The position numbers were made by a program, and so were the translations under genes. From the NCBI RefSeq assembly GCF_001761545.1, contig NZ_CP017326.1:1-64000 (forward strand): a stretch of DNA of 64,000 nt, written 5' to 3'. The notes under the pieces are model-generated. The model did not search any database. It saw only the letters and a list, made by a program, of their open reading frames with translations, and was not told the origin of the DNA. Each line of letters starts with the position of its first letter. Position 1 is the first letter of the stretch. This stretch comes from Weissella soli (lineage in GTDB: Bacteria > Bacillota > Bacilli > Lactobacillales > Lactobacillaceae). Positions 1-64,000 of this stretch are shown here, piece by piece.

Positions 1-1292
1 TGACAACACGTAATTTGAAAACAGCAAAACAAGGATTGCAGGGGACACTGACCATACCTGGTGATAAAAGTATTTCGCATCGGGCCGTCATGCTGGGTTC
101 ATTTGCTCAGGGTATTACGGAAATCCGGAACCTGTTACATTCAGCGGACGTCAAGTCGACGATACAGGCATTGCGTGCATTAGGGGTTGAGTTTGAAGAA
201 CAAGCCACGGTCTTGCGGATTAGAGGGCGCCAGCTTGCAGATTTACATGCGCCATCTGAGCCATTAGATATGGGGAATTCTGGGACAACCACGCGCTTAT
301 TGATGGGATTATTTAGTCGGCTACCTTTTGACGTTGAGTTAATTGGTGATGGGTCATTATCAAAACGGCCGATGGATCGTGTGGCCATCCCATTGCGCAC
401 CATGGGCGCTCAAATTGATTTGACCAATGGCCATTTGCCAGCGAGAATTCACGCCAATGACCGGTTACAAGGCATTGACTATACTTTGCCAGTCGCTTCA
501 GCTCAGGTAAAAACAGCGTTGATTTTTGCAGCCTTACAAGCTGACACCGTTTCACACATTGAAGAACCAGTGGTCACACGCGATCATTCTGAACGCATGT
601 TACTGGCGATGCAACGACCAGTCGAACGGCATCAGCACACGGTTATTGTCCGACCAGGTCTGCAATTAGTGGCGCCACAAATTGTCGTGCCAGGTGATTT
701 TTCGTCCGCAGCCTTCTGGTTAGTGGCGGGTTTGATTGTGCCACAAACGCAGTTGTATTTACAAAATGTTGGTATTAATCCGACTAGGACGGGTTTGGTT
801 AAGTTACTACAACGCATGGGTGCAACAATTACGGTGCAAAATCGGATCAGCACAGCTGAACCAGTGGCTGATCTCAGCGTTGTTCATCAACAACTACACG
901 GCATTGAGGTGGTTGCTGATGATATTCCAGGGGCGGTGGACGAGATTCCAATGTTAGTATTAGCAGCAACCCAGGCAAATGGACTGACGATTATTCATGG
1001 TGCCCAAGAATTACGGGTGAAGGAAACTGATCGCATTGCCACAGTAACGACAGAGTTAAATAAATTAGGCGCTCAGGTTGAGGAGTTACCAGATGGTTTT
1101 AAAATAACTGGTCCCACGCGCTTACATGCACCTGCTGGGACAATGGTTTCATCGCATGGAGATCATCGAATCGGGATGATGTTAGCGATTGCCGCTTTAA
1201 TTACTGATGGTCAAGTAGTGTTGGAAGATGCGGATGCCGTCGATGTTTCATATCCCCAATTTTTCGCAGATTTAGAGAAGGTTTTGGTGTAG
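1..1292 (+). CDS. aroA: 3-phosphoshikimate 1-carboxyvinyltransferase (EPSP synthase), 5' end cut by window edge
   Basis: Transfers the enolpyruvyl group of PEP to shikimate-3-phosphate, the sixth step of the shikimate pathway, in the cytoplasm. Family motifs are plain: GDKSISHRA near the N terminus, GNSGTTTRLL, DGSLSKRPMDR, a late KETDRI and GDHRIGMM. Length is normal. A TTG at 15 could be read as the start, but the reading frame is open to base 3 (codons for TTRN) and the window begins with 'tg', so an ATG split by the edge (missing only its A) is more likely, giving about 430 residues. The aroK start follows three bases after the stop, so the two are co-transcribed as the tail of an aro operon. 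Function very sure; start inferred. Confidence 0.95.
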   Translation, partial: TTRNLKTAKQGLQGTLTIPGDKSISHRAVMLGSFAQGITEIRNLLHSADVKSTIQALRALGVEFEEQATVLRIRGRQLADLHAPSEPLDMGNSGTTTRLLMGLFSRLPFDVELIGDGSLSKRPMDRVAIPLRTMGAQIDLTNGHLPARIHANDRLQGIDYTLPVASAQVKTALIFAALQADTVSHIEEPVVTRDHSERMLLAMQRPVERHQHTVIVRPGLQLVAPQIVVPGDFSSAAFWLVAGLIVPQTQLYLQNVGINPTRTGLVKLLQRMGATITVQNRISTAEPVADLSVVHQQLHGIEVVADDIPGAVDEIPMLVLAATQANGLTIIHGAQELRVKETDRIATVTTELNKLGAQVEELPDGFKITGPTRLHAPAGTMVSSHGDHRIGMMLAIAALITDGQVVLEDADAVDVSYPQFFADLEKVLV

Positions 1293-1295
1293 CTA

Positions 1296-1907
1296 ATGAC
1301 AAAAGCATTAATCTTGATTGGCTTTATGGGTGCGGGCAAGAGCACAATTGGTCGGTTAATCGCTGAAAAATTACAGCGGAATTTTATTGATACTGATGAA
1401 TTATTGCAACAACGGCAAGGTCAAACGATCGCGGCCATCATGGAAGCGAAAGGAATGTTAGGCTTTCGTGAAGCTGAATTTGATGCATTACAGGCGGCTA
1501 TTCAAACCGGCGGCGTGATTGCGACTGGCGGTGGCATTATTGATTACGAGCCAAGCTTTCAATTATTGAAGACAACGGCAGCACAAATTGTGTATTTACA
1601 TGGTGACTTCACCCAACACCTGGACCGGATTATGCGGGATAGTCAACGACCATTACTACGCACAAAGTCCATCACGGAATTTGTTGAAATGTGGGATCTA
1701 CGCCAGAGTAAATACGCCGTATTGGCGAATGTCACGCTTAGTTCATTTACCAAAGCACCCACAGACGTGCTGCTTGAAATTGAGATGTGGTTAAAGAACC
1801 CCCAGACCATGAACCAATCCGTTTCTAAACAGTTGGAGTTGAAGAAGCAAATTGAGCAAGTTCAACAGGAGTTGCGCATGCTGCAAGAGCTGCCAGTCAA
1901 CGAGTAG
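1296..1907 (+). CDS. aroK: Shikimate kinase with C-terminal coiled-coil-like tail
   Basis: Phosphorylates shikimate at the 3-hydroxyl with ATP, supplying the substrate of the aroA product encoded just upstream. The P-loop GFMGAGKS is at residues 9-16, the shikimate-binding DTDE at about 33-36, the glycine-rich GGGII near 78 and the lid Arg in QRPLL. At 203 residues it is about 30 longer than a usual shikimate kinase. The extra C-terminal stretch (about 172-203) is Gln/Glu/Leu rich (KKQIEQVQQELRMLQEL) and looks helical or coiled-coil; its role is unknown. Translation probably couples to aroA. Confidence 0.93.
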   Translation: MTKALILIGFMGAGKSTIGRLIAEKLQRNFIDTDELLQQRQGQTIAAIMEAKGMLGFREAEFDALQAAIQTGGVIATGGGIIDYEPSFQLLKTTAAQIVYLHGDFTQHLDRIMRDSQRPLLRTKSITEFVEMWDLRQSKYAVLANVTLSSFTKAPTDVLLEIEMWLKNPQTMNQSVSKQLELKKQIEQVQQELRMLQELPVNE

Positions 1908-1948
1908 CTGACTTGGCATTTTCTGACGTAGATTATCCAATCTTTTTC

Positions 1949-1976
1949 TTGCAAAATCAAAAAAGAAGCGTATAGT
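1949..1976 (+). promoter_or_regulatory. Promoter of the permease leader transcript
   Basis: TTGCAA (1949-1954) and TATAGT (1971-1976) are separated by 16 bp, about 45 bp ahead of the leader-peptide start. It places the leader peptide and attenuator on the permease transcript. Confidence 0.6.
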
Positions 1977-2022
1977 GAATAATTATTAGAGATATCTAAT
2001 AAAATGTTGAGGAGGAATTATT

Positions 2023-2106
2023 ATGTTTAATCAAGGCAACAAGGTAATCTCCACCACCCAAACCACCTCATGGTCGGTTGGGCATTTTAGCGTATCTTTA
2101 AACTAA
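2023..2106 (+). CDS. 27-residue Thr-rich leader peptide of an attenuator
   Basis: A short ORF (ATG 2023, TAA 2104) with a near-perfect Shine-Dalgarno sequence (GAGGAGG, 2010-2016). The peptide starts MFNQGNK and carries ISTTQTTSWS. All four Thr codons are ACC and sit at 2053-2058 and 2062-2067. The second half of the ORF overlaps the left arm of an antiterminator hairpin, and the stop codon lies in its loop, as expected for a leader peptide whose translation controls RNA folding. It is too short and too structured to be an ordinary enzyme gene. The amino acid sensed is inferred from the codons (Thr, possibly Ser). Confidence 0.75.
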   Translation: MFNQGNKVISTTQTTSWSVGHFSVSLN

Positions 2107-2163
2107 GAGTTAAAGATAACGTCCAACCGTGCGCTTTTGAGCAGGGTTGGGCGTTTTTTATTA
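2057..2163 (+). promoter_or_regulatory. Ribosome-mediated transcription attenuator (three competing hairpins)
   Basis: Three mutually exclusive hairpins can be drawn. (1) 2057-2067 with 2072-2082, about ten pairs with two single-base bulges, covering the Thr codons. (2) Antiterminator: 2075-2081 with 2123-2129 (7 bp, perfect) plus 2093-2101 with 2110-2118 (9 bp, perfect). (3) Terminator: 2120-2132 with 2141-2153 (12 of 13 paired) followed by a T-run to 2159. A ribosome stalled at the Thr codons masks the first hairpin and favours the antiterminator. A ribosome reaching the stop codon breaks the antiterminator and allows termination. The pairing is seen directly; the regulation is inferred. 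Confidence 0.75.
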
Positions 2164-2197
2164 TTTTTAAGTACAGACACTGTAAGGGAGAAAAAGA

Positions 2198-3577
2198 ATG
2201 GAAGAGCAGAGACAGTTAAAACGGTCGTTAACGTCAGGACAGATGCAAATGATTGCATTAGGTGGCACTATTGGGGTGGGTCTGTTCATGGGTTCAACCT
2301 CAACCATCAAGTGGACCGGACCATCAGTCATGTTAGCGTATGCGTTTGTCGGGGTGATCTTATACTTGGTCATGCGGGCCTTGGGAGAGATTGTGTATGT
2401 CAATCCGACAACGGGATCATTCGCTGATTACGCCACTAACTATATTCATCCTGTTGCAGGATGGCTCACTGCATGGAGTAATATCTTCCAATTCATTGTT
2501 GTTGGTATCAGTGAAATTATTGCCGTTGGTGCCTACTTAGATTATTGGTGGCCCAGCATCCCACATTGGGTATCTGGGGTGATTGCGATTGTCTTATTGG
2601 CTCTTGCAAATTTGACGTCAGTTAAAGCCTACGGTGCACTAGAATTCTACTTCGCGTTGATTAAAGTGGTGACGATTATCGTGATGATTATTTTAGGATT
2701 ATTGGTGATTTTCCTGGGCTTAGGTAATAACTGGCAACCGGTTGGCCTGAGTAACCTATGGTCGCATGGTGGCTTCTTTACTGGTGGTGTTAAAGGCTTC
2801 ATTTTTGCTTTGTCGATTGTCGTTGGTTCTTATCAAGGAATTGAGTTGTTGGGAATTACCGCTGGTGAAGCCAAGGATCCTCAAAATGCGATTGTCCGCT
2901 CAGTTAAGGACATCATGTGGCGTATCTTGATTTTCTATATCGGTGCTATTTTCGTGATTGTCACGATTTTCCCATGGAATCAATTATCAGCGATTGGTTC
3001 TCCATTCGTTGAGACATTTACACGGGTCGGAATTGCAGGTGCGGCCGGGATCATCAACTTTGTTATTTTGACAGCCGCCTTATCTGGTGCTAACTCAGGA
3101 ATTTTCTCTGCTAGCCGTTTTCTCTATAAATTATCTGTGGAGGGTAAGATTCCAGCCTTCTGGGGTAAACTTTCAAAGCAACGAGTACCTTATATTGCTA
3201 TTATTTCGATTTCAGTGGGTATTTTAATTGGTTTGCTTTTGAATGTCGTCTTTTCCGCTTACAGCAAGTCGAGTGCTAACATGTTTACAATTGTGTATAG
3301 CTCATCGGTCTTACCAGGAATGGTTCCTTGGTTCGTGATTTTGTGGAGTGAGCTAAGTTTTCGGCGATCAAATAAGGAGTTGTTAAAGGATCATCCGTTT
3401 AAGATGCCTTTGTATCCATTCACTAATTACTTCGCCATGATTACCTTAGTTATTATTCTGGGATTTATGTTCGTTAATCCAGATACGCGGGTATCAGTTT
3501 CGGTCGGAGCGGTGTTCTTGTTGATCATGACCGCATTATATTTTGTTCAAGCACGCAAAAATAAAATAATTGATTAA
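2198..3577 (+). CDS. APC-superfamily amino acid permease, probably threonine/serine
   Basis: A 459-residue polytopic protein of the amino acid-polyamine-organocation superfamily (AAT-type). The N terminus has the characteristic IALGGTIGVGLFMGS in the first membrane helix and GEI..NPTTGSFADYA soon after; about 12 hydrophobic helices follow. It resembles Bacillus YbxG and lactococcal SerP-type carriers, which take up threonine or serine; this resemblance is from memory. The ATG at 2198 has an SD (AAGGGAG). The Thr-codon leader peptide and attenuator just upstream support Thr (or Ser) as substrate. Single-gene unit closed by a strong terminator. Family sure, substrate inferred. Confidence 0.88.
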   Translation: MEEQRQLKRSLTSGQMQMIALGGTIGVGLFMGSTSTIKWTGPSVMLAYAFVGVILYLVMRALGEIVYVNPTTGSFADYATNYIHPVAGWLTAWSNIFQFIVVGISEIIAVGAYLDYWWPSIPHWVSGVIAIVLLALANLTSVKAYGALEFYFALIKVVTIIVMIILGLLVIFLGLGNNWQPVGLSNLWSHGGFFTGGVKGFIFALSIVVGSYQGIELLGITAGEAKDPQNAIVRSVKDIMWRILIFYIGAIFVIVTIFPWNQLSAIGSPFVETFTRVGIAGAAGIINFVILTAALSGANSGIFSASRFLYKLSVEGKIPAFWGKLSKQRVPYIAIISISVGILIGLLLNVVFSAYSKSSANMFTIVYSSSVLPGMVPWFVILWSELSFRRSNKELLKDHPFKMPLYPFTNYFAMITLVIILGFMFVNPDTRVSVSVGAVFLLIMTALYFVQARKNKIID

Positions 3578-3579
3578 TA

Positions 3580-3621
3580 AAAATGGCTTAGCAGTTTGCA
3601 TTGACTGCTAAGCCATTTTTA
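3580..3621. terminator. Bidirectional terminator between the permease and rpiA
   Basis: Arms 3580-3595 and 3604-3619 form a 16-bp perfect stem with an 8-nt loop. A/T tracts flank both sides, so it serves the converging permease (+) and rpiA (-). Confidence 0.9.
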
Positions 3622-4317
3622 TTAAATTAATGGTTCTGGATGGGCGTTGAAAACTTCAATGCCATCAGGACGACCAACAATCACTTCATCAACGATATCC
3701 AAGAAGAGGCCGTGTTCGACAACGCCGACCATGCTTGTTAATTCTCGTCCGAGTACGAAGGGGTCTTCAATGTGATCAAGGTGCAAATCAATTAAGTAAT
3801 TAGCTGAATCGGTGCGCACCGGATTGCCATTTTGATCAAGGCGCCAGGTGGGGTGATAGCCACGATTTTCAAAACGCCGGAACACTTGGTCGGAGCCATA
3901 AGGAATGACTTCAACAGGCAAGAAATGGGTGAGCTTTGGTGACAGCTTTGTTTCATCAACTACCCAAACGTTTTTAGTGGAGTTGATGGCGACAATCTTC
4001 TCCCATAGTAAGGCCGCACCACCACCTTTGATGGCCGCAAAAGCCTGATCGATTTCGTCGGCACCATCAATGGTTAAATCAATGTGATCAACATCATCGA
4101 CGTTATAGATTGGAATACCCAGGTGGGCAGCCGTTCGGCGCGTTTTGTCGGAGGTGGCCACACCGATAATTTGCAGGCCTTCTTCAGCCACGCGTTTACC
4201 GAGTGCCTCAATGACATAAGCGATGGTTGAGCCAGAACCGATACCGACGACCATATTGTTGGTTACCAGGTTTGCAGCATAGTAACCGGCGGCTTTCTTG
4301 AGTTCATCAGTTGTCAT
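3622..4317 (-). CDS. rpiA: Ribose-5-phosphate isomerase A
   Basis: Interconverts ribose-5-phosphate and ribulose-5-phosphate, linking nucleotide synthesis to the pentose phosphate/phosphoketolase route. The 231 residues match the family length. GSGSTIAYVIEAL (phosphate-binding loop), DGADEID and KGGGAALLWEKIVA (holding the catalytic Glu) are present. The Arg often found before that Glu is Trp here, which should not affect catalysis. SD GGGAG precedes the ATG at 4317. It stands alone, convergent with the permease and divergent from the gene at 4466. Confidence 0.96.
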   Translation of the reverse strand: MTTDELKKAAGYYAANLVTNNMVVGIGSGSTIAYVIEALGKRVAEEGLQIIGVATSDKTRRTAAHLGIPIYNVDDVDHIDLTIDGADEIDQAFAAIKGGGAALLWEKIVAINSTKNVWVVDETKLSPKLTHFLPVEVIPYGSDQVFRRFENRGYHPTWRLDQNGNPVRTDSANYLIDLHLDHIEDPFVLGRELTSMVGVVEHGLFLDIVDEVIVGRPDGIEVFNAHPEPLI

Positions 4318-4465
4318 AATATACTCCCAACGTGTTTTAATACCTTAATTATCACAAAAATTTGCCTAAAAGACCAGCAGGTGAGATGGTATACTACAAC
4401 ATATGCAAAAATTCATGCTATTGATAATAGCCATAGAGCTTGCACGGTATATAAGAGGGTTATAA

Positions 4466-4774
4466 ATGATTGATCAAAAAATAAAACAAGAAATTATTGA
4501 ATTTGGTAAAACATTGGTGATTGAAGATGAATCCGGCTATGAGTTAGTCGATGATGACGCCATCATATCGGAGGAGGGTGCAGTTAGTTTAGCGCTGGGC
4601 GAAGAATTAATCGATACGCATATTTTTCTGGCCTTTAAACGGACGCCCTTCCATGAATGTTGTCATCGAGAATGTGTCGGCATGCCAATGATGGACTGGT
4701 GGATTGATAATCAATACTTTACCAGTGCTTCAGGCGAGGATTATTATTTATTGGCAGGTGTCGTCCGTGATTGA
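4466..4774 (+). CDS. Hypothetical acidic protein, 102 residues
   Basis: I do not recognise the family. The protein is acidic, has no signal peptide or membrane helix, and carries a curious HECCHREC cluster near residue 63 that could bind metal; nothing else supports this. The ATG is preceded by AGAGGG. A TATACT -10-like hexamer lies at 4390-4395 in the divergent region with rpiA, without a clear -35. Its stop overlaps the likely GTG start of mutY, so the two genes are probably translationally coupled. Confidence 0.7.
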   Translation: MIDQKIKQEIIEFGKTLVIEDESGYELVDDDAIISEEGAVSLALGEELIDTHIFLAFKRTPFHECCHRECVGMPMMDWWIDNQYFTSASGEDYYLLAGVVRD

Positions 4775-5882
4775 GATGTGGTCAATAGAGAAGATTGAAG
4801 ATTTCCGGCGCACTTTGTTAGCTTGGTATGATGAAGAGGGACGCGCTAGTCTGCCTTGGCGCAAAAATCAGGATCCTTATCGAGTCTGGGTATCCGAAAT
4901 TATGTTGCAACAGACACAAGTTAATACGGTAATTCCCTATTTTAAACGGTTTATGACGTTGTTCCCGACAATTACCGCTTTGGCAGATGCCGAGGAACAG
5001 ACCTTGTTAAAAGCTTGGGAGGGTTTGGGTTATTATTCACGTGTCCGAAATATGCAAAAGGCGGCCCAACAGGTGGTTGAGGACTACCAGGGTGTTTGGC
5101 CAACCACCTTTGAAGGTTTGAAAAAACTGACAGGGATTGGACCATATACGGCTGCTGCGATAGCATCGATCGCCTTTAAGGAACCCGTTGCCGCCATCGA
5201 TGGTAACGCGTATCGTGTTTTGGGTCGACTGTTTAAGATTGAAGACGATATTCGACAGACGAAAACATGGCAGAAATATTTTGCGATTGGTAACCAATTA
5301 ATCGATCCAAAACGACCAGGTGATTTTAATCAGGCGATTATGGATTTGGGATCATCATATATGACGGCGAAAAATTATGATACGGCACACAATCCGATTA
5401 AAGAATTTATTGCGTCATATGAGGATGGTACTGAGGATCTTTATCCAGTAAAATCACCATTGGCAAAGCCAAAACAGGTCAGTTATGTGGGGATTGCTGT
5501 TGTTGGACCAGATGGCTATTTGTGGGAACAGCGACCAGCAACGGGGTTGCTAGCTAATTTTTGGCTAATGCCTTTGTATGCGATTACCGATTTTGAAAGT
5601 GATCCAGATGCAGAATGGACAAGGGCAGAGATTATTCAAGCGACTGAAACACGCCTGTTAGCCGATTATGGGGTGACGGTTAGTTTAAAGGCGCTAGGTG
5701 GGCGACCAGTCACCCATGTCTATTCACATTTGAAGTGGACCGTGACAATTTTGACTGGTGAGATCACCGAAACCATGCCATTGAAGCGTGGTGTTTGGCG
5801 CCAGCGTGATGTGTTGAATGATGATCCGCAACCGAAAGTCCAAGAAAAAATTTGGCAACGATTAAATTCGTTACAAGGCTAA
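4767..5882 (+). CDS. mutY: A/G-specific adenine glycosylase lacking the iron-sulfur cluster
   Basis: Removes adenine mispaired with 8-oxoguanine in base excision repair. Counting from GTG 4767: catalytic Glu44 in SEIMLQQTQ, a helix-hairpin-helix LTGIGPYTAAA near 121-131, the catalytic Asp145 in AAIDGNAYRVLGR, and a C-terminal NUDIX-like 8-oxoG-sensing domain with VTHVYSHLKW. The four cysteines that normally hold a 4Fe-4S cluster after the DLG motif are absent, and the whole protein has no cysteine. I prefer GTG 4767 because AGGTG lies 6 nt upstream; ATG 4776 is the alternative. It overlaps the end of the upstream small gene. Confidence 0.93.
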   Translation: MIEMWSIEKIEDFRRTLLAWYDEEGRASLPWRKNQDPYRVWVSEIMLQQTQVNTVIPYFKRFMTLFPTITALADAEEQTLLKAWEGLGYYSRVRNMQKAAQQVVEDYQGVWPTTFEGLKKLTGIGPYTAAAIASIAFKEPVAAIDGNAYRVLGRLFKIEDDIRQTKTWQKYFAIGNQLIDPKRPGDFNQAIMDLGSSYMTAKNYDTAHNPIKEFIASYEDGTEDLYPVKSPLAKPKQVSYVGIAVVGPDGYLWEQRPATGLLANFWLMPLYAITDFESDPDAEWTRAEIIQATETRLLADYGVTVSLKALGGRPVTHVYSHLKWTVTILTGEITETMPLKRGVWRQRDVLNDDPQPKVQEKIWQRLNSLQG

Positions 5883-5912
5883 CAGATGTTTCACGTGAAA
5901 CATCTGTTTTTT
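5881..5912 (+). terminator. mutY terminator formed by a 28-bp palindrome
   Basis: 5881-5908 is a perfect palindrome followed by T's at 5907-5912, placed directly on the mutY stop codon. It works as an intrinsic terminator on the + strand and contains the parS site. Confidence 0.75.
5887..5902. promoter_or_regulatory. parS centromere-like site
   Basis: TGTTTCACGTGAAACA matches the ParB/Spo0J parS consensus TGTTNCACGTGAAACA at every position. It lies about 1.7 kb upstream of parB, whose product should bind it, load as a CTP-dependent clamp and spread. Such sites cluster near the replication origin, which suggests this part of the window is origin-proximal. Confidence 0.93.
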
Positions 5913-6035
5913 AATGTTGGTACAATTTGCCAGCGTTGTGATAATGCGGATTTTGCGGTATTATTTATAATAGTTGTACATACGTCAAATGCAGTGTGTA
6001 ACAAGAAAAAAAGTATAGAAATAAAGGGGCGCGAC

Positions 6036-6755
6036 ATGAATCCGGAAGCTTTTGCGGCGGCATTACGTGAGCACCATATTGAATTAACGGCTGAGCAACT
6101 CGCCCAATACCAAACGTATTACGAACGCTTGGTTGAAGTTAATGAACATATGAATTTAACAGCGATTACCGAACGTGATGAGGTCTATTTGAAGCACTTC
6201 TTTGATTCATTGACATTAGCGTGGGCGTATCCTGCCTTACAAACAGAACCACTTAGCATGGTGGATGTTGGTGCCGGGGCTGGATTTCCATCAATTCCTT
6301 TAAAAATTGCGTTTCCACAATTAAAAATTACGATTATTGATGCCCTTAATAAACGGATCAATTTTTTGAACAACTTGGTCCAGGAATTAGGATTAACTGA
6401 TGTCCAGGCAATACATGCCCGTGCGGAAGAATTTGGAAACAAAACAGCACCAACGCGTGAAACTTATGATGTCGCTACGGCCCGTGCATTAGCGCGCTTA
6501 AATATTTTAGGTGAATTAACGTTACCACTAGTCCAGGTAGGTGGTGTCTTGCTTGCAATGAAGGGTAGTCAAGCTGACGAAGAGCTTGCAGAAGCAGACA
6601 AAGCAATCACAACGCTTGGTGGTGAAATTGGTGAACAAGTCGACGTGGCACTACCAAATGGTGATCCACGCTCAGTCATTTTGATTAAAAAAGTTAAAAC
6701 AACGCCGAAAAAGTACCCACGCAAACCAGGTGACCCTGTGCGTAAGCCGCTTTAA
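6036..6755 (+). CDS. rsmG: 16S rRNA (guanine-527-N7)-methyltransferase RsmG (GidB)
   Basis: Methylates G527 of 16S rRNA; loss gives low-level streptomycin resistance in several bacteria. The 239 residues hold the SAM-binding VDVGAGAGFPSIPLKI, an IDALNKRINFL motif and a C-terminal basic KKYPRKPG tail typical of the family. The frame stays open upstream to 5886, but that start would read through the parS palindrome and a non-conserved stretch. ATG 6036 has an AAAGGGG SD and gives the usual N terminus. A TATAAT at 5966-5971 may be its -10. It heads the parA-parB cluster, the conserved origin-proximal order. Confidence 0.96.
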   Translation: MNPEAFAAALREHHIELTAEQLAQYQTYYERLVEVNEHMNLTAITERDEVYLKHFFDSLTLAWAYPALQTEPLSMVDVGAGAGFPSIPLKIAFPQLKITIIDALNKRINFLNNLVQELGLTDVQAIHARAEEFGNKTAPTRETYDVATARALARLNILGELTLPLVQVGGVLLAMKGSQADEELAEADKAITTLGGEIGEQVDVALPNGDPRSVILIKKVKTTPKKYPRKPGDPVRKPL

Positions 6756-6800
6756 AGTTAAGCAGCGAAATTCGACGATTGTGTGTAGAAAGGAACTAAG

Positions 6801-7571
6801 ATGGGACATGTTATCGCTTTAGCGAACCAAAAGGGTGGCGTTGGTAAGACAACGACCACGGTTAATCTTGGGGCAGCACTGGCAACAGCTGGTCAACGGG
6901 TGTTGATCATTGACACGGATGCTCAAGGAAATGCCACATCTGGTTCGGGCGTTCATAAATCAACCATTGAAAAAGACGTTTATGACGTTTTGGTTCATGG
7001 TTTGCCATTGGTTGAGGCGATTATCAAGACCAGTCACGAAAATATGGATATCGTACCAGCTACCATTCGGCTAGCTGGGGCAGAATTAGAATTGGCACCA
7101 GTTATGGCTCGTGAAACACGGCTAAAGGATGCACTAACAAGTGTCCGTGACAGTTACGATTACATCTTGATTGATAATCCACCAGCATTAGGTTTAATTA
7201 CCATCAATACATTTTCAGCGGCGGATTCGATTCTGATTCCAGTGCAAGCTGAATATTATGCCTTAGAAGGATTAGGACAATTGCTGCAAAACATTAAGTT
7301 GGTTAAACAACACTTCAATGCCGATTTGGAAATTGAAGGGGTCTTACTCACAATGGTTGACGCACGCACTAATCTCTCCAATGAAGTTGTGACAAATGTC
7401 CGTGATTATTTTGGAAAACAAGTCTATCAGACGATTATTCCTCGTAACGTGCGTCTGTCAGAAGCACCTTCACATGGTTTGGCCATTCAAGACTATGATC
7501 CGCAATCAAGAGGCGCGGAGGTTTACGATCAATTGGCACAGGAGGTCTTAGAAGCTCATGGTGACAAGTAA
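6801..7571 (+). CDS. parA: Chromosome-partitioning ATPase ParA (Soj)
   Basis: Deviant Walker ATPase that binds DNA non-specifically as an ATP dimer and interacts with ParB-parS complexes in origin segregation and replication control. The deviant P-loop KGGVGKTTT is at residues 11-19, Walker A' IDTDAQGNAT near 38 and Walker B-like DYILIDNPP near 120. At 256 residues it is the normal chromosomal Soj size. SD AAAGGAACT precedes ATG 6801. Its 3' end overlaps parB by 14 bp. Confidence 0.96.
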   Translation: MGHVIALANQKGGVGKTTTTVNLGAALATAGQRVLIIDTDAQGNATSGSGVHKSTIEKDVYDVLVHGLPLVEAIIKTSHENMDIVPATIRLAGAELELAPVMARETRLKDALTSVRDSYDYILIDNPPALGLITINTFSAADSILIPVQAEYYALEGLGQLLQNIKLVKQHFNADLEIEGVLLTMVDARTNLSNEVVTNVRDYFGKQVYQTIIPRNVRLSEAPSHGLAIQDYDPQSRGAEVYDQLAQEVLEAHGDK

Positions 7572-8457
7572 AAAGAAATCAGCACTTGGTGGCGGCTTGG
7601 CGGATAGTGGGTTGAATGCTTTGTTTGCTGAACAAGGCGTTGATACCACGGTAGCAACGAATGATAGTGTTCGTGAAATTGAACTCACTAAAATTATTGC
7701 TAATCCATACCAACCCCGCCGCGTTTTTGATGAAAATGCCTTACGTGAATTAGCTAATTCCATTAAGGAAAATGGGGTCTTGCAACCGATTATTGTGCGG
7801 CACACTGACGACGATGCGAGTCGTTATGAGTTGCTTGCCGGTGAACGGCGGTGGCGTGCTAGTCAATTAGCTGGTTTAGCAACTATTCCAGCGGTCGTAC
7901 GTAAATTTGATGACACGACGATGCTGCAAGCAGCTATTTTGGAAAACTTGCAACGTGAAGATTTGTCGCCAATTGAAGAAGCGCAAGCCTATAAAATGAT
8001 GATGACGTCTTTGCAACTAACGCAAGAGCAGGTGGCTAAACGTTTAGGGAAGGCTCGTTCGGCGGTCGCCAATACACTACGGCTACTGAATTTGCCGGCA
8101 GAGGTACAAAGCTTGGTTGATACGAATCAACTTTCGATGGGGCAAGCCAGGACGTTATTAGGATTACATAACAAGCGGCGCATTTTACCGGTTGCAAAGC
8201 GTACTATTGCTGAGGGATTATCAGTGCGTGCTTTGGAACAGCTAGTTAACGAATTGAATGAACAACGCGAACCCGCTGCAATGCCGGTTGAGAAACCTGT
8301 CTTCATTCGAGAATCCGAAGCTGCCTTAGAGGACAAGTTTGGTACTCAAGTTAAGGTGACCCGTAATAAACGGGGTGCCGGTAAGATCGAAATCGCTTAT
8401 TTGTCTGATGAGGATTTAAACCGCATTTTTGATGTCTTGAATATCACATTGGATTAG
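7558..8457 (+). CDS. parB: Chromosome-partitioning protein ParB (Spo0J)
   Basis: Site-specific CTPase clamp that loads at parS. The 299 residues contain the N-terminal ParB/Srx domain with the CTP-binding GERRWRAS (about 98-105), the central helix-turn-helix region with LTQEQVAKRLGKARSAVAN (about 158-176) that reads parS, and a C-terminal dimerisation domain. ATG 7558 lies inside the end of parA with GGAGGT upstream, indicating coupling. A perfect parS lies about 1.7 kb upstream at 5887. Confidence 0.96.
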   Translation: MVTSKKKSALGGGLADSGLNALFAEQGVDTTVATNDSVREIELTKIIANPYQPRRVFDENALRELANSIKENGVLQPIIVRHTDDDASRYELLAGERRWRASQLAGLATIPAVVRKFDDTTMLQAAILENLQREDLSPIEEAQAYKMMMTSLQLTQEQVAKRLGKARSAVANTLRLLNLPAEVQSLVDTNQLSMGQARTLLGLHNKRRILPVAKRTIAEGLSVRALEQLVNELNEQREPAAMPVEKPVFIRESEAALEDKFGTQVKVTRNKRGAGKIEIAYLSDEDLNRIFDVLNITLD

Positions 8458-8465
8458 GTGAATTT

Positions 8466-8660
8466 ATGTACGAATTACATGATATCGTTGAGATGAAAAA
8501 GCCCCATGCTTGTGGTGCCAATGAATGGGAAATCAAACGCATTGGTGCAGATATGAAAATCACATGCCAAGGTTGTGGTCGGTTAGTGATGTTAACGCGT
8601 CACGATTTTGATAAGCGTTTTAAGAAAGTTTTGCGTAAAGCAAATGACATTGAAGAATAA
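8466..8660 (+). CDS. DUF951 family protein
   Basis: A 64-residue protein beginning MYELHDIVEMKKPHACG, with a later CQGCGRLVMLTRHDFDKR. This is the signature of DUF951, a small conserved Firmicutes protein usually found between parB and ychF, as here. The three cysteines suggest a small zinc-binding or nucleic acid-binding fold, but the function is not established. It starts 8 bp after parB and probably belongs to its operon. Confidence 0.92.
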   Translation: MYELHDIVEMKKPHACGANEWEIKRIGADMKITCQGCGRLVMLTRHDFDKRFKKVLRKANDIEE

Positions 8661-8675
8661 TTAAGAGGTTATAAA

Positions 8676-9779
8676 ATGGCTTTAACAGCAGGAATTGTTG
8701 GATTACCAAACGTTGGTAAGTCAACTTTGTTTAATGCAATTACGAAGGCGGGCGCTGAAATGGCGAACTATCCTTTTGCCACGATTGAACCCAATGTGGG
8801 GATGGTTGAAGTGCCAGATGCTCGGCTAGCGCGTATTCAAGAAATTGAACCCGCCGATAAGGTCGTACCAACAACTTTTGAATTTACCGATATTGCGGGG
8901 ATTGTTAAGGGTGCTTCAAAGGGTGAAGGCCTTGGAAACAAGTTCTTGGAAAACATCCGTCAAGTCAATGCAATTGTCCACGTCGTACGGGCCTTTGATG
9001 ATGATGAAATCACCCATGTTAGTGGCAAGGTTGACCCATTAGATGATATCGATACAATTAATACTGAGTTAATTCTCGCCGATTTGGATGCTATCGATAA
9101 GCGTTGGGCAAAAGTGGAAAAGATGGCTAAGTCAGCAAAGGATAAGGAAGCGATTGCTGAATTTGCGGTCCTTGAGAAACTAAAGCCTGTCTTGGAAGAG
9201 GGTAAGCCTGCGCGGTCTATCGAATGGAATGAAGATGAACAAAAAATTGTGAAGGGCTTGTTCCTGTTAACTTCAAAGCCAGTCTTGTACGTGGCTAACG
9301 TAGCTGAAGATGATATGGCTGACCCGGAAGCAACCCCCTACTACCAACAAATCGCCGCGTTTGCTGAGCAAGATCACGCTGAAATCATTGGTATTTCTGC
9401 TCGTGCTGAAGAAGCCATTGCCGGTATGGATCCTGAGGACCAAGCGGAATTCATGGAAATGCAAGGGATTAGTGAACCTGGTTTGAATCGTTTGATTCGG
9501 ACGGCCTATCATTTGCTTGATTTGCGGACTTTCTTTACCGCTGGTGGGAAAGAAACCCGTGCCTGGACCTTTCATGCGGGGATGAAGGCACCCCAAGTTG
9601 CCGGGGTAATCCACTCGGACTTTGAACGGGGATTTATTCGAGCAGAAACCATCGCTTTTGATGATTTAGATCAATATGGATCAGTTAAAGCAGTACGTGA
9701 AGCCGGGCGCCGACGTTCAGAAGGTAAGGAATACCTGGTCAAAGATGGCGATATCATCGAATTCTTGTTTAACGTGTAA
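8676..9779 (+). CDS. ychF: Obg-family ATPase YchF
   Basis: A P-loop NTPase of the Obg/TRAFAC class that prefers ATP and associates with ribosomes; linked to oxidative stress responses. The 367 residues carry the G1 motif GLPNVGKST near the N terminus, [18 protein letters not shown] (switch II region) and a C-terminal TGS domain that includes [34 protein letters not shown] lies ahead of ATG 8676. Length and motifs are normal. Confidence 0.96.
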
Positions 9780-9835
9780 AGCAAATATTTTTCATTCTTG
9801 CTTTGAAGCAAGGATCCAGAAGAATGGAGGACATG

Positions 9836-10630
9836 ATGTCTGAAGAAGAAAATAAAGTAACTGAACAAACGACTACTGAGCAACAGGATGCAACACAATC
9901 GGTTGTGGCTGAAGCAAAAAAGGCCCCTGTATCCGAACAACCTGTGGCCCCAGTGTTCCCAACGCGCGCTGATTTGGCGGCCTCTGGCTTAACGAAGCGT
10001 AATCAAAACTTCGTCTATGCGGTCACGAAATTGGCCACTAATGAAAAGACGCAAGCCCCAGTAATTGCTGACATTGCCGCTAAATTGCTAGCTGCACAAA
10101 AGAAGGGGACAACGGCCCAACAACTATTTGGGACACCAGCAGAGGCACTAGGTATCCAAGTTAATGAAACGGCCCAGCGGACACGTCCAGCTAATAACTA
10201 TGCTAACGTGAAGTATCGTGACCTAGCCATCGACAATACATTGACGTTCTTGATGCTCTTCTCATTTATGTTTGGGTTGACTTTGTTGTTCTCAAAGGTC
10301 GGTAACGCTCAAGGTGCCGGTGCTGCGGGCATTACTTCATTAATTTTGACATCAGTAACAGGTGGGTTGTTGTTCGCGTTGGTCACTAAGTTAATGGCGG
10401 ATGATAAAATCAAGCGTTTCTACCGCATTATCGGTTCAATTCTAGCGTTTGTATTGTGGTTTGGTATCTATATGTTGTTGTCAATTTTGCCAGCCGTTAT
10501 CAATCCAGTTTTGCCAGGTTGGTTATATATCACGTTGGCAGTGGCTGCATTCTTTGGTTTCCGCGAGTGGCGCAAGCGCACTGGCATTTCAGGAGGGTTC
10601 TTAGGATCAGCTCCTGCGAACCGTAAGTAA
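9836..10630 (+). CDS. DUF1129 family membrane protein
   Basis: 264 residues if started at ATG 9836, where GGAGG lies 5 nt upstream; ATG 9833 is too close to the SD, and a TTG at 9803 is unlikely. The N-terminal third is acidic and Gln/Thr/Ala rich, then a soluble helical region (LTKRNQNFVYAVTKL), then about four hydrophobic helices from residue 140. It matches DUF1129, a Lactobacillales membrane family commonly found after ychF; function unknown. A short hairpin (9797-9812) precedes it but has no T-run. Confidence 0.85.
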   Translation: MSEEENKVTEQTTTEQQDATQSVVAEAKKAPVSEQPVAPVFPTRADLAASGLTKRNQNFVYAVTKLATNEKTQAPVIADIAAKLLAAQKKGTTAQQLFGTPAEALGIQVNETAQRTRPANNYANVKYRDLAIDNTLTFLMLFSFMFGLTLLFSKVGNAQGAGAAGITSLILTSVTGGLLFALVTKLMADDKIKRFYRIIGSILAFVLWFGIYMLLSILPAVINPVLPGWLYITLAVAAFFGFREWRKRTGISGGFLGSAPANRK

Positions 10631-10642
10631 AGGAGTTTTCGC

Positions 10643-11338
10643 ATGAAAATTTTGATTGTTGATGATGATCAAGAAATCTTAGAATTGCTTGAAATTTACG
10701 TCAAGAACGAAGGATACGAACCAATTACAGCGATGGATGGTAAAGAAGCGTTAATGATGTTACGTACTAATCCGGACATCTCATTGGTTATTTTAGACAT
10801 TATGATGCCTGAAATGAACGGTATGGAAGTCATCAAGGAAGTCCGCAAAGATAATGGCGTGCCAGTATTGCTTTTGTCGGCGAAGGCTGGCGCGATGGAC
10901 AAGATCCAAGGCTTGATTACTGGGGCGGATGATTATGTCACCAAGCCATTTAATCCATTAGAAGTCATGGCCCGTGTCAAGGCGTTATTGCGCCGTGCAC
11001 AAACCAGTGGTAACTCTGTGCAAGCTGCCCCTGAGGTGCTGGATATTGGTCCTTTGACAATTAACAAGGATAGCCATGAAGTTAAAACTGCTGATGGGGT
11101 CGAAGTTAATCTCACGGCATTAGAATTTGGTGTTTTATACTTGTTAGCCTCACACCCAAATCGGGTGTTCAGTGCAGATGATATCTTTGAACGAGTTTGG
11201 CAACAAGAAGCGGTGGTTTCGGCCAAGACCGTCATGGTCCACGTGTCGCATTTGCGAGATAAGTTAGAAGAAGCTACCAAAGGAAACCAAGTCGTACAAA
11301 CGGTTTGGGGCGTTGGTTATAAAATCGAAGTACTATAA
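10643..11338 (+). CDS. OmpR/VanR-type response regulator
   Basis: DNA-binding response regulator of 231 residues. The receiver domain has the acidic DDD pocket at 7-9, phospho-acceptor Asp52 in LVILDIMMPEMNG, and a Lys in VTKPF; the C-terminal half is a winged helix ending in VVQTVWGVGYKIE. SD AAGGAG precedes the ATG. It leads a three-gene operon with its kinase and a D,D-carboxypeptidase, so wall state is a plausible signal. The match to VanR-like regulators is by general similarity. Confidence 0.93.
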   Translation: MKILIVDDDQEILELLEIYVKNEGYEPITAMDGKEALMMLRTNPDISLVILDIMMPEMNGMEVIKEVRKDNGVPVLLLSAKAGAMDKIQGLITGADDYVTKPFNPLEVMARVKALLRRAQTSGNSVQAAPEVLDIGPLTINKDSHEVKTADGVEVNLTALEFGVLYLLASHPNRVFSADDIFERVWQQEAVVSAKTVMVHVSHLRDKLEEATKGNQVVQTVWGVGYKIEVL

Positions 11339-11353
11339 TTAAGGAGAGTAGGG

Positions 11354-12478
11354 ATGAAACTACGAGCGGCTGATTGGCTGTTAGTCTTTGTTAAGGCGAT
11401 TGTTTCGGCCCTGCTTTTTGTGTTGCTGGGAATTGGTGTAATTTTAGTAACACAAGAGCAGTGGCACACGGTTAATTGGCTGAAAGAATTGCAGTGGCAG
11501 TATGGACACAATCAAATAGTGGTGATTGCTTTGAGTGCCGTAGTGATTGGACTTTGGTTACGATTGGTGTATTACTACTTTGAGCAAGCACAATTATCAG
11601 TATTAATTGATGATGTGGCTGAATTGCGGCACCATCTCTTAGCGGTAGATGTGCAAGGTTTGCCTAATCGACGAGTCGTTCGCCGGTTAAAGCCAATGAT
11701 TGGTAACGTCAATAGTCTCTTTGAAGCTGCGCAGACATCAATGACTGAAGAACGTGCCATTGAGCGGTCAAAGGATGAAATGATTACCAATGTTTCGCAT
11801 GATTTGCGCACGCCACTGACATCGATTCTGGGCTATTTAGGACTGATTAAAAACGATGAAACCGGTACTTTACCACGGGAAACGATGGTTAAGTATACCA
11901 ATACTGCTTTTGCTAAAGCAGAGCAGATGAAGTCGTTAGTAGAAGATTTGTTCGACTACACCCAAGTGGCGCAGGTCGATTTCAAGTTACACTGGGCCCC
12001 ATTAGATTTGAGTGCCATGTTGAATCAGCTGGCGGTGAATTTCGAACTAGAGGCTAAGCAACGTAACTTGGTCATTTCAGCAGTAACTAATGCTGATTCG
12101 ATTGAGATGGTTGGTGATCCAGATCGTTTGGCGCGTGTGTTTATGAATTTGATTTCAAATGGTTTGAAGTATGGTGAAGGCGCAACTTTCATTCGATTAT
12201 CAGCTAAAGTGTTGGCTGATAATTGGGTGGAAGTGCGTGTCCAAAATGACGGCGAGCGAATTCCAGAAGAATCGATTGGTCGGTTGTTTGATCGGTTCTA
12301 CCGGGTCGAAGGTTCACGTAACCTAAAGACCGGGGGGACTGGACTGGGATTGGCAATTGTGCAAGGTATTGTAGATGCGCATGGCGGGAATATTCATGTG
12401 GAATCTGACAGTGAGCTGACCAGCTTTATCGTCCGTTTACCATTGATGCCGGTGGAAGAAGGTGAGCTAGTTGAATAA
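11354..12478 (+). CDS. Sensor histidine kinase
   Basis: Partner of the response regulator encoded 15 bp upstream. Two membrane helices near residues 10-33 and 55-75 enclose a very short extracytoplasmic loop, so it may be an intramembrane-sensing type. The dimerisation box NVSHDLRTPLTSILGYL has its His at about 149; the N box (NLISNGLKYG), the F-box region DRFYRVEGS and the G2 box TGLGLAIVQG follow. 374 residues. The 3' end overlaps the start of the carboxypeptidase gene by 8 bp. Confidence 0.93.
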   Translation: MKLRAADWLLVFVKAIVSALLFVLLGIGVILVTQEQWHTVNWLKELQWQYGHNQIVVIALSAVVIGLWLRLVYYYFEQAQLSVLIDDVAELRHHLLAVDVQGLPNRRVVRRLKPMIGNVNSLFEAAQTSMTEERAIERSKDEMITNVSHDLRTPLTSILGYLGLIKNDETGTLPRETMVKYTNTAFAKAEQMKSLVEDLFDYTQVAQVDFKLHWAPLDLSAMLNQLAVNFELEAKQRNLVISAVTNADSIEMVGDPDRLARVFMNLISNGLKYGEGATFIRLSAKVLADNWVEVRVQNDGERIPEESIGRLFDRFYRVEGSRNLKTGGTGLGLAIVQGIVDAHGGNIHVESDSELTSFIVRLPLMPVEEGELVE

Positions 12479-13721
12479 AAGAATCATCACCCTGATTTTT
12501 GCACTAGGTCTTATTTTTTCACCCAGTGTGGCCCATGCTGAGTTGTTTACGGCCCACAATATTAATTCACAAGCAGCCGTTTTGGTTGATGCGCAAACTG
12601 GTCAAGTGTTGACAGCAAAGAATGCCGAGCAACGATTACCAATTGCTTCAACGTCAAAATTATTGACGATCTATTTAGTCGAATTAGCGATTAAAAATGG
12701 TGACATCTCGGCCAATCAAAAAGTGAAAATTGATCAAGCAACGGCTACCTTGAGTAATACGGCCCTATTAGCTAGTGTACCGGTCAAAGTCGGTGAAATT
12801 TTGACGGTGCGTGAACTGGAGGAACAAGCCTTAGTGGCTAGTTCCAATGCGGCGGCTTACCAATTAGCAGTTGTTGTGGCGGGTTCACATAGTCGTTTTG
12901 TGGATATGATGAATGCACAATTGTCCAAATGGGGCATTAAGAACGCGGGCTTCAGCACGTCTTCAGGCTTGATGAATAGTGATTTGGCAGCAGCGGCGAA
13001 TCCGAAGGCGGCCAGCAGTGCTGAAAACTCGTTGTCAGCTCGGGAATTAGCTTTAGTCGCCAAGAAAACGATTACCGCGTTCCCCAAATTGTTAGAAATT
13101 ACCAAGCAAGCTAGGATCGTGACACCATCAAAGAATGGTAATGTGACTGTTAAAAACACGAATATGTTGTTAACAAATGGACGGGGCTATCAATTTGAGG
13201 GTCTTAAGACGGGTTCTTCACCAACAAATGGTGAAACTTTGGTAGGCCTGACAACGTTAGCTGGCCGCCGAGTCATTACAGTAGTGATTGGTAACAGCCT
13301 ATCCACGGATGGTATCTTTGATGACACGATCACGATGCTGAATGAGGCTAAGAGTAAGGTCCAGGTCGCTACGTTAGCCGCTGGTACCCGAGTACGGTCA
13401 ACGGTGGTGAAATATGCCCCACAGACGACAAAATACCCACTCGTTACCAAGGGCACGGCTACTTTGTTTGTCCAGAAGTCCGGAGCCACTCATTTAACAG
13501 TGGCGACTAAGCGTCAATTTAAGTTGGTGGCACCGCTGAAGCAAGGCCATTTGGTTGCTACTGAATCGGTCAGGGTAGCAGGCAATCAAAAGTTAAGCGA
13601 TTCTATTGATCAAGCAACGATGCCCAAAGTTAAGTTAGTTACGAAACACGCGATTGCCGAAGTAGCATTACCGGTGCGCTGGTACCGTAATGTTATGGAG
13701 TGGATTAGTGCCCACTTGTAA
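12471..13721 (+). CDS. dacA: D-alanyl-D-alanine carboxypeptidase (PBP5/DacA type)
   Basis: Low-molecular-weight penicillin-binding protein that trims the terminal residue from peptidoglycan stem peptides outside the membrane. A signal peptide (cleavage after AHA, about residue 23) is followed by SxxK (STSK, 60-63), SxN (SSN, 124-126) and KTG (246-248), all intact. A PBP5 C-terminal domain ends in an amphipathic WYRNVMEWISAHL anchor. The start is TTG 12471, overlapping the kinase stop. Co-transcription with a two-component system suggests control by wall stress; this is inference. Confidence 0.93.
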   Translation: MNKRIITLIFALGLIFSPSVAHAELFTAHNINSQAAVLVDAQTGQVLTAKNAEQRLPIASTSKLLTIYLVELAIKNGDISANQKVKIDQATATLSNTALLASVPVKVGEILTVRELEEQALVASSNAAAYQLAVVVAGSHSRFVDMMNAQLSKWGIKNAGFSTSSGLMNSDLAAAANPKAASSAENSLSARELALVAKKTITAFPKLLEITKQARIVTPSKNGNVTVKNTNMLLTNGRGYQFEGLKTGSSPTNGETLVGLTTLAGRRVITVVIGNSLSTDGIFDDTITMLNEAKSKVQVATLAAGTRVRSTVVKYAPQTTKYPLVTKGTATLFVQKSGATHLTVATKRQFKLVAPLKQGHLVATESVRVAGNQKLSDSIDQATMPKVKLVTKHAIAEVALPVRWYRNVMEWISAHL

Positions 13722-13729
13722 TGAATAGA

Positions 13730-13773
13730 AAAAGCGCCGAATTAGCAAGTAACTGCTAATTCAGCGCTTTTTT
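13730..13773. terminator. Bidirectional terminator
   Basis: A long stem (13730-13747 with 13754-13771, one unpaired position) with A-tract on one side and T-tract on the other, between dacA (+) and the DUF1836 gene (-). Confidence 0.88.
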
Positions 13774-13832
13774 GGTCCTACAATGGGTACCGGTGCAATC
13801 GTCAGTGACAAGTTTTCAAGTCACCAAGTAGA

Positions 13833-14351
13833 TTACTTTTTAAGAGGGGCCGTTTTTACGGGTGTGCGTCGTGAGAGGACATCTAGGAGATGTTCGGCTT
13901 CCATCTTGTTATAGATGATGTTAGCCGCATTGCGCATCAACTGTAACGACAAGTTGTCATCAGCAAAGTCAGTGTCCATAATACCGTTGAAACGATCTTC
14001 TAAAGCATCAACAAAGGTGTCATAAGCATTCTTTGGGAAATCATTAACTGTAATCTGATCGATGGCCGCCCGAATTTCTTCAATTGAAAAAACAGGCTTC
14101 AACATCGAAATAATGATAATATCAGCAATCTGCATCGCTTGATATTTCTTTTTCTTAGGTGCCATCAGCACTTGCTTCTTAACATAATTATTGACCATAG
14201 CTGGTGTGATAGGAGGCATAGGCAGGGGCTCTAGAACTGTATTTACATATGCCACGACTTGATCCATGTAGAGTTCAATATTTGGTAAATCATCCCATTT
14301 AGGAATATTTAATTTTTTGAGGCCTTCACGCCAAGCGGTATACTCGTTCAT
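13833..14351 (-). CDS. DUF1836 family protein, putative DNA-binding
   Basis: 172 residues matching DUF1836: an N-terminal LPNIELYMDQV, then PPITPAMVNNYVKKQVLMAPKKKKY and QIADIIIISMLKPVFSIEEIRAAI. The MerR-like order of a turn helix followed by Tyr/Lys-rich residues suggests a winged-helix DNA binder, and these proteins are often annotated as putative regulators; no target is known. It is transcribed away from the 139-residue gene, and a 14-bp palindrome sits between the two. Confidence 0.85.
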   Translation of the reverse strand: MNEYTAWREGLKKLNIPKWDDLPNIELYMDQVVAYVNTVLEPLPMPPITPAMVNNYVKKQVLMAPKKKKYQAMQIADIIIISMLKPVFSIEEIRAAIDQITVNDFPKNAYDTFVDALEDRFNGIMDTDFADDNLSLQLMRNAANIIYNKMEAEHLLDVLSRRTPVKTAPLKK

Positions 14352-14396
14352 TAGGCAATTCTCCTGTTTCAGTGTATATTATTAGATGAAATTCAT

Positions 14397-14410
14397 TAGA
14401 ATATATTCTA
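14397..14410. promoter_or_regulatory. Perfect 14-bp palindrome in a divergent intergenic region
   Basis: TAGAATATATTCTA lies between the divergent DUF1836 gene and the 139-residue gene. It has operator-like symmetry and could be bound by the adjacent DUF1836 protein. An AT-rich palindrome may also arise by chance. Confidence 0.35.
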
Positions 14411-14452
14411 TATGTTTAATTTTAGCACAACTAGTCTTGGAGATTATATAAT

Positions 14453-14872
14453 ATGTTTGACAAAACTAAAACTCGGGTGATTAATCCCGAATTGGCGGCA
14501 GTATTGCCCAAGGAAGCAGCTGACTTAATTTGGGATATGTTTGATACGATGTTGGCATACCAAGCGATTATGGATCCCGTAGTGACCGTTCAAATCGCTG
14601 ACGCTGTCGATGACGGTAAGTTGGGGTTATACTTTGTGCAAGAGTCCGCAGACGGTCAAGAATTGGAAGGTGACTACGCTGGTGATGAGGCATTTTTGGG
14701 CAAAGGGTTGACAGTTGAAATCATTGATCATGCGGATGTGATTTATATGGACTTTGCTGAAATGTTGAAGGCGTATTTAAATACGATGCATGCTCCGATT
14801 GGTTGGCCAGATGCTGAATGGGCTCGCCAAACGATCGTCAAAAAGTATCAAATCTTTGCTGAAAATCGTTAA
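14453..14872 (+). CDS. Hypothetical acidic protein, 139 residues (possibly DUF960-like)
   Basis: A soluble, acidic protein with no signal or membrane segment. The opening (MFDKTKTRVINPELAAVLPKE..., then IWDMFDTM) vaguely recalls DUF960 proteins of lactobacilli, but I would not assign it on this alone. The end is Trp-containing (IGWPDAEWARQTIVKKY). A GGAG about 9 nt upstream serves as SD. Divergent from DUF1836 and closed by its own terminator at 14883. Confidence 0.7.
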   Translation: MFDKTKTRVINPELAAVLPKEAADLIWDMFDTMLAYQAIMDPVVTVQIADAVDDGKLGLYFVQESADGQELEGDYAGDEAFLGKGLTVEIIDHADVIYMDFAEMLKAYLNTMHAPIGWPDAEWARQTIVKKYQIFAENR

Positions 14873-14882
14873 TCTGAATGGA

Positions 14883-14914
14883 GGGCATCATGTACAGTGA
14901 TGTCCTTTTGTGTT
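14883..14914 (+). terminator. Terminator after the 139-residue gene
   Basis: An 8-bp stem (GGGCATCA with TGATGTCC, one G-U) followed by TTTTGTGTT. Confidence 0.6.
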
Positions 14915-14966
14915 ATCGTGATTATTACGTTTAAAACGATAGAAATACGGGGATAGGAGGTGGATT

Positions 14967-16196
14967 GTGCAAGAATTTATGCAATTAGACCGCAACTTAA
15001 AGTTACGGACATTAACCGTCTTTTTGGTTGTTCTTTTGGGGAGTTCAGTTGGTCCTAACATGACCATCTATTATGTGAAGTATTTTGGGGCAGTGATCAC
15101 GGGCATCCTTTTGGTGATTGTATCAATTTCAGGATTTTTTGGTGGCCTAGTTGGCGGTTATTTAGCTGATAAATGGGGCCGTAAACCGGTTATGTATATT
15201 GCTTCCGGGATGATGATTCTGGGCTATTTATTAGCTGCAGCGATGAATTCACCATGGTATGTGAATCCGTTTATCACCTTTTTTGGATTTTTCTTGGCGA
15301 ATCTGGGGTCGTCATTTGCGGACCCAGCGCAACAAGCGATGATGATTGATTCTTCAACACCACAAAATCGTACCTATGTGTATAGTCTGATTTATTGGAT
15401 TTTAAACATTGGGGTGATGATTGGGGCTGCCATTGGTGGGTGGTTCTTCCGCGATTATCTATTTGAATTGATGATGGGCCTGTTGTTAGTTGCCATTGTG
15501 GAATTTGCCATTGTGTATTTTGGGATGACGGAAACCTTTTTCCCAACGGCCGAGAGTCGTGCCAAACAACCCAGTTTGTGGGGTGGCATTAAATCATATC
15601 GCTCAGTCCTGGTTGATCATCGATTCGTGATTTTTATGTTAGGCTCAATTGGGATGACGGTCATCTTTACCCAGCCAGATTTTTATTTAGCAGCGCATTT
15701 AGGTGAAGCGTTTCAGACGACTAGGCAGTTTGGTATTCAAATATATGGGCAACGCATGCTCTCGGTCATGACGATGATTAACACGGTTATTATCATCGTT
15801 ATGATGACGATGTTTACGCGCTGGACTGGTGGTTGGAGTGTTCGCCGCAGCATTACGATCGGTATTTTTCTACAAGCTGCTGGATTTGCGGGTGCCTTTT
15901 TGACAGAATCGTTTTGGCCATTGGTCATCATGTCCGTCGTTTTGACGGTCGGTGAAATGATTAATGTACCAGCCAGTCAAACATTACGTGCGGATATGAT
16001 GAATCCAGAGCAGCTGGGTACCTATGCCGGCGCTTTTGCAGCAACCCGGCCAGTGGGGATGATTATTTCTAGCCTGATGGTGAGCTTATCACATTATGTT
16101 GGCAATGTTGGGATTGCAGCGCTATTAATGATGTTATCTTTGGTGACAATCTGGTTAATTTTAAGAGCTACCAAAATGGTGCCAACATTTTCATAG
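14967..16196 (+). CDS. MFS transporter, 12-helix drug-exporter-like
   Basis: 409 residues with about 12 hydrophobic helices. The cytoplasmic loop motif A between helices 2 and 3 is clear (GGYLADKWGRKPVMY), and a second half with weaker symmetry follows. It most resembles multidrug-efflux MFS proteins; substrate unknown. The start is GTG 14967 with GGAGGTGG just upstream. A monocistronic unit with a terminator at 16205. Confidence 0.88.
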   Translation: MQEFMQLDRNLKLRTLTVFLVVLLGSSVGPNMTIYYVKYFGAVITGILLVIVSISGFFGGLVGGYLADKWGRKPVMYIASGMMILGYLLAAAMNSPWYVNPFITFFGFFLANLGSSFADPAQQAMMIDSSTPQNRTYVYSLIYWILNIGVMIGAAIGGWFFRDYLFELMMGLLLVAIVEFAIVYFGMTETFFPTAESRAKQPSLWGGIKSYRSVLVDHRFVIFMLGSIGMTVIFTQPDFYLAAHLGEAFQTTRQFGIQIYGQRMLSVMTMINTVIIIVMMTMFTRWTGGWSVRRSITIGIFLQAAGFAGAFLTESFWPLVIMSVVLTVGEMINVPASQTLRADMMNPEQLGTYAGAFAATRPVGMIISSLMVSLSHYVGNVGIAALLMMLSLVTIWLILRATKMVPTFS

Positions 16197-16204
16197 TTTA
16201 GTAG

Positions 16205-16237
16205 TCGGGTAGGTGTGTAGCCTACTCGATTTTTTTG
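16205..16237 (+). terminator. Terminator of the MFS gene
   Basis: A 9-bp stem (16205-16213 with 16221-16229, one G-U) with a 7-nt loop and eight T's. Confidence 0.85.
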
Positions 16238-16256
16238 TTACTGTACAATACAAAAT

Positions 16257-16288
16257 AAAAACGCCAGAACAAATGTTCTGACGTTTTT
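16257..16288 (-). terminator. Terminator of the first tRNA-Tyr/tRNA-Gln unit
   Basis: The CAGAAC/GTTCTG stem with flanking A and T tracts lies just downstream (minus strand) of tRNA-Gln 16299-16370. Confidence 0.75.
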
Positions 16289-16298
16289 ATTTTCATAG

Positions 16299-16370
16299 CT
16301 GGGGTAGTAGGATTCGAACCTACGCTACAAGGTACCAAAAACCTCTGCCTTACCACTTGGCTATACCCCA
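16299..16370 (-). tRNA. tRNA-Gln (UUG)
   Basis: 72 nt. The acceptor stem TGGGGTA/TACCCCA with discriminator G, D-arm AGCC...GGC, anticodon loop TTTTGGT giving UUG, and T-arm GTAGG-TTCGAAT-CCTAC are all intact. CCA is not encoded. Identical in sequence to the copies at 16592 and 19307. Confidence 0.97.
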
Positions 16371-16380
16371 ATAATGAAGA

Positions 16381-16463
16381 TGGGAGCTATAGGATTCGAA
16401 CCTATGAACCCGAAGGAATGGATTTACAGTCCACCGCGTTTAACCAGACTTCGCTAAACTCCC
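16381..16463 (-). tRNA. tRNA-Tyr (GUA)
   Basis: 83 nt with a long variable arm (class II). The anticodon loop reads CTGTAAA with GTA at its centre; acceptor GGGAGTT/AGCTCCC with one G-U; discriminator A. It precedes tRNA-Gln by 10 bp on the same transcript. Confidence 0.97.
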
Positions 16464-16477
16464 GCAACAACTTTTAT

Positions 16478-16506
16478 ATAATACCAAATTGATCGAGGTT
16501 GTGCAA
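16478..16506 (-). promoter_or_regulatory. Promoter of the first tRNA-Tyr/tRNA-Gln unit
   Basis: On the minus strand, TTGCAC (16506-16501) and TATTAT (16483-16478) are separated by exactly 17 bp, 15 bp ahead of tRNA-Tyr. Confidence 0.65.
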
Positions 16507-16542
16507 CCCCTTAATTTGGAAAATAATTAGATGATAGATTAA

Positions 16543-16582
16543 CAATAAAATAAAAGCCAGCAACGATGAAATCGTCATTGAC
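16543..16582 (-). terminator. Terminator of the second tRNA-Tyr/tRNA-Gln unit
   Basis: On the minus strand, a 13-bp stem with wobble pairs and one mismatch, loop TTC, followed by TTTTATTTTATT. It separates the two tRNA units. Confidence 0.6.
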
Positions 16583-16591
16583 TCTTAAAAG

Positions 16592-16663
16592 CTGGGGTAG
16601 TAGGATTCGAACCTACGCTACAAGGTACCAAAAACCTCTGCCTTACCACTTGGCTATACCCCA
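16592..16663 (-). tRNA. tRNA-Gln (UUG), second copy
   Basis: 72 nt, identical to 16299-16370, with intact cloverleaf and UUG anticodon. Confidence 0.97.
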
Positions 16664-16673
16664 ATAATGAAGA

Positions 16674-16756
16674 TGGGAGCTATAGGATTCGAACCTATGA
16701 ACCCGAAGGAATGGATTTACAGTCCACCGCGTTTAACCAGACTTCGCTAAACTCCC
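16674..16756 (-). tRNA. tRNA-Tyr (GUA), second copy
   Basis: 83 nt, identical to 16381-16463, class II tRNA with GUA anticodon. Confidence 0.97.
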
Positions 16757-16802
16757 ATGATTGATATTAAATGATGAAGCATTGTCGCTTCAACAAGATA
16801 AT

Positions 16803-16831
16803 AATATACAGAAATTCTATCAATCTGTCAA
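16803..16831 (-). promoter_or_regulatory. Strong promoter of the second tRNA unit
   Basis: On the minus strand, TTGACA (16831-16826) and TATATT (16808-16803) have a 17-bp spacer, close to the ideal sigma-A promoter. The -35 lies inside the last codons of the phosphoesterase gene. The stretch following the -10 (ATTATCTTGTTG) resembles that of the tRNA-Glu promoter at 41861-41889. Confidence 0.85.
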
Positions 16832-17632
16832 CACCATAATTGAAAGTTTATTTATCCATGATTGGATGAAGGTATCCGCCGTCCATTCTGTTAGCCGGTG
16901 ATGATTATAACCGACGCTGACATTTTGATAAGTAATCGCATCTTTAACGCGCACGGGCACCGTAAAATGGGTGTGGCCATAAATTACTTTTTTGATGACA
17001 GGATACTGTTTAAACAATTCGCCATAACGTTTTGAACCCATGACGCCATTAATCATTAGCCAACGGGGATCATCAGCCGGATAGGCTAAATCATCCCCAA
17101 TAGGTGCAAAATGTTGGAGAATGATGGTTTTTTTGGTTGCTTTTGCTAAAGCTGTTTCGATTTGGTGCAGTGATAGGTCCGTTCGTTCAAGGTCTGACAT
17201 CGGCTGTTGAATCACACGGTCGAAATACAAACCCCGTTTAAAAACAGCCACATCTTCCTTGCGCGGACCGGAGGCAAAGCTATAATCATACCAACCATTA
17301 TTGGCAATAACCTGCCAGTGATCGTTGATGGGTACAATTTGATTGTGAATATAGTGGGGATTAGGATTATTTTCAAGTTCAGCAAAAGTCACATGACGCC
17401 CCATGTCATGATTACCGGCAATAAAATAAACAGTTGTATGGTGCCCCAGTTGTGCTTGAAGTTGTTCAACAAAGGCAGTTGATTTTAGGAAGTCGTTGAA
17501 TAAATCGCCACCGATGTAGTATTGTTCAATTGCATTGGTGAGTAGAAATTCGGTTTGGGCAGCGATGACGGCGGGTAAATCTTGTTTGTTAATGTCAAAA
17601 TGGTTATCACTCGAAAAGGCAATTTTTGTCAT
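16820..17632 (-). CDS. Calcineurin-like metallophosphoesterase
   Basis: 270 residues with all five metallophosphoesterase signatures: SSDNHFD near the start, GGDLFND (about 42-48), GNHDMG (about 73-78), ILQHFAP (about 170) and YGHTHF (about 219), which coordinate a di-metal site. Cytoplasmic; substrate not predictable. It is divergent from dtpT, with an SD (AAGGAGAAT) before ATG 17632. Its 3' end overlaps the tRNA promoter. Confidence 0.9.
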   Translation of the reverse strand: MTKIAFSSDNHFDINKQDLPAVIAAQTEFLLTNAIEQYYIGGDLFNDFLKSTAFVEQLQAQLGHHTTVYFIAGNHDMGRHVTFAELENNPNPHYIHNQIVPINDHWQVIANNGWYDYSFASGPRKEDVAVFKRGLYFDRVIQQPMSDLERTDLSLHQIETALAKATKKTIILQHFAPIGDDLAYPADDPRWLMINGVMGSKRYGELFKQYPVIKKVIYGHTHFTVPVRVKDAITYQNVSVGYNHHRLTEWTADTFIQSWINKLSIMVLTD

Positions 17633-17751
17633 ACGGATTCTCCTTGAGGATAGGATAACAAAAAAATTGACTAAATGCCTATCATATAGGGAAAAGTTGA
17701 ATGTATACTAGATTTAGCGTAAGATTATGTGTGATATTTATCGTCTGAGGT

Positions 17752-17792
17752 CAGGTCGCCTAATGCATTGCTGTATTAGTGTGGCGGACCTG
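17752..17792 (+). promoter_or_regulatory. Hairpin in the dtpT 5' leader
   Basis: CAGGTCGCC (17752-17760) pairs with GGC-GACCTG (17783-17792, one bulged G), and TAAT/ATTA extends the stem inside. It ends right before the TAGGAG SD at about 17794. No T-run follows, so it is not a terminator; it could affect ribosome access or RNA stability. A TTGAAT-17-TAAGAT promoter candidate lies at 17697-17725. Confidence 0.45.
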
Positions 17793-17805
17793 TTAGGAGT
17801 GTTTT

Positions 17806-19254
17806 GTGGAACAAGATAAAAAGTTTCTCGGTCAGCCGCGCGGGTTAGCGACACTATTTATGACTGAAATGTGGGAGCGCTTTTCATACTATGGTATGCG
17901 AGCTATCTTGCTTTATTACATGTGGTACTTGATTAGTACCGGTGATTTGCATATTACACGGGCGGTGGCGGCCTCGATCATGGCCATTTATGCCTCGATG
18001 GTTTATCTTAGCGGCGCCGTGGGTGGTTACATTGCTGACCGTATCTTGGGCGCGCGCAAGACTGTCTTTTATGGCGGTGTGCTGATCATGCTTGGCCATA
18101 TGTTATTGGCATTGCCATTTGGATCACCAGCGTTGTTCGCCTCGATGTTTTTGATCATTTTAGGCACTGGATTATTAAAACCGAATGTCTCTTCTTTGGT
18201 TGGAACACTGTATAAAACAGGGGATAATGCGCGTGACGCTGGATTTTCGATTTTTGTATTTGGCATTAATCTCGGCGCATTCCTGGCACCATTAATTGTT
18301 GGGGCAACGCAGGAAAGGTTTGGCTATCATTTAGCCTTTAGCTTGGCAGCATTTGGTATGCTAATTGGGTTAATTCAATATCATTTTGGGAGTAAAAAAA
18401 ATCTTCATGAAGATTCGCTTTATCCCAATGATCCGCTGCAAACCGAAGAAATTCGTCCTTTGATTTTAAAGGTGCTCATTGGGTTCATCATTTTAGTGCT
18501 CGTTATTATCTTGATGATTTTAATGGGATGGACCGATATCCAGGCATATATTAACTTAATGACGGTGATCGCGGTTTTGGTACCGTTGGGATACTTTGTC
18601 CAAATTATTACATCACCCAAAATTGATGCCATTGAACGATCACGAGTAGTAGCTTACATTCCGTTGTTCTTGGCGGCGGTCTTGTTCTGGGCAATTGAAG
18701 AACAAGGCTCAGTGGTCTTAGCAACGTTTGCAAAGACGCGTGTTGATACGACTCACTTTCCCGCCTCATGGTTTCAATCCTTGAATCCATTTTTCATTAT
18801 GCTCTATACACCATTCTTTGCATGGCTATGGACGAAATGGACCAAAAACCAACCTTCATCCCCATTGAAGTTTTCAATCGGCTTGATGTTTGCGGGCGCA
18901 TCATTTTTATTATTGACGTTGCCTGGGTTGTTGTTTGGGACCGCGGTGAAAGTTTCGCCAACGTGGCTAGTCGGTTCATGGGCGTTGGTGATTATTGGTG
19001 AAATGTTGATCTCACCAGTTGGCCTGAGTGCCACGACTAAACTAGCGCCGAAAGCGTACATGTCACAAATGATGTCGATGTGGTTTTTGTCGTCAGCGGT
19101 AGGCTCAGCATTAAATGCGCAATTTGTCGGTTTGTACACGGCTAACAATGAGGTGACCTATTTCGCAGCTTTTGGTGGGGTCGCCGTTCTGTTAGGAATT
19201 CTATTGGTGTTCCTGGCGCGGCCGGTGCATAAACTGATGCAAGGGGTTAATTAG
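17806..19254 (+). CDS. dtpT: Proton-dependent di-/tripeptide transporter (POT family)
   Basis: Imports di- and tripeptides with protons. The 482 residues hold about 14 membrane helices. The family's ExxERFxYYG proton-coupling motif is present as [10 protein letters not shown] (about 16-25), followed by [13 protein letters not shown] and [14 protein letters not shown] typical of DtpT. The start is GTG 17806 with TAGGAG upstream. A single gene, divergent from the phosphoesterase. Confidence 0.95.
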
Positions 19255-19257
19255 TAA

Positions 19258-19286
19258 TTGACAATTCAAGGCAGACTTTTTACAAT
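19258..19286 (+). promoter_or_regulatory. Promoter of the third tRNA-Gln
   Basis: TTGACA (19258-19263), 17-bp spacer, TACAAT (19281-19286), 20 bp upstream of the tRNA. Confidence 0.85.
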
Positions 19287-19306
19287 GTTTTATTGTTAAA
19301 AGTCAT

Positions 19307-19378
19307 TGGGGTATAGCCAAGTGGTAAGGCAGAGGTTTTTGGTACCTTGTAGCGTAGGTTCGAATCCTACTACCCCAG
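19307..19378 (+). tRNA. tRNA-Gln (UUG), third copy
   Basis: 72 nt, same sequence as the two minus-strand copies, with its own promoter and terminator. Confidence 0.97.
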
Positions 19379-19383
19379 TTCTA

Positions 19384-19421
19384 AAAAGTCGTCCAATGCA
19401 CATATTTGGACGACTTTTTCT
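19384..19421 (+). terminator. Terminator of tRNA-Gln 3
   Basis: A 13-bp perfect stem (19384-19396 with 19406-19418) with a T-run. Confidence 0.88.
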
Positions 19422-19489
19422 GATATAATTGATTGTGTTGTGGATCGTGCTAATAATTTAGATTAGTGTACATATTAGGAGTAAATGGG

Positions 19490-20203
19490 ATGAAAGATAA
19501 TTATGATATAAGGTATCGTGGCTGGAAGCGCGTGAAAGGTAATTTCAAAACGAGCTTTTTGCTAACTTTGTTCATCTTTTTATTTACGTATATTATATTT
19601 GGTAGTAATGGCTTACATAATGGTGGCATCATGGTTGATGTTTTTTCAAATCAAGGGATTCGCACCCTGGTGAGTACTGGGATTTTTAGTGGCTTGATGA
19701 AGGAAGTTATCGTCGGTGTCTTTGGGTTAGGTACAGTGTGGGGCTTCATCAATTGGTCACGTGAACAAGCAACCCCAACGACCCCGGTTAAAGATAGCTT
19801 GCGTTTCTGGTATGGTGACACAGTTGTGGACACCATTGTCTTATTGGGTATGCGTTACTTATTTACCATCCTTTGGTCATTATTATTTTTGATACCAGGG
19901 GTGATCAAGAGTATTTCATACTCACAAGCAACCTATATTTATGCTGATGATGTCAAAAATGGTGTCAAAATTACATCAATGAATGAGTACATTACGCGTT
20001 CACGCGAATTGATGCGTGGTCATAAAATGCAATACTTCACTTTGAACTTAAGTTTTATAGGTTGGTGGTTGCTGATTGTTTTGACCTTTGGGTTAGCTGC
20101 AATTTGGGTATATCCGTATTACAGTGCCACGATGGCTGAATTTTACATGGAATTACGGCGTGAAAGCCTCTACGGTGGGCGTTCACGTGGACGTAGGGGT
20201 TAA
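19490..20203 (+). CDS. DUF975 family membrane protein
   Basis: 237 residues from ATG 19490 (AGGAG 7 nt upstream; a GTG 24 bp earlier lacks an SD). Several hydrophobic helices and the DUF975 pattern are seen: IPGVIKSISYSQATYIYADD, then SRELMRGHKMQYFTLNLSFIGWW and a final WVYPYYSATMAEFYMEL. Function unknown; the family is common in Firmicutes. The C terminus is Arg/Gly rich. Confidence 0.87.
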   Translation: MKDNYDIRYRGWKRVKGNFKTSFLLTLFIFLFTYIIFGSNGLHNGGIMVDVFSNQGIRTLVSTGIFSGLMKEVIVGVFGLGTVWGFINWSREQATPTTPVKDSLRFWYGDTVVDTIVLLGMRYLFTILWSLLFLIPGVIKSISYSQATYIYADDVKNGVKITSMNEYITRSRELMRGHKMQYFTLNLSFIGWWLLIVLTFGLAAIWVYPYYSATMAEFYMELRRESLYGGRSRGRRG

Positions 20204-20218
20204 AGTACGGATTTGATC

Positions 20219-20254
20219 AAAGCGGGCAAACCAGTTAGGTGAGCCCGCTTTTAT
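20219..20254 (+). terminator. Terminator after the DUF975 gene
   Basis: AAAGCGGGC (20219-20227) pairs with GCCCGCTTT (20243-20251), followed by TTAT. Confidence 0.75.
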
Positions 20255-20355
20255 ATTAATGAGTAAAGCACAGTTATTCAGGGGCAGTCGATAGCTAGCT
20301 GGTACGGTTTGAAATGACAATTAGGTATACCATTAATTTTTAGAGGGAGAATATC

Positions 20356-21213
20356 ATGGCTCAACGACGTCGAAAACAAGTAAATAATCATGGTGGCGTC
20401 CGTGTGGGGCGTGATTTTGATGCCGCCACAAGTGTGCAAACTGATGTTTCAATCCTAGACCTAAGAGCACCTGTGTTTCAGACATACGTTTCACCGGTAC
20501 GTCATCAGAAAGTGTTGGTACAATTCAAGGAACATACAGAACAGGTCAGTCGGGGGACCTGGCAACAATTTGTCCAACAAGAGGTGCAAAAGGTCACTGA
20601 TCCGCAGGTTGAATTAGTCACTGTACAGAGTAGTCGTGTTGATGAAGGTATCTTTGTTGTCATGGTGGGGCGTCAGACAGCGCAATTCAGGATTTTACGT
20701 ATCGCAAGTGGACTGGCACAACATGAGTTGAAGTTTGATCAATTACAGACACAATTCTTGGCTGACGCAGCTGAAGTTGGTCAATGGACCCGCAAATGGA
20801 TGACTAACCAAGGATTACAATCCTTTACTTTTCGACTGTACACGACTTTGAGATGGTGGCTACAGCCAACTGGGCAACAACTTGAACGCCATGGTAAACA
20901 TTGGCTTGTAGTGCAAGGTGATCAATATCAGGCAGTTCATGATGAGGATACGCTTTGGCTTGATTTTGCATTGTCACAGAATTTACTGAGTGCACGCAAT
21001 GAACCAGTACGAGTGACGGACCTAGGCATCGCCTTGGTGAATTATTTTGCTCGCTTTTATGAGGCCCAATTTGAACAACAATATGGGGGAAATGGTATCT
21101 GGCGGGAAGGGGATGTTTTAACACATCGTTCAGCGCAAACTGCTGCTAAGCTCCAGCCCAATATTAAACGCACCACGCATTTTCAATTGCCAAAGCGAAA
21201 GAAGCACATATGA
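20356..21213 (+). CDS. Hypothetical protein, 285 residues, coupled to a SprT-like gene
   Basis: I do not recognise this family. The protein has a basic N terminus (MAQRRRKQ) and a basic C terminus (QLPKRKKH), is rich in Gln, has no signal peptide and no membrane helix. No catalytic motif stands out. SD AGAGGGAG precedes ATG 20356. Its stop overlaps the next start by 4 bp (ATGA), which argues for a linked role with the SprT-like metalloprotein. The basic ends might contact nucleic acid, but this is a guess. Confidence 0.8.
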   Translation: MAQRRRKQVNNHGGVRVGRDFDAATSVQTDVSILDLRAPVFQTYVSPVRHQKVLVQFKEHTEQVSRGTWQQFVQQEVQKVTDPQVELVTVQSSRVDEGIFVVMVGRQTAQFRILRIASGLAQHELKFDQLQTQFLADAAEVGQWTRKWMTNQGLQSFTFRLYTTLRWWLQPTGQQLERHGKHWLVVQGDQYQAVHDEDTLWLDFALSQNLLSARNEPVRVTDLGIALVNYFARFYEAQFEQQYGGNGIWREGDVLTHRSAQTAAKLQPNIKRTTHFQLPKRKKHI

Positions 21214-21680
21214 CAGACGAAGAATTACAAGGCTTAGTCGCGCGACAGTCGCGCAATTTTTTTGATAAGCCTTTTCAACATCGGGCCTACTTTAATGCTC
21301 GTCTACGGACCACGGGCGGTCGCTATCTGATAAAGTCGCATGATATTGAAATCAATCCACTAATGTTATCCGAATTTGATGAGACAACGCTCATTGGGGT
21401 GATTAAGCACGAATTAGTCCACTATCATAATCATTTGAGTGGTCGGCCTTATCAACATAAGGATGCAGCGTTCAAACTAGAATTGTTGCGCGTTGGTGGT
21501 TCACGTTTTGCACCACAGACATCGCAGACGCGTCGCCGAGCGACACATTATTTGGTGTATAAATGTACAAATGGCCATCAATTGTTACGGCAACGTCGTT
21601 TGGATGTTAACTGGTATGTCTGTGGTGAATGCGGTAGTAGGTTACTATTTGTAGGTGAATTGACACCTGCAAAAGCATGA
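21210..21680 (+). CDS. SprT-like metalloprotease domain protein
   Basis: 156 residues with a zinc HExxH motif (KHELVHYHNHLSGRPYQHK, about 70-88) and a C-terminal zinc-ribbon-like part (YKCTNGH...YVCGECGSRLLF). This is the bacterial SprT/YdcK-like arrangement, related to the protease part of Spartan. Bacterial function is not settled. Translationally coupled to the unknown gene upstream through an ATGA overlap. Confidence 0.9.
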   Translation: MTDEELQGLVARQSRNFFDKPFQHRAYFNARLRTTGGRYLIKSHDIEINPLMLSEFDETTLIGVIKHELVHYHNHLSGRPYQHKDAAFKLELLRVGGSRFAPQTSQTRRRATHYLVYKCTNGHQLLRQRRLDVNWYVCGECGSRLLFVGELTPAKA

Positions 21681-21725
21681 ATGATGGGTTGAAAAACATT
21701 GCAATGTTTTTAATTTGAAATGTTG

Positions 21726-21754
21726 TTGAAAAAATGTAATGTGTTTGTTAAACT
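21726..21754 (+). promoter_or_regulatory. Promoter of the oatA-like gene
   Basis: TTGAAA (21726-21731), 17-bp spacer, TAAACT (21749-21754). The same -10 and spacing occur before the YhgE-like gene (51585-51613). Confidence 0.6.
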
Positions 21755-21834
21755 ATGGAATGCAGTAAACAGTTCAAGTGAACTGGAATAGGGTGTTGAA
21801 TAAGGGATGATGAGTGAGTATTTGAGGGGAGACC

Positions 21835-23721
21835 ATGGCTGACAGGATTGGTAATAAACGACGATATATTACAGGATTTGACGGATTACGTGCCATCGCT
21901 GTAATCGGGGTCATTATCTTCCATCTGTGGCCAAATGTCATGACCGGCGGATGGTTGGGTGTCCCTTTGTTTTTTGTGTTATCGGGTTACCTGATAACTG
22001 ATATTTTAATTCAAGAATTTGAAAAGACGGGCACCATCCGTTTTGGTAGTTTTTATTTACGACGTGTGAAGCGCTTATATCCGGCGTTAGTGGTGATGTT
22101 ATTAGCTACGGCCACGGCGATCGCATTTTTTGCGCGTCCTTTGTTATATAATCTGCGGGCTATTCTCGTGACTAATTTAACCTACGTCTACAACTTGTGG
22201 GCCACGGTTAATGGTGATTCCTATTTCGAGCAGTGGGGCAGCGCATCGCCATTTACCCACCTATGGTCGTTATCGATTGAAGGGCAGTTTTATCTGGTTT
22301 GGCCATTAATTGTGTGGTTATTGTTGAAATTAAAAGTGCCGCGCGTACGTGTTGCGCAAGGATTAATGGGCTTAGCGTTGATCTCGGCGCTGTTAATGGC
22401 CATTTATTATAATCCGACTAACATTAATCGTGCGTACTATGGCACAGACACACGGTTGTTTGCGCTATTGATTGGTACAGCATTGGCCTTTGTTTGGCCG
22501 TCAGCCAAATTAAATGGGCGCGCTAAGCGACAGACTAGGCGGTTGCTCAATTTGGCGGGGTTCTTGGCCATGGCCATGCTAGTGTTCTTATTTTTTACCT
22601 TAAATGGTGAATGGGCGGGTACCTACTATGGCGTGATGTTTTTAGCATCGCTCGATATTGCCGTGATTATTGGGGTGACGGCCCATCCGGCAACAGTGTT
22701 TAGTCACTGGTTAAATAACCGCCTATTGAACTATATCGGAACACGTTCCTATAGTATCTATCTCTATCAACTGCCAGTGTTTGTGTTTATCGATATCTGG
22801 ACAAAGCATAATCATCACCTAGCAATCGGGTTATGGAAGATTGTGCTTGTGTTAATTTTGGCTGAATTGAGTTATCAATTCATTGAAAAGGTCTTCAAAC
22901 GGTACTATGGTGTCGAAAATATCTTTAATTTTGATTCAGTCCGCATCTATACAGCCTTCGTGATGATGATGGCCGTGATGGCAACATCAGGTGTGTTGAC
23001 ACCCCAAGCGAGTGGTCCTAAGCCAACAACGAAGCTGGAACAGCGGTTGAAGCAGAATAAAAAATTATTAGCCGCACAAAACGCTAAGGCCTTGTCTGCA
23101 CAGCAGGCTGGCAAAAAAGCGACGAGTCAGACTGAGGAAACAAGTAGTCAGTCCGCAAGTACCGCTAAAGGTGCGATTTCAATCGCGGGTGGCGCAACTT
23201 CAGCAGTCGCCCGTAAATATAATTTGACAGATACGCAATATCAGGCAGTCAAGTCTAAAACGGTGACTGCGATTGGTGACTCAGTGTTGCTAGACGCTGG
23301 TCCGAGCCTCCAAGAGCTGATGCCCAGTACGGTTGTAGATGGCCAAGTTGGTCGCCAGCCTAATGAGGCGGTGACGCTGGTCCAGCAAATGGCTGCCAAA
23401 GGGACTTTGGCCCAAAACTTGTTGATGGTGATTGGCACAAATGGCGCTATTTCTCCAGCACAAGTGCAGACAGTCATGGCTGCCGCTGGTAGTCAACGTC
23501 AAGTTTATTGGGTAGGTGTTGCGGCTGATCGCGCATGGATTAGTGGTAATAACAGTGTCTTGTTGGCTGCGCAAAAAAAATATGCTAACTTACATTTGAT
23601 TGATTGGCCAGATGCAGCCAAGGCACATCCTGAATGGTTAGGGCCGGATAAAGTTCACCCTAACGTGCAAGGATCGATCCAATATACAAGCTTGATTGCA
23701 CAAAAAATAGCTGAAAATTAG
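21835..23721 (+). CDS. oatA: OatA-type peptidoglycan O-acetyltransferase
   Basis: 628 residues in two parts. The N-terminal membrane acyltransferase-3 domain has about 10-11 helices, beginning ITGFDGLRAIAVIGVIIFHLWP with the conserved His. After a Ser/Thr/Gln/Ala-rich linker, the extracellular SGNH domain has block I IGDSV (about 480), block III-like GTNG (about 534) and the catalytic DKVHPN (about 605). Such proteins acetylate MurNAc at O-6 and give lysozyme resistance. SD GAGGGGAGACC precedes ATG 21835. Another acceptor is possible, but the domain pair fits OatA. Confidence 0.88.
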   Translation: MADRIGNKRRYITGFDGLRAIAVIGVIIFHLWPNVMTGGWLGVPLFFVLSGYLITDILIQEFEKTGTIRFGSFYLRRVKRLYPALVVMLLATATAIAFFARPLLYNLRAILVTNLTYVYNLWATVNGDSYFEQWGSASPFTHLWSLSIEGQFYLVWPLIVWLLLKLKVPRVRVAQGLMGLALISALLMAIYYNPTNINRAYYGTDTRLFALLIGTALAFVWPSAKLNGRAKRQTRRLLNLAGFLAMAMLVFLFFTLNGEWAGTYYGVMFLASLDIAVIIGVTAHPATVFSHWLNNRLLNYIGTRSYSIYLYQLPVFVFIDIWTKHNHHLAIGLWKIVLVLILAELSYQFIEKVFKRYYGVENIFNFDSVRIYTAFVMMMAVMATSGVLTPQASGPKPTTKLEQRLKQNKKLLAAQNAKALSAQQAGKKATSQTEETSSQSASTAKGAISIAGGATSAVARKYNLTDTQYQAVKSKTVTAIGDSVLLDAGPSLQELMPSTVVDGQVGRQPNEAVTLVQQMAAKGTLAQNLLMVIGTNGAISPAQVQTVMAAAGSQRQVYWVGVAADRAWISGNNSVLLAAQKKYANLHLIDWPDAAKAHPEWLGPDKVHPNVQGSIQYTSLIAQKIAEN

Positions 23722-23724
23722 GCG

Positions 23725-23758
23725 AACCGAGGATGTTATTTTACATTCTCGGTTTTTT
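23725..23758 (+). terminator. Terminator after oatA
   Basis: A 12-bp stem (one G-U) with a TTTTTT tail. Confidence 0.85.
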
Positions 23759-23818
23759 GCTGGCTTGAAAGTATGATAATATAGGGGTTAACATTAAAAA
23801 TAACGAGGAAAACGATTC

Positions 23819-25450
23819 ATGCTGACAGTATCAAATGTTTCAGTGGCCTTTTCAGGCAAGAAACTATATGACGACGTAAATTTAAAATTTACACCAGGTA
23901 ATACATACGGAGTTATCGGTGCCAACGGTGCTGGTAAGTCAACATTCTTGAAGGTGTTGGAAGGTAAGCTTGCCCCAACGACTGGAACGGTATCGATGGA
24001 TACAAACGAGCGTATGTCATCACTCGTCCAAAACCACTTTGCGTTCGATGAATTTACAGTTCTGGATACAGTCTTGCAAGGACACCAGGAATTATACGAA
24101 GTGAAGACTGAGATGGACGCCATTTATTTGCACGATCCATTTACAGATGAAGATGGGATTCAGGTTGGTGAATTATCAGCCCGTTTTGAAGAGCTTGATG
24201 GTTGGAATGCTGAAACTGAAGCTTTGCAATTATTGCGTAACGTTGGTATTTCTGATGCTGATACTTACTCATTGATGGGTGATCTACCAGAAACAACTAA
24301 AGTTAAGGTTTTGTTGGCGCAAGCATTGTTTGGTAGCCCTGACATTTTGATTTTGGACGAACCAACAAACGGGTTGGATACTAAGACGATTGCTTGGTTA
24401 GAAGACTTCTTGGCTGATTACCAAAACACAGTGATTGTAGTTTCCCATGATCGTCACTTCTTGAATGCCGTTTCAACAATGATCTTGGATGTTGATTTTG
24501 GTAAGATTAAGTTATTCGTGGGTAACTATGACTTCTGGAAGGAATCTTCAGAATTGGCTTTGCGTCTACAATCACAAGCTAATTCCAAGAAGGAAGAGCA
24601 AATTAAGCAATTGCAGGAGTTTATTGCACGTTTCTCAGCGAACGCCTCAAAGTCAAAGCAAGCGACTTCACGTAAGAAGCAATTGGATAAAATTACGCTT
24701 GATGATATTCGTCCATCAACCCGTAAGTATCCATATATTAAATTTGATATTCAACGTGAAATCGGAAATGATTTGTTGCGGGTTGAAGGTGTCTCAAAGA
24801 CGATCGATGGTGTAAAGATTTTGGATAACATCACGTTCACCTTGTCACCAGATGATAAGACTTTGATTATGGCACAATCTGATGCCACAGCCACTGTATT
24901 ATTGGATATCTTAGCCGGTCGTATTGAGCCAGATACTGGTACAGTTACCTGGGGTGTCACAACTTCACGTGATTACTTGGCAAAGGACATGGCTGAAAAC
25001 TTCGAAAAGCCAGAAATGCAAATCTTGGACTTCTTGCGCGATTTCGCGTCAAAGGAAGAAAACGACAACACCTTCCTACGTGGATTGTTGGGCCGGATGT
25101 TGTTCAAGGGTGAAGATTCAGAAAAGTCATTGGATGTCTTATCTGGAGGAGAAAAGGTCCGGGTGATGTTGTCAAAGTTGATGCTAACCAAGGCCAATGT
25201 GTTGATTCTGGACGATCCAACTAACCACTTGGATTTGGAGTCGATCACGTCATTGAATGATGGATTGGTTGATTACAAGGGTTCTTTGATTTTCACATCA
25301 CATGACCACACGTTCGCCCAAACAATTGCTAACCACGTGGTAGCTGTTTCTGACCAAGGGTCAATTGATCGTGCCGATATGACGTACGAACAATTCATGA
25401 ACCACAAAGAAGTACAAAAGCAATTAGCTGATATGAACATCTTGCTTTAA
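23819..25450 (+). CDS. ABC-F ATPase (YkpA/YbiT-like) with one complete ATP site
   Basis: 543 residues, two ABC domains and no membrane segment; ABC-F proteins act at the ribosomal E site. Domain 1 has an intact Walker A (GANGAGKST) and Walker B (DILILDEPTNGLD), but its signature is LPETT. Domain 2 has an intact signature (LSGGEKVRVML) and Walker B (VLILDDPTNHLD), but its Walker A is AQSDATATV. A Lys/Ser-rich linker (about 255-300) lies between. In a head-to-tail pair only one composite site would be complete. The second P-loop is already weak in this subgroup. No antibiotic-type leader precedes it, so housekeeping is likelier than resistance. Confidence 0.9.
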   Translation: MLTVSNVSVAFSGKKLYDDVNLKFTPGNTYGVIGANGAGKSTFLKVLEGKLAPTTGTVSMDTNERMSSLVQNHFAFDEFTVLDTVLQGHQELYEVKTEMDAIYLHDPFTDEDGIQVGELSARFEELDGWNAETEALQLLRNVGISDADTYSLMGDLPETTKVKVLLAQALFGSPDILILDEPTNGLDTKTIAWLEDFLADYQNTVIVVSHDRHFLNAVSTMILDVDFGKIKLFVGNYDFWKESSELALRLQSQANSKKEEQIKQLQEFIARFSANASKSKQATSRKKQLDKITLDDIRPSTRKYPYIKFDIQREIGNDLLRVEGVSKTIDGVKILDNITFTLSPDDKTLIMAQSDATATVLLDILAGRIEPDTGTVTWGVTTSRDYLAKDMAENFEKPEMQILDFLRDFASKEENDNTFLRGLLGRMLFKGEDSEKSLDVLSGGEKVRVMLSKLMLTKANVLILDDPTNHLDLESITSLNDGLVDYKGSLIFTSHDHTFAQTIANHVVAVSDQGSIDRADMTYEQFMNHKEVQKQLADMNILL

Positions 25451-25481
25451 TCTGACGGCAAGTGTCATCAGAATTTGTAAT

Positions 25482-25513
25482 AAGGATAAGTCTTTACGGA
25501 TTTGTCCTTTTTA
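25482..25513 (+). terminator. Terminator after the ABC-F gene
   Basis: AAGGATAA pairs with TTGTCCTT (one G-U), followed by TTTTTAT. Confidence 0.7.
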
Positions 25514-25572
25514 TATTGGTTTGATTTGTTTATGATGAGTAGAGTGACTAATTTTAAGTGGAGTAATTAATT

Positions 25573-26913
25573 ATGCAAGATTTAACGAAAGGCAATCCAA
25601 CGAAATTAATTTTGATGTTCACCTTCCCAATCATTTTGGGTTATTTGATGCAGCAATTGTACAATTTCGTGGATACCCTGATTGTTGGGCAAACTTTAGG
25701 GGTCGACGCGCTCGCGGCTGTAGGTTCAACCGGGGCGATTATGTTTTTATCATTGGGCTTTGTTGGTGGGTTCAGTTCGGGGATGTCAATTATTACGGCG
25801 ACACGTTTTGGTGCTAAGGACCTTGCTGGTGTCCGAAAGTCGTTTGGGCAAAGTATTTTAGCCTCAATTATTATTACGATTGGTTTAACGATCATCAGTT
25901 TGGTGGGCGTGCGGCCGTTATTAATCCTGATGCAAACCCCTCATGAAATTTTAGATATGGCGCACACGTTTATCGTGATCATCTTAGGTGGTGTCGCCAC
26001 ACAAATGGGATATAACGTCATATCGAATGCCATGCGTGCCGTGGGCAATAGTAATGCCCCCCTTTATCACCTAATTGTTGGGATGTTATTAAACATCGGG
26101 TTGGAATTTTTGTTCATTTTGGTGTTCCATTGGGGCGTAGCTGGGGCGGCGATTGCAACAGTGATTGCCTATGGCGTTTCAACGGTAACGAGTGTGTGGC
26201 ATGTCTATAAATTTATCCCAACGCTACGCCTATCGCGTCAAGATTTAGTTTGGGATGGCGCTGAAATCCGGGCGCACTTAGCTGCGGGGTTGCCACTGGG
26301 GTTTCAGCAATCAATTATTGCGATTGGTTCGGTCACGTTACAAGCAGCTGTGAATTCGCTTGGCACCGACGCGGTGGCAGCGAATGCAGCGGCCAGTAAA
26401 GTCGACCAGTTAGTAGTCTTAGTATTGATGTCATTTGGGGTGACCATGGCAACATACGTGGCCCAAAATCATGGTGCTGGTCAGTACGATCGTATCTTAG
26501 TCGGTATGCGACAGACTCTCATGATGAGTATTGGTGTCGCCATCCTGCTAGGGATTGGTGAAGTCTTCGGCGGTCATTGGTTAGTACAACTGTTTGTTGA
26601 CCAATCTGATCAGGCAGCCGGCAGTGTGATGAAGTTAGCGCAAATCTTCTTTTATGCGAACGGCCCCTTATATGCCATTTTGGCGGTATTATTTGTGTTA
26701 CGCTATGCCATTCAAGGGTTAGGTGACACGCGTACCCCAACTTTGGCGGGGATTGGCGAGATGGTTGCGCGGACAGTGGCGGCTTTTGGGTTAGTCAGTG
26801 TCTTTGGCTTTTGGGGAGCTAGTTTTGCAAATCCGTTAGCTTGGACTGCATCGGTAGCCTTCCTGATTCCAGCATGGTTGCAATATGAACGCGAAATTAA
26901 AGCAAAAGCTTAA
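25573..26913 (+). CDS. MATE family efflux transporter
   Basis: 446 residues, about 12 helices in two related halves, starting LTKGNPTKLILMFTFPIILGYLMQQLYNFVDTLIVG, the classic MATE opening. It exports cationic compounds with Na+ or H+; the substrate cannot be told. Single gene between two terminators. Confidence 0.93.
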   Translation: MQDLTKGNPTKLILMFTFPIILGYLMQQLYNFVDTLIVGQTLGVDALAAVGSTGAIMFLSLGFVGGFSSGMSIITATRFGAKDLAGVRKSFGQSILASIIITIGLTIISLVGVRPLLILMQTPHEILDMAHTFIVIILGGVATQMGYNVISNAMRAVGNSNAPLYHLIVGMLLNIGLEFLFILVFHWGVAGAAIATVIAYGVSTVTSVWHVYKFIPTLRLSRQDLVWDGAEIRAHLAAGLPLGFQQSIIAIGSVTLQAAVNSLGTDAVAANAAASKVDQLVVLVLMSFGVTMATYVAQNHGAGQYDRILVGMRQTLMMSIGVAILLGIGEVFGGHWLVQLFVDQSDQAAGSVMKLAQIFFYANGPLYAILAVLFVLRYAIQGLGDTRTPTLAGIGEMVARTVAAFGLVSVFGFWGASFANPLAWTASVAFLIPAWLQYEREIKAKA

Positions 26914-26942
26914 AATAATAAAGGTCAACGCGATGAGTGTTT

Positions 26943-26992
26943 GAACAAAACCCCGTCAGTTGGAATTTTCTCCGACTGACGGGTTTTTGTTC
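26943..26992 (+). terminator. Terminator after the MATE gene
   Basis: A 22-nt arm on each side (26943-26964 with 26971-26992), nearly fully paired, with a T-rich right arm. Confidence 0.85.
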
Positions 26993-27068
26993 AGTTGCCT
27001 TTTTTTATTTTAAGACAATGTACGGTATAATCGTTACAGCGTAACGAATGGCGAAAGGAGCTCGAAAT

Positions 27069-28139
27069 ATGGAAAGTCAACGTTTTGATTTGTTTGAATC
27101 GGTAGTCGCACAGTTAAATTTGCATGATATTTTGCCGATTATTTCGGGTTCATTCGCACTAGAAATTATTTCTGGATACAATCTAAATGCCTATGTCACA
27201 CCAATGATTATTGAAGATGAACAGTTTAACAACGCGGCGGCCCTTGAAGAGACGATGTATGGGTTGGGGTTTTCCCGCGCTGATGTTGTTGAACCAGTTT
27301 TTTTAATTGATCAACTAACGATTGTCTTTATTCCCAAAAGTTCTGTTGAAGAATTAATTGGCCATGAACTGCCGTCGATTTATAATTTTGTGCACACGAT
27401 GCCGGATTATTTTGTTCTGAATACATACGACTTGTTTAATGTTTTTGCTGCCTTGATTGCTTCAACTGATCGTGATGAAGATAGCCGGCAAAGTGACGCG
27501 CAAAAATTACGATTTATGCAACAGTTGGGGTACATTTTTGACCGATATCCGGTGCGTCAATTATCAGCATCATCACTGTTGAATGAAATGGCATTTCATT
27601 TTGCCACACCGCAAGATTATACTGAAATTGACCAAGTGATTCGGCGTTCATTCGATGAAGCTACTTATAGTACACTCATTGAAGAACAACAAGTCCGGGC
27701 TCTTCGTATTGAGCAGCCAAATGGTCAGCTACCAATTGAGATTGTGATCAAATTTAATAACCAGATTATTGGTTATGGTATGTTGTCTGATGCGCAGGTG
27801 GCGGAAAACCGTGACGCGGGACGGATTGGTGTCTTGGGTCCGGTGGTCATCATTCCGGAATTTCGCGGGCGTGGCTTAGGGTGGCGCCTTGCCGAAGAAC
27901 TCGAAGTGAGTGCCCGTTATGCCGGCTATGCCGCCGTAATCGTCATGGGATGGCCGAACTATTGGCGTCGGTTTGGCTATCACAGTCCGAATGAAATACC
28001 AACAACCTTACAGCCGCGTTTTAACATGGATCTGAATTATTTCATGGTGAAAGATCTATATCCAGGGGCCTTAATGAAAATGGACGGTGAGGTCACTTTT
28101 CCCAAAGCTTGGGGCTATAATCAAAATGAGGAAGAATAG
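27069..28139 (+). CDS. GNAT acetyltransferase fused to an unrecognised N-terminal domain
   Basis: 356 residues from ATG 27069 (AAAGGAG 8 nt upstream; an ATG 21 bp earlier precedes the SD). The C-terminal half (about 180-345) is a GNAT fold: IGVLGPVVIIPEFRGRGLGWRLAEELE is the acetyl-CoA-binding motif A and GWPNYWRRFGYHS follows. The N-terminal 175 residues open with LPIISGSFALEIISGYNL and contain a TYDLFNVFAALIAST stretch. This order recalls a degenerate nucleotidyltransferase-like domain, which I cannot confirm. Substrate unknown. It is followed at once by a 46-codon ORF. Confidence 0.82.
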   Translation: MESQRFDLFESVVAQLNLHDILPIISGSFALEIISGYNLNAYVTPMIIEDEQFNNAAALEETMYGLGFSRADVVEPVFLIDQLTIVFIPKSSVEELIGHELPSIYNFVHTMPDYFVLNTYDLFNVFAALIASTDRDEDSRQSDAQKLRFMQQLGYIFDRYPVRQLSASSLLNEMAFHFATPQDYTEIDQVIRRSFDEATYSTLIEEQQVRALRIEQPNGQLPIEIVIKFNNQIIGYGMLSDAQVAENRDAGRIGVLGPVVIIPEFRGRGLGWRLAEELEVSARYAGYAAVIVMGWPNYWRRFGYHSPNEIPTTLQPRFNMDLNYFMVKDLYPGALMKMDGEVTFPKAWGYNQNEEE

Positions 28140-28280
28140 ATGGCGCATACTTTATTAGCAATTGTCGGATTGTTTGCAGCGGTGTCGTTGATTGTGCTCG
28201 GACGTGATTTACGTCGGATGCAGTATACGATTTACGGCTTGGTAATCGTCGCCCTGACAGGGTGGTATTGGTTTTCATAG
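28140..28280 (+). CDS. Small membrane protein, 46 residues
   Basis: ATG 28140 follows the GNAT stop directly, and the frame runs to TAG 28278-28280. The peptide has two hydrophobic stretches (HTLLAIVGLFAAVSLIVLG and YGLVIVALTGWYWF) around a positively charged turn (RDLRRMQ), a hairpin-like membrane topology. The terminator follows it rather than the GNAT stop, supporting translation. No known family comes to mind. Confidence 0.65.
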   Translation: MAHTLLAIVGLFAAVSLIVLGRDLRRMQYTIYGLVIVALTGWYWFS

Positions 28281-28283
28281 TAT

Positions 28284-28319
28284 TATGAAAAGGCTATCGG
28301 TTTTATGATGGCTTTTTTA
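28284..28319 (+). terminator. Probable terminator after the 46-codon gene
   Basis: An imperfect AAAAGGCTATC/GATGGCTTTTTT hairpin. Confidence 0.5.
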
Positions 28320-28373
28320 CTTACTGCCAGCATTTAAAAATTGGCCGTATTTAAATTGATAAGGAGACAAAAC

Positions 28374-28880
28374 ATGGCAAAAAAGCAACGTATTAAAAAG
28401 ATTTTAGTTGAACAAATCCTAGATAAGGCCAAAATTCCATACGACAGTATTGTGCTAGAGGGTGGTATCAAGCATCAAGAGGGTGTGTTAGAGCAATATG
28501 GCTTGGCAGAACAGCAGATTTATAAGACTTTAGCGATGATCGGTAACGTCACTGGCCCGGTGATTGGCGTGGTGCCAACAACAACTCACTTAGATGAGAA
28601 AAAATTGGCTGCGGTATCAGGTAACAAAAAAGTGACTTTAATCCCAACGAAAGATCTCCAGAAAACGACCGGCTATGTCCATGGAGCCAATAACCCAGTG
28701 GGTATCTGGCAAACAAAAAAATTCCCCATTTATTTTGATAATGCCGCCAAGGAAATGGGCACAATTACGGTTTCAGGTGGCGAATTAGGTCGTTTAATTC
28801 GTGTGGATGCTCAGCAATTAGCCGAATTTGTGCACGGTGAATTTGCAGATATCCAAACTAAGGATGGCAATAGTGACTGA
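28374..28880 (+). CDS. ybaK: YbaK/EbsC-type Cys-tRNA(Pro) deacylase
   Basis: 168 residues from ATG 28374 (AAGGAGAC upstream). Trans-editing hydrolase that clears mischarged Cys-tRNA(Pro). Family marks: YKTLAM near 53, a basic KKLAAVSGNKKV, TGYVHGANNPVGIW for the conserved GYxxGxxxPxG, and SGGELGRLIRV for SGGxRG. The 3' end overlaps the next gene, so the two are coupled. Confidence 0.9.
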   Translation: MAKKQRIKKILVEQILDKAKIPYDSIVLEGGIKHQEGVLEQYGLAEQQIYKTLAMIGNVTGPVIGVVPTTTHLDEKKLAAVSGNKKVTLIPTKDLQKTTGYVHGANNPVGIWQTKKFPIYFDNAAKEMGTITVSGGELGRLIRVDAQQLAEFVHGEFADIQTKDGNSD

Positions 28881-29580
28881 CTTTAGCCAACTTCTTTTTG
28901 TCGTGATTGTGGCGTTATTGGGGATACCGGTCCTAGGTAGTGCGATGATATCGGTCTTGGTCGCCCACATTAATGGTCATTTGGGAACAAAATTAGGGGA
29001 AAATAGCTTAGTGATTTTTAGTGGACTAGGCACAATAGTCCATGAATTATCACATGCGGGGATGGCATTGCTGTTTGGCCATAAAATTGATGACATGCGG
29101 CTTTTGCAACGTCCCTTTGTGGGTGACCACGCAGGCCGCATGGGATATGTCTCACATGTATGGACCCCAGGTAATATTTATCAACAAATGGGTAATTTTT
29201 TTATTGGTATTGCCCCAGTATTTGGCATTAGTGGCGCGATAGCTCTCATCACCGAATGGTTATGGCCGGCATTATTTGACCTCGTGGACTTACGCTGGGA
29301 TGTGTTTTTGACTGAACCGTGGTGGCGTATCGTCATCTGGGTGCTATTAACCGTGAATCTAGGATTGGGGATGCATCTCAGCCGTGCTGATTGGCGCGGC
29401 GCTTGGACTGGCGTAATGCTCTATATCAGTTTATTGGTCATTTTAGCTAGTATTTTAGCCATAATGGGCGTAGATTATATATTAATATCTCAGATGCTCC
29501 TTGTCCCCATCGTGCTGTTCTTTAGCATATTTATCGGGACCATTGGTGTTCTTTGGTTAATTGTCACCGTATTGATCTAA
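28873..29580 (+). CDS. M50-like membrane metalloprotease
   Basis: 235 residues from GTG 28873, which has AAGGATGG about 6-9 nt upstream; ATG 28864 abuts that SD and is less likely. Polytopic, with the zinc motif HELSH in IVHELSHAGMALLFGHK (about residues 55-71) at the cytoplasmic end of a helix, as in site-2 proteases and related M50 proteins. The second M50 motif (NxxPxxxxD) is not obvious, so activity is uncertain. It overlaps ybaK and precedes the HD gene in one operon. Confidence 0.75.
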   Translation: MTDFSQLLFVVIVALLGIPVLGSAMISVLVAHINGHLGTKLGENSLVIFSGLGTIVHELSHAGMALLFGHKIDDMRLLQRPFVGDHAGRMGYVSHVWTPGNIYQQMGNFFIGIAPVFGISGAIALITEWLWPALFDLVDLRWDVFLTEPWWRIVIWVLLTVNLGLGMHLSRADWRGAWTGVMLYISLLVILASILAIMGVDYILISQMLLVPIVLFFSIFIGTIGVLWLIVTVLI

Positions 29581-29597
29581 ATAACAGGAGGCGCATT

Positions 29598-30275
29598 GTG
29601 CAGGAAAAGCAAGTAAAGCAAATTGAACGCATTTACGATTTTACTAAGTCGATTTTGGCAACTGATCAGACCGGCCACGGAATGGACCATATTGATCGTG
29701 TGCGACTACTCATCACACATCTCTTAAAGTCTGAACCAACTGCGGATGAATTTATTACATTAGCTGCAGGTATTTTGCATGATACTTACGATGATAAATT
29801 AACGGCAGATGTCGCTATTGCCAAACAAAACGTGGTGACTTTTTTGAATAAGATTGGTGTCACGACAGCACAAGCAAGTGAAATTTTTCAAATCATTGAT
29901 AATATGTCCTGGAGTAAGCAACGATTTGGACAGCCGGAACCACTCACATTGGCCGGTCAAATTGTGCAAGATGCCGATCGGCTCGAAGCCATTGGAGCCA
30001 TTGCAGTGGCGCGGGTGATTCAATACGGTGTGCAGGCTGGCCATGCTTTATACGACCCAACTATGCCACCACGTGAACTAAAAACTAAGGCGGAGTATCG
30101 AGATCCCACTGGTGAAACGATGATTAATCATTTTTATGAGAAACTCTTTTTATTAAAAGACTACTTGAATACCACCGAAGCCAAGCGGATCGGTGAAAAA
30201 CGTGATCGGGTGATGCGGGCATTTGTGGCTGCTTTCGAGGATGAGTGGGCTAGTCGCGACTATTTATCAGAATAA
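29598..30275 (+). CDS. HD-domain phosphohydrolase
   Basis: 225 residues from GTG 29598 with AGGAGG upstream. The metal-binding HD pattern is complete: HGMDHIDRV (first His), ILHDTYDD (HD pair) and DADRLEAIGAIAVARV (last Asp). It belongs to the YedJ/YpgQ-like nucleotide hydrolase group; substrate unknown. Part of the ybaK-M50-HD-MFS cluster. Confidence 0.9.
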   Translation: MQEKQVKQIERIYDFTKSILATDQTGHGMDHIDRVRLLITHLLKSEPTADEFITLAAGILHDTYDDKLTADVAIAKQNVVTFLNKIGVTTAQASEIFQIIDNMSWSKQRFGQPEPLTLAGQIVQDADRLEAIGAIAVARVIQYGVQAGHALYDPTMPPRELKTKAEYRDPTGETMINHFYEKLFLLKDYLNTTEAKRIGEKRDRVMRAFVAAFEDEWASRDYLSE

Positions 30276-30291
30276 AAAAATGGAGGTATGA

Positions 30292-31680
30292 ATGGATACC
30301 CTGAGTAAACGAGATCGCAAGGTATTAATTATTTTAATTGCCGGTGTGTTCCTGGGATTTTTAAATCAAACGCTAATGAACACGGCCTTGCCAAGTATTA
30401 TGACAGAATTTCATATTAGTACATCACTTGGACAATGGCTGATAAATGGTTACATGTTAGTTAACGGTGTCATGGTACCGTTAACAGCATTTTTAATTCA
30501 ACGGCTCAAGACGCGGACACTGTACCTATGGGCGATGGCCATTTTTGCGCTGGGAACGTTGATTGCCGGATTTGCCCCTAATTATGGGGTTTTGATTGCT
30601 GGACGTGTGGTTCAATCCATTGGTTCCGGGGTCTTTGGTCCCTTGATGAACGTGGTGGTCATGAATTTGTTCGTCATTGAACGCCGTGGTTCAGCAATGG
30701 GAATCATTGGGTTGGCGTTAAATTTTGCGCCTACCATTGGACCAACCCTTTCTGGATTTATTGTGTCTAATTTTTCATGGCGCTGGCTCTTTTTGGGCGT
30801 GGCACCGCTGATCATTATTGATTTGATTTTAGCGTTTTTCTTGTTGCAAAATATTGGTGAACAAAAGTTTTTGAAGTTCAATTTCTTAGGTGTGATTCTA
30901 TCTTCGATTGGTCTAGGTTCACTACTGTACGGCTTCTCTAATGCAGGTGACGGTTCATGGGCATCGCCGAATGTCTGGGGCTTCATTATTTTGGGAATGG
31001 CCGTGACGATGTTGTTTGTCTGGCAACAGACCCACAGTCATGTCCCGCTATTGAATTTCGATGTTTTCCGTTATCATAATTTCTGGGTGGCCACACTCAT
31101 TAATGTGGTGTTGATGGCCGCGTTGTATGGTGGATCCTTGATGATGCCATTGTATATTCAAGATGTTAAAGGAGATTCAGCGCTGATTTCGGGGCTGGCC
31201 TTGATGCCAGGGGCCATTCTGACGGCGATACTTTCGCCAGCGAGTGGTAAATGGTATGACAGTTATGGGGTTCGTAAACTAGCCCCCTTGGGGATGTTAG
31301 TTGCGGCCATGGGGACGGTGGTTTTTGCCTTCATGTCAATCGATACGCCAATCTGGCTACCAGTTGCCGGGCAGATCCTACGAAACTTAGGCTTAGTAAT
31401 GGTATTGATGCCAATGCAAACCGAAGCTTTCAATGCAGTGCCATTATCCTTGATGCCGGATGCATCAGCGGTCTTTACCACAATCCGTAATGTTGCTGCA
31501 TCGTTTGGAACGGCGGCTATGATTACCATTTATAGTATTGTGACCAATCTGCATATTTCAGGTGGTATGGATGGTCGGGCTGCGCAAATGGAAGGTATTC
31601 GAATGGCTTATTGGGTGATGACCATTCTGATGTTGGTGATTTTGGCAATGACCTTTATGATTAACGATCGCAAAAATTAA
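30292..31680 (+). CDS. MFS transporter, DHA2 (EmrB/QacA) type
   Basis: 462 residues with about 14 helices. Motif C-like LNFAPTIGPTLSGFIV marks a drug-proton antiporter, and MNTALPSIMTEF near residue 25 is typical of the EmrB/QacA group. It exports hydrophobic compounds; specific substrate unknown. TGGAGG precedes ATG 30292. A terminator at 31688 separates it from the GntR gene. Confidence 0.92.
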   Translation: MDTLSKRDRKVLIILIAGVFLGFLNQTLMNTALPSIMTEFHISTSLGQWLINGYMLVNGVMVPLTAFLIQRLKTRTLYLWAMAIFALGTLIAGFAPNYGVLIAGRVVQSIGSGVFGPLMNVVVMNLFVIERRGSAMGIIGLALNFAPTIGPTLSGFIVSNFSWRWLFLGVAPLIIIDLILAFFLLQNIGEQKFLKFNFLGVILSSIGLGSLLYGFSNAGDGSWASPNVWGFIILGMAVTMLFVWQQTHSHVPLLNFDVFRYHNFWVATLINVVLMAALYGGSLMMPLYIQDVKGDSALISGLALMPGAILTAILSPASGKWYDSYGVRKLAPLGMLVAAMGTVVFAFMSIDTPIWLPVAGQILRNLGLVMVLMPMQTEAFNAVPLSLMPDASAVFTTIRNVAASFGTAAMITIYSIVTNLHISGGMDGRAAQMEGIRMAYWVMTILMLVILAMTFMINDRKN

Positions 31681-31687
31681 CAACGGG

Positions 31688-31727
31688 AAAATGGTTCTAC
31701 CAATTTGATTTGGTGGGACCATTTTTG
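31688..31727 (+). terminator. Terminator after the DHA2 MFS gene
   Basis: Arms 31688-31703 and 31710-31725 pair, with a T-run. Confidence 0.85.
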
Positions 31728-31779
31728 TGTTAGAATGTTTTATCAAAGATAAATAAGTAATTAGAGACGGGATGGTAAC

Positions 31780-32511
31780 ATGGCAGAAGAAGCGATTTAT
31801 GTACGTATTATGGCAGATTTAGAAAAACGGATTAATGATAAAGAATTCGAAGATTTAAAATTACCGGATGAGCGTTCATTAGCGCTGGCTTATGATGTAT
31901 CACGTAGTTCAATTAAACGGGCGTTGACTGTTCTGGCGTCACGAGGCATCATTTTCAAAAAACGTGGTTCAGGAACTTTTGTCAATCCATCATATTTAAA
32001 AAACCAAACAATGTTCCAATCAGAAGGCACCAACCTGGGTGTTTCTGATTCATTTCGCTTTAATGGCGAGGCACCGGCGATTAAATTATTGTCCGTTCAA
32101 CGGTGGGCAGCCGATGATGAAACGCGCCGCGCCTTATTCTTGGAACGAGGCGAGGAAGTGTGGGCAGTGAAGCGGTTGCGCCGGCTTCAGGATCAGAATT
32201 TCATGATTGAGCGCGCTGTGATTCCCGTTAAAATTGTGCCCCTGATGAATGCCGATGATTTCAAACATTCCATTTTTCATTACACAGAATCAGTGACCAA
32301 TAAGGCAGTTACGAAGTCATACATGACCGTCACTGTTGAACCATCTAATGCGGAGGATCGTGAATTATTGGATCTTTCAGAAAATGAACCGGTGGGAATT
32401 ATGTCGGGTATTTTCTTTTTAGATGATGGGACGCCGTTTGAAGTTGGTACAATGCGAATTCATTATAAGTACATGCACTACAATTCATTTGTTTCGATGG
32501 AAGGTGAATGA
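31780..32511 (+). CDS. GntR/HutC family transcriptional regulator (UTRA domain)
   Basis: 243 residues. The N-terminal winged helix (about 5-70) reads LPDERSLALAYDVSRSSIKRALTVLASRGII and KKRGSGTFV; the C-terminal UTRA effector domain ends MSGIFFLDDGTPFEVGTMRIHYKY. Such regulators sense sugars or amino acids. It sits directly upstream of the phosphoketolase gene in the same direction, so it may control it, but a terminator-like hairpin lies between and no operator could be assigned. Confidence 0.9.
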   Translation: MAEEAIYVRIMADLEKRINDKEFEDLKLPDERSLALAYDVSRSSIKRALTVLASRGIIFKKRGSGTFVNPSYLKNQTMFQSEGTNLGVSDSFRFNGEAPAIKLLSVQRWAADDETRRALFLERGEEVWAVKRLRRLQDQNFMIERAVIPVKIVPLMNADDFKHSIFHYTESVTNKAVTKSYMTVTVEPSNAEDRELLDLSENEPVGIMSGIFFLDDGTPFEVGTMRIHYKYMHYNSFVSMEGE

Positions 32512-32544
32512 TATTCATCAAAGCTGAATTTTAGATTGAATGGG

Positions 32545-32589
32545 AAATTGGGCGGACCAAATTGGACCGCTCCAATTTGTCACTTTTTA
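32545..32589 (+). terminator. Hairpin region between gntR and xpkA, probable terminator
   Basis: AAATTGG occurs twice (32545-32551 and 32559-32565) and both copies can pair with CCAATTT (32572-32578). One fold adds GCGG/CCGC; the other is a 9-bp hairpin (32558-32566 with 32571-32579). A TTTTT run follows at 32584. Two alternative folds are visible; a simple terminator is the plainest reading. Confidence 0.55.
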
Positions 32590-32690
32590 TTGTAAGTCAA
32601 AGGAAACTTTGGTATCATTATAGTGTCGTTAGGGGAATTGTCCTTTAACAGTAATATTAATTTCTCAATTTATAAGGAGATCTAATCAAA

Positions 32691-35144
32691 ATGGCAGTAG
32701 ATTTTGATTCAAAGGATTACCTTGCTAAGGTTGATGCTTGGTGGCGTGCTACCAACTACCTTTCAGCAGGTATGATTTTCTTGAAGAGCAACCCATTGTT
32801 CTCAGTTACTAATACACCTATCCAACCGGATGATGTTAAGATTAAGCCTATTGGACACTGGGGAACTATCTCAGGACAAACTTTCTTGTACGCTCATGCT
32901 AATCGTTTGATTAACAAGTACGGATTGCACATGTTCTACATCGGTGGTCCTGGTCACGGTGGACAAGTTATGGTTACGAACTCATACTTGGACGGATCAT
33001 ACACTGAAAACTACCCAGAAATCACTCAAGATATTGAGGGTATGTCAAAGTTGTTCAAGAAGTTCTCATTCCCTGGTGGAATTGGATCACACATGACTGC
33101 TCAAACTCCAGGTTCATTGCATGAAGGTGGAGAATTGGGTTACTCATTGTCACACGCAACTGGTGCTATCTTGGATAACCCTGATCAAATCGCCTTCACT
33201 GTTATCGGTGACGGTGAAGTTGAAACTGGTCCTGCAATGACTGCATGGCACTCAATCAAGTTCATTAACCCTAAGAACGATGGTGCTGTTTTGCCTATCT
33301 TGGACTTGAACGGATTTAAGATTTCAAACCCAACTATTTTCTCACGTATGTCAGACGAAGAAATCACAAAGTTCTTCGAAGGATTGGGATACTCACCTCG
33401 TTTCATCGAAAACGACGATATCCACGATTACATAGCATACCACGAGTTGTCAGCTAAGGTATTTGACAAGGCTATCGAAGATATCCAAGCCATCCAAAAG
33501 GCTGCCCGCGAAGAAGGTAAGTACGTCGATGGCACTGTTGCTCCATGGCCTGTAATTATCGCTCGTTTGCCAAAGGGTTGGGGTGGACCTACTCATGACG
33601 AGACTGGTGCTCCAATTGAAAACTCATTCCGTGCTCACCAAGTTCCACTTTCTTTGTCACAAAAGAAGTTGGGTACTTTGCCAGAATTTGAAGAGTGGAT
33701 GAACTCATACAAGCCTGCAGAATTGTTCAACGCTGATGGTTCATTGAAGGAAGAGCTTGCAGAACTTGCCCCTAAGGGTGATTTCCGTATGGCATCTAAC
33801 CCAGTGACTAACGGTGGCCGTGCCCGCGGTGAAGAAGCTAAGAACCTTGAATTGCCAGACTGGAAGTCATTTACTAATGACATCACTGTTGACAATCGTG
33901 GAACTGAATTGGCTGACTCATCACGCAACATGGACATGAACGTTTTGTCAACTTACTTCGCTGAAGTTTCAAAGTTGAACCCAACGTCATTCCGTATCTT
34001 CGGACCTGATGAGACGATGTCAAACCGTCTATGGTCAATGTTTGATGTCACTAACCGTCAATGGATGGAAGAAGTGAAGGAACCAAACGACCAATTCGAA
34101 GCTCATGAAGGTCGTATCTTGGACGCTCAATTGTCAGAGCATCAAGCTGAAGGTTGGTTGGAAGCTTACACTTTGACTGGTCGTGTTGGTGTGTTTGCAT
34201 CATACGAGTCATTCTTGCGTGTTGTAGATTCAATGATCACTCAGCACTTCAAGTGGTTGCGTCACGCTTCAGAGCAATCATGGCGTAATGACTATCCATC
34301 ACTTAACTTGATTTCAACGTCAACTGTCTTCCAACAAGATCACAACGGTTACACTCACCAAGATCCAGGAATGTTGACACACTTGGCTGAAAAGAAGGCT
34401 GACTTTATTCGTCAATACTTGCCAGCCGATGCTAACACATTGTTGGCTGTCTTCGACCGTGCCTTCAAGTCACGTCACAAGGTTAACCACATCGTTGCCT
34501 CAAAGCAACCTCGTCAACAATGGTTCTCAACTGAAGAAGCTGAAGTGTTGGCTAACGAAGGTTTGAAGGTTATCGACTGGGCATCAACTGCTCCTCAAGG
34601 TAAGGCAGATATCGTCTTCGCATCAGCTGGTGTTGAACCAACTATCGAAACTTTGGCAGCTTTGAACTTGGTTAACGCAGCCTTCCCAGAAGTTGCTATG
34701 CGTTATGTGAACGTTGTTGAATTGCAACGTTTGCAAAAGAAGCAAGGTGCTATGAACCAAGAACGCGAATTGTCAGATGACGAATTCAAGGCATTCTTTG
34801 GTGAAGATGGTACTCCTGTTGTCTTCGGATTCCACGGTTATGAAGATTTGATTGAATCATTCTTCTACGAGCGCGGACACAAGGGATTGCGTGTTCACGG
34901 TTACCGTGAAGATGGTGACATCACTACTACTTACGACATGCGTGTTTACTCACAATTGGATCGTTTCAACCAAGCTAAGGATGCTGTTGAAGCATTATTG
35001 GCAAACGGTGTAGTTGATGAAGCTAAGGCAGCTGTCTTCTTCAAGGAGATGGATGATATCTTGGCAAAGCACTTCGAAGTTACTCGTAACGAAGGTCGTG
35101 ATATCGAAGAATTCACTGACTGGAAGTGGACTGCACTTAAGTAA
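32691..35144 (+). CDS. xpkA: D-xylulose-5-phosphate / fructose-6-phosphate phosphoketolase
   Basis: Thiamine-diphosphate enzyme that splits xylulose-5-phosphate into acetyl phosphate and glyceraldehyde-3-phosphate, the defining step of heterolactic fermentation. The 817 residues have the family length. Motifs include GHWGT...[28 protein letters not shown], the ThDP motif GDGEVETG and, in the C-terminal half, the [17 protein letters not shown] block. Codon use is strongly skewed (TTG Leu, TCA Ser, AAC Asn), unlike its neighbours, as expected for a highly expressed gene. TAAGGAG precedes ATG 32691. A TATAGT -10 is likely at 32619-32624, with no good -35. Confidence 0.97.
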
Positions 35145-35176
35145 TCTACTGCCGTTGATTGCGTCTAAGTGAAGAT

Positions 35177-35216
35177 AAAAGGCCTACGTGAGATTATTCT
35201 CGCGTAGGCCTTTTTT
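35177..35216 (+). terminator. Terminator after xpkA
   Basis: A 16-bp stem (35177-35192 with 35199-35214, one G-U) plus a T-run. Confidence 0.9.
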
Positions 35217-35315
35217 GTGTGTAAACAAAAGGGTATTTGTAATGAAATTAGTGTGAATGTGCACAGATAAAGCTTATAATGAAAGCTAAATTAGAAAACT
35301 TTCGAGGATTGATAA

Positions 35316-36125
35316 ATGATCAATGAGTTTCCACAAGTCGTTACCATCGGTGGGTCAGACAGTGATGGTTCAGCTGGCATTCAAGCTGATTTGTATACTT
35401 TTTTCGCCCGCAAAACGCATGGTATGTCAATTTTGACCGCCGCAGTGGCGGGTAATTCATACGGGATTCACGCGGCCCATGCGTTACCATTAGACTTTAT
35501 CGATGCCCAGTTTAAGGCGTTAAATGACGATTTTGAACTAAAGGCAGCTAAAACAGGGATGCTAGCCGATGCAACGTTAATTCATAACGTTGCTGAGAAC
35601 CTGCAACGGGTCAATTTTGGTTACCTAGTAGTTGACCCTGTCATCTCGACTAAGCATGGCGCTACCTTGTTGGAGTTAGCAGCGGTGGACACACTTAAGG
35701 CAGAATTATTACCTCTGGCCGATGTCACCACCCCCAATTTTTATGAAGCCGAGATTTTAGCAAATATGCAGATCACAAGTCCAGCTGATCAAATGAGGGC
35801 TGCTGAAAGGATTCAACAGCTTGGTGTTAAAAATGTCATGGTCAAGGGACAGCATGGCATTGATGCCAATCAGGAGATGGTGCGTGATTACGTGTTATTA
35901 GCTGATGGTGAGGGTTTCTGGTTAGAAGGAAAGTTTGTGAATACGGACCACATTAATGGTACAGGCGATACATTATCTTCAATCATTGTCGCCGAACTTG
36001 CCAAAGGAAATTCAGTGAAGGCAGCCATTCAGCTGGCTAAGCAGTTGACATTAGCAGCGATTACCCACGAGATTGAGGTTGGTCATAAGTACGGTCCGAT
36101 TAATCATTGGGCCGTGGCAGATTAG
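35316..36125 (+). CDS. ThiD/PdxK-like hydroxymethylpyrimidine or pyridoxine kinase
   Basis: 269 residues of the ribokinase-like fold. GGSDSDGSAGIQADL at the N terminus and HINGTGDTLSS (anion hole and catalytic base) near residue 212 place it in the ThiD/PdxK group. It phosphorylates HMP in thiamine synthesis or pyridoxal in vitamin B6 salvage. No other thiamine genes lie nearby, so salvage is slightly more likely. A TATAAT lies at 35275-35280 with a weak -35. Confidence 0.85.
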   Translation: MINEFPQVVTIGGSDSDGSAGIQADLYTFFARKTHGMSILTAAVAGNSYGIHAAHALPLDFIDAQFKALNDDFELKAAKTGMLADATLIHNVAENLQRVNFGYLVVDPVISTKHGATLLELAAVDTLKAELLPLADVTTPNFYEAEILANMQITSPADQMRAAERIQQLGVKNVMVKGQHGIDANQEMVRDYVLLADGEGFWLEGKFVNTDHINGTGDTLSSIIVAELAKGNSVKAAIQLAKQLTLAAITHEIEVGHKYGPINHWAVAD

Positions 36126-36214
36126 AGCTATTTATTCACACCACTTGGTTCAGAAAAATTTCGGAATTCAGCTGGTTTGAATTTTACCGTGTCAAGAATT
36201 AAATTGCAGCATCG

Positions 36215-36263
36215 TATCAGCGCATATTCGCTATATAGTGGGTATGCGCTGATATGTTATACT
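36215..36263. promoter_or_regulatory. 12-bp inverted repeat next to a -10 element
   Basis: TATCAGCGCATA (36215-36226) and TATGCGCTGATA (36243-36254) form a perfect inverted repeat with a 16-nt spacer. TATACT (36258-36263) follows immediately as a likely -10 for the DUF4811 gene. The repeat would cover the -35 region, so it may be an operator. There is no T-run, so it is not a standard terminator of the kinase gene. Confidence 0.45.
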
Positions 36264-36290
36264 GAAATGAGGAATATCGGAGGTTTCACC

Positions 36291-37013
36291 ATGTACATTT
36301 TAATGGCGCTTGGCTTTTTCATATTACTATTTGTAGCATATCGTTATTATCGCACGCACAGTTTACGTTGGGTGTTGATGATTTTTGGTGTGTTATTAAT
36401 CGCGGTTGATTGGTATGGCATCAAGCAAGCACAGGTACATCATTTCGGAATGGTGAAGCAAGAAATCAATAAGTCAGTGGCAATTCAACCAAAGGCCACG
36501 GTGTCCAATTTTAACTTTATTACGATTAGTGAAGCAAAGAATGGCTCAGCCCAGTACCACTACATGATGCATAATAAAGCTTACAAGACAGTGACCAATG
36601 GTGTGCCCACCCGCGTTGTTAGGAATGCCCCAAAGGCTACTTTAAAGAGTAAGCAGGTCGCTTATAATGCGACTTCATTTTGGCGTAAACTGTTATTGAT
36701 TGGGTTACCAGATAACACCTTAGTTGATAGTAAGTACACATTTAGCTTGCCAAAGACTTGGCACGTGGTGACGTCAAAACAGCTCAAAGAAGTCACGGCA
36801 TTAACTAGCGATACGCAGGCTAAAATTAATAGCGAAGTGACTAAAGAAGTTAAAGCACAAATGGCAGCTAAGATTAAGGTGAATAAAAAGTTTGCTAAAG
36901 ACACGGATGCGCAAAAAGCACTGCAAAAACAGATTATCACCAAGGTTACGACGGAAGTTAACAAAGAAGTTAATCAAGCCATCACAGCTAAGCTGGACGC
37001 TTGGAATGTCTAA
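36291..37013 (+). CDS. DUF4811-like membrane protein
   Basis: 240 residues from ATG 36291 (GGAGG upstream; a longer frame reading through the inverted repeat is rejected). Two N-terminal helices (YILMALGFFILLFVAYRY and WVLMIFGVLLIAV) are followed by an HHFGM motif and an extracytoplasmic domain whose C-terminal part is a long Lys/Ala/Glu/Val-rich helix. This fits the Lactobacillales family DUF4811; assignment is from memory. Function unknown. Confidence 0.7.
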   Translation: MYILMALGFFILLFVAYRYYRTHSLRWVLMIFGVLLIAVDWYGIKQAQVHHFGMVKQEINKSVAIQPKATVSNFNFITISEAKNGSAQYHYMMHNKAYKTVTNGVPTRVVRNAPKATLKSKQVAYNATSFWRKLLLIGLPDNTLVDSKYTFSLPKTWHVVTSKQLKEVTALTSDTQAKINSEVTKEVKAQMAAKIKVNKKFAKDTDAQKALQKQIITKVTTEVNKEVNQAITAKLDAWNV

Positions 37014-37056
37014 CTAGAAAAATAACGGCCGTTTTTTCAATTGAAAGGACATAATA

Positions 37057-37758
37057 ATGAATTATCGAATCGTGTTGAAAATTACCCCATTGCAACTAGA
37101 TGTCCAAGTTACTGATGAAAATGAAGTGATGACTTCGCAAATCTATCGCTGTGAGAGTAGTTTTCAAGATGCTCTGAAAAGTCTACCGATATCACAGGCA
37201 ATTTCAGTGATTAATGGGCAATTGCAAGCTGCGATTGCCAAGATTCCAGCGGGTGGTAAAATCAAAGACCTGCATGTGCACACAACCATCGATGAATGGT
37301 TTGTGCTTGATGAGTTATTCAATCCCATTCATACCTTGTTAGATGGTTCAGATCAACGGGCAAAAAAGTATGTTGAAGCTGGGCGAGCGAACGGCATCAT
37401 CGCGCAATTAGAGGCAAAAAGTGGGGCAATGATCACATATAATTCACCGATTGCCATGTTACTATGGCTCAAAAACGAGGTGGGGACCACGTATCAAAGC
37501 ATCAAACACATCATGAGTTTTCGTGATTATTTGATTTATACTTGGACGGGAGCGAACCAGACGGTGGCCAGTACCGCTGCCCGTTCGGGTATGTACAACA
37601 TGTCCACAAACAATTGGGATGGACAGGCGTTGGCATTTTTAGATCTGCAACCTGAGCAATTACCAGCTGTGGTCCATGACAAGACAGTCAAAGCTGATTT
37701 TAATTCTGAAATCGCCCATGCATTAGGCCTTAATATCGATACAAAAATCGTGTGGTAG
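37057..37758 (+). CDS. Degenerate, half-length FGGY kinase-like protein
   Basis: 233 residues resembling only the N-terminal domain of FGGY carbohydrate kinases (gluconokinase-like): NSPIAMLLWLKNE, then KHIMSFRDYLIYTWTG, then AARSGMYNMSTNNWD match the usual order. The essential start (DxGTTxxK phosphate loop) is replaced by KITPLQLDVQVTDENE, and the C-terminal ATP domain is missing: the frame stops 16 bp before the structured RNA begins. A full enzyme is about 500 residues, so kinase activity is unlikely. The frame is intact and has an SD (GAAAGGAC), so it may still be translated as a repurposed domain or be a decaying gene. Confidence 0.65.
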   Translation: MNYRIVLKITPLQLDVQVTDENEVMTSQIYRCESSFQDALKSLPISQAISVINGQLQAAIAKIPAGGKIKDLHVHTTIDEWFVLDELFNPIHTLLDGSDQRAKKYVEAGRANGIIAQLEAKSGAMITYNSPIAMLLWLKNEVGTTYQSIKHIMSFRDYLIYTWTGANQTVASTAARSGMYNMSTNNWDGQALAFLDLQPEQLPAVVHDKTVKADFNSEIAHALGLNIDTKIVW

Positions 37759-37761
37759 TGC

Positions 37762-37767
37762 TATAAT
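37762..37767 (+). promoter_or_regulatory. -10 element of the structured RNA
   Basis: TATAAT lies just after the FGGY-like stop codon, 7 bp before the first paired base of the RNA. The -35 (TACAAA/ATACAA, about 37739-37745) is poor. Confidence 0.55.
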
Positions 37768-37773
37768 ATGTAA

Positions 37774-38066
37774 GTCGTCAGGGATGCAGTTAGTCAGGAA
37801 GGTAAGATATCCAGGATTGCAGCTGAGCAATCAGTTGAGGGTGCGATGCCCTGCTGTCTGACGATGATTACTAGCGGAAGGTGAAGGAGCCGCTAGTAAT
37901 CGGAGGAAAAAAGCTCAGGAAGTGATGAGCCTGAGCTTATGGGACAGATTAGTTACTGTGGTGGTAACTAATAGGTTTATGGTGAAAAGATTGTGGCGGG
38001 AATGGTGGCCCAAAGCAGTCACGAAAACAGCCTGCACTCTATTTGAGAGACGAGGCTGTTTTTTAT
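37774..38066 (+). ncRNA. Unidentified structured RNA of about 290 nt with its own terminator
   Basis: No plausible ORF covers this stretch. Pairing seen by eye: P1 37775-37781 with 37858-37864 (7 bp), enclosing a GATTGC/GCAATC hairpin (37815-37832); P2 37866-37877 with 37890-37901 (12 bp, perfect); P3 37911-37919 with 37930-37938 (9 bp, perfect); P4 37948-37956 with 37964-37972 (9 bp, perfect); terminator 38024-38033 with 38053-38062 plus T's. Loops are purine-rich (AAGGTGAAGGAG, AAGTGATGAG). It lacks the tmRNA and RNase P conserved blocks and is neither an SRP-like nor a 6S-like single rod. A standalone RNA is most likely; an exoA leader (ATG at 38135) is possible. Confidence 0.75.
38024..38066 (+). 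terminator. Terminator of the structured RNA
   Basis: A 10-bp stem AAAACAGCCT/AGGCTGTTTT with an inner CTCT/AGAG pairing, followed by TTTTATT. Confidence 0.88.
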
Positions 38067-38134
38067 TATAATAAAGCATAGAATATCATTTGGTATGTCC
38101 AAGAGACGTTAGTATTAAAACAGAGGGAAATCGT

Positions 38135-38953
38135 ATGAAGTTAATTTCGTGGAACATTGATAGCATTAATGCAGCTGTTGAGCATAGTTCTGCTCGTGGT
38201 GAAATGACTTGGGAAACTTTGCAAAATATCGCCACAATGGCACCGGATGTCGTGGCTATTCAGGAGACTAAGTTACGCCCAACTGGTCTAACCAAGAAAC
38301 AAGCTACGGCCATCGAGGAACTATTTCCGGAGTATCATAAATTTTTGAGCTTTTCGACTGCCCGTAAAGGGTATGCAGGTACGATGATGCTGACGAAGGA
38401 GGCACCAGTGAGTGTCACGTACCCCGAAATTGGGGCCCCAGGTGAGATGGATCAAGAAGGACGTATCATCACTTTGGAATTTGCCGAATACTTTGTATCA
38501 ACAGTGTACACGCCAAACTCAGGTAGTGATTTGGCACGTTTGACAGATCGCCAAGCTTGGGATGATGCTTATCGTATGTATATCCAATCTTTGGATGAGC
38601 AAAAGCCAGTTATTTTTAGTGGTGATTTTAATGTTGCACACCAAGAAATTGATTTGAAGAATCCAAAGACTAATCACCATTCAGCTGGCTTTACCGATGA
38701 AGAACGGGTGAAATTTGGTGAGTTGTTAGATGCTGGGTTTACAGATATTTTCCGTTACCAAAACCCAGAGGCTGAAAATATTTATACTTGGTGGGCACAG
38801 ATTAGTAAGACCTCAAAGATTAACAACTCGGGTTGGCGCATTGATTATTATCTCGTTTCAGAGCGAATTAAAGATACCGTCAAGTCGTTTGAAGTCATTG
38901 ATACTGGTGCGCGCAAAGACCATGCGCCCATTATGATTGAGTTAGAACATTAG
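38135..38953 (+). CDS. exoA: Exodeoxyribonuclease III (AP endonuclease, ExoA type)
   Basis: 272 residues from ATG 38135 (AGAGGGA upstream; a longer frame begins inside the RNA-gene gap). It cuts abasic sites in base excision repair. Motifs of the EEP superfamily: LISWNIDSINAA, AIQETKLR (metal Glu), YTPNSG, SGDFNVAH, the WWAQ block near 228, WRIDYYLVS and a terminal KDHAPI with the catalytic Asp-His. Confidence 0.95.
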   Translation: MKLISWNIDSINAAVEHSSARGEMTWETLQNIATMAPDVVAIQETKLRPTGLTKKQATAIEELFPEYHKFLSFSTARKGYAGTMMLTKEAPVSVTYPEIGAPGEMDQEGRIITLEFAEYFVSTVYTPNSGSDLARLTDRQAWDDAYRMYIQSLDEQKPVIFSGDFNVAHQEIDLKNPKTNHHSAGFTDEERVKFGELLDAGFTDIFRYQNPEAENIYTWWAQISKTSKINNSGWRIDYYLVSERIKDTVKSFEVIDTGARKDHAPIMIELEH

Positions 38954-38986
38954 CCTTGTTAGCCTAAATAAAGTTAGTCCCGTGCA

Positions 38987-39016
38987 AACGAGCTCATCGC
39001 TGGGTTCGTTTTTTTG
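38987..39016 (+). terminator. Terminator after exoA
   Basis: AACGAGCTC (38987-38995) pairs with GGGTTCGTT (39002-39010) using two G-U pairs; seven T's follow. Confidence 0.7.
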
Positions 39017-39121
39017 TGTGGCGATGGTGGTACGCCCTAATCACTTTACAGGTTTTAGAATGCGTGATAAGTTTGTTCCTGTTTCATTTTTATAGGATTC
39101 GGAGTTCAGGGAAGGAATGGC

Positions 39122-39868
39122 ATGTTAAATATTCAACATATAATAGTAGGTTATGGGCCACGAACGGTTTTAGAAGACTTTTCATTACAGCTCACAACTG
39201 GAAAAATGATTGGTATTTTGGGACCTAATGGTGCTGGTAAGTCGACGTTAATTAAGGCGATTTTGGGATTGGTACCATTACGGCAGGGTGAAATTTGGTT
39301 TAATCAACAGGCAGTGACACGCAAATTACGGCAGGCCGCCTTTGCTTACGTACCACAAAGTAGTGATTTAGATACGACGGCGCCATTAACGTTATACGAT
39401 TTAGTTGCCATGGGCCGGATGGTCCAAAAAAGGCCATGGGATCGCATGACTAGTGGCGATAAGCAAGCGATTGAGCATGCCTTAGCGACGCTCAACATTA
39501 CACAACTACGTGATCGCCCAGTGAGTGATTTGTCGGGTGGACAGCGACAACGTGCTTTAGTCGCGCGGGCATTAGTGCAGGAGGCACAAGTTTATTTCTT
39601 AGATGAACCATTTGTGGGGATCGACGCCACTTCAGAAGCAGTGATTATCGGCGTTTTGCGCCACTTACGAGCTGCGGGCAAATTAATTCTGATTGTGCAT
39701 CACGATTTGTCTAATGTGGCGGCGTATTTCGATGAAATTGTGTTACTCAATCATCAGGTCGTAGCTCAAGGCACACCTGCAGACGTATTAAACGAAACAA
39801 CCCTCTACAAAACATATGGCGATCATGTGGTGCTGTTTGCACCAGGGAAGGTGGCTAATGATGAATAA
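39122..39868 (+). CDS. Metal (Mn/Zn) ABC transporter ATP-binding protein
   Basis: 248 residues with Walker A GPNGAGKST (about 35-43), signature LSGGQRQRALVARAL (about 139-153), Walker B VYFLDEPFVGID and the His switch IVHHD. The sequence type is that of cluster 9-family metal importers (MntB/PsaB/ZnuC). SD GGGAAGGAA is ahead of ATG 39122. The next gene, which starts inside its last codons, supplies both membrane and binding functions. Confidence 0.92.
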   Translation: MLNIQHIIVGYGPRTVLEDFSLQLTTGKMIGILGPNGAGKSTLIKAILGLVPLRQGEIWFNQQAVTRKLRQAAFAYVPQSSDLDTTAPLTLYDLVAMGRMVQKRPWDRMTSGDKQAIEHALATLNITQLRDRPVSDLSGGQRQRALVARALVQEAQVYFLDEPFVGIDATSEAVIIGVLRHLRAAGKLILIVHHDLSNVAAYFDEIVLLNHQVVAQGTPADVLNETTLYKTYGDHVVLFAPGKVANDE

Positions 39869-41642
39869 TATCATGTCATTTATCCATGCACTGAGTGACT
39901 ACTCATTTTTACAATATGCTTTGGTCGCAGGTATTTTGTTGGGAGCGATTGCAGGTGTGATCGGCAGTTTTAGCATCTTGCAGGGTACCTCATTAATTGG
40001 GGATGCCATGTCACACGCGGTCTTGCCAGGGATTGCCATTGCATCGTTGTTGCACTTTCCATACTACTGGGGGGCCGCCTTATTTGGCTTATTGGCTGCC
40101 GGGGTGATCAATCTTATTAGTCGTGAGACACCGCTAAAAAATGATGCTGCCATTGGGATTACCTTCTCAACCTTTTTTGCGTTAGGCACCATCATCATGA
40201 CATTAGGGCATGCTACTACCAAATTAACGGATATATTATTCGGTAATATCTTGGCGGTTCAAGCCTCAGATGTAGTGGCCACAGTTTTGGTGGGATTATT
40301 GGTTTTGATCTTTGTTACAATCTGCTATCATGGGCTGTTTCTGATGGTCTTTGATCGAAGTTATGCAAAAGCCAGTGGTGTGCGGACGCAATTATTGAGT
40401 AATATTTTGATGGTGTTATTAACCTTGGTCATCGTCATCTCCTTACAAGCAGTTGGAGTTATTTTAGTGACAGCACTGCTTGTGACACCAGCTGCCACGG
40501 CTCGTTTACTGACCAAGCGATTTGTGCCAATGATGATTACGGCGAGTGGCATTGGTATGTTCAGTGCCTTAATTGGACTGTATATTAGCTATACAGCCAA
40601 CGTACCTTCTGGACCGGCTATTGTGGTGACTAGTGCTGTGATGTTTATGATGGCCATGTTCGTTTATCGGGTAAAGAAGCACGGGGTCATGCAAAAAATA
40701 ATGACTTTGAGTGTCGTGGCCAGCTTGGTGATTGCAGCATTAGTTGGTTGGCAACTGCAACAGAGGCATCCCGTCAGTGCTGGTTATGATGGGCAGGGAC
40801 GGCTGAATGTGGTGTCATCCTTTTCGATTATCAATTCGATGGTGACTGACATTGGTGGTAAGTATGTGAATGCACACACCATTACAGCGATAGGTGCTGA
40901 TCAACATGATTACAGTCCAACAACAACCGATGTACAACGTACGCAGGATGCAGCCGTTGTGTTTGCTAATGGACTGAATCTAGAAAAAGGTGGTTCAGGT
41001 TGGTTTTATAAGCTGATGAAGACAACGGGTAAGCAACAAGGTAAGCAACTTTTCAATGTGACTAATGGGGTACGTACCATTAAATTGATCAGCACGCCTG
41101 GCGGCAATCAGGCCAATCCACATGCTTGGAATGGGGCTTTGGAGGGTCAGGTCTACGCTAAAAATATTGCGAAAGTCCTGTCGGCCAAAGATCCGCAACA
41201 CAAAGCCTATTATGCTCAACGAGCGCAGGCATACCAAAAACAGTTGCAAGCAATTTATGATAAGTGGCAGCCAAAATTTGCTGCTTTGCCAGTTAAGGAT
41301 CATGTTTTGGTAACGCAAGAAGGTGCAATGAGTTACTTTGCGCGTGATTTCAATTTACAACCTTATTTTATTTGGGAAATTGATACCGAAGCAAACGGCA
41401 CACCAGCTCAGATTAAAACCCTGGTGGATAAACTTCAACCTAAGCAAGTGACGACTACCTTTGTAGAGCAAGGCGAAGAGACCAAGCCGATGCAAACTGT
41501 TAATCAGCAGCTCGGAGCCAAGATTGCTGGCGAATTATGGACAGATTCCGTTTCTAAAAAAGGTGGCGCGGTACCAACTTATTTAGATTTGCTCGACCAT
41601 AATGCACGAGTGATCTATGAAGGATTGAAAAATAATCATTAG
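39861..41642 (+). CDS. Fused metal ABC permease and substrate-binding protein, probably manganese
   Basis: 593 residues from ATG 39861 (AAGGTGG upstream; ATG 39858 also possible). Residues about 12-272 are an ABC-3 family permease with 8-9 helices (SILQGTSLIGDAMSHAVLPGIA). A further helix (281-297) leads to a TroA/PsaA-type binding domain (315-593). Its likely metal ligands align as His349 (GADQHDY), His421 (NPHAW), Glu506 (WEIDTE) and Asp562 (WTDS). The His-His-Glu-Asp set is that of Mn-binding PsaA, and no His-rich zinc loop is present. The fusion tethers the binding protein to the permease in place of a lipobox. The gene overlaps the ATPase gene. Confidence 0.9.
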   Translation: MNNIMSFIHALSDYSFLQYALVAGILLGAIAGVIGSFSILQGTSLIGDAMSHAVLPGIAIASLLHFPYYWGAALFGLLAAGVINLISRETPLKNDAAIGITFSTFFALGTIIMTLGHATTKLTDILFGNILAVQASDVVATVLVGLLVLIFVTICYHGLFLMVFDRSYAKASGVRTQLLSNILMVLLTLVIVISLQAVGVILVTALLVTPAATARLLTKRFVPMMITASGIGMFSALIGLYISYTANVPSGPAIVVTSAVMFMMAMFVYRVKKHGVMQKIMTLSVVASLVIAALVGWQLQQRHPVSAGYDGQGRLNVVSSFSIINSMVTDIGGKYVNAHTITAIGADQHDYSPTTTDVQRTQDAAVVFANGLNLEKGGSGWFYKLMKTTGKQQGKQLFNVTNGVRTIKLISTPGGNQANPHAWNGALEGQVYAKNIAKVLSAKDPQHKAYYAQRAQAYQKQLQAIYDKWQPKFAALPVKDHVLVTQEGAMSYFARDFNLQPYFIWEIDTEANGTPAQIKTLVDKLQPKQVTTTFVEQGEETKPMQTVNQQLGAKIAGELWTDSVSKKGGAVPTYLDLLDHNARVIYEGLKNNH

Positions 41643-41653
41643 CTAGGTAAGCG

Positions 41654-41703
41654 AAAAAAGCACTTAACCAACGCAGACGTTTGCGTTGGTTAAGTGCTTT
41701 TTT
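41654..41703 (+). terminator. Terminator after the metal importer
   Basis: A 22-bp perfect stem (41654-41675 with 41682-41703) with a T-rich end. Confidence 0.93.
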
Positions 41704-41715
41704 GGTAAGAATAAA

Positions 41716-41747
41716 ACAAAAAAAGAGCACTGATAAGTGCTCTTTTG
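41716..41747 (-). terminator. Terminator of tRNA-Glu
   Basis: AAAAGAGCAC/GTGCTCTTTT hairpin with a 6-nt loop, directly downstream of the tRNA on the minus strand. Confidence 0.8.
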
Positions 41748-41752
41748 AAATA

Positions 41753-41824
41753 TAGCCCCACAGGGAGTCGAACCCTGGATTCCGCGCTGAGAACGCGACG
41801 TCTTAGCCGCTTGACCATAGGGCC
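41753..41824 (-). tRNA. tRNA-Glu (CUC)
   Basis: 72 nt. Anticodon stem TCGCG/CGCGG with loop TTCTCAG gives anticodon CUC, reading GAG. T-arm CAGGG-TTCGACT-CCCTG and D-arm GTC...GAC are intact. The acceptor GGCCCTA/TGGGGCT has a terminal G-U and a U-G pair, slightly unusual. Discriminator A; CCA not encoded. Confidence 0.93.
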
Positions 41825-41860
41825 ATAATGATGGTCGTTGTTTACTCAACAACAGATAAT

Positions 41861-41889
41861 AATATACAGGAATTACAGAGGTTCGTCAA
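41861..41889 (-). promoter_or_regulatory. Promoter of tRNA-Glu
   Basis: On the minus strand, TTGACG (41889-41884), 17-bp spacer, TATATT (41866-41861). The following ATTATCTGTTG is nearly the same as after the tRNA-Tyr promoter at 16803. The remaining 41890-42077 is AT-rich and shows no further gene, and I see nothing like a c-di-AMP (ydaO) riboswitch. Confidence 0.85.
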
Positions 41890-42077
41890 CAGTATATTTA
41901 AATTATTTATCATGGGACCTAGTTTGAACAAAAGATATCGAATAGATGACAAATCAACGATATAAATAGACTTTACCCTATAAAGGGACTAGAATAACAC
42001 TTTGTAGAAAATAATTATCTAAATTTTCTTAAATACTAAAAAGTATTACATATTATTTGTTAAACAGGAGACAAGTC

Positions 42078-43913
42078 ATGGGTGCACACTCATTGAAGCA
42101 AGCATTGGTTGGTAAGCGACTAAAAACATTGGAAGAAGGGTCGCAACACTTAAGCAGGGGTAAAGCACTTGCATTGTTGTCATCCGACGCGCTTTCATCA
42201 GTAGCGTATGGAACTGAGCAAATTACGACCGCGTTGATTGCAGTTGGTTCCGCCGCTTTGTGGCTACAGTTGCCAATTGCCATTTTGGTGTTGGTATTGT
42301 TAGCTGCCATCACATTGTCATATCGACAAATTATTCACGCCTATCCATCTGGTGGGGGGGCCTATGTGGTCACTTCGACCAACTGGGGTCAAAAAGCTGG
42401 GTTAGTAGCCGGTGGTTCCTTACTCGTTGACTATATGTTGACGGTGGCGGTATCTGTGACGTCTGGTACCTCAGCTATCACCTCAGCCATTCCTGAATTG
42501 AATCAATACGCAGTACCCATTGCGATTGTCATCGTATTAATTCTAACATGGATTAATCTACGTGGCGTGCGTGAGTCGGCTGGCTTTTTGACGGTACCGG
42601 TGTATTTCTTTATTGTCATGATTTCATTCATGATTCTGTACGGATTGTACAATATTATTACGGGTAACGTAGAATATCAGGCGGCTAGTGCTGTGGGGAC
42701 GAGCTTTAAGGGCTTGACCTTGCTACTATTCATGCGAGCATTCTCAAGTGGTTCTTCATCATTGACTGGTGTTGAAGCCATTTCAAACGCGGTGCCTAAT
42801 TTTAAGGATCCTAAGCCCAAAAATGCAGCTGCTACATTGGTAATCATGTCTGTTATCTTGGCATTCTTCTTTGGTGGCATTACGTTCTTATCATATTGGT
42901 ACGGTATTCAACCGAATACAGACCAAACCGTTTTGGCTCAAATTGGAACCTCAATTTTTGGCCATGGTGTGATGTTTTATTTGTTGCAATTGGCAACTGC
43001 TTTAATTTTGGCAGTGGCAGCTAATACCGGCTTCTCGGCATTTCCACAGCTGGCTTTCAACCTGGCCAAGGACAAATTTATGCCCCATATTTATATGGAC
43101 AAGGGTGACCGACTGGGTTACTCAAACGGTATTTTATCCCTTGCCATCGGGTCAATCGTTTTGATCTTGATTTTCCATGGTTCAACGGAAGCCTTGATTC
43201 CATTGTATGCGGTAGGTGTGTTTATTCCATTTACGTTGTCACAATCGGGGATGATTATTCACTGGTTCCGCACGCGTGAAGGTGCCTGGTTTGGTAAGGC
43301 AACCATTAACTTCGTGGGAGCTTTGATTTCAGCCATTCTGGTTGTTACCTTGTTTTTGCTACACTTTGGATCTGTATGGCCATATTTGATTATCATGCCA
43401 GTACTCTTGCGCATGTTTATGGTTATCAACCAACACTACCGGACAATTGCCAAGCAATTACGGGTGATCTCGCAAGAACCAATCAAGCGGCATCACTATG
43501 ATGGTGCTACAATCATCATTTTAGTTTCTAATTTGACGCGGGTGACGGCTGAGGCCGTGGATTACGCCCAATCTGTCGGTGATAAGGTACTTGCAATGCA
43601 CGTCTCGTTTGATTCAAATCCCGAGAAGGAACATCGTTTGGGGGTTGAATTTAAACGTGAATTCCCAGATGTGCGCTATGTTGATATTCATTCATCTTAT
43701 CGTTCAATCACTGAACCAGCGGTGCGGTTTGTCGATGAAATTGCCAAGGGTGCTAAGGATCGTAATCATAGTTTGACCATTTTGATTCCACAATTCGTGC
43801 CACGTTATCCATGGCAAAATGCCTTGCATAATCAAAATAGTCTACGGTTACGAACGGCTTTGGCCAGTCGTGATATCACAATTTCAACGTATTACTTCCA
43901 CTTGAAGCAATAG
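42078..43913 (+). CDS. kimA: KimA-type potassium transporter (APC superfamily)
   Basis: 611 residues from ATG 42078 (CAGGAGAC upstream). Closely follows Bacillus KimA (YdaO) in order and motifs: KALALLSSDALSSVAYGTEQI, SYRQIIHAYPSGGGAYVV, SSSLTGVEAISNAVPNF, AANTGFSAFPQLAFNLAKD, then a cytoplasmic C-terminal domain of about 150 residues (from HHYDGATIIILVSNLTR) of UspA-like type. KimA is a high-affinity K+/H+ symporter inhibited by c-di-AMP. Many genome annotations call such proteins amino acid permeases. Monocistronic. Confidence 0.88.
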   Translation: MGAHSLKQALVGKRLKTLEEGSQHLSRGKALALLSSDALSSVAYGTEQITTALIAVGSAALWLQLPIAILVLVLLAAITLSYRQIIHAYPSGGGAYVVTSTNWGQKAGLVAGGSLLVDYMLTVAVSVTSGTSAITSAIPELNQYAVPIAIVIVLILTWINLRGVRESAGFLTVPVYFFIVMISFMILYGLYNIITGNVEYQAASAVGTSFKGLTLLLFMRAFSSGSSSLTGVEAISNAVPNFKDPKPKNAAATLVIMSVILAFFFGGITFLSYWYGIQPNTDQTVLAQIGTSIFGHGVMFYLLQLATALILAVAANTGFSAFPQLAFNLAKDKFMPHIYMDKGDRLGYSNGILSLAIGSIVLILIFHGSTEALIPLYAVGVFIPFTLSQSGMIIHWFRTREGAWFGKATINFVGALISAILVVTLFLLHFGSVWPYLIIMPVLLRMFMVINQHYRTIAKQLRVISQEPIKRHHYDGATIIILVSNLTRVTAEAVDYAQSVGDKVLAMHVSFDSNPEKEHRLGVEFKREFPDVRYVDIHSSYRSITEPAVRFVDEIAKGAKDRNHSLTILIPQFVPRYPWQNALHNQNSLRLRTALASRDITISTYYFHLKQ

Positions 43914-43952
43914 TTCAATTTGGTGAGTTAGCAACTCAAATAAAATAGTATG

Positions 43953-43985
43953 GTGAGCATCCCCTAGTGGGGTGCTCACTTTTTC
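43953..43985 (+). terminator. Terminator after kimA
   Basis: GTGAGCA-CCCC pairs with GGGG-TGCTCAC (one bulged T) and TTTTT follows. Confidence 0.85.
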
Positions 43986-44063
43986 GTTAGCTATCACTAT
44001 GAAAACCAGTTAGAATAGGCGATAATATTAATATTAAATTACAGGTAGGAAGGACGATTAATC

Positions 44064-45050
44064 ATGGATTATACAGTCAATGATGTCCGCCATGAATTAC
44101 AAATCTTACGGCAACGGATGCACAATGGAGAACTTCTAGATTCTTTAGGAGCAGAAGTTGGTAAGTTAATTGATGACTTGGATATGTATGATGTACCAAC
44201 TGAAGTTCGCCAATTGAGTACGGCCGAGACGGCACCACTTTTCATCAAATTAAGCGCATTGCAAGAGCAGCTAACCGCCAATGACCCTATCTTGATTTCA
44301 GATCAGGAAATTTTGGCATTATTGAATGCACTGCGGCAAACGGATCCCGAATTACGGGATCATGGGGTGTTCTTTTTCATTGCAGATGCTTTGCAACATC
44401 AAGCCTTTTCGGATGAGCAAATTGTCCTGATGACACGTTATCTATTGCAAGATAATGTGCTACTCTCACATATTACCGAGACTGAAAATGATGGGGTGTT
44501 CTTGCGATCATTTGCTGTTTTTATTCTGTCGATGTTAGCCTACGCAAACCGTCAGAGTAGTGTTGATTTATATTCAGATGAATTGCGCAATACCTTTATT
44601 GAACAGATTGCCACCTATATTTTGTTAGAAAAAGATACGCGGGGCTTTGTCGGCGAAAAGGGATGGGCCCACGCCTTTATGCATATCGGTAATTTACTGG
44701 ATGAGATTACAAGTGACGTGGAAACAACGCGAGCTGATAAATTATTTCTAGAAACGATTTTACTTGAGCGTTTGAAACGTTTAGATACGCCCATGGTGAT
44801 GGGCGAGACACGACGTATTGTCGGTTATCTCACCCATCTGGTGAATGTGAATCCAATTTATGCGCATTATTTTTTGAAGCAATTGAAGCAGTGGCGTCAA
44901 GAAATGACACGGCGGCTGCAGCCTGAAACGGAAGGTGACTGGCATCGTTTCTATAATCAGAGTCGCGTATTGACAGGATTATTATTACGGGATAATTTAC
45001 CAGACGAAATTTATAATTACTTAAATGAGGCACGGAACTTTTTAATTTAG
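44064..45050 (+). CDS. DUF2785 family protein
   Basis: 328 residues, soluble, helical. The DUF2785 pattern is present: TDPELRDHGVFFFIADAL, then VFLRSFAVFILSML, then LEKDTRGFVGEKGWAHAFMHIGNLLDE. Members are annotated as hypothetical; the HEAT-like helical layout suggests a scaffold or regulatory role, but nothing is known. SD GGAAGGACG lies upstream. Single gene before ddl. Confidence 0.88.
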   Translation: MDYTVNDVRHELQILRQRMHNGELLDSLGAEVGKLIDDLDMYDVPTEVRQLSTAETAPLFIKLSALQEQLTANDPILISDQEILALLNALRQTDPELRDHGVFFFIADALQHQAFSDEQIVLMTRYLLQDNVLLSHITETENDGVFLRSFAVFILSMLAYANRQSSVDLYSDELRNTFIEQIATYILLEKDTRGFVGEKGWAHAFMHIGNLLDEITSDVETTRADKLFLETILLERLKRLDTPMVMGETRRIVGYLTHLVNVNPIYAHYFLKQLKQWRQEMTRRLQPETEGDWHRFYNQSRVLTGLLLRDNLPDEIYNYLNEARNFLI

Positions 45051-45179
45051 TTAACATTGTCAATTTTTCAGTTTAAGTGAGAAATCCTGTGTTATAATTA
45101 GGGTTCGGATTCATTAGGTGAGAGCTCAAAAGCTCGGTATAAAATTTGGGGCAATACCCCGTAATCAGAGGAGCGTAGC

Positions 45180-46328
45180 ATGGCAAACAAGTTACACATT
45201 GCATTGTTGTTTGGTGGTAATTCATCAGAACATGACGTCTCAAAGCGGTCAGCGCATAATATCTATGACGCGATGGACAAGGAAAAGTACGACGTTGACG
45301 TATTTTTGATTTCACGCGATGGCATCTTCATGAGCCCTGAAGATTCAAGGCGTGTTTTTGATGGCGAAGATGAGGATACGGTTGTAGCTGAAGCAATGAA
45401 GCACATCGACTTGTCAAATCCGTTGGCAAACATCCAAAATTTGGGTGATGTTAAAGATATTGATTTGTTCTATCCAGTTGTTCACGGTAACTTAGGTGAA
45501 GATGGTACGTTGCAAGCTTTGTTCCGTATCTTGAACAAGCCATATATTGGACCAGGAATTGCCGCGTCAGCGATTTCGTTTGACAAGGACTTAACTAAGC
45601 GTATTTTGAACCAAGCCGGCATTCGTAATACGAAGTATGAATTGTTGACGGATCAAACCAAGGATCAATATACGTACGCCTCATTGGTCGAAAAGTTGGG
45701 TTCAGAAGTTTTGTTTGTGAAGGCAGCAAAACAAGGGTCATCAGTTGGTATTAATCGTGTTACCAACCAAGCAGAGTTTGAAGCTGGTTTGGCGGACGCT
45801 TTGCAATATGACTACAAGGTCTTGGTTGAAGCGGGGTTGAACCGACCACGTGAAGTCTTCATCGCGATTTTGGGTAATGAAGAGCCACGGGCATCACGCA
45901 TTGGCGGCATTGTGTTACCTGAGGCAGATGCCTGGTACGACTACAACAACAAGTTTGTGGACGCTTCAGGAATGGTCTTTGAATTGCCAGTCGTGCTAGA
46001 TGAGAGCGTGACCCAGGAAATCACTGAAATGGCTTTGGCAGCGTACAAGGCATTGGGACTAGTAGGTTTGACACGAATTGATTTCATGTTGGATGAGCAT
46101 AACGTGCCATACTTAGGCGAACCTAATACATTGCCAGGGTTTACCAACATCTCTTTGTATCCACAAATGTGGGAAGTTTCAGGATTGAGTTATTCAGCGC
46201 TAATTGATGAAATCATTAATTATGGGCTGGCTGAATTTGAGCGTAATGCTAAAATTTCATACGACTTCATTTCGCTAGGTGAAGAACGTGTGGGTAAGAA
46301 AGAATACAATGCGGAACGCGCAGAGTAA
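45180..46328 (+). CDS. ddl: D-alanine ligase of the D-Ala-D-Lac (Phe) type
   Basis: 382 residues of the ATP-grasp Ddl family: FGGNSSEHDVSKRSA, VVHGNLGEDGTLQ, FVKAAKQGSSVGI, TRIDFML and GEPNTLPGFT are all present. In the omega-loop motif WYDYNNKF the last residue (Phe259) stands where D-Ala-D-Ala ligases have Tyr; Leuconostoc and vancomycin-resistant lactobacilli have Phe there and make D-Ala-D-lactate. This predicts depsipeptide wall precursors and intrinsic vancomycin resistance. GAGGAG precedes ATG 45180, and a TATAAT lies at 45093-45098. Confidence 0.95.
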   Translation: MANKLHIALLFGGNSSEHDVSKRSAHNIYDAMDKEKYDVDVFLISRDGIFMSPEDSRRVFDGEDEDTVVAEAMKHIDLSNPLANIQNLGDVKDIDLFYPVVHGNLGEDGTLQALFRILNKPYIGPGIAASAISFDKDLTKRILNQAGIRNTKYELLTDQTKDQYTYASLVEKLGSEVLFVKAAKQGSSVGINRVTNQAEFEAGLADALQYDYKVLVEAGLNRPREVFIAILGNEEPRASRIGGIVLPEADAWYDYNNKFVDASGMVFELPVVLDESVTQEITEMALAAYKALGLVGLTRIDFMLDEHNVPYLGEPNTLPGFTNISLYPQMWEVSGLSYSALIDEIINYGLAEFERNAKISYDFISLGEERVGKKEYNAERAE

Positions 46329-46335
46329 TAAGTAA

Positions 46336-46367
46336 GAGGCCTGGCTGCTTGCCAGGCTTTTATTTTG
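46336..46367 (+). terminator. Terminator after ddl
   Basis: A GCCTGGC/GCCAGGC stem with a 5-nt loop and a T-rich tail. Confidence 0.8.
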
Positions 46368-46433
46368 TTTTGAAACACCCAGGATTTCGGGGTATACTGT
46401 TAGTTTGAGAGACTGTGTAGATAAGGAGATAAC

Positions 46434-47039
46434 ATGGCACAATTATTTTTTCGCTATGGTGCAATGGCGAGTGGTAAGAGCATTGAAATTCTAAAAGTGG
46501 CTCATAATTATGAAATACAAAATCGCCATGTATTATTACTGACTAGTGCATTGGATGACCGTACGCAAATTGGTGCGATTGCTTCACGGATTGGGATGCA
46601 ACGGGAAGCAATTGCGATTCATGATGAAGATAACTTGTATGATTTGGTGCAAACCCAGGCGAATGATATTGCGGCTGTGTTGATCGACGAAGCCCAATTT
46701 ATGACCAAAGCACAAGTTTTACAGCTGACCCAAGTTGTTGATGAGTTGCAGATTGCAGTCATGGCTTATGGACTAAAAAACGATGCGTTTAACCAATTAT
46801 TTCCAGGCTCAGAAGCCCTGTTATTATATGCTGACAAAATTGAAGAAGTGAAAACCTTGTGCTCGTTTTGTACACGTAAGGCGACAATGAACCTGCGTGT
46901 TTCAGGTGGCCAACCGGTGTATGCCGGTGCCCAAATACAGGTTGGTGGTGATGAAGCTTACATGCCAGTTTGCCGACTTCACTACAATCACCCAGATATG
47001 GCAGCATTGGCGCACCGCATTAGTGCCGTCAACGAATAA
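46434..47039 (+). CDS. tdk: Thymidine kinase
   Basis: 201 residues, type II thymidine kinase for dTMP salvage. P-loop [10 protein letters not shown] (7-16), Walker B-like VLIDEAQFM (about 81-89), zinc-binding CSFCTRKA (about 143) with a later CRLHY, and the thymidine-binding loop that includes [22 protein letters not shown]. First gene of the conserved tdk-prfA-prmC-ywlC-glyA string. Confidence 0.96.
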
Positions 47040-47063
47040 GATACATAAAGAGAGAATTTACTA

Positions 47064-48143
47064 ATGGATGAGATTTTTGAAAAAGTTCAAGCTGTCGTCG
47101 ACCGTTACGATGAAATCAGTGAATTATTAAGTGATCCGGCTGTTATTGGAGACACTAACCGTTTCATGGCCCTTTCTAAAGAAGAGGGTAGTTTGCGTGA
47201 TACGGTTGATGTCTTTCGTCGTTACAAGAAGGTCGTTGAAGATATCGAAAGTGACAATGAATTGTTGCGTGAGAAGCTTGATCCGGACATGGAAGAATTG
47301 ACGAAGGATGAACTGAAAGAATTAACGGCTGAAAAAGAAGAGATGGAAGCCCAGCTGAAGGTTTTGCTCTTGCCAAAGGATCCCAATGACGATAAAAACA
47401 TCATTATGGAGATTCACGGTGCTGCCGGTGGTGAGGAAGCGGCCTTATTTGCGGCTGATTTGTATAACATGTACGCCCGCTATGCAGAAAAGCAAGGTTG
47501 GCAAGTTGAAATCATCGATGAAAACAAGACTGAAATTGGTGGGTACAAAGAAGTTGTCTTAATGATTACTGGTAATAACGTGTATTCAAAGTTGAAGTTT
47601 GAGAATGGTGCGCATCGCGTGCAACGTGTGCCTGAAACAGAAACGGCTGGGCGGGTGCACACTTCCACAGCCACGGTTGGTGTGATGCCAGAATATGAAG
47701 ATGTGGACATTACGATTGAAGATAAAGATCTACGGGTTGATGTGTTCCGAGCTTCTGGAGCTGGTGGCCAACATATCAACAAGACTTCATCAGCTGTCCG
47801 TATGACCCACTTGCCAACGGGGATTGTGGTCTCAATGCAAGACCAACGTTCACAACAACAAAATCGTACCAAGGCGATGGAGATCATGAAGGCACGGGTC
47901 TACGACTTTTTTGCGTCACAAAATGAGGCTGAATACGCTGAACAACGTAAAACGGCCGTTGGAACGGGTGATCGTTCAGAACGTATTCGGACATACAATT
48001 ACCCACAAAACCGGGTGACAGATCACCGGATTGGGTTATCGTTGAGCAAGTTGGACCGTATCGTCAATGGTGAATTGGATGATATCATCGATGCTTTGGT
48101 GATTGCAGACCAAACGGCCAAGCTGGAAGCACTTAAGAATTAG
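47064..48143 (+). CDS. prfA: Peptide chain release factor 1
   Basis: 359 residues, reads UAA and UAG and triggers peptide release. The GGQ motif is in [17 protein letters not shown] (near residue 235), and the release-factor-1 recognition region with the PET/PAT-type loop lies in [18 protein letters not shown]. The N-terminal coiled domain is intact. It precedes prmC, whose product methylates the GGQ glutamine. Confidence 0.97.
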
Positions 48144-48152
48144 TAGGCGGAT

Positions 48153-49007
48153 ATGTTTGAAGAACAAATGACATTTGAAGCCCTACGTAACTGGGGTGAT
48201 TTTCGGTTAGAACCATATCTGCATGACAAAGAAGAACGCATGGCGCAGTTGGACTATTTACTAACGGGTATGATGGATTGGTCATACTCTCAATTAGCCA
48301 GTAATCTCAACACAGTGATTGAAGACGAGAAGCGGATTCGTTTTGAGGTCGCAGTGCGAGCCATTCAAGGTGGTGTCCCTGTGCAATATGCCTTAGGCCA
48401 TGCGGCTTTTTATGGGCGTGAGTTTAATGTGGATCGACGTGTTTTGATCCCACGACCAGAGACAGAAGAATTGGTTGAGTGGCTTTTGCGTGATCAACCG
48501 CAAACGAGCCAAACAGTGTTAGACATTGGGACTGGTTCAGGTGCGATTGCCTTAACCTTGGCCTTGGAACGACCACAATGGCATGTCACTGCTAGTGATA
48601 TTTCCCATGATGCGCTCACGGTAGCCCAGGAAAATGGGCAAAAGTTTGGGGTTTCAGTCACGTATGTTGAAAGCGATCTGTTTGCTAATATCCAGGAACA
48701 ATATGATGTGATTGTTAGCAATCCACCTTACATTCCTGATAGTGAACGCGACGTGATGGACGACTCTGTCTTAGTCTTTGAACCGGCAGTGGCTTTATTT
48801 GCCGATGATGCTGGTTTAGCACTATACAAAGCAATTGCGCAGGATTTGTTAGATCATTTAAAGCCAAAAGGCGTCGCATACTTTGAGATTGGGTACCTAC
48901 AAGGGCCCGCTTTGCTAGGTGTGTTTGGTGAATTGCCAAATGTGACCGTTGAGTTGCGCCAAGATATGGCAGGACATGATCGGATGATTAAAGTCACCCG
49001 CAAGTAA
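48153..49007 (+). CDS. prmC: Release factor glutamine N5-methyltransferase
   Basis: 284 residues. Methylates Gln of the GGQ motif in RF1 and RF2 using SAM. SAM motif VLDIGTGSGAIAL and the catalytic NPPY in VSNPPYIPDSE are present, as is the helical N-terminal domain (VQYALGHAAFYGREFNVD leads into the core). It starts 9 bp after prfA. Confidence 0.96.
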   Translation: MFEEQMTFEALRNWGDFRLEPYLHDKEERMAQLDYLLTGMMDWSYSQLASNLNTVIEDEKRIRFEVAVRAIQGGVPVQYALGHAAFYGREFNVDRRVLIPRPETEELVEWLLRDQPQTSQTVLDIGTGSGAIALTLALERPQWHVTASDISHDALTVAQENGQKFGVSVTYVESDLFANIQEQYDVIVSNPPYIPDSERDVMDDSVLVFEPAVALFADDAGLALYKAIAQDLLDHLKPKGVAYFEIGYLQGPALLGVFGELPNVTVELRQDMAGHDRMIKVTRK

Positions 49008-49031
49008 AATAAATGTTTAGAAGGGGGAAGA

Positions 49032-50060
49032 ATGATGGAAACGAAAATTTGGGCAGTTAATGAAATAGAGCAAGCAGCGAAGGCGATTAAGCGTGGTTCG
49101 TTAGTTGCTTTTCCGACTGAGACAGTTTATGGATTGGGGGCGGATGCTTTTAATGAACAAGCTGTTGGTAAGGTCTATGCTGCCAAAGGTCGACCATCTG
49201 ATAACCCGCTGATTGTGCATGTCGCGGATGCTGAACAAGTGGAAAAATATGCCATGGTTGATGCTCGCGCAAAGAAAGTGATGGATGCTTTTTGGCCGGG
49301 CCCTTTGACAATTATTTTACCGGTGGTGCGCGGGGCCATTTCACATACCGTGACGGGGGGACTGGAAACAGTGGCTTCACGGATGCCAGATAATGATGTG
49401 ACCCGGACCTTGATTAGGATGGCTGACACGCCAATCGTTGGTCCATCAGCGAATACATCCGGTAAACCTAGCCCCACAACTGCGCAACATGTTTATCATG
49501 ATTTACATGGGAAAATCGCCGGTATTCTCGATGATGGTGCCACAACGATCGGTGTTGAATCTACGGTAATCGATTTGTCAGTCGCACAACCAGCTGTATT
49601 ACGGCCAGGTAAAATCACGCCAGAACAACTGGAAGCAGTTTTGGGTGAGCCAGTGGATTCCGAGGTACATCAAGTGGCTGCCAGTGAGGCACCAAAAGCA
49701 CCAGGGATGAAGTATCGGCACTATGCACCCGACAAGGATGTTTATATGGTGGCGCGTGAAGATTGGACGCAAGCAATTATCTGGGCCCAAGGTCAATTGG
49801 CACCAGTGGGGCTCATGCTACCTAACGATTTGATTGTCGAGCACCAGTTAGCGGGGATGAACTTTGTTTGGTCACTAGGTAATGATGATGCTGAGGCGGC
49901 CGCAAAGTTATTTGCAGGTTTGCGGTATTTTGATGATCGTGATGATATTGCCACAATTTTGGTGGCCGAATTAGCGCACACTTCAGCGAATGCCGCTTAC
50001 AATAATCGTTTAGGTAAATCCTCAAGTGGTCAAAAATTCAATGTAACGGACTTTATGTAA
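49032..50060 (+). CDS. ywlC: Threonylcarbamoyl-AMP synthase (Sua5/YwlC)
   Basis: 342 residues. Makes threonylcarbamoyl-AMP from Thr, bicarbonate and ATP for the t6A modification of ANN-reading tRNAs. The YrdC-like domain (about 1-205) holds GSLVAFPTETVYGLGADA and KGRPSDNPLIVHV; the Sua5 C-terminal domain (about 215-342) begins after APGMKYRHYAP. It is the full two-domain form. Starts at ATG 49032 or 49035, both close to GGGGGAAG. Confidence 0.95.
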   Translation: MMETKIWAVNEIEQAAKAIKRGSLVAFPTETVYGLGADAFNEQAVGKVYAAKGRPSDNPLIVHVADAEQVEKYAMVDARAKKVMDAFWPGPLTIILPVVRGAISHTVTGGLETVASRMPDNDVTRTLIRMADTPIVGPSANTSGKPSPTTAQHVYHDLHGKIAGILDDGATTIGVESTVIDLSVAQPAVLRPGKITPEQLEAVLGEPVDSEVHQVAASEAPKAPGMKYRHYAPDKDVYMVAREDWTQAIIWAQGQLAPVGLMLPNDLIVEHQLAGMNFVWSLGNDDAEAAAKLFAGLRYFDDRDDIATILVAELAHTSANAAYNNRLGKSSSGQKFNVTDFM

Positions 50061-50065
50061 TTATC

Positions 50066-50097
50066 AAGACACTTTCGACTGAGAAGGTGTCTTTATT
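50066..50097 (+). terminator. Terminator after ywlC
   Basis: AAGACAC.../...GTGTCTT hairpin with a TTTAT tail. Confidence 0.7.
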
Positions 50098-50218
50098 TGT
50101 ATATTATCGAATATTTATCTGTATAAATCGCTGATTATTCGGTTTTAAAAAACGAAATGGTGTAAGTTTAGCGGATGTAGTATAAAATGTAGGTATACAT
50201 CTTAGGAGGACGTTATCC

Positions 50219-51466
50219 ATGAACTATCGTGAATTTGACCCTGAATTGTGGGCAGCTATTGATCGTGAAGCTGATCGTCAAGAGCATAATATCGAGTTGA
50301 TCGCATCAGAAAATATCGCATCTGCCGGTGTTCGTGCCGCACAAGGTAGTATCCTAACTAACAAATACGCTGAAGGTTATCCTGGTAAGCGTTACTATGG
50401 TGGCACTGAGTTTGTCGATCAAGTTGAGCAACTAGCGATTGATCGTGCCAAGGCATTATTTGGTGCTGAATACGCCAACGTCCAACCTCATTCAGGTTCC
50501 CAAGCAAACGCCGCTGTTTATGCGGCATTGTTGGAACCTGGTGACCATGTGTTAGGGTTGGATTTGAATGCAGGGGGTCACTTAACGCACGGTTCTTCAG
50601 TTAACTTCTCAGGTAAGACTTATGATTTCCATGCCTATGGTTTGGATGAAAATGAATTAATCGACTATGATCAAGTCGCTGCCTTGGCAGAAGAATTTAA
50701 GCCTAAGTTGATTGTGACCGGCGCTTCGGCCTATTCACGCTTTATAGACTTTGACCGTTTCCGTGAGATTGCGGATGCGGTGGGAGCTTATTTGATGGTT
50801 GATATGGCTCACATTGCTGGCTTAGTGGCCGCAGGTGTCCACCCATCACCTGTCGGCATTGCAGATGTCGTGACAACGACCACGCATAAAACGTTACGTG
50901 GTCCTCGTGGTGGCCTGATCTTGGCTAAAGAAGCGCTGGGTAAGAAGCTGAATTCGGCTATTTTCCCCGGCACGCAAGGTGGTCCTTTGGAACATGTGAT
51001 TGCTGGTAAAGCGGTTGCATTCTATGAGGATGCACAACCAAGCTTCAAAGAATACGGTAAGCAAATTGTGGCCAATGCCAAGGCGATGGCCGATGAATTT
51101 GCTAAGTCTGATTTGGTCCGGGTGATTTCTGGTGGGACCGACAATCACTTGTTCAATCTAGATCTGACACCAACTGGCTTGACTGGTAAGGCAGTCCAAA
51201 ATCTGTTGGATACTGTCGCAATCACGACTAACAAGGAAGCCATTCCAAATGAACCCCGTAGCCCATTTATCACCTCTGGTATTCGTATTGGCACACCAGC
51301 CATTACAACCCGCGGTTTCAAGGAAGCAGAGTCACGCGAAGTTGCTCGACTCATCTTGCGAGTTTTGGCTAATCCTGAAGATCAAGCAAACCTTGATCAA
51401 GTGGCTACCGAAGTACGTGCTTTGACAGAACGTTTCCCTTTGGATCAAATTGAACACGCAGAATAA
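50219..51466 (+). CDS. glyA: Serine hydroxymethyltransferase
   Basis: 415 residues. PLP enzyme that converts Ser and tetrahydrofolate to Gly and methylene-THF. N-terminal [21 protein letters not shown], the PLP lysine in [14 protein letters not shown] and C-terminal [16 protein letters not shown] are intact. AGGAGGACG lies ahead of ATG 50219. It is separated from ywlC by a terminator, with a possible -10 (TATAAA, 50181-50186), so it is its own unit. Confidence 0.97.
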
Positions 51467-51488
51467 TCATTGAAATAGCAACAGGTTT

Positions 51489-51521
51489 AACTCATGGATG
51501 TCAGCATTCATGAGTTTTTAT
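51489..51521 (+). terminator. Terminator after glyA
   Basis: An AACTCATG/CATGAGTT stem extended by an inner ATG/CAT pair; TTTTTA follows. Confidence 0.8.
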
Positions 51522-51584
51522 TTGCGCCTAACACGCCTACCTTAACTAAAATATAAATTTTACTAGACACATTGTAGCAAAGTG

Positions 51585-51613
51585 TTGAACAAAAGATGTT
51601 ACAGGTGTAAACT
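51585..51613 (+). promoter_or_regulatory. Promoter of the YhgE-like gene
   Basis: TTGAAC (51585-51590), 17-bp spacer, TAAACT (51608-51613), leaving a leader of about 100 nt. It matches the oatA promoter in spacing and -10. Confidence 0.6.
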
Positions 51614-51714
51614 TACAATTTGTTAATGCCCTGTTCCATTAACCGCATTTATTTTATTACTAGAAAATATCAACATTGTGATACACGGCAGGGTGTGTAA
51701 TTGGAGGAGTAGAC

Positions 51715-54700
51715 GTGATTTTTGCAAAGATTAGTACACGGACGCGGTACCTGTTAATTTCATTATTAGCAGTGCTTGTACCATCAGTTATCGTGTATGG
51801 TTTGTTTACGTTGTTAAATTCAACGCAATCAGATGCACCATCATCCCTCGACGTTGCGGTTGTAAATAAAGATCGTACTGTCAAGAATGGTGATTCTGAT
51901 TTGAATATGGGTAATCAGGTAGTTGCCGAATTGAAACAGAACAAGGATGTTCAGTGGCACTTCGTATCAGCTAAGCAAGCAGCTAAGCAATTAGCTGCTG
52001 ATAAAGTTCTGATGACAGTCACTTTACCAAGCAATTTTTCAGCCAATTCTTTGACTGCCTTGAGTGCCCATCCCAAGGCGTCAGTTATTCAGTACAAGGT
52101 TTCTGAAAAGGCTAATTACGTTGGTGGCATGTTGGCTAATTCAATTGCAGCTCAGTTGAAAAGCCAAGTCACGGCGAAGGTCCAAAAGGCTTACAATAAA
52201 GAACTACTGTCATCGATTAAGCAACTATCAAATGGTACTAAAAGTGTCGCCAGTGGTGTGCAACAATTGAAGACGGGGTTTGGACCGTTGCAAGATGGGT
52301 CCAACACTATCAATACCAACATGCATAAGTTAGCCACAGGCATGAATGAAATTCAAACTGGGGTTGCGGCATTACCGGCTGGTGTCACGCAGTTATCAAC
52401 TGGTGCTGGTCAACTCGCTGATGGCACAAATCAGCTAGCAGCCAATACCCCCACGTTGGCTGCTGGAGCGAAACAGTTACAGAGTGGTATTGGTCAGTTG
52501 GTCACGAGTGCCCCAAAGTTAAAGAATGGTGCTGGTCAATTGAACGCTGGGCTGGCGTCCTTAGCAGCGAACACACCGACACTTTCAGCAGGTACTAACC
52601 AACTCAAAAATGGGTTAGCGGATCTCTCAACAAATACGCCCACCTTGGCTGACGGTGCCGACAAAGTTAGTGTTGGATTAAAGTCTTTGTCAGCTAGCAC
52701 ACCAACGTTAGCTTCAGGTGCCAAGCAAGTGAGCGCTGGTGCTACAACGTTAGCAACGAGTACACCAGCTTTGGCGCAGGGGGCTAGTAGTTTATCAACT
52801 GGGTTAGGTCGTGTTGATACAGGGCTCAATCAGTTAGCGGCCAGTCTACCAACTTTGGCCACTGGGGCACAGGCTGCGACAGATGGTGCCGAACAAATTG
52901 CAACGGGGAATACCCAATTAGTTGCAGGGTTACAACAAATGGCGACCACCATTGAAACGAGTCAAACGGCTTCAGCAGCTCAATTGAAGCAATTGACAGC
53001 GGGGTTGAGCCAATTAAATGAACAACTGACGAAACCAGCCACAGCCACTGTTTCTAATGACACGGTCACGGCCACGGCGGCGGCCTTGCAGGCGCAATTG
53101 GACACAATGGGTTCGAATGTGACAGCCATGGCGACCTTCATTAAGACTTTGGCAGCGGTCCAAGCAGCTAATCCTGATTTAACCTTGGATCAAGCTTTAA
53201 ATAGTGCCCCATTGAAGACGGCTTACACTGCGGCACAGGCTGCTACCACCGATGCAGCCTTGTCACAGATGCAAACGGGGATCAAACAGCTCGAAGCAGC
53301 GGTGCCATTGCTAGCTTCAGCACAATCAGGGCAGCTTTACACATTGTCAGCTGGCTCATTGCAGGCTATTCAGCAATTAGCGGCTGGTTTGACCGCTGTC
53401 GATACAGCTTTGCAAAAGGGTGATGCAACTAAGAGCCAGCCAGCATTGATTACAGCGGCTCAACAGCTGGCCGCCGGTTCAAAAAAGTTAGCAACCAATA
53501 TGCCAATTTTGTCGAACGGTATTATGCAGGTACAAACGGTGACGAATCAGTTAGCTACTGGAACTAGTCAATTAACGACTGGGTCAACACAATTAGCCAG
53601 CGGAGCGAGTCAGGTTGATACAGGAGCCAAGCAATTGGCGAGTGGTTCATCCCAAGTGGCTACTGGGGCGAGCCAGGTGGATACAGGAGCAAGTCAACTT
53701 TCAGCTGGTGCAAGTCAAGTTGCAACCGGTACCCGTCAAGTTGATGCTGGTGTGCAGCAGTTGGCCACCGGTTCACAACAAGTGGCTGCTGGGAATAACC
53801 AAGTTGATGCTGGTGTGCAAAAATTAGCTACTGGCTCGACACAACTCTACGTGGGCATTCAAGCAGTTAAGAGTGGCGGTGAGCAACTATATACAGGGTC
53901 AGAGCGTTTAACCAGTGGTGCTAACCAACTCAACGTAGGTGCGACACAATTGAATACAGGTGCTGGCCAGCTAGCTGCTGGTATCAACCAGTTGGGTACC
54001 CAGGTGCCAACCTTGATGGCCGGTATCCAAGCAGCCACTACTGGGACGAATCAGTTAGCCGCTGGTGATGATACATTTAATGCTGGGTTATCAACGGCCA
54101 ACGCGGGCGTGACAAAGTTAAACAAAGCCTTGAAAGCAGGAGTAAGCGAGTTACAGCCAATTAGCTTAAAGGCTCAGACAATACACCACTTTGTCGCCCC
54201 TGTCAGTGCGGATGCACAAAATGCTGCCAAAGTGACCGACTATAAGTCAATCTTTGGGCCCTTGTTAATTAGTTTTGCGCTATTCGTGGGTGCTATTATT
54301 ATGCAAATGAATGAACACCGGCGTCGTGAAAATGTTAGTGTGAATACAATGCTACGTATGTTTATTGGGTTACCAGCATTACAAGCCGTCTTGGTAGCGG
54401 GCATCGTCGCCATCTTTAGTGTGCATGTGGCTAACTGGGTTGGCTTTGTCGGTTTGAGTATCTTAACGGCGATTGTCTTTGCCTTGGTAGCCTTAGCCTT
54501 AGATACCTTATTCGGTACGTTTGGGTTGCTCTTGTCGTTTGTTGTCGCGATCGTACAAATCGTTTTGACAGGACAATTAGTGCCCAATGAAATGTTGAAT
54601 ACAATGTTATTGGCAGTCCAAAAGGTTCTACCAATGACGTATGCTAACGAAGGGTTTGCTGCCGTGATGAATCAAACTGCCAGTGCTGCAGTCGGAACTG

Positions 54701-54807
54701 CTTTGCTGGGTCTGGTTGGATTTGGCATCATTGCTGCATTGGTCACCTTTGGACCAAAGTTGGTTTTATCAAATAAAATCAACACGGTTGCAACAAATTC
54801 AAATTAA
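51715..54807 (+). CDS. YhgE/Pip-like membrane protein with a long heptad-repeat ectodomain
   Basis: 1030 residues from GTG 51715 (GGAGGAG upstream). One N-terminal helix (about 10-33), then a large extracytoplasmic region, then about six C-terminal helices (from about 842) of the ABC-2 permease type, the layout of YhgE/Pip (phage infection protein) and EsaA-related proteins. Residues about 175-805 are built largely of 7-residue units (GxxQLxx, such as ATGASQVDTGASQL) predicted to be coiled, with a less regular stretch at about 415-590. The family serves in lactococci as a phage DNA-entry factor and elsewhere in envelope functions. It interrupts the usual glyA-upp order. Confidence 0.85.
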   Translation: MIFAKISTRTRYLLISLLAVLVPSVIVYGLFTLLNSTQSDAPSSLDVAVVNKDRTVKNGDSDLNMGNQVVAELKQNKDVQWHFVSAKQAAKQLAADKVLMTVTLPSNFSANSLTALSAHPKASVIQYKVSEKANYVGGMLANSIAAQLKSQVTAKVQKAYNKELLSSIKQLSNGTKSVASGVQQLKTGFGPLQDGSNTINTNMHKLATGMNEIQTGVAALPAGVTQLSTGAGQLADGTNQLAANTPTLAAGAKQLQSGIGQLVTSAPKLKNGAGQLNAGLASLAANTPTLSAGTNQLKNGLADLSTNTPTLADGADKVSVGLKSLSASTPTLASGAKQVSAGATTLATSTPALAQGASSLSTGLGRVDTGLNQLAASLPTLATGAQAATDGAEQIATGNTQLVAGLQQMATTIETSQTASAAQLKQLTAGLSQLNEQLTKPATATVSNDTVTATAAALQAQLDTMGSNVTAMATFIKTLAAVQAANPDLTLDQALNSAPLKTAYTAAQAATTDAALSQMQTGIKQLEAAVPLLASAQSGQLYTLSAGSLQAIQQLAAGLTAVDTALQKGDATKSQPALITAAQQLAAGSKKLATNMPILSNGIMQVQTVTNQLATGTSQLTTGSTQLASGASQVDTGAKQLASGSSQVATGASQVDTGASQLSAGASQVATGTRQVDAGVQQLATGSQQVAAGNNQVDAGVQKLATGSTQLYVGIQAVKSGGEQLYTGSERLTSGANQLNVGATQLNTGAGQLAAGINQLGTQVPTLMAGIQAATTGTNQLAAGDDTFNAGLSTANAGVTKLNKALKAGVSELQPISLKAQTIHHFVAPVSADAQNAAKVTDYKSIFGPLLISFALFVGAIIMQMNEHRRRENVSVNTMLRMFIGLPALQAVLVAGIVAIFSVHVANWVGFVGLSILTAIVFALVALALDTLFGTFGLLLSFVVAIVQIVLTGQLVPNEMLNTMLLAVQKVLPMTYANEGFAAVMNQTASAAVGTALLGLVGFGIIAALVTFGPKLVLSNKINTVATNSN
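52236..54140 (+). repeat. Region encoding tandem 7-residue repeats
   Basis: About 21-bp imperfect units encode G-x-x-Q-L/V-x-x heptads, densest at 53540-54010. Units differ in sequence at DNA level, so selection appears to act on the protein pattern. The non-repeated part is about 52960-53480. Confidence 0.8.
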
Positions 54808-54810
54808 GCT

Positions 54811-54847
54811 AAACGGCCAAGCAGTGAATCATGCTTGGTCGTTTTTT
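54811..54847 (+). terminator. Terminator after the YhgE-like gene
   Basis: A 13-bp stem (54811-54823 with 54832-54844, one G-U) and a T-run. Confidence 0.88.
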
Positions 54848-54930
54848 GTATAATGGAATTGTTATAATCATGGTAAGATAATAGATAGTAATAAAAAATC
54901 GTATTGAATGTACTTTAGAAGGAGCCAAAA

Positions 54931-55560
54931 ATGTCAAAACTTACAGTGTTTGATCACCCATTGATCCAACATAAACTTACGATTATTCGTGATAAGAATG
55001 TTGGTACGAAGGAATTCCGCGAGATTGTTGATGAAATTGCGTCATTAATGGCTTACGAAGTGACACGTGATTTACCAACCGAAGATGTTGAAGTTGAGAC
55101 ACCGGTTGCCATCACCGTGAAGAAGCAATTGGCTGGTAAGAAGTTGGCCATTGTGCCAATTTTGCGTGCTGGGTTGGGAATGGTTGATGGGATCATGAAG
55201 TTAATTCCAGCGGCCCGTATTGGTCATATTGGTATGTACCGTGATGAAGAATCTTTGGAACCAATCGAATATTTCATCAAATTACCAGAAGACATTGATC
55301 AACGAGAAGTTTTGGTGGTTGATCCTATGCTAGCCACTGGTGGGTCAGCTAATATGGCGATTGATGCCTTGAAGAAGCGTGGGGCACAAACCATCAAGTT
55401 AATTACATTGGTCTCTGCGCCACAAGGTGTTGAAGCCGTCCAAACGGCACACCCAGATGTTGATATCTTCACGGCTGGCTTGGATGAGAAGTTAAATGAA
55501 CATGGATACATTGTGCCAGGTCTTGGGGATGCTGGTGATCGTCTGTTTGGTACGCACTAA
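54931..55560 (+). CDS. upp: Uracil phosphoribosyltransferase
   Basis: 209 residues. Makes UMP from uracil and PRPP. The PRPP-binding [26 protein letters not shown] and C-terminal [17 protein letters not shown] motifs are all present. SD AGAAGGAGCC precedes ATG 54931. Works with the uracil permease encoded next in uracil salvage, though the permease has its own promoter and attenuator. Confidence 0.97.
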
Positions 55561-55612
55561 GCGTCTGGCTTAGCATCGCGATGTGCAACTTTGTCTTGTG
55601 GTAAAGTCAAGG

Positions 55613-55641
55613 TTGCGTTAATAGAATTATCAACGTATACT
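55613..55641 (+). promoter_or_regulatory. Promoter of pyrP
   Basis: TTGCGT (55613-55618), 17-bp spacer, TATACT (55636-55641), upstream of the PyrR-binding element. Confidence 0.75.
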
Positions 55642-55667
55642 AATAAGAAATTCATTAAGCCGTCTTT

Positions 55668-55801
55668 AAGCAAATCCCGAGAGGTTTGTAAGTCGCACGT
55701 TTTCCAATGAGTAATTATTGGATATTAACTGAACAATAGTTGAGATACCGTTGAACCGTTAATGCGACCGTGTGGCCGCATTAACGGTTTTTCTATTGTT
55801 C
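55668..55801 (+). promoter_or_regulatory. PyrR-dependent attenuator of the uracil permease gene
   Basis: The loop AATCCCGAGAGGTT (55673-55686) fits the PyrR RNA-binding consensus ARUCCNGNGAGGYU at every position, within a CAAA/TTTG hairpin. A terminator follows: 55754-55766 with 55777-55789 (13 bp, perfect) and a T-run. An outer 9-bp pair, GAACAATAG (55731-55739) with CTATTGTTC (55793-55801), brackets the terminator. PyrR with bound UMP should stabilise the anti-antiterminator and stop transcription when pyrimidines are plentiful. Confidence 0.88.
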
Positions 55802-55834
55802 GATTGGTGTGCGAAGATGCAAAGGAGTAGATTT

Positions 55835-57118
55835 ATGGCAGGAAACGTTCAAACAGGGGCCATCTTGGATGTCCAAGACAAGCCGAAGTTCCTACAATGG
55901 GTAGGACTTTCACTACAACATATGTTTTCAATGTTTGGCTCAACCGTGTTGGTACCGTTGTTGGTTGGGTTGAATCCAGGTATTGCCTTGTTCAGTTCAG
56001 GTGTGGGCACGTTGCTACACATTTTGATTACACGTAAGCAAATTCCGGCCTACATGGGGTCATCATTTGCCTTTATTCTGCCAATGACTGCGTTAATGAA
56101 GACGACTGGTTATCCCGGCGTCGCAGCTGGTGTCATTTCTGTTGGTGTGATTTATTTGCTGGTTGCTGGGATTGTGGCAAAGTTTGGGTCAGCCTGGATT
56201 GAACAGCTATTACCACCGATTGTGGTTGGGCCGATTGTGATGGTCATCGGATTATCATTAGCAGGTTCAGCTGCTTCATCAGCCACTTTATTAGCTGGCA
56301 AGTATGATTTGCGGGTCTTTGCGGTTGCGATGATCACGCTTGGATTAACTATTTTCTTCAATATGTACTTGAAGGGCTTCCTGGGAATGATTCCAATCTT
56401 GCTAGGTATTATAGCAGGGTATATCGTGGCCATTGCCTTTGGGTTGGTAGACCTAAAGCCAGTTGCGGACGCTGCTTGGTTTGCTTTGCCTAAATTTGAA
56501 TTACCCTTTGTGACCTACAAGCCAGTGATGTATTGGAACGCAGTCATTGTGATGGCTCCGTTAGCCCTAGTTACAATTACAGAGCACTTGGGGCACTTGA
56601 TGGTGTTGGGTGAATTGACTGGTCGGGATTACTTTAAGAACCCCGGCTTGAATCGTACGTTGGCTGGTGATGGTGCGGCGTCTGTTTTTGCCGGTTTGGT
56701 CGGTGGACCTTCTGTCACATCCTATGGTGAGAACATTGGTGTGATGGCCATCACAAAAGTACATTCAGTGTATGTTTTGATTGGAGCTGCCATCTTTGCG
56801 ATTTTGTTTGCCTTTATTGGTAAATTGTCAGCGTTGATCCAATCAATTCCGGGAGCGGTTACGGGCGGAATTTCCTTCCTGCTTTTCGGTGTGATTGCTG
56901 TATCAGGGTTGCGGATTGTGGTTGAAAACCAGTTGGATTTCAATGATAAGCGTAATTTAATGATTGCGTCATCAGTTCTGGTCATTGGAATTGGTAATGC
57001 TTATTTACAAATTGGGCAAGGAACGAATATTGTACAATTTTCTGGGGTTGCAATTGCGACAATCTTGGGAATCACATTGAATATCATCTTGCCAAAAACA
57101 GCGGCATCTGAAAAGTAA
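55835..57118 (+). CDS. pyrP: Uracil permease (NCS2/UraA family)
   Basis: 427 residues from ATG 55835 (AAAGGAG upstream); a longer frame would start inside the terminator. Imports uracil with protons. About 14 helices, with the N-terminal LSLQHMFSMFGSTVLVPLLVG, the substrate motif ALVTITEHLGHLMVLGELTGRDY and GGPSVTSYGENIGVMAITKV of the UraA type. Its leader carries a PyrR attenuator, which supports uracil as substrate. Confidence 0.96.
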   Translation: MAGNVQTGAILDVQDKPKFLQWVGLSLQHMFSMFGSTVLVPLLVGLNPGIALFSSGVGTLLHILITRKQIPAYMGSSFAFILPMTALMKTTGYPGVAAGVISVGVIYLLVAGIVAKFGSAWIEQLLPPIVVGPIVMVIGLSLAGSAASSATLLAGKYDLRVFAVAMITLGLTIFFNMYLKGFLGMIPILLGIIAGYIVAIAFGLVDLKPVADAAWFALPKFELPFVTYKPVMYWNAVIVMAPLALVTITEHLGHLMVLGELTGRDYFKNPGLNRTLAGDGAASVFAGLVGGPSVTSYGENIGVMAITKVHSVYVLIGAAIFAILFAFIGKLSALIQSIPGAVTGGISFLLFGVIAVSGLRIVVENQLDFNDKRNLMIASSVLVIGIGNAYLQIGQGTNIVQFSGVAIATILGITLNIILPKTAASEK

Positions 57119-57189
57119 CATTTTTTCAATAATGGTTGACGCCTTGTACTATCGTGTTTATCGCCCTTATATTAATTTTTAATAAGTAA

Positions 57190-57236
57190 AAGATACCCGG
57201 ACATGTCGCCTTGGCATGCCTGGGTATCTTAATTTT
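57190..57236 (+). terminator. Terminator after pyrP
   Basis: AAGATACCC/GGGTATCTT stem with an inner CATG/CATG pair and a T-rich tail. Confidence 0.85.
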
Positions 57237-57266
57237 ATTCAAAGAAAGCAATTCTTTTCCTTTTGC

Positions 57267-57294
57267 TTGATAATAATTCACAAAAGAGTACAAT
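57267..57294 (+). promoter_or_regulatory. Promoter of the atp operon
   Basis: TTGATA (57267-57272), 16-bp spacer, TACAAT (57289-57294). The leader to atpB is about 70 nt. Confidence 0.6.
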
Positions 57295-57370
57295 AATCGG
57301 GTAATGAAAAACAGGTCTTGCGCGCGTTACGCATCACCACCAATCTAAGAAAGGAAAAGAGGTGAGCTCT

Positions 57371-58087
57371 GTGGACGAAAAGTCTGCTACATTCCAGTTA
57401 TTGGGGCTGACTTTCGATTGGACAGTCATTGTTTCGACTTTGGTTGCTGCAGCCATTGTTTTCTTCTTGGTATTCTTCCTATCACGTAATTTAGCGTTGA
57501 AGCCTAAGGGAAAACAAAATCTGTTGGAATCCATCATCGACTTTACCAATGGTATCGTTGATAGTGCCTTGCCAAATCGAACTGGTACCGAACTGAAATT
57601 ATTTGCCTTTGTGCTATTTTTGTTCGTTTTCGTTGCCAATCAACTCGGTTTGGCTTTCCAAGTCGGCTTCGGTGATATCACATACTTGAAGAGTGCCACA
57701 GCCAATCCAATGGTGACATTGGCACTCGCCTTACTATCTATTGGCTTGTCGCACTTCTTAGGTGTTGCAAAACAAGGGTTCAAGGGGTATTTCAAGAATG
57801 TCTACATGAGCCCATTCCCAGCATTGCTACCTATTAATATATTCGAACAATTCACGAGTTTCTTAACTCTGGGTCTTCGACTATTTGGTAATATCTATGC
57901 CGGTGAAATGTTGCTCACGTTGATTGCCCAATTCGGACAGTCCGCTGGAATTGTCACAATTATTCCAGCATTTATCTTGTCAATGATTTGGCAAGCGTTC
58001 TCATTGTTTATCGGTTCAGTCCAAGCCTTTGTCTTTGTGACATTGACGATGGTTTATATTTCAGAAAAGACTGAAACTGCTGAGTAA
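57371..58087 (+). CDS. atpB: ATP synthase subunit a
   Basis: 238 residues from GTG 57371, which gives the family-like N terminus MDEKSATFQLLGLTFDW with GAGGTGAG upstream; GTG 57362 with AAGGA is the alternative. Proton half-channel of Fo with 5-6 helices. The essential Arg is in LGLRLFGNIYAGEML, and the last helix region has WQAFSLFIGSVQAFVF. First gene of the operon. Confidence 0.95.
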   Translation: MDEKSATFQLLGLTFDWTVIVSTLVAAAIVFFLVFFLSRNLALKPKGKQNLLESIIDFTNGIVDSALPNRTGTELKLFAFVLFLFVFVANQLGLAFQVGFGDITYLKSATANPMVTLALALLSIGLSHFLGVAKQGFKGYFKNVYMSPFPALLPINIFEQFTSFLTLGLRLFGNIYAGEMLLTLIAQFGQSAGIVTIIPAFILSMIWQAFSLFIGSVQAFVFVTLTMVYISEKTETAE

Positions 58088-58110
58088 CCGGGTATCTAAC
58101 TACAGAATAA

Positions 58111-58395
<285 letters not shown>

Positions 58396-58433
58396 TTTCA
58401 TCACGACTGTTACTTTAGAGAGGAGCCAACAAC

Positions 58434-58955
58434 ATGTTGAACGAATTTTTGCTAGTTGGTGCTAGCGGAGGAAATCAGTTGGCTTTGGGTAACATGCTCT
58501 TTGTACTGCTTTCATTCTTAGTACTTCTTCTATTATTGAAGAAAGTTGCTTGGAAGCCAGTTACAAAGATGATGCAAGACCGTGCTGATAAAATTACCCG
58601 TGACTTAGATTCTGCTGAAGATGCTAAGGTAACCGCTGAAAAGCTGGCTGCTGAGCGTCAAGCACAGTTGCAATCTGCACGGGGTGAAGCAACAACTATC
58701 ATTAGTGATGCCAAGGAGGCTGGTGCTAAGCAACGTGATCAAATCGTTACCGAAGCCAATGCCACCGCACAAGCATTGAAGGAACGCGCGACTGTTTCTA
58801 TTGAACAAGAGCGTACCGAAGCAATGAATGGTGTTAAAAATGATGTTGCTGAAATGTCAGTGATGATCGCGCAAAAGATTATTCAAAAAGAACTGAAGCT
58901 TGAAGATCAAAAGGCATTGATTGATGCCTATATCGAGGGGTTAGGAGAGAAGTAA
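58434..58955 (+). CDS. atpF: ATP synthase subunit b
   Basis: 173 residues: one N-terminal helix (LALGNMLFVLLSFLVLLLLL) and a long charged coiled helix forming the peripheral stalk. SD GAGAGGAG before ATG 58434. It ends in TAATG overlapping atpH by one base. Confidence 0.95.
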   Translation: MLNEFLLVGASGGNQLALGNMLFVLLSFLVLLLLLKKVAWKPVTKMMQDRADKITRDLDSAEDAKVTAEKLAAERQAQLQSARGEATTIISDAKEAGAKQRDQIVTEANATAQALKERATVSIEQERTEAMNGVKNDVAEMSVMIAQKIIQKELKLEDQKALIDAYIEGLGEK

Positions 58956-59500
58956 TGGCAGTAGACGTTGCAACGATTGCTAAGCGTTATGCTGTTGCTT
59001 TGTTTGAACTATCTCATGACCAAAATAGTGACACTGAGACTCTCGCTGAATTAGCTGAGATTCGTAAAGTGATCCTAGAAAATCCTGATTTGGTTAAGGC
59101 GATTGAGTCAGCTGGTATGGCTGATTCGACCAAGAAGGAGTTGGTTGAAGTCATTATTAAAGATGCTTCTCAATTGGTTACAAACTTGGTCAAGATGACG
59201 TATGATTATCGTCGTTTTGCCATCTTGCCAGCTATTATCAATGCCTATGAATCATTAGTTGATGATGCGGAGGGCCGTTTAGTAGCAGATGTTACGACGG
59301 CTGTCGCATTGGATGATGATCAAGCATCACGTTTGTCTGCTTCAATTGCGCAACGGTTTGGCGTTAAAACAGTTGAAATTAAGCAAACGGTTGATGAATC
59401 ATTGATTGGTGGCGTGATTGTTCATGCCGACAACCAAATTGTGGATGGGTCATTAGCTACCAAGTTGTCAGCTATTCGCTCAAGCATCATCAGTGGCTAA
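58955..59500 (+). CDS. atpH: ATP synthase subunit delta
   Basis: 181 residues, soluble part of the peripheral stalk. It begins with TIAKRYAVALFELSHDQ, and the C-terminal LIGGVIVHADNQIVDGS motif is typical. Translationally coupled to atpF. Confidence 0.95.
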   Translation: MAVDVATIAKRYAVALFELSHDQNSDTETLAELAEIRKVILENPDLVKAIESAGMADSTKKELVEVIIKDASQLVTNLVKMTYDYRRFAILPAIINAYESLVDDAEGRLVADVTTAVALDDDQASRLSASIAQRFGVKTVEIKQTVDESLIGGVIVHADNQIVDGSLATKLSAIRSSIISG

Positions 59501-59536
59501 GATTTAGCTCGCTATATGCACCACATAATGCTTTAA

Positions 59537-61087
<1,551 letters not shown>

Positions 61088-61103
61088 TTAAAGGAGGGGC
61101 AGA

Positions 61104-61982
61104 ATGGGAGCTTCTTTGCAAGATATCTCACGCCGTATTACCTCTACAAAAAAGACGCGTCAAATCACGTCAGCTATGCAAATGGTTTCGACTTCGAAGT
61201 TGAGTCAAATTCAACGTCAAGGTGGACAATATCATGTGTATGCTGATCGTTTGCATGATGTTGTGGCCCACTTAGCTGAGGCCCACATCACAAACGTTGC
61301 TGGGACATTGCTTGAGCAACGCCCAGTTAAGAAGATTGGTTTTCTACTAATTACTTCTGATCGTGGTTTGGTTGGTGGTTATAACTCAATCTTGCTAAAG
61401 GAATTATTAGCACGGATTGAGGAGCATCAGTTGTCAAAAGAACAAGTTGTGATTTTGGCAATTGGTGGAAATGGTGCAGACTTCATGAAAAAGTTGGGTT
61501 ATAACATCGCATACGAGTATCGTGGTGTTTCAGATGTGCCAACGTTTGAAGAAGTTCGTGATATCGTTAAGGCTGTGACATCAATGTATGATAATGAAGT
61601 CTTTGACGAATTAACGGTCATTTATAATCACTTCGTTTCACGTATTTCAAATGAATTCCGTGCCGAGAAGATGTTGCCAGTTTCGACTGACAGTTTCGAG
61701 AAAAAGACGGATTCTGGCTTGCATGCAGATTATGAAATGGAACCTTCAGTTGAGTCAATCTTAGCTGTCGTGTTACCACAGTACGCGGAAAGTCTGGTCT
61801 ATGGTGCCATTTTGGACGCCAAGACCGCCGAACACGCGGCTTCATCAAATGCGATGCGTTCAGCTACTGATAATGCGAAGGACGTGATTGACCGGTTGGG
61901 CTTACAGTACAACCGGGCGCGTCAGAGTGCAATTACGACTGAAATCACAGAAATTACTGGTGGTATGGCTGCCCTTGAGTAG
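61104..61982 (+). CDS. atpG: ATP synthase subunit gamma
   Basis: 292 residues, the rotor shaft. N-terminal [20 protein letters not shown] and C-terminal [25 protein letters not shown] are the conserved coiled ends. SD AAGGAGGGG precedes ATG 61104. Confidence 0.97.
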
Positions 61983-62011
61983 TCATCCAATCACAAAAAT
62001 GTTTTAACTAA

Positions 62012-63427
<1,416 letters not shown>

Positions 63428-63439
63428 TGAGGTATTGCC

Positions 63440-63874
63440 ATGAATGAACACAGCATTAAGGTGTCAATTGTGACTCCCGATGGCGTGGTCTTCGAATATG
63501 AAACTGCCACGTTAGTTGTGTTGCACACAACTGGCGGTGAAGTCGGTATCATGGCGAACCACGTGCCACTAATCTCAGCTTTGGAAATTAGCGAAGTGAA
63601 GGTTGTGGATGAGTCAGAATCAAATAATATGACCGAATTGATTGCTGTCAATGGTGGTTTTGCTGAATTCTCACAGAACATGCTCACAATTGTGGCGGAC
63701 TCTGCTGAGAAGAGCGGTGATATCGATGTGCGTCGTGCTGAATCTGCTCGTAAGCGTGCCGAAGAGGCTTTGAAGCAGGCGAAGGATCGACAGGATGCTC
63801 GTGAGATTCAACGTAACCAAGCAGCACTATTGCGTGCGATAAATCGTATTCAAGCTGCTACCGGACAGAAGTAG
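63440..63874 (+). CDS. atpC: ATP synthase subunit epsilon
   Basis: 144 residues: N-terminal beta-sandwich (VSIVTPDGVVFEYE...) and C-terminal helical hairpin (ARKRAEEALKQAKDRQDAREIQ), the regulatory arm that can inhibit ATP hydrolysis. Last gene of the operon before a terminator. Confidence 0.95.
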   Translation: MNEHSIKVSIVTPDGVVFEYETATLVVLHTTGGEVGIMANHVPLISALEISEVKVVDESESNNMTELIAVNGGFAEFSQNMLTIVADSAEKSGDIDVRRAESARKRAEEALKQAKDRQDAREIQRNQAALLRAINRIQAATGQK

Positions 63875-63884
63875 CCTGTTTACC

Positions 63885-63917
63885 AAAGGTGTTCGAATTT
63901 TTTCGAACACCTTTTTT
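63885..63917 (+). terminator. Terminator of the atp operon
   Basis: A 13-bp perfect stem (63885-63897 with 63902-63914) and a T-run. The remaining 80 bp to the window end hold only an AT-rich, possibly promoter-bearing stretch. Confidence 0.92.
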
Positions 63918-64000
63918 ATGTGTGCTATGAGAATTGATGTTAGATAATCCCAGTTAGCGTCTGCCGGCGATTTTTGATAAGATATAGTAGATATAAATAA

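Follow-up and report, generated by a model that had tools for sequence, protein, structure and literature searches.

The DNA analysed here, a window of 64,000 nucleotides from Weissella soli (contig NZ_CP017326.1, positions 1 to 64,000, forward strand), encodes at positions 37773–38065 of the plus strand a structured RNA with a predicted transcript of about 290 nt. We regard it as all but certain that this RNA represents a real family. The family, apparently new, occurs in 27 of 28 Weissella genomes and comes with a candidate partner, a degenerate half enzyme that has been kept by selection. The pair is a clean example of how the gene of an enzyme can lose catalysis and still be retained beside an RNA, in the setting of a genus with no recognised 6S RNA in any of the 28 genomes, and the covariation model together with the collected loci makes the function of the RNA directly testable. 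The RNA family is secure; its function is not. A structured sRNA as such is a known kind of molecule.

Architecture and stability of the RNA

The RNA opens with a 5′ domain (37774–37865) of five helices, P1 to P5, which scores 81.1 bits with R1, the covariance model of this domain. Helix P1 (37774–37781/37858–37865) closes the domain, and within it lie P2 (37786–37790/37853–37857), P3 (37791–37799/37810–37819), P4 (37820–37837) and P5 (37838–37841/37849–37852). The loop of P5 is a T-loop-like heptanucleotide, UGCGAUG (37842–37848), which conforms to UKCRAUK in 27 of 27 copies. A row of hairpins follows on the same strand: HP1 (37866–37901), a perfect helix of 12 bp with loop AAGGUGAAGGAG; HP2 (37911–37938), a perfect helix of 9 bp with loop AAGUGAUGAG; HP3 (37948–37972), of 9–10 bp, with GUGGUGG in its loop region; and HP4 (37989–38020), the loop of which carries GAAUGGUGG. 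HP4 is weak in the window genome and long in many other copies of the RNA. The transcript is predicted to end at a bipartite intrinsic terminator hairpin (38024–38065) that has CUGCACUC and six T residues. Measured from 12 nt before a GATGC block to the T-run, the predicted length of the RNA is 258–298 nt across the 27 copies.

The minimum free energy (MFE) of the RNA is −110.1 kcal/mol, compared with −80.25 ± 4.23 kcal/mol for 200 dinucleotide shuffles (z = −7.06), and none of the 200 shuffles was as stable. The preliminary description of this locus had spoken of a highly structured RNA of about 290 nt with more helices than chance would give, and the very stable multi-hairpin fold agrees with it on both counts. 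Its strong terminator is likewise found in the MFE fold, as a hairpin with six T residues at about 38024–38064. The closing helix that it gave as 7 bp is present but reaches 9 bp in the MFE fold, and of its three perfect hairpins of 12, 9 and 9 bp the first two are indeed perfect, the third being the 9–10-bp HP3. Its view that the stretch holds no convincing open reading frame stands: in the window, no listed frame over it exceeds 49 aa on the plus strand or 54 aa on the minus strand. Longer frames cross the RNA in some relatives, for example G010 (127 aa on the plus and 97 aa on the minus strand) and G021 (73 and 76 aa, both minus); these are chance-like, and the hairpins covary as RNA.

A promoter-like signal lies immediately upstream. 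The extended −10 box TGCTATAAT (37759–37767, plus strand) comprises TATAAT at 37762–37767 preceded by TGC. Among the 27 RNA loci, the hexamer is TATAAT in 25 and TACAAT in two, TGn precedes it in 22, and the distance from the start of the box to the GATGC block is 21–22 nt in all 27. Because the box is kept at this fixed spacing throughout, a promoter for the RNA is supported, and the TATAAT noticed in the preliminary description gains a conserved position. A general scan of the plus strand for promoters and terminators lists neither this box, which has no good −35 element, nor the bipartite terminator, the inner hairpin of which exceeds the loop limit of the scan.

Covariation of the helices

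We assessed the fold in two alignments. Alignment A4 holds 22 of the 27 RNAs, with the near-identical copies L004, L006, L007, L084 and L087 left out; alignment A5 holds 13 of the 27, the full-length copies that share the same layout. The G004 copy (L015/L088) was left out of all alignments. In A4, every cell (594 of 594) in the five helices of the 5′ domain holds a standard pair, and both partners have changed in 16 of the 27 base pairs; when the partner column was slid by 1–3 columns as a control, pairing fell to 29.5–50.5%. Over the full length, 97.0% of 839 cells in A5 are paired, with double changes in 40 of 65 pairs, against 37–50% pairing in the slid control. No shuffle in 500, for either alignment, matched the observed number of paired cells, the double changes or the covariation score. 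A further measure, the count of further pair types, did not exceed the shuffles, of which 486 of 500 were as high for A4 and 167 of 500 for A5. Individual elements of the 3′ half also covary in the 13 full-length copies: the helix equivalent to HP3 shows double changes in six of ten pairs, and the outer helix of the terminator in eight of ten. HP2 is variable and was missed by the A5 alignment; in single copies it forms a hairpin of 8–16 bp. The covarying helices in relatives that the preliminary description had named as support for a functional RNA are therefore present, by the measures of paired cells, double changes and covariation score alike.

Distribution of the family

With the covariance models of Rfam 15, no family reached its gathering threshold at the RNA locus, and at E-values up to 10 the only match was a sub-threshold one to mir-30, of 15 bits and on the opposite strand. 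The locus thus falls outside the common RNA classes, as had been supposed, and the RNA belongs to no Rfam family and hence to no rare class covered by Rfam; membership of a rare class, such as raiA, had been floated. The companion suggestion of a new sRNA has fared better, in that a covarying family without an Rfam match recurs through the genus.

BLAST with the RNA stretch of the window against 100 genomes gave matches in 20, namely the window genome, 18 of the 27 other Weissella genomes and G037, from another genus. The G037 match spans only some 30 nt, in the terminator, is unsupported by the R1 model and was rejected. Scanning the 28 Weissella genomes for a pattern brought three more copies, and in the six remaining genomes the RNA was found by reading behind the half-kinase gene described below. 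In total, 27 of the 28 Weissella genomes carry a full-length RNA. The exception is G004, one of the 18 relatives matched by BLAST, where the RNA and the half gene lie in inverted pieces; as this assembly is 66% complete, the scrambled locus is probably an assembly fault.

The pattern scan of named genome contigs returned 22 stretches, 18 from Weissella, two from Lactobacillaceae MAGs and two others. The first 20 score 83–101 bits with R1. The other two, L113 and L128, we took as chance, since L128 scores 15.5 bits and L113 has no R1 listing. In searches with R1 itself, 26 of 397 genomes of the family gave matches at 81–101 bits, all of them Weissella and with one match per genome; the order draw gave five of 395 genomes, again Weissella only, and the phylum draw a single one of 398, that of the window. 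All three draws exceed 40 genomes, the size above which stricter filters apply and weak matches are lost. When the filters were relaxed, 33 other family genera, presumably with Leuconostoc among them, yielded six matches (E up to 1, in five genomes, at 17–21.7 bits), all of which are tRNAs and were set aside. Phage and plasmid records held no match to the RNA by BLAST, nor did a distant BLAST search. As far as these tools see, the family is restricted to the genus; they could overlook a far-diverged relative elsewhere.

A pattern scan of viral contigs picked out 12 stretches (L131–L142) that by eye are phage tRNA-like arms and not homologues of the RNA; the R1 search lists four of these, at 11.7–16.4 bits, and none of the rest. 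The arms are of the AAGGTTCGATTCCTTGCTGTCTTATTAC type, as at positions 6840–7190 of L134, which by eye also carries a tRNA-Leu-like piece. ARAGORN placed no tRNA at the viral element in the seven contigs scanned and one tRNA-Asn nearby in L135. Positions 6500–7500 of L134 gave no Rfam match at E up to 1, and the fold there is not unusually stable (z = −0.57).

In the open-access literature searched, including PMC8632094, PMC8414754 and PMC12286853, we found no description of the RNA. Neither the RNA nor its pairing with the half kinase belongs to a family that we found, and either may still be published elsewhere.

A half-length gluconokinase relative precedes the RNA

The gene upstream of the RNA (37057–37758, plus strand) encodes a protein of 233 aa that is related to the N-terminal domain of FGGY gluconokinases and is without the FGGY_C half, the ATP half of such enzymes, and without most of the active-site motifs. 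The window copy matches FGGY_N of Pfam at E = 4.9e-26, and all 17 half proteins aligned from the 28 Weissella genomes (alignment A1) match FGGY_N and no other domain. The best NCBIfam match, gntK_FGGY (TIGR01314), is partial and below the cut-off, with E = 6.4e-21 for the window copy and 1.2e-36 for L155. The nearest solved structure is the gluconate kinase 3gbt (E = 1.9e-32), and the structural model of the half protein (pLDDT 89) superposes on it with a TM-score of 0.83. Like the FGGY gluconokinases, then, the half protein has the N-terminal domain, but unlike them it has no C-terminal half, no GTTSTK motif and little of TWAD.R. Compared with 15 full-length kinases, GTTSTK is lost and TWAD.R largely lost in the halves; the aspartate of DLGTT is left in 15 of 27 and that of TWAD in 14 of 27. 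We take GTTSTK to be the phosphate motif and TWAD.R the substrate motif. With FGGY_C absent and both motifs mostly lost, the half protein does not have the make-up of an active gluconokinase, and from its sequence it is apparently catalytically dead. A core of residues is kept in all 27 halves, for example Q117, L118, K121, P131, A174, G178, W187, Q190, L192, L202 and P203.

Half-length frames (215–275 aa) were matched in 28 of 28 Weissella genomes, the match in G004 being split, and each of these genomes has longer FGGY frames (473–557 aa) in addition to the half gene. In 33 other genera, all matches at E ≤ 1e-6 fall in frames of 468–570 aa (30 genomes with a match). The 16 other aligned half proteins are 24–40% identical to the window copy. 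In 11 of 11 species pairs, dN/dS is 0.045–0.22, the pairs being partly non-independent and two having saturated dS (>2). Judged by these sequence comparisons, the half gene is under purifying selection and does not resemble a pseudogene. The preliminary description had called this FGGY gene broken; it is instead a conserved half gene, matched in every one of the 28 genomes. All 27 half proteins are acidic (pI 4.3–5.65), which weakens the case for direct RNA binding by the half kinase.

Gene order around the RNA

In 27 of 27 RNA loci, the first open reading frame upstream is the half gene. From its stop codon to the GATGC block the distance is 25–47 nt in the 24 loci measured and 24 nt in the window. 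What lies beyond the half gene varies. In 19 of the 27 loci it is gnd, for 6-phosphogluconate dehydrogenase, which is directly adjacent in 16 loci and in G011 and is separated by one open reading frame in G001 and G026. In seven of the 27 it is a gene for a DUF4811 protein (checked with Pfam for the window copy); the two groups together cover all the loci except G019. The window belongs to this second group, in which the RNA/half-gene unit sits behind the DUF4811 gene and exoA comes next in five of seven. Downstream of the RNA, the first open reading frame belongs to nine different clusters; the contig of G007 ends before any.

Outside the genus, three of the four gntK loci fetched have a common order, regulator / gnd – gntK (512–517 aa) – gntP, from which G045 differs. 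The protein families were checked for L149 of these loci, and gntK also for L150; the regulator is presumably RpiR-like. Comparison of the gene orders places the RNA/half-gene unit where those genera have gntK and gntP. We infer a history in which gntK shrank to one half and the RNA either arose or came to settle behind it. The half enzyme is strictly linked to the RNA and has probably been repurposed.

Possible functions of the RNA

A motif resembling GUGRWR is repeated in the loops of P3 and of HP1 to HP4. Counted as GTGRWR, it occurs 4.7 times per RNA (range 2–7) compared with 1.46 times in shuffles, and its unpaired probability is 0.84 compared with 0.34 overall; both figures are for a motif picked by eye from the sequences on which it was measured. 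In the window it lies at 37881, 37922, 37958, 37961 and 37982. HP1 is without the motif in G001, G007, G008, G009, G016 and G025, and HP2 in many copies.

The anatomy, with a stable head and then several similar loops in succession, suggests an RNA that is free and acts in trans. The account that we put forward, tentatively and with rather less than even confidence, is that of a stable scaffold or decoy sRNA with repeated loops, with the half kinase in the same control unit. The RNA would be transcribed on its own and act in trans; its 5′ domain would keep it compact, and the GUGRWR-type loops of P3 and HP1 to HP4 would present one binding motif several times. These loops may titrate some partner, with an RNA-binding protein the likeliest candidate and another RNA a less likely one. 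As for the half gluconokinase, it would be kept in the same control unit, where it might, for example, sense or modulate carbon flux through protein contacts and not through catalysis. Linkage of the RNA and the half gene in 27 of 27 loci, across two main upstream contexts and nine downstream clusters, supports this account. It is also supported by the covariation, by the promoter box at its constant spacing, by the single match in each genome with a match, by the conservation, purifying selection and well-predicted fold of the half gene product, and by the frequent, mostly unpaired loop motif. Against a decoy, however, stand the incomplete retention of that motif among the hairpins and the failure to find CsrA, the target best known for RNAs of this multi-loop type, in any of the 28 genomes; the acidity of all 27 half proteins counts against direct RNA binding in such a mechanism.

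The anatomy invites comparison with CsrB and RsmZ, protein-titrating sRNAs that have a row of hairpins, loops that repeat a purine motif, and a terminal terminator. The Weissella RNA has all three features, but its motif is GUGRWR and not GGA, it has a T-loop-like 5′ domain and it is linked to a half kinase. Counted over the whole RNA, GGA occurs 9.56 times per copy compared with 7.89 in shuffles. CsrA/RsmA (PF02599) was detected in 0 of 28 Weissella genomes and in three of 14 controls (E. coli, B. subtilis and T. maritima), and titration of CsrA was therefore rejected.

Alternatively, the half gluconokinase itself might bind the RNA, the complex forming a dedicated ribonucleoprotein that serves as a functional particle or sensor. 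This is a possibility of some weight, though a doubtful one. The linkage persists through the change of neighbourhood, the half protein is under purifying selection, and it has lost most catalytic motifs while keeping the core of the fold; yet its pI is acidic in 27 of 27 cases, Pfam finds FGGY_N alone in the 17 of 17 half proteins scanned, and the protein diverges fast, down to 24–40% identity to the window copy. On a broader and equally doubtful view, the non-catalytic half gluconokinase and the RNA might form a genus-defining unit, as a ribonucleoprotein or as a sensor with its decoy, that couples sugar-acid or pentose-phosphate flux to gene expression.

We consider it rather unlikely that the purine-rich loops work by base pairing, with mRNAs, with other sRNAs or, as a ribosome decoy, with the anti-Shine-Dalgarno tail of 16S rRNA. 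Loops such as GGAGGUGAAGGA are strongly Shine-Dalgarno-like, and 203 predicted loops pair with the 16S tail at a mean of −6.22 kcal/mol compared with −4.89 kcal/mol for shuffled tails, of which two in 200 did as well. The reversed tail, however, is nearly as good (−5.97 kcal/mol), and several copies have lost the full anti-Shine-Dalgarno match, their HP1 loop reading GUGAAGG or GUUGAAGG.

Two other roles appear weaker still. That the RNA is the 3′ untranslated region of the half-gluconokinase mRNA, stabilising or regulating that mRNA in cis, would fit its start right after the stop codon of the half gene, but the TATAAT/TACAAT box stands between the two with its spacing fixed to the RNA and not to the gene, and we judge this role improbable. 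A functional stand-in for 6S RNA is more improbable by some way. In its favour, RF00013 was found at E ≤ 0.001 in 0 of 28 Weissella genomes, though in five of 14 control genomes, and PMC8414754 gives only weak, non-canonical 6S candidates for Weissella. The RNA, like 6S RNA, is stable and has its own promoter box; unlike 6S RNA, it is a multi-hairpin structure and not a rod with a central bubble, its locus has no RF00013 match, and the transcribed locus to which PMC8414754 points is another one, downstream of rarA.

Least credible of all, to the point of being negligible, is a leader or riboswitch of exoA (exodeoxyribonuclease III; 38135–38953, plus strand), a long exoA leader having been one suggestion of the preliminary description: exoA does start about 70 nt 3′ of the RNA in the window, but it lies outside the RNA/half-gene unit, is the first downstream open reading frame in only five of 27 loci, is cut off by the terminator and has a separate promoter-like site ahead of it, and the RNA and the half gene stay together while their neighbours change, so the RNA is not its leader. 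That site (TTGAGA-18-TATAAT, 38043–38072, plus strand) is an 11/12 match to the consensus only; it starts inside the RNA terminator, and a mean of 1.6 such sites is expected in shuffles of the region.

Resemblance to other structured RNAs

As described in PMC12286853, the ornate RNAs GOLLD, ROOL and OLE are likewise structured bacterial RNAs with poorly understood functions, and ROOL env-120 is given there as 659 nt. The Weissella RNA differs from them in being shorter, in having no Rfam match and in having no BLAST match in phage records.

A resemblance to tRNA and to the tRNA-like domain of tmRNA is confined to sequence: P5 with its 7-nt T-loop-like loop corresponds to a T arm. Since P5 is T-loop-like, tRNAs are the nearest outside matches of R1, aligned at the T arm; true members of the family score 81–101 bits, whereas outside tRNAs score 17–21.7 bits. 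In the RNA, moreover, P1 is followed directly by HP1, so that, unlike in tRNA and tmRNA, no free 3′ end is predicted, and the locus has no Rfam match to tRNA or tmRNA. Elsewhere in the window, two tRNA genes (72 and 83 nt) form a pair that occurs twice in tandem on the minus strand, at 16299–16463 and 16592–16756, and a third copy, on the plus strand at 19307–19378, scores the same as the 72-nt tRNA.
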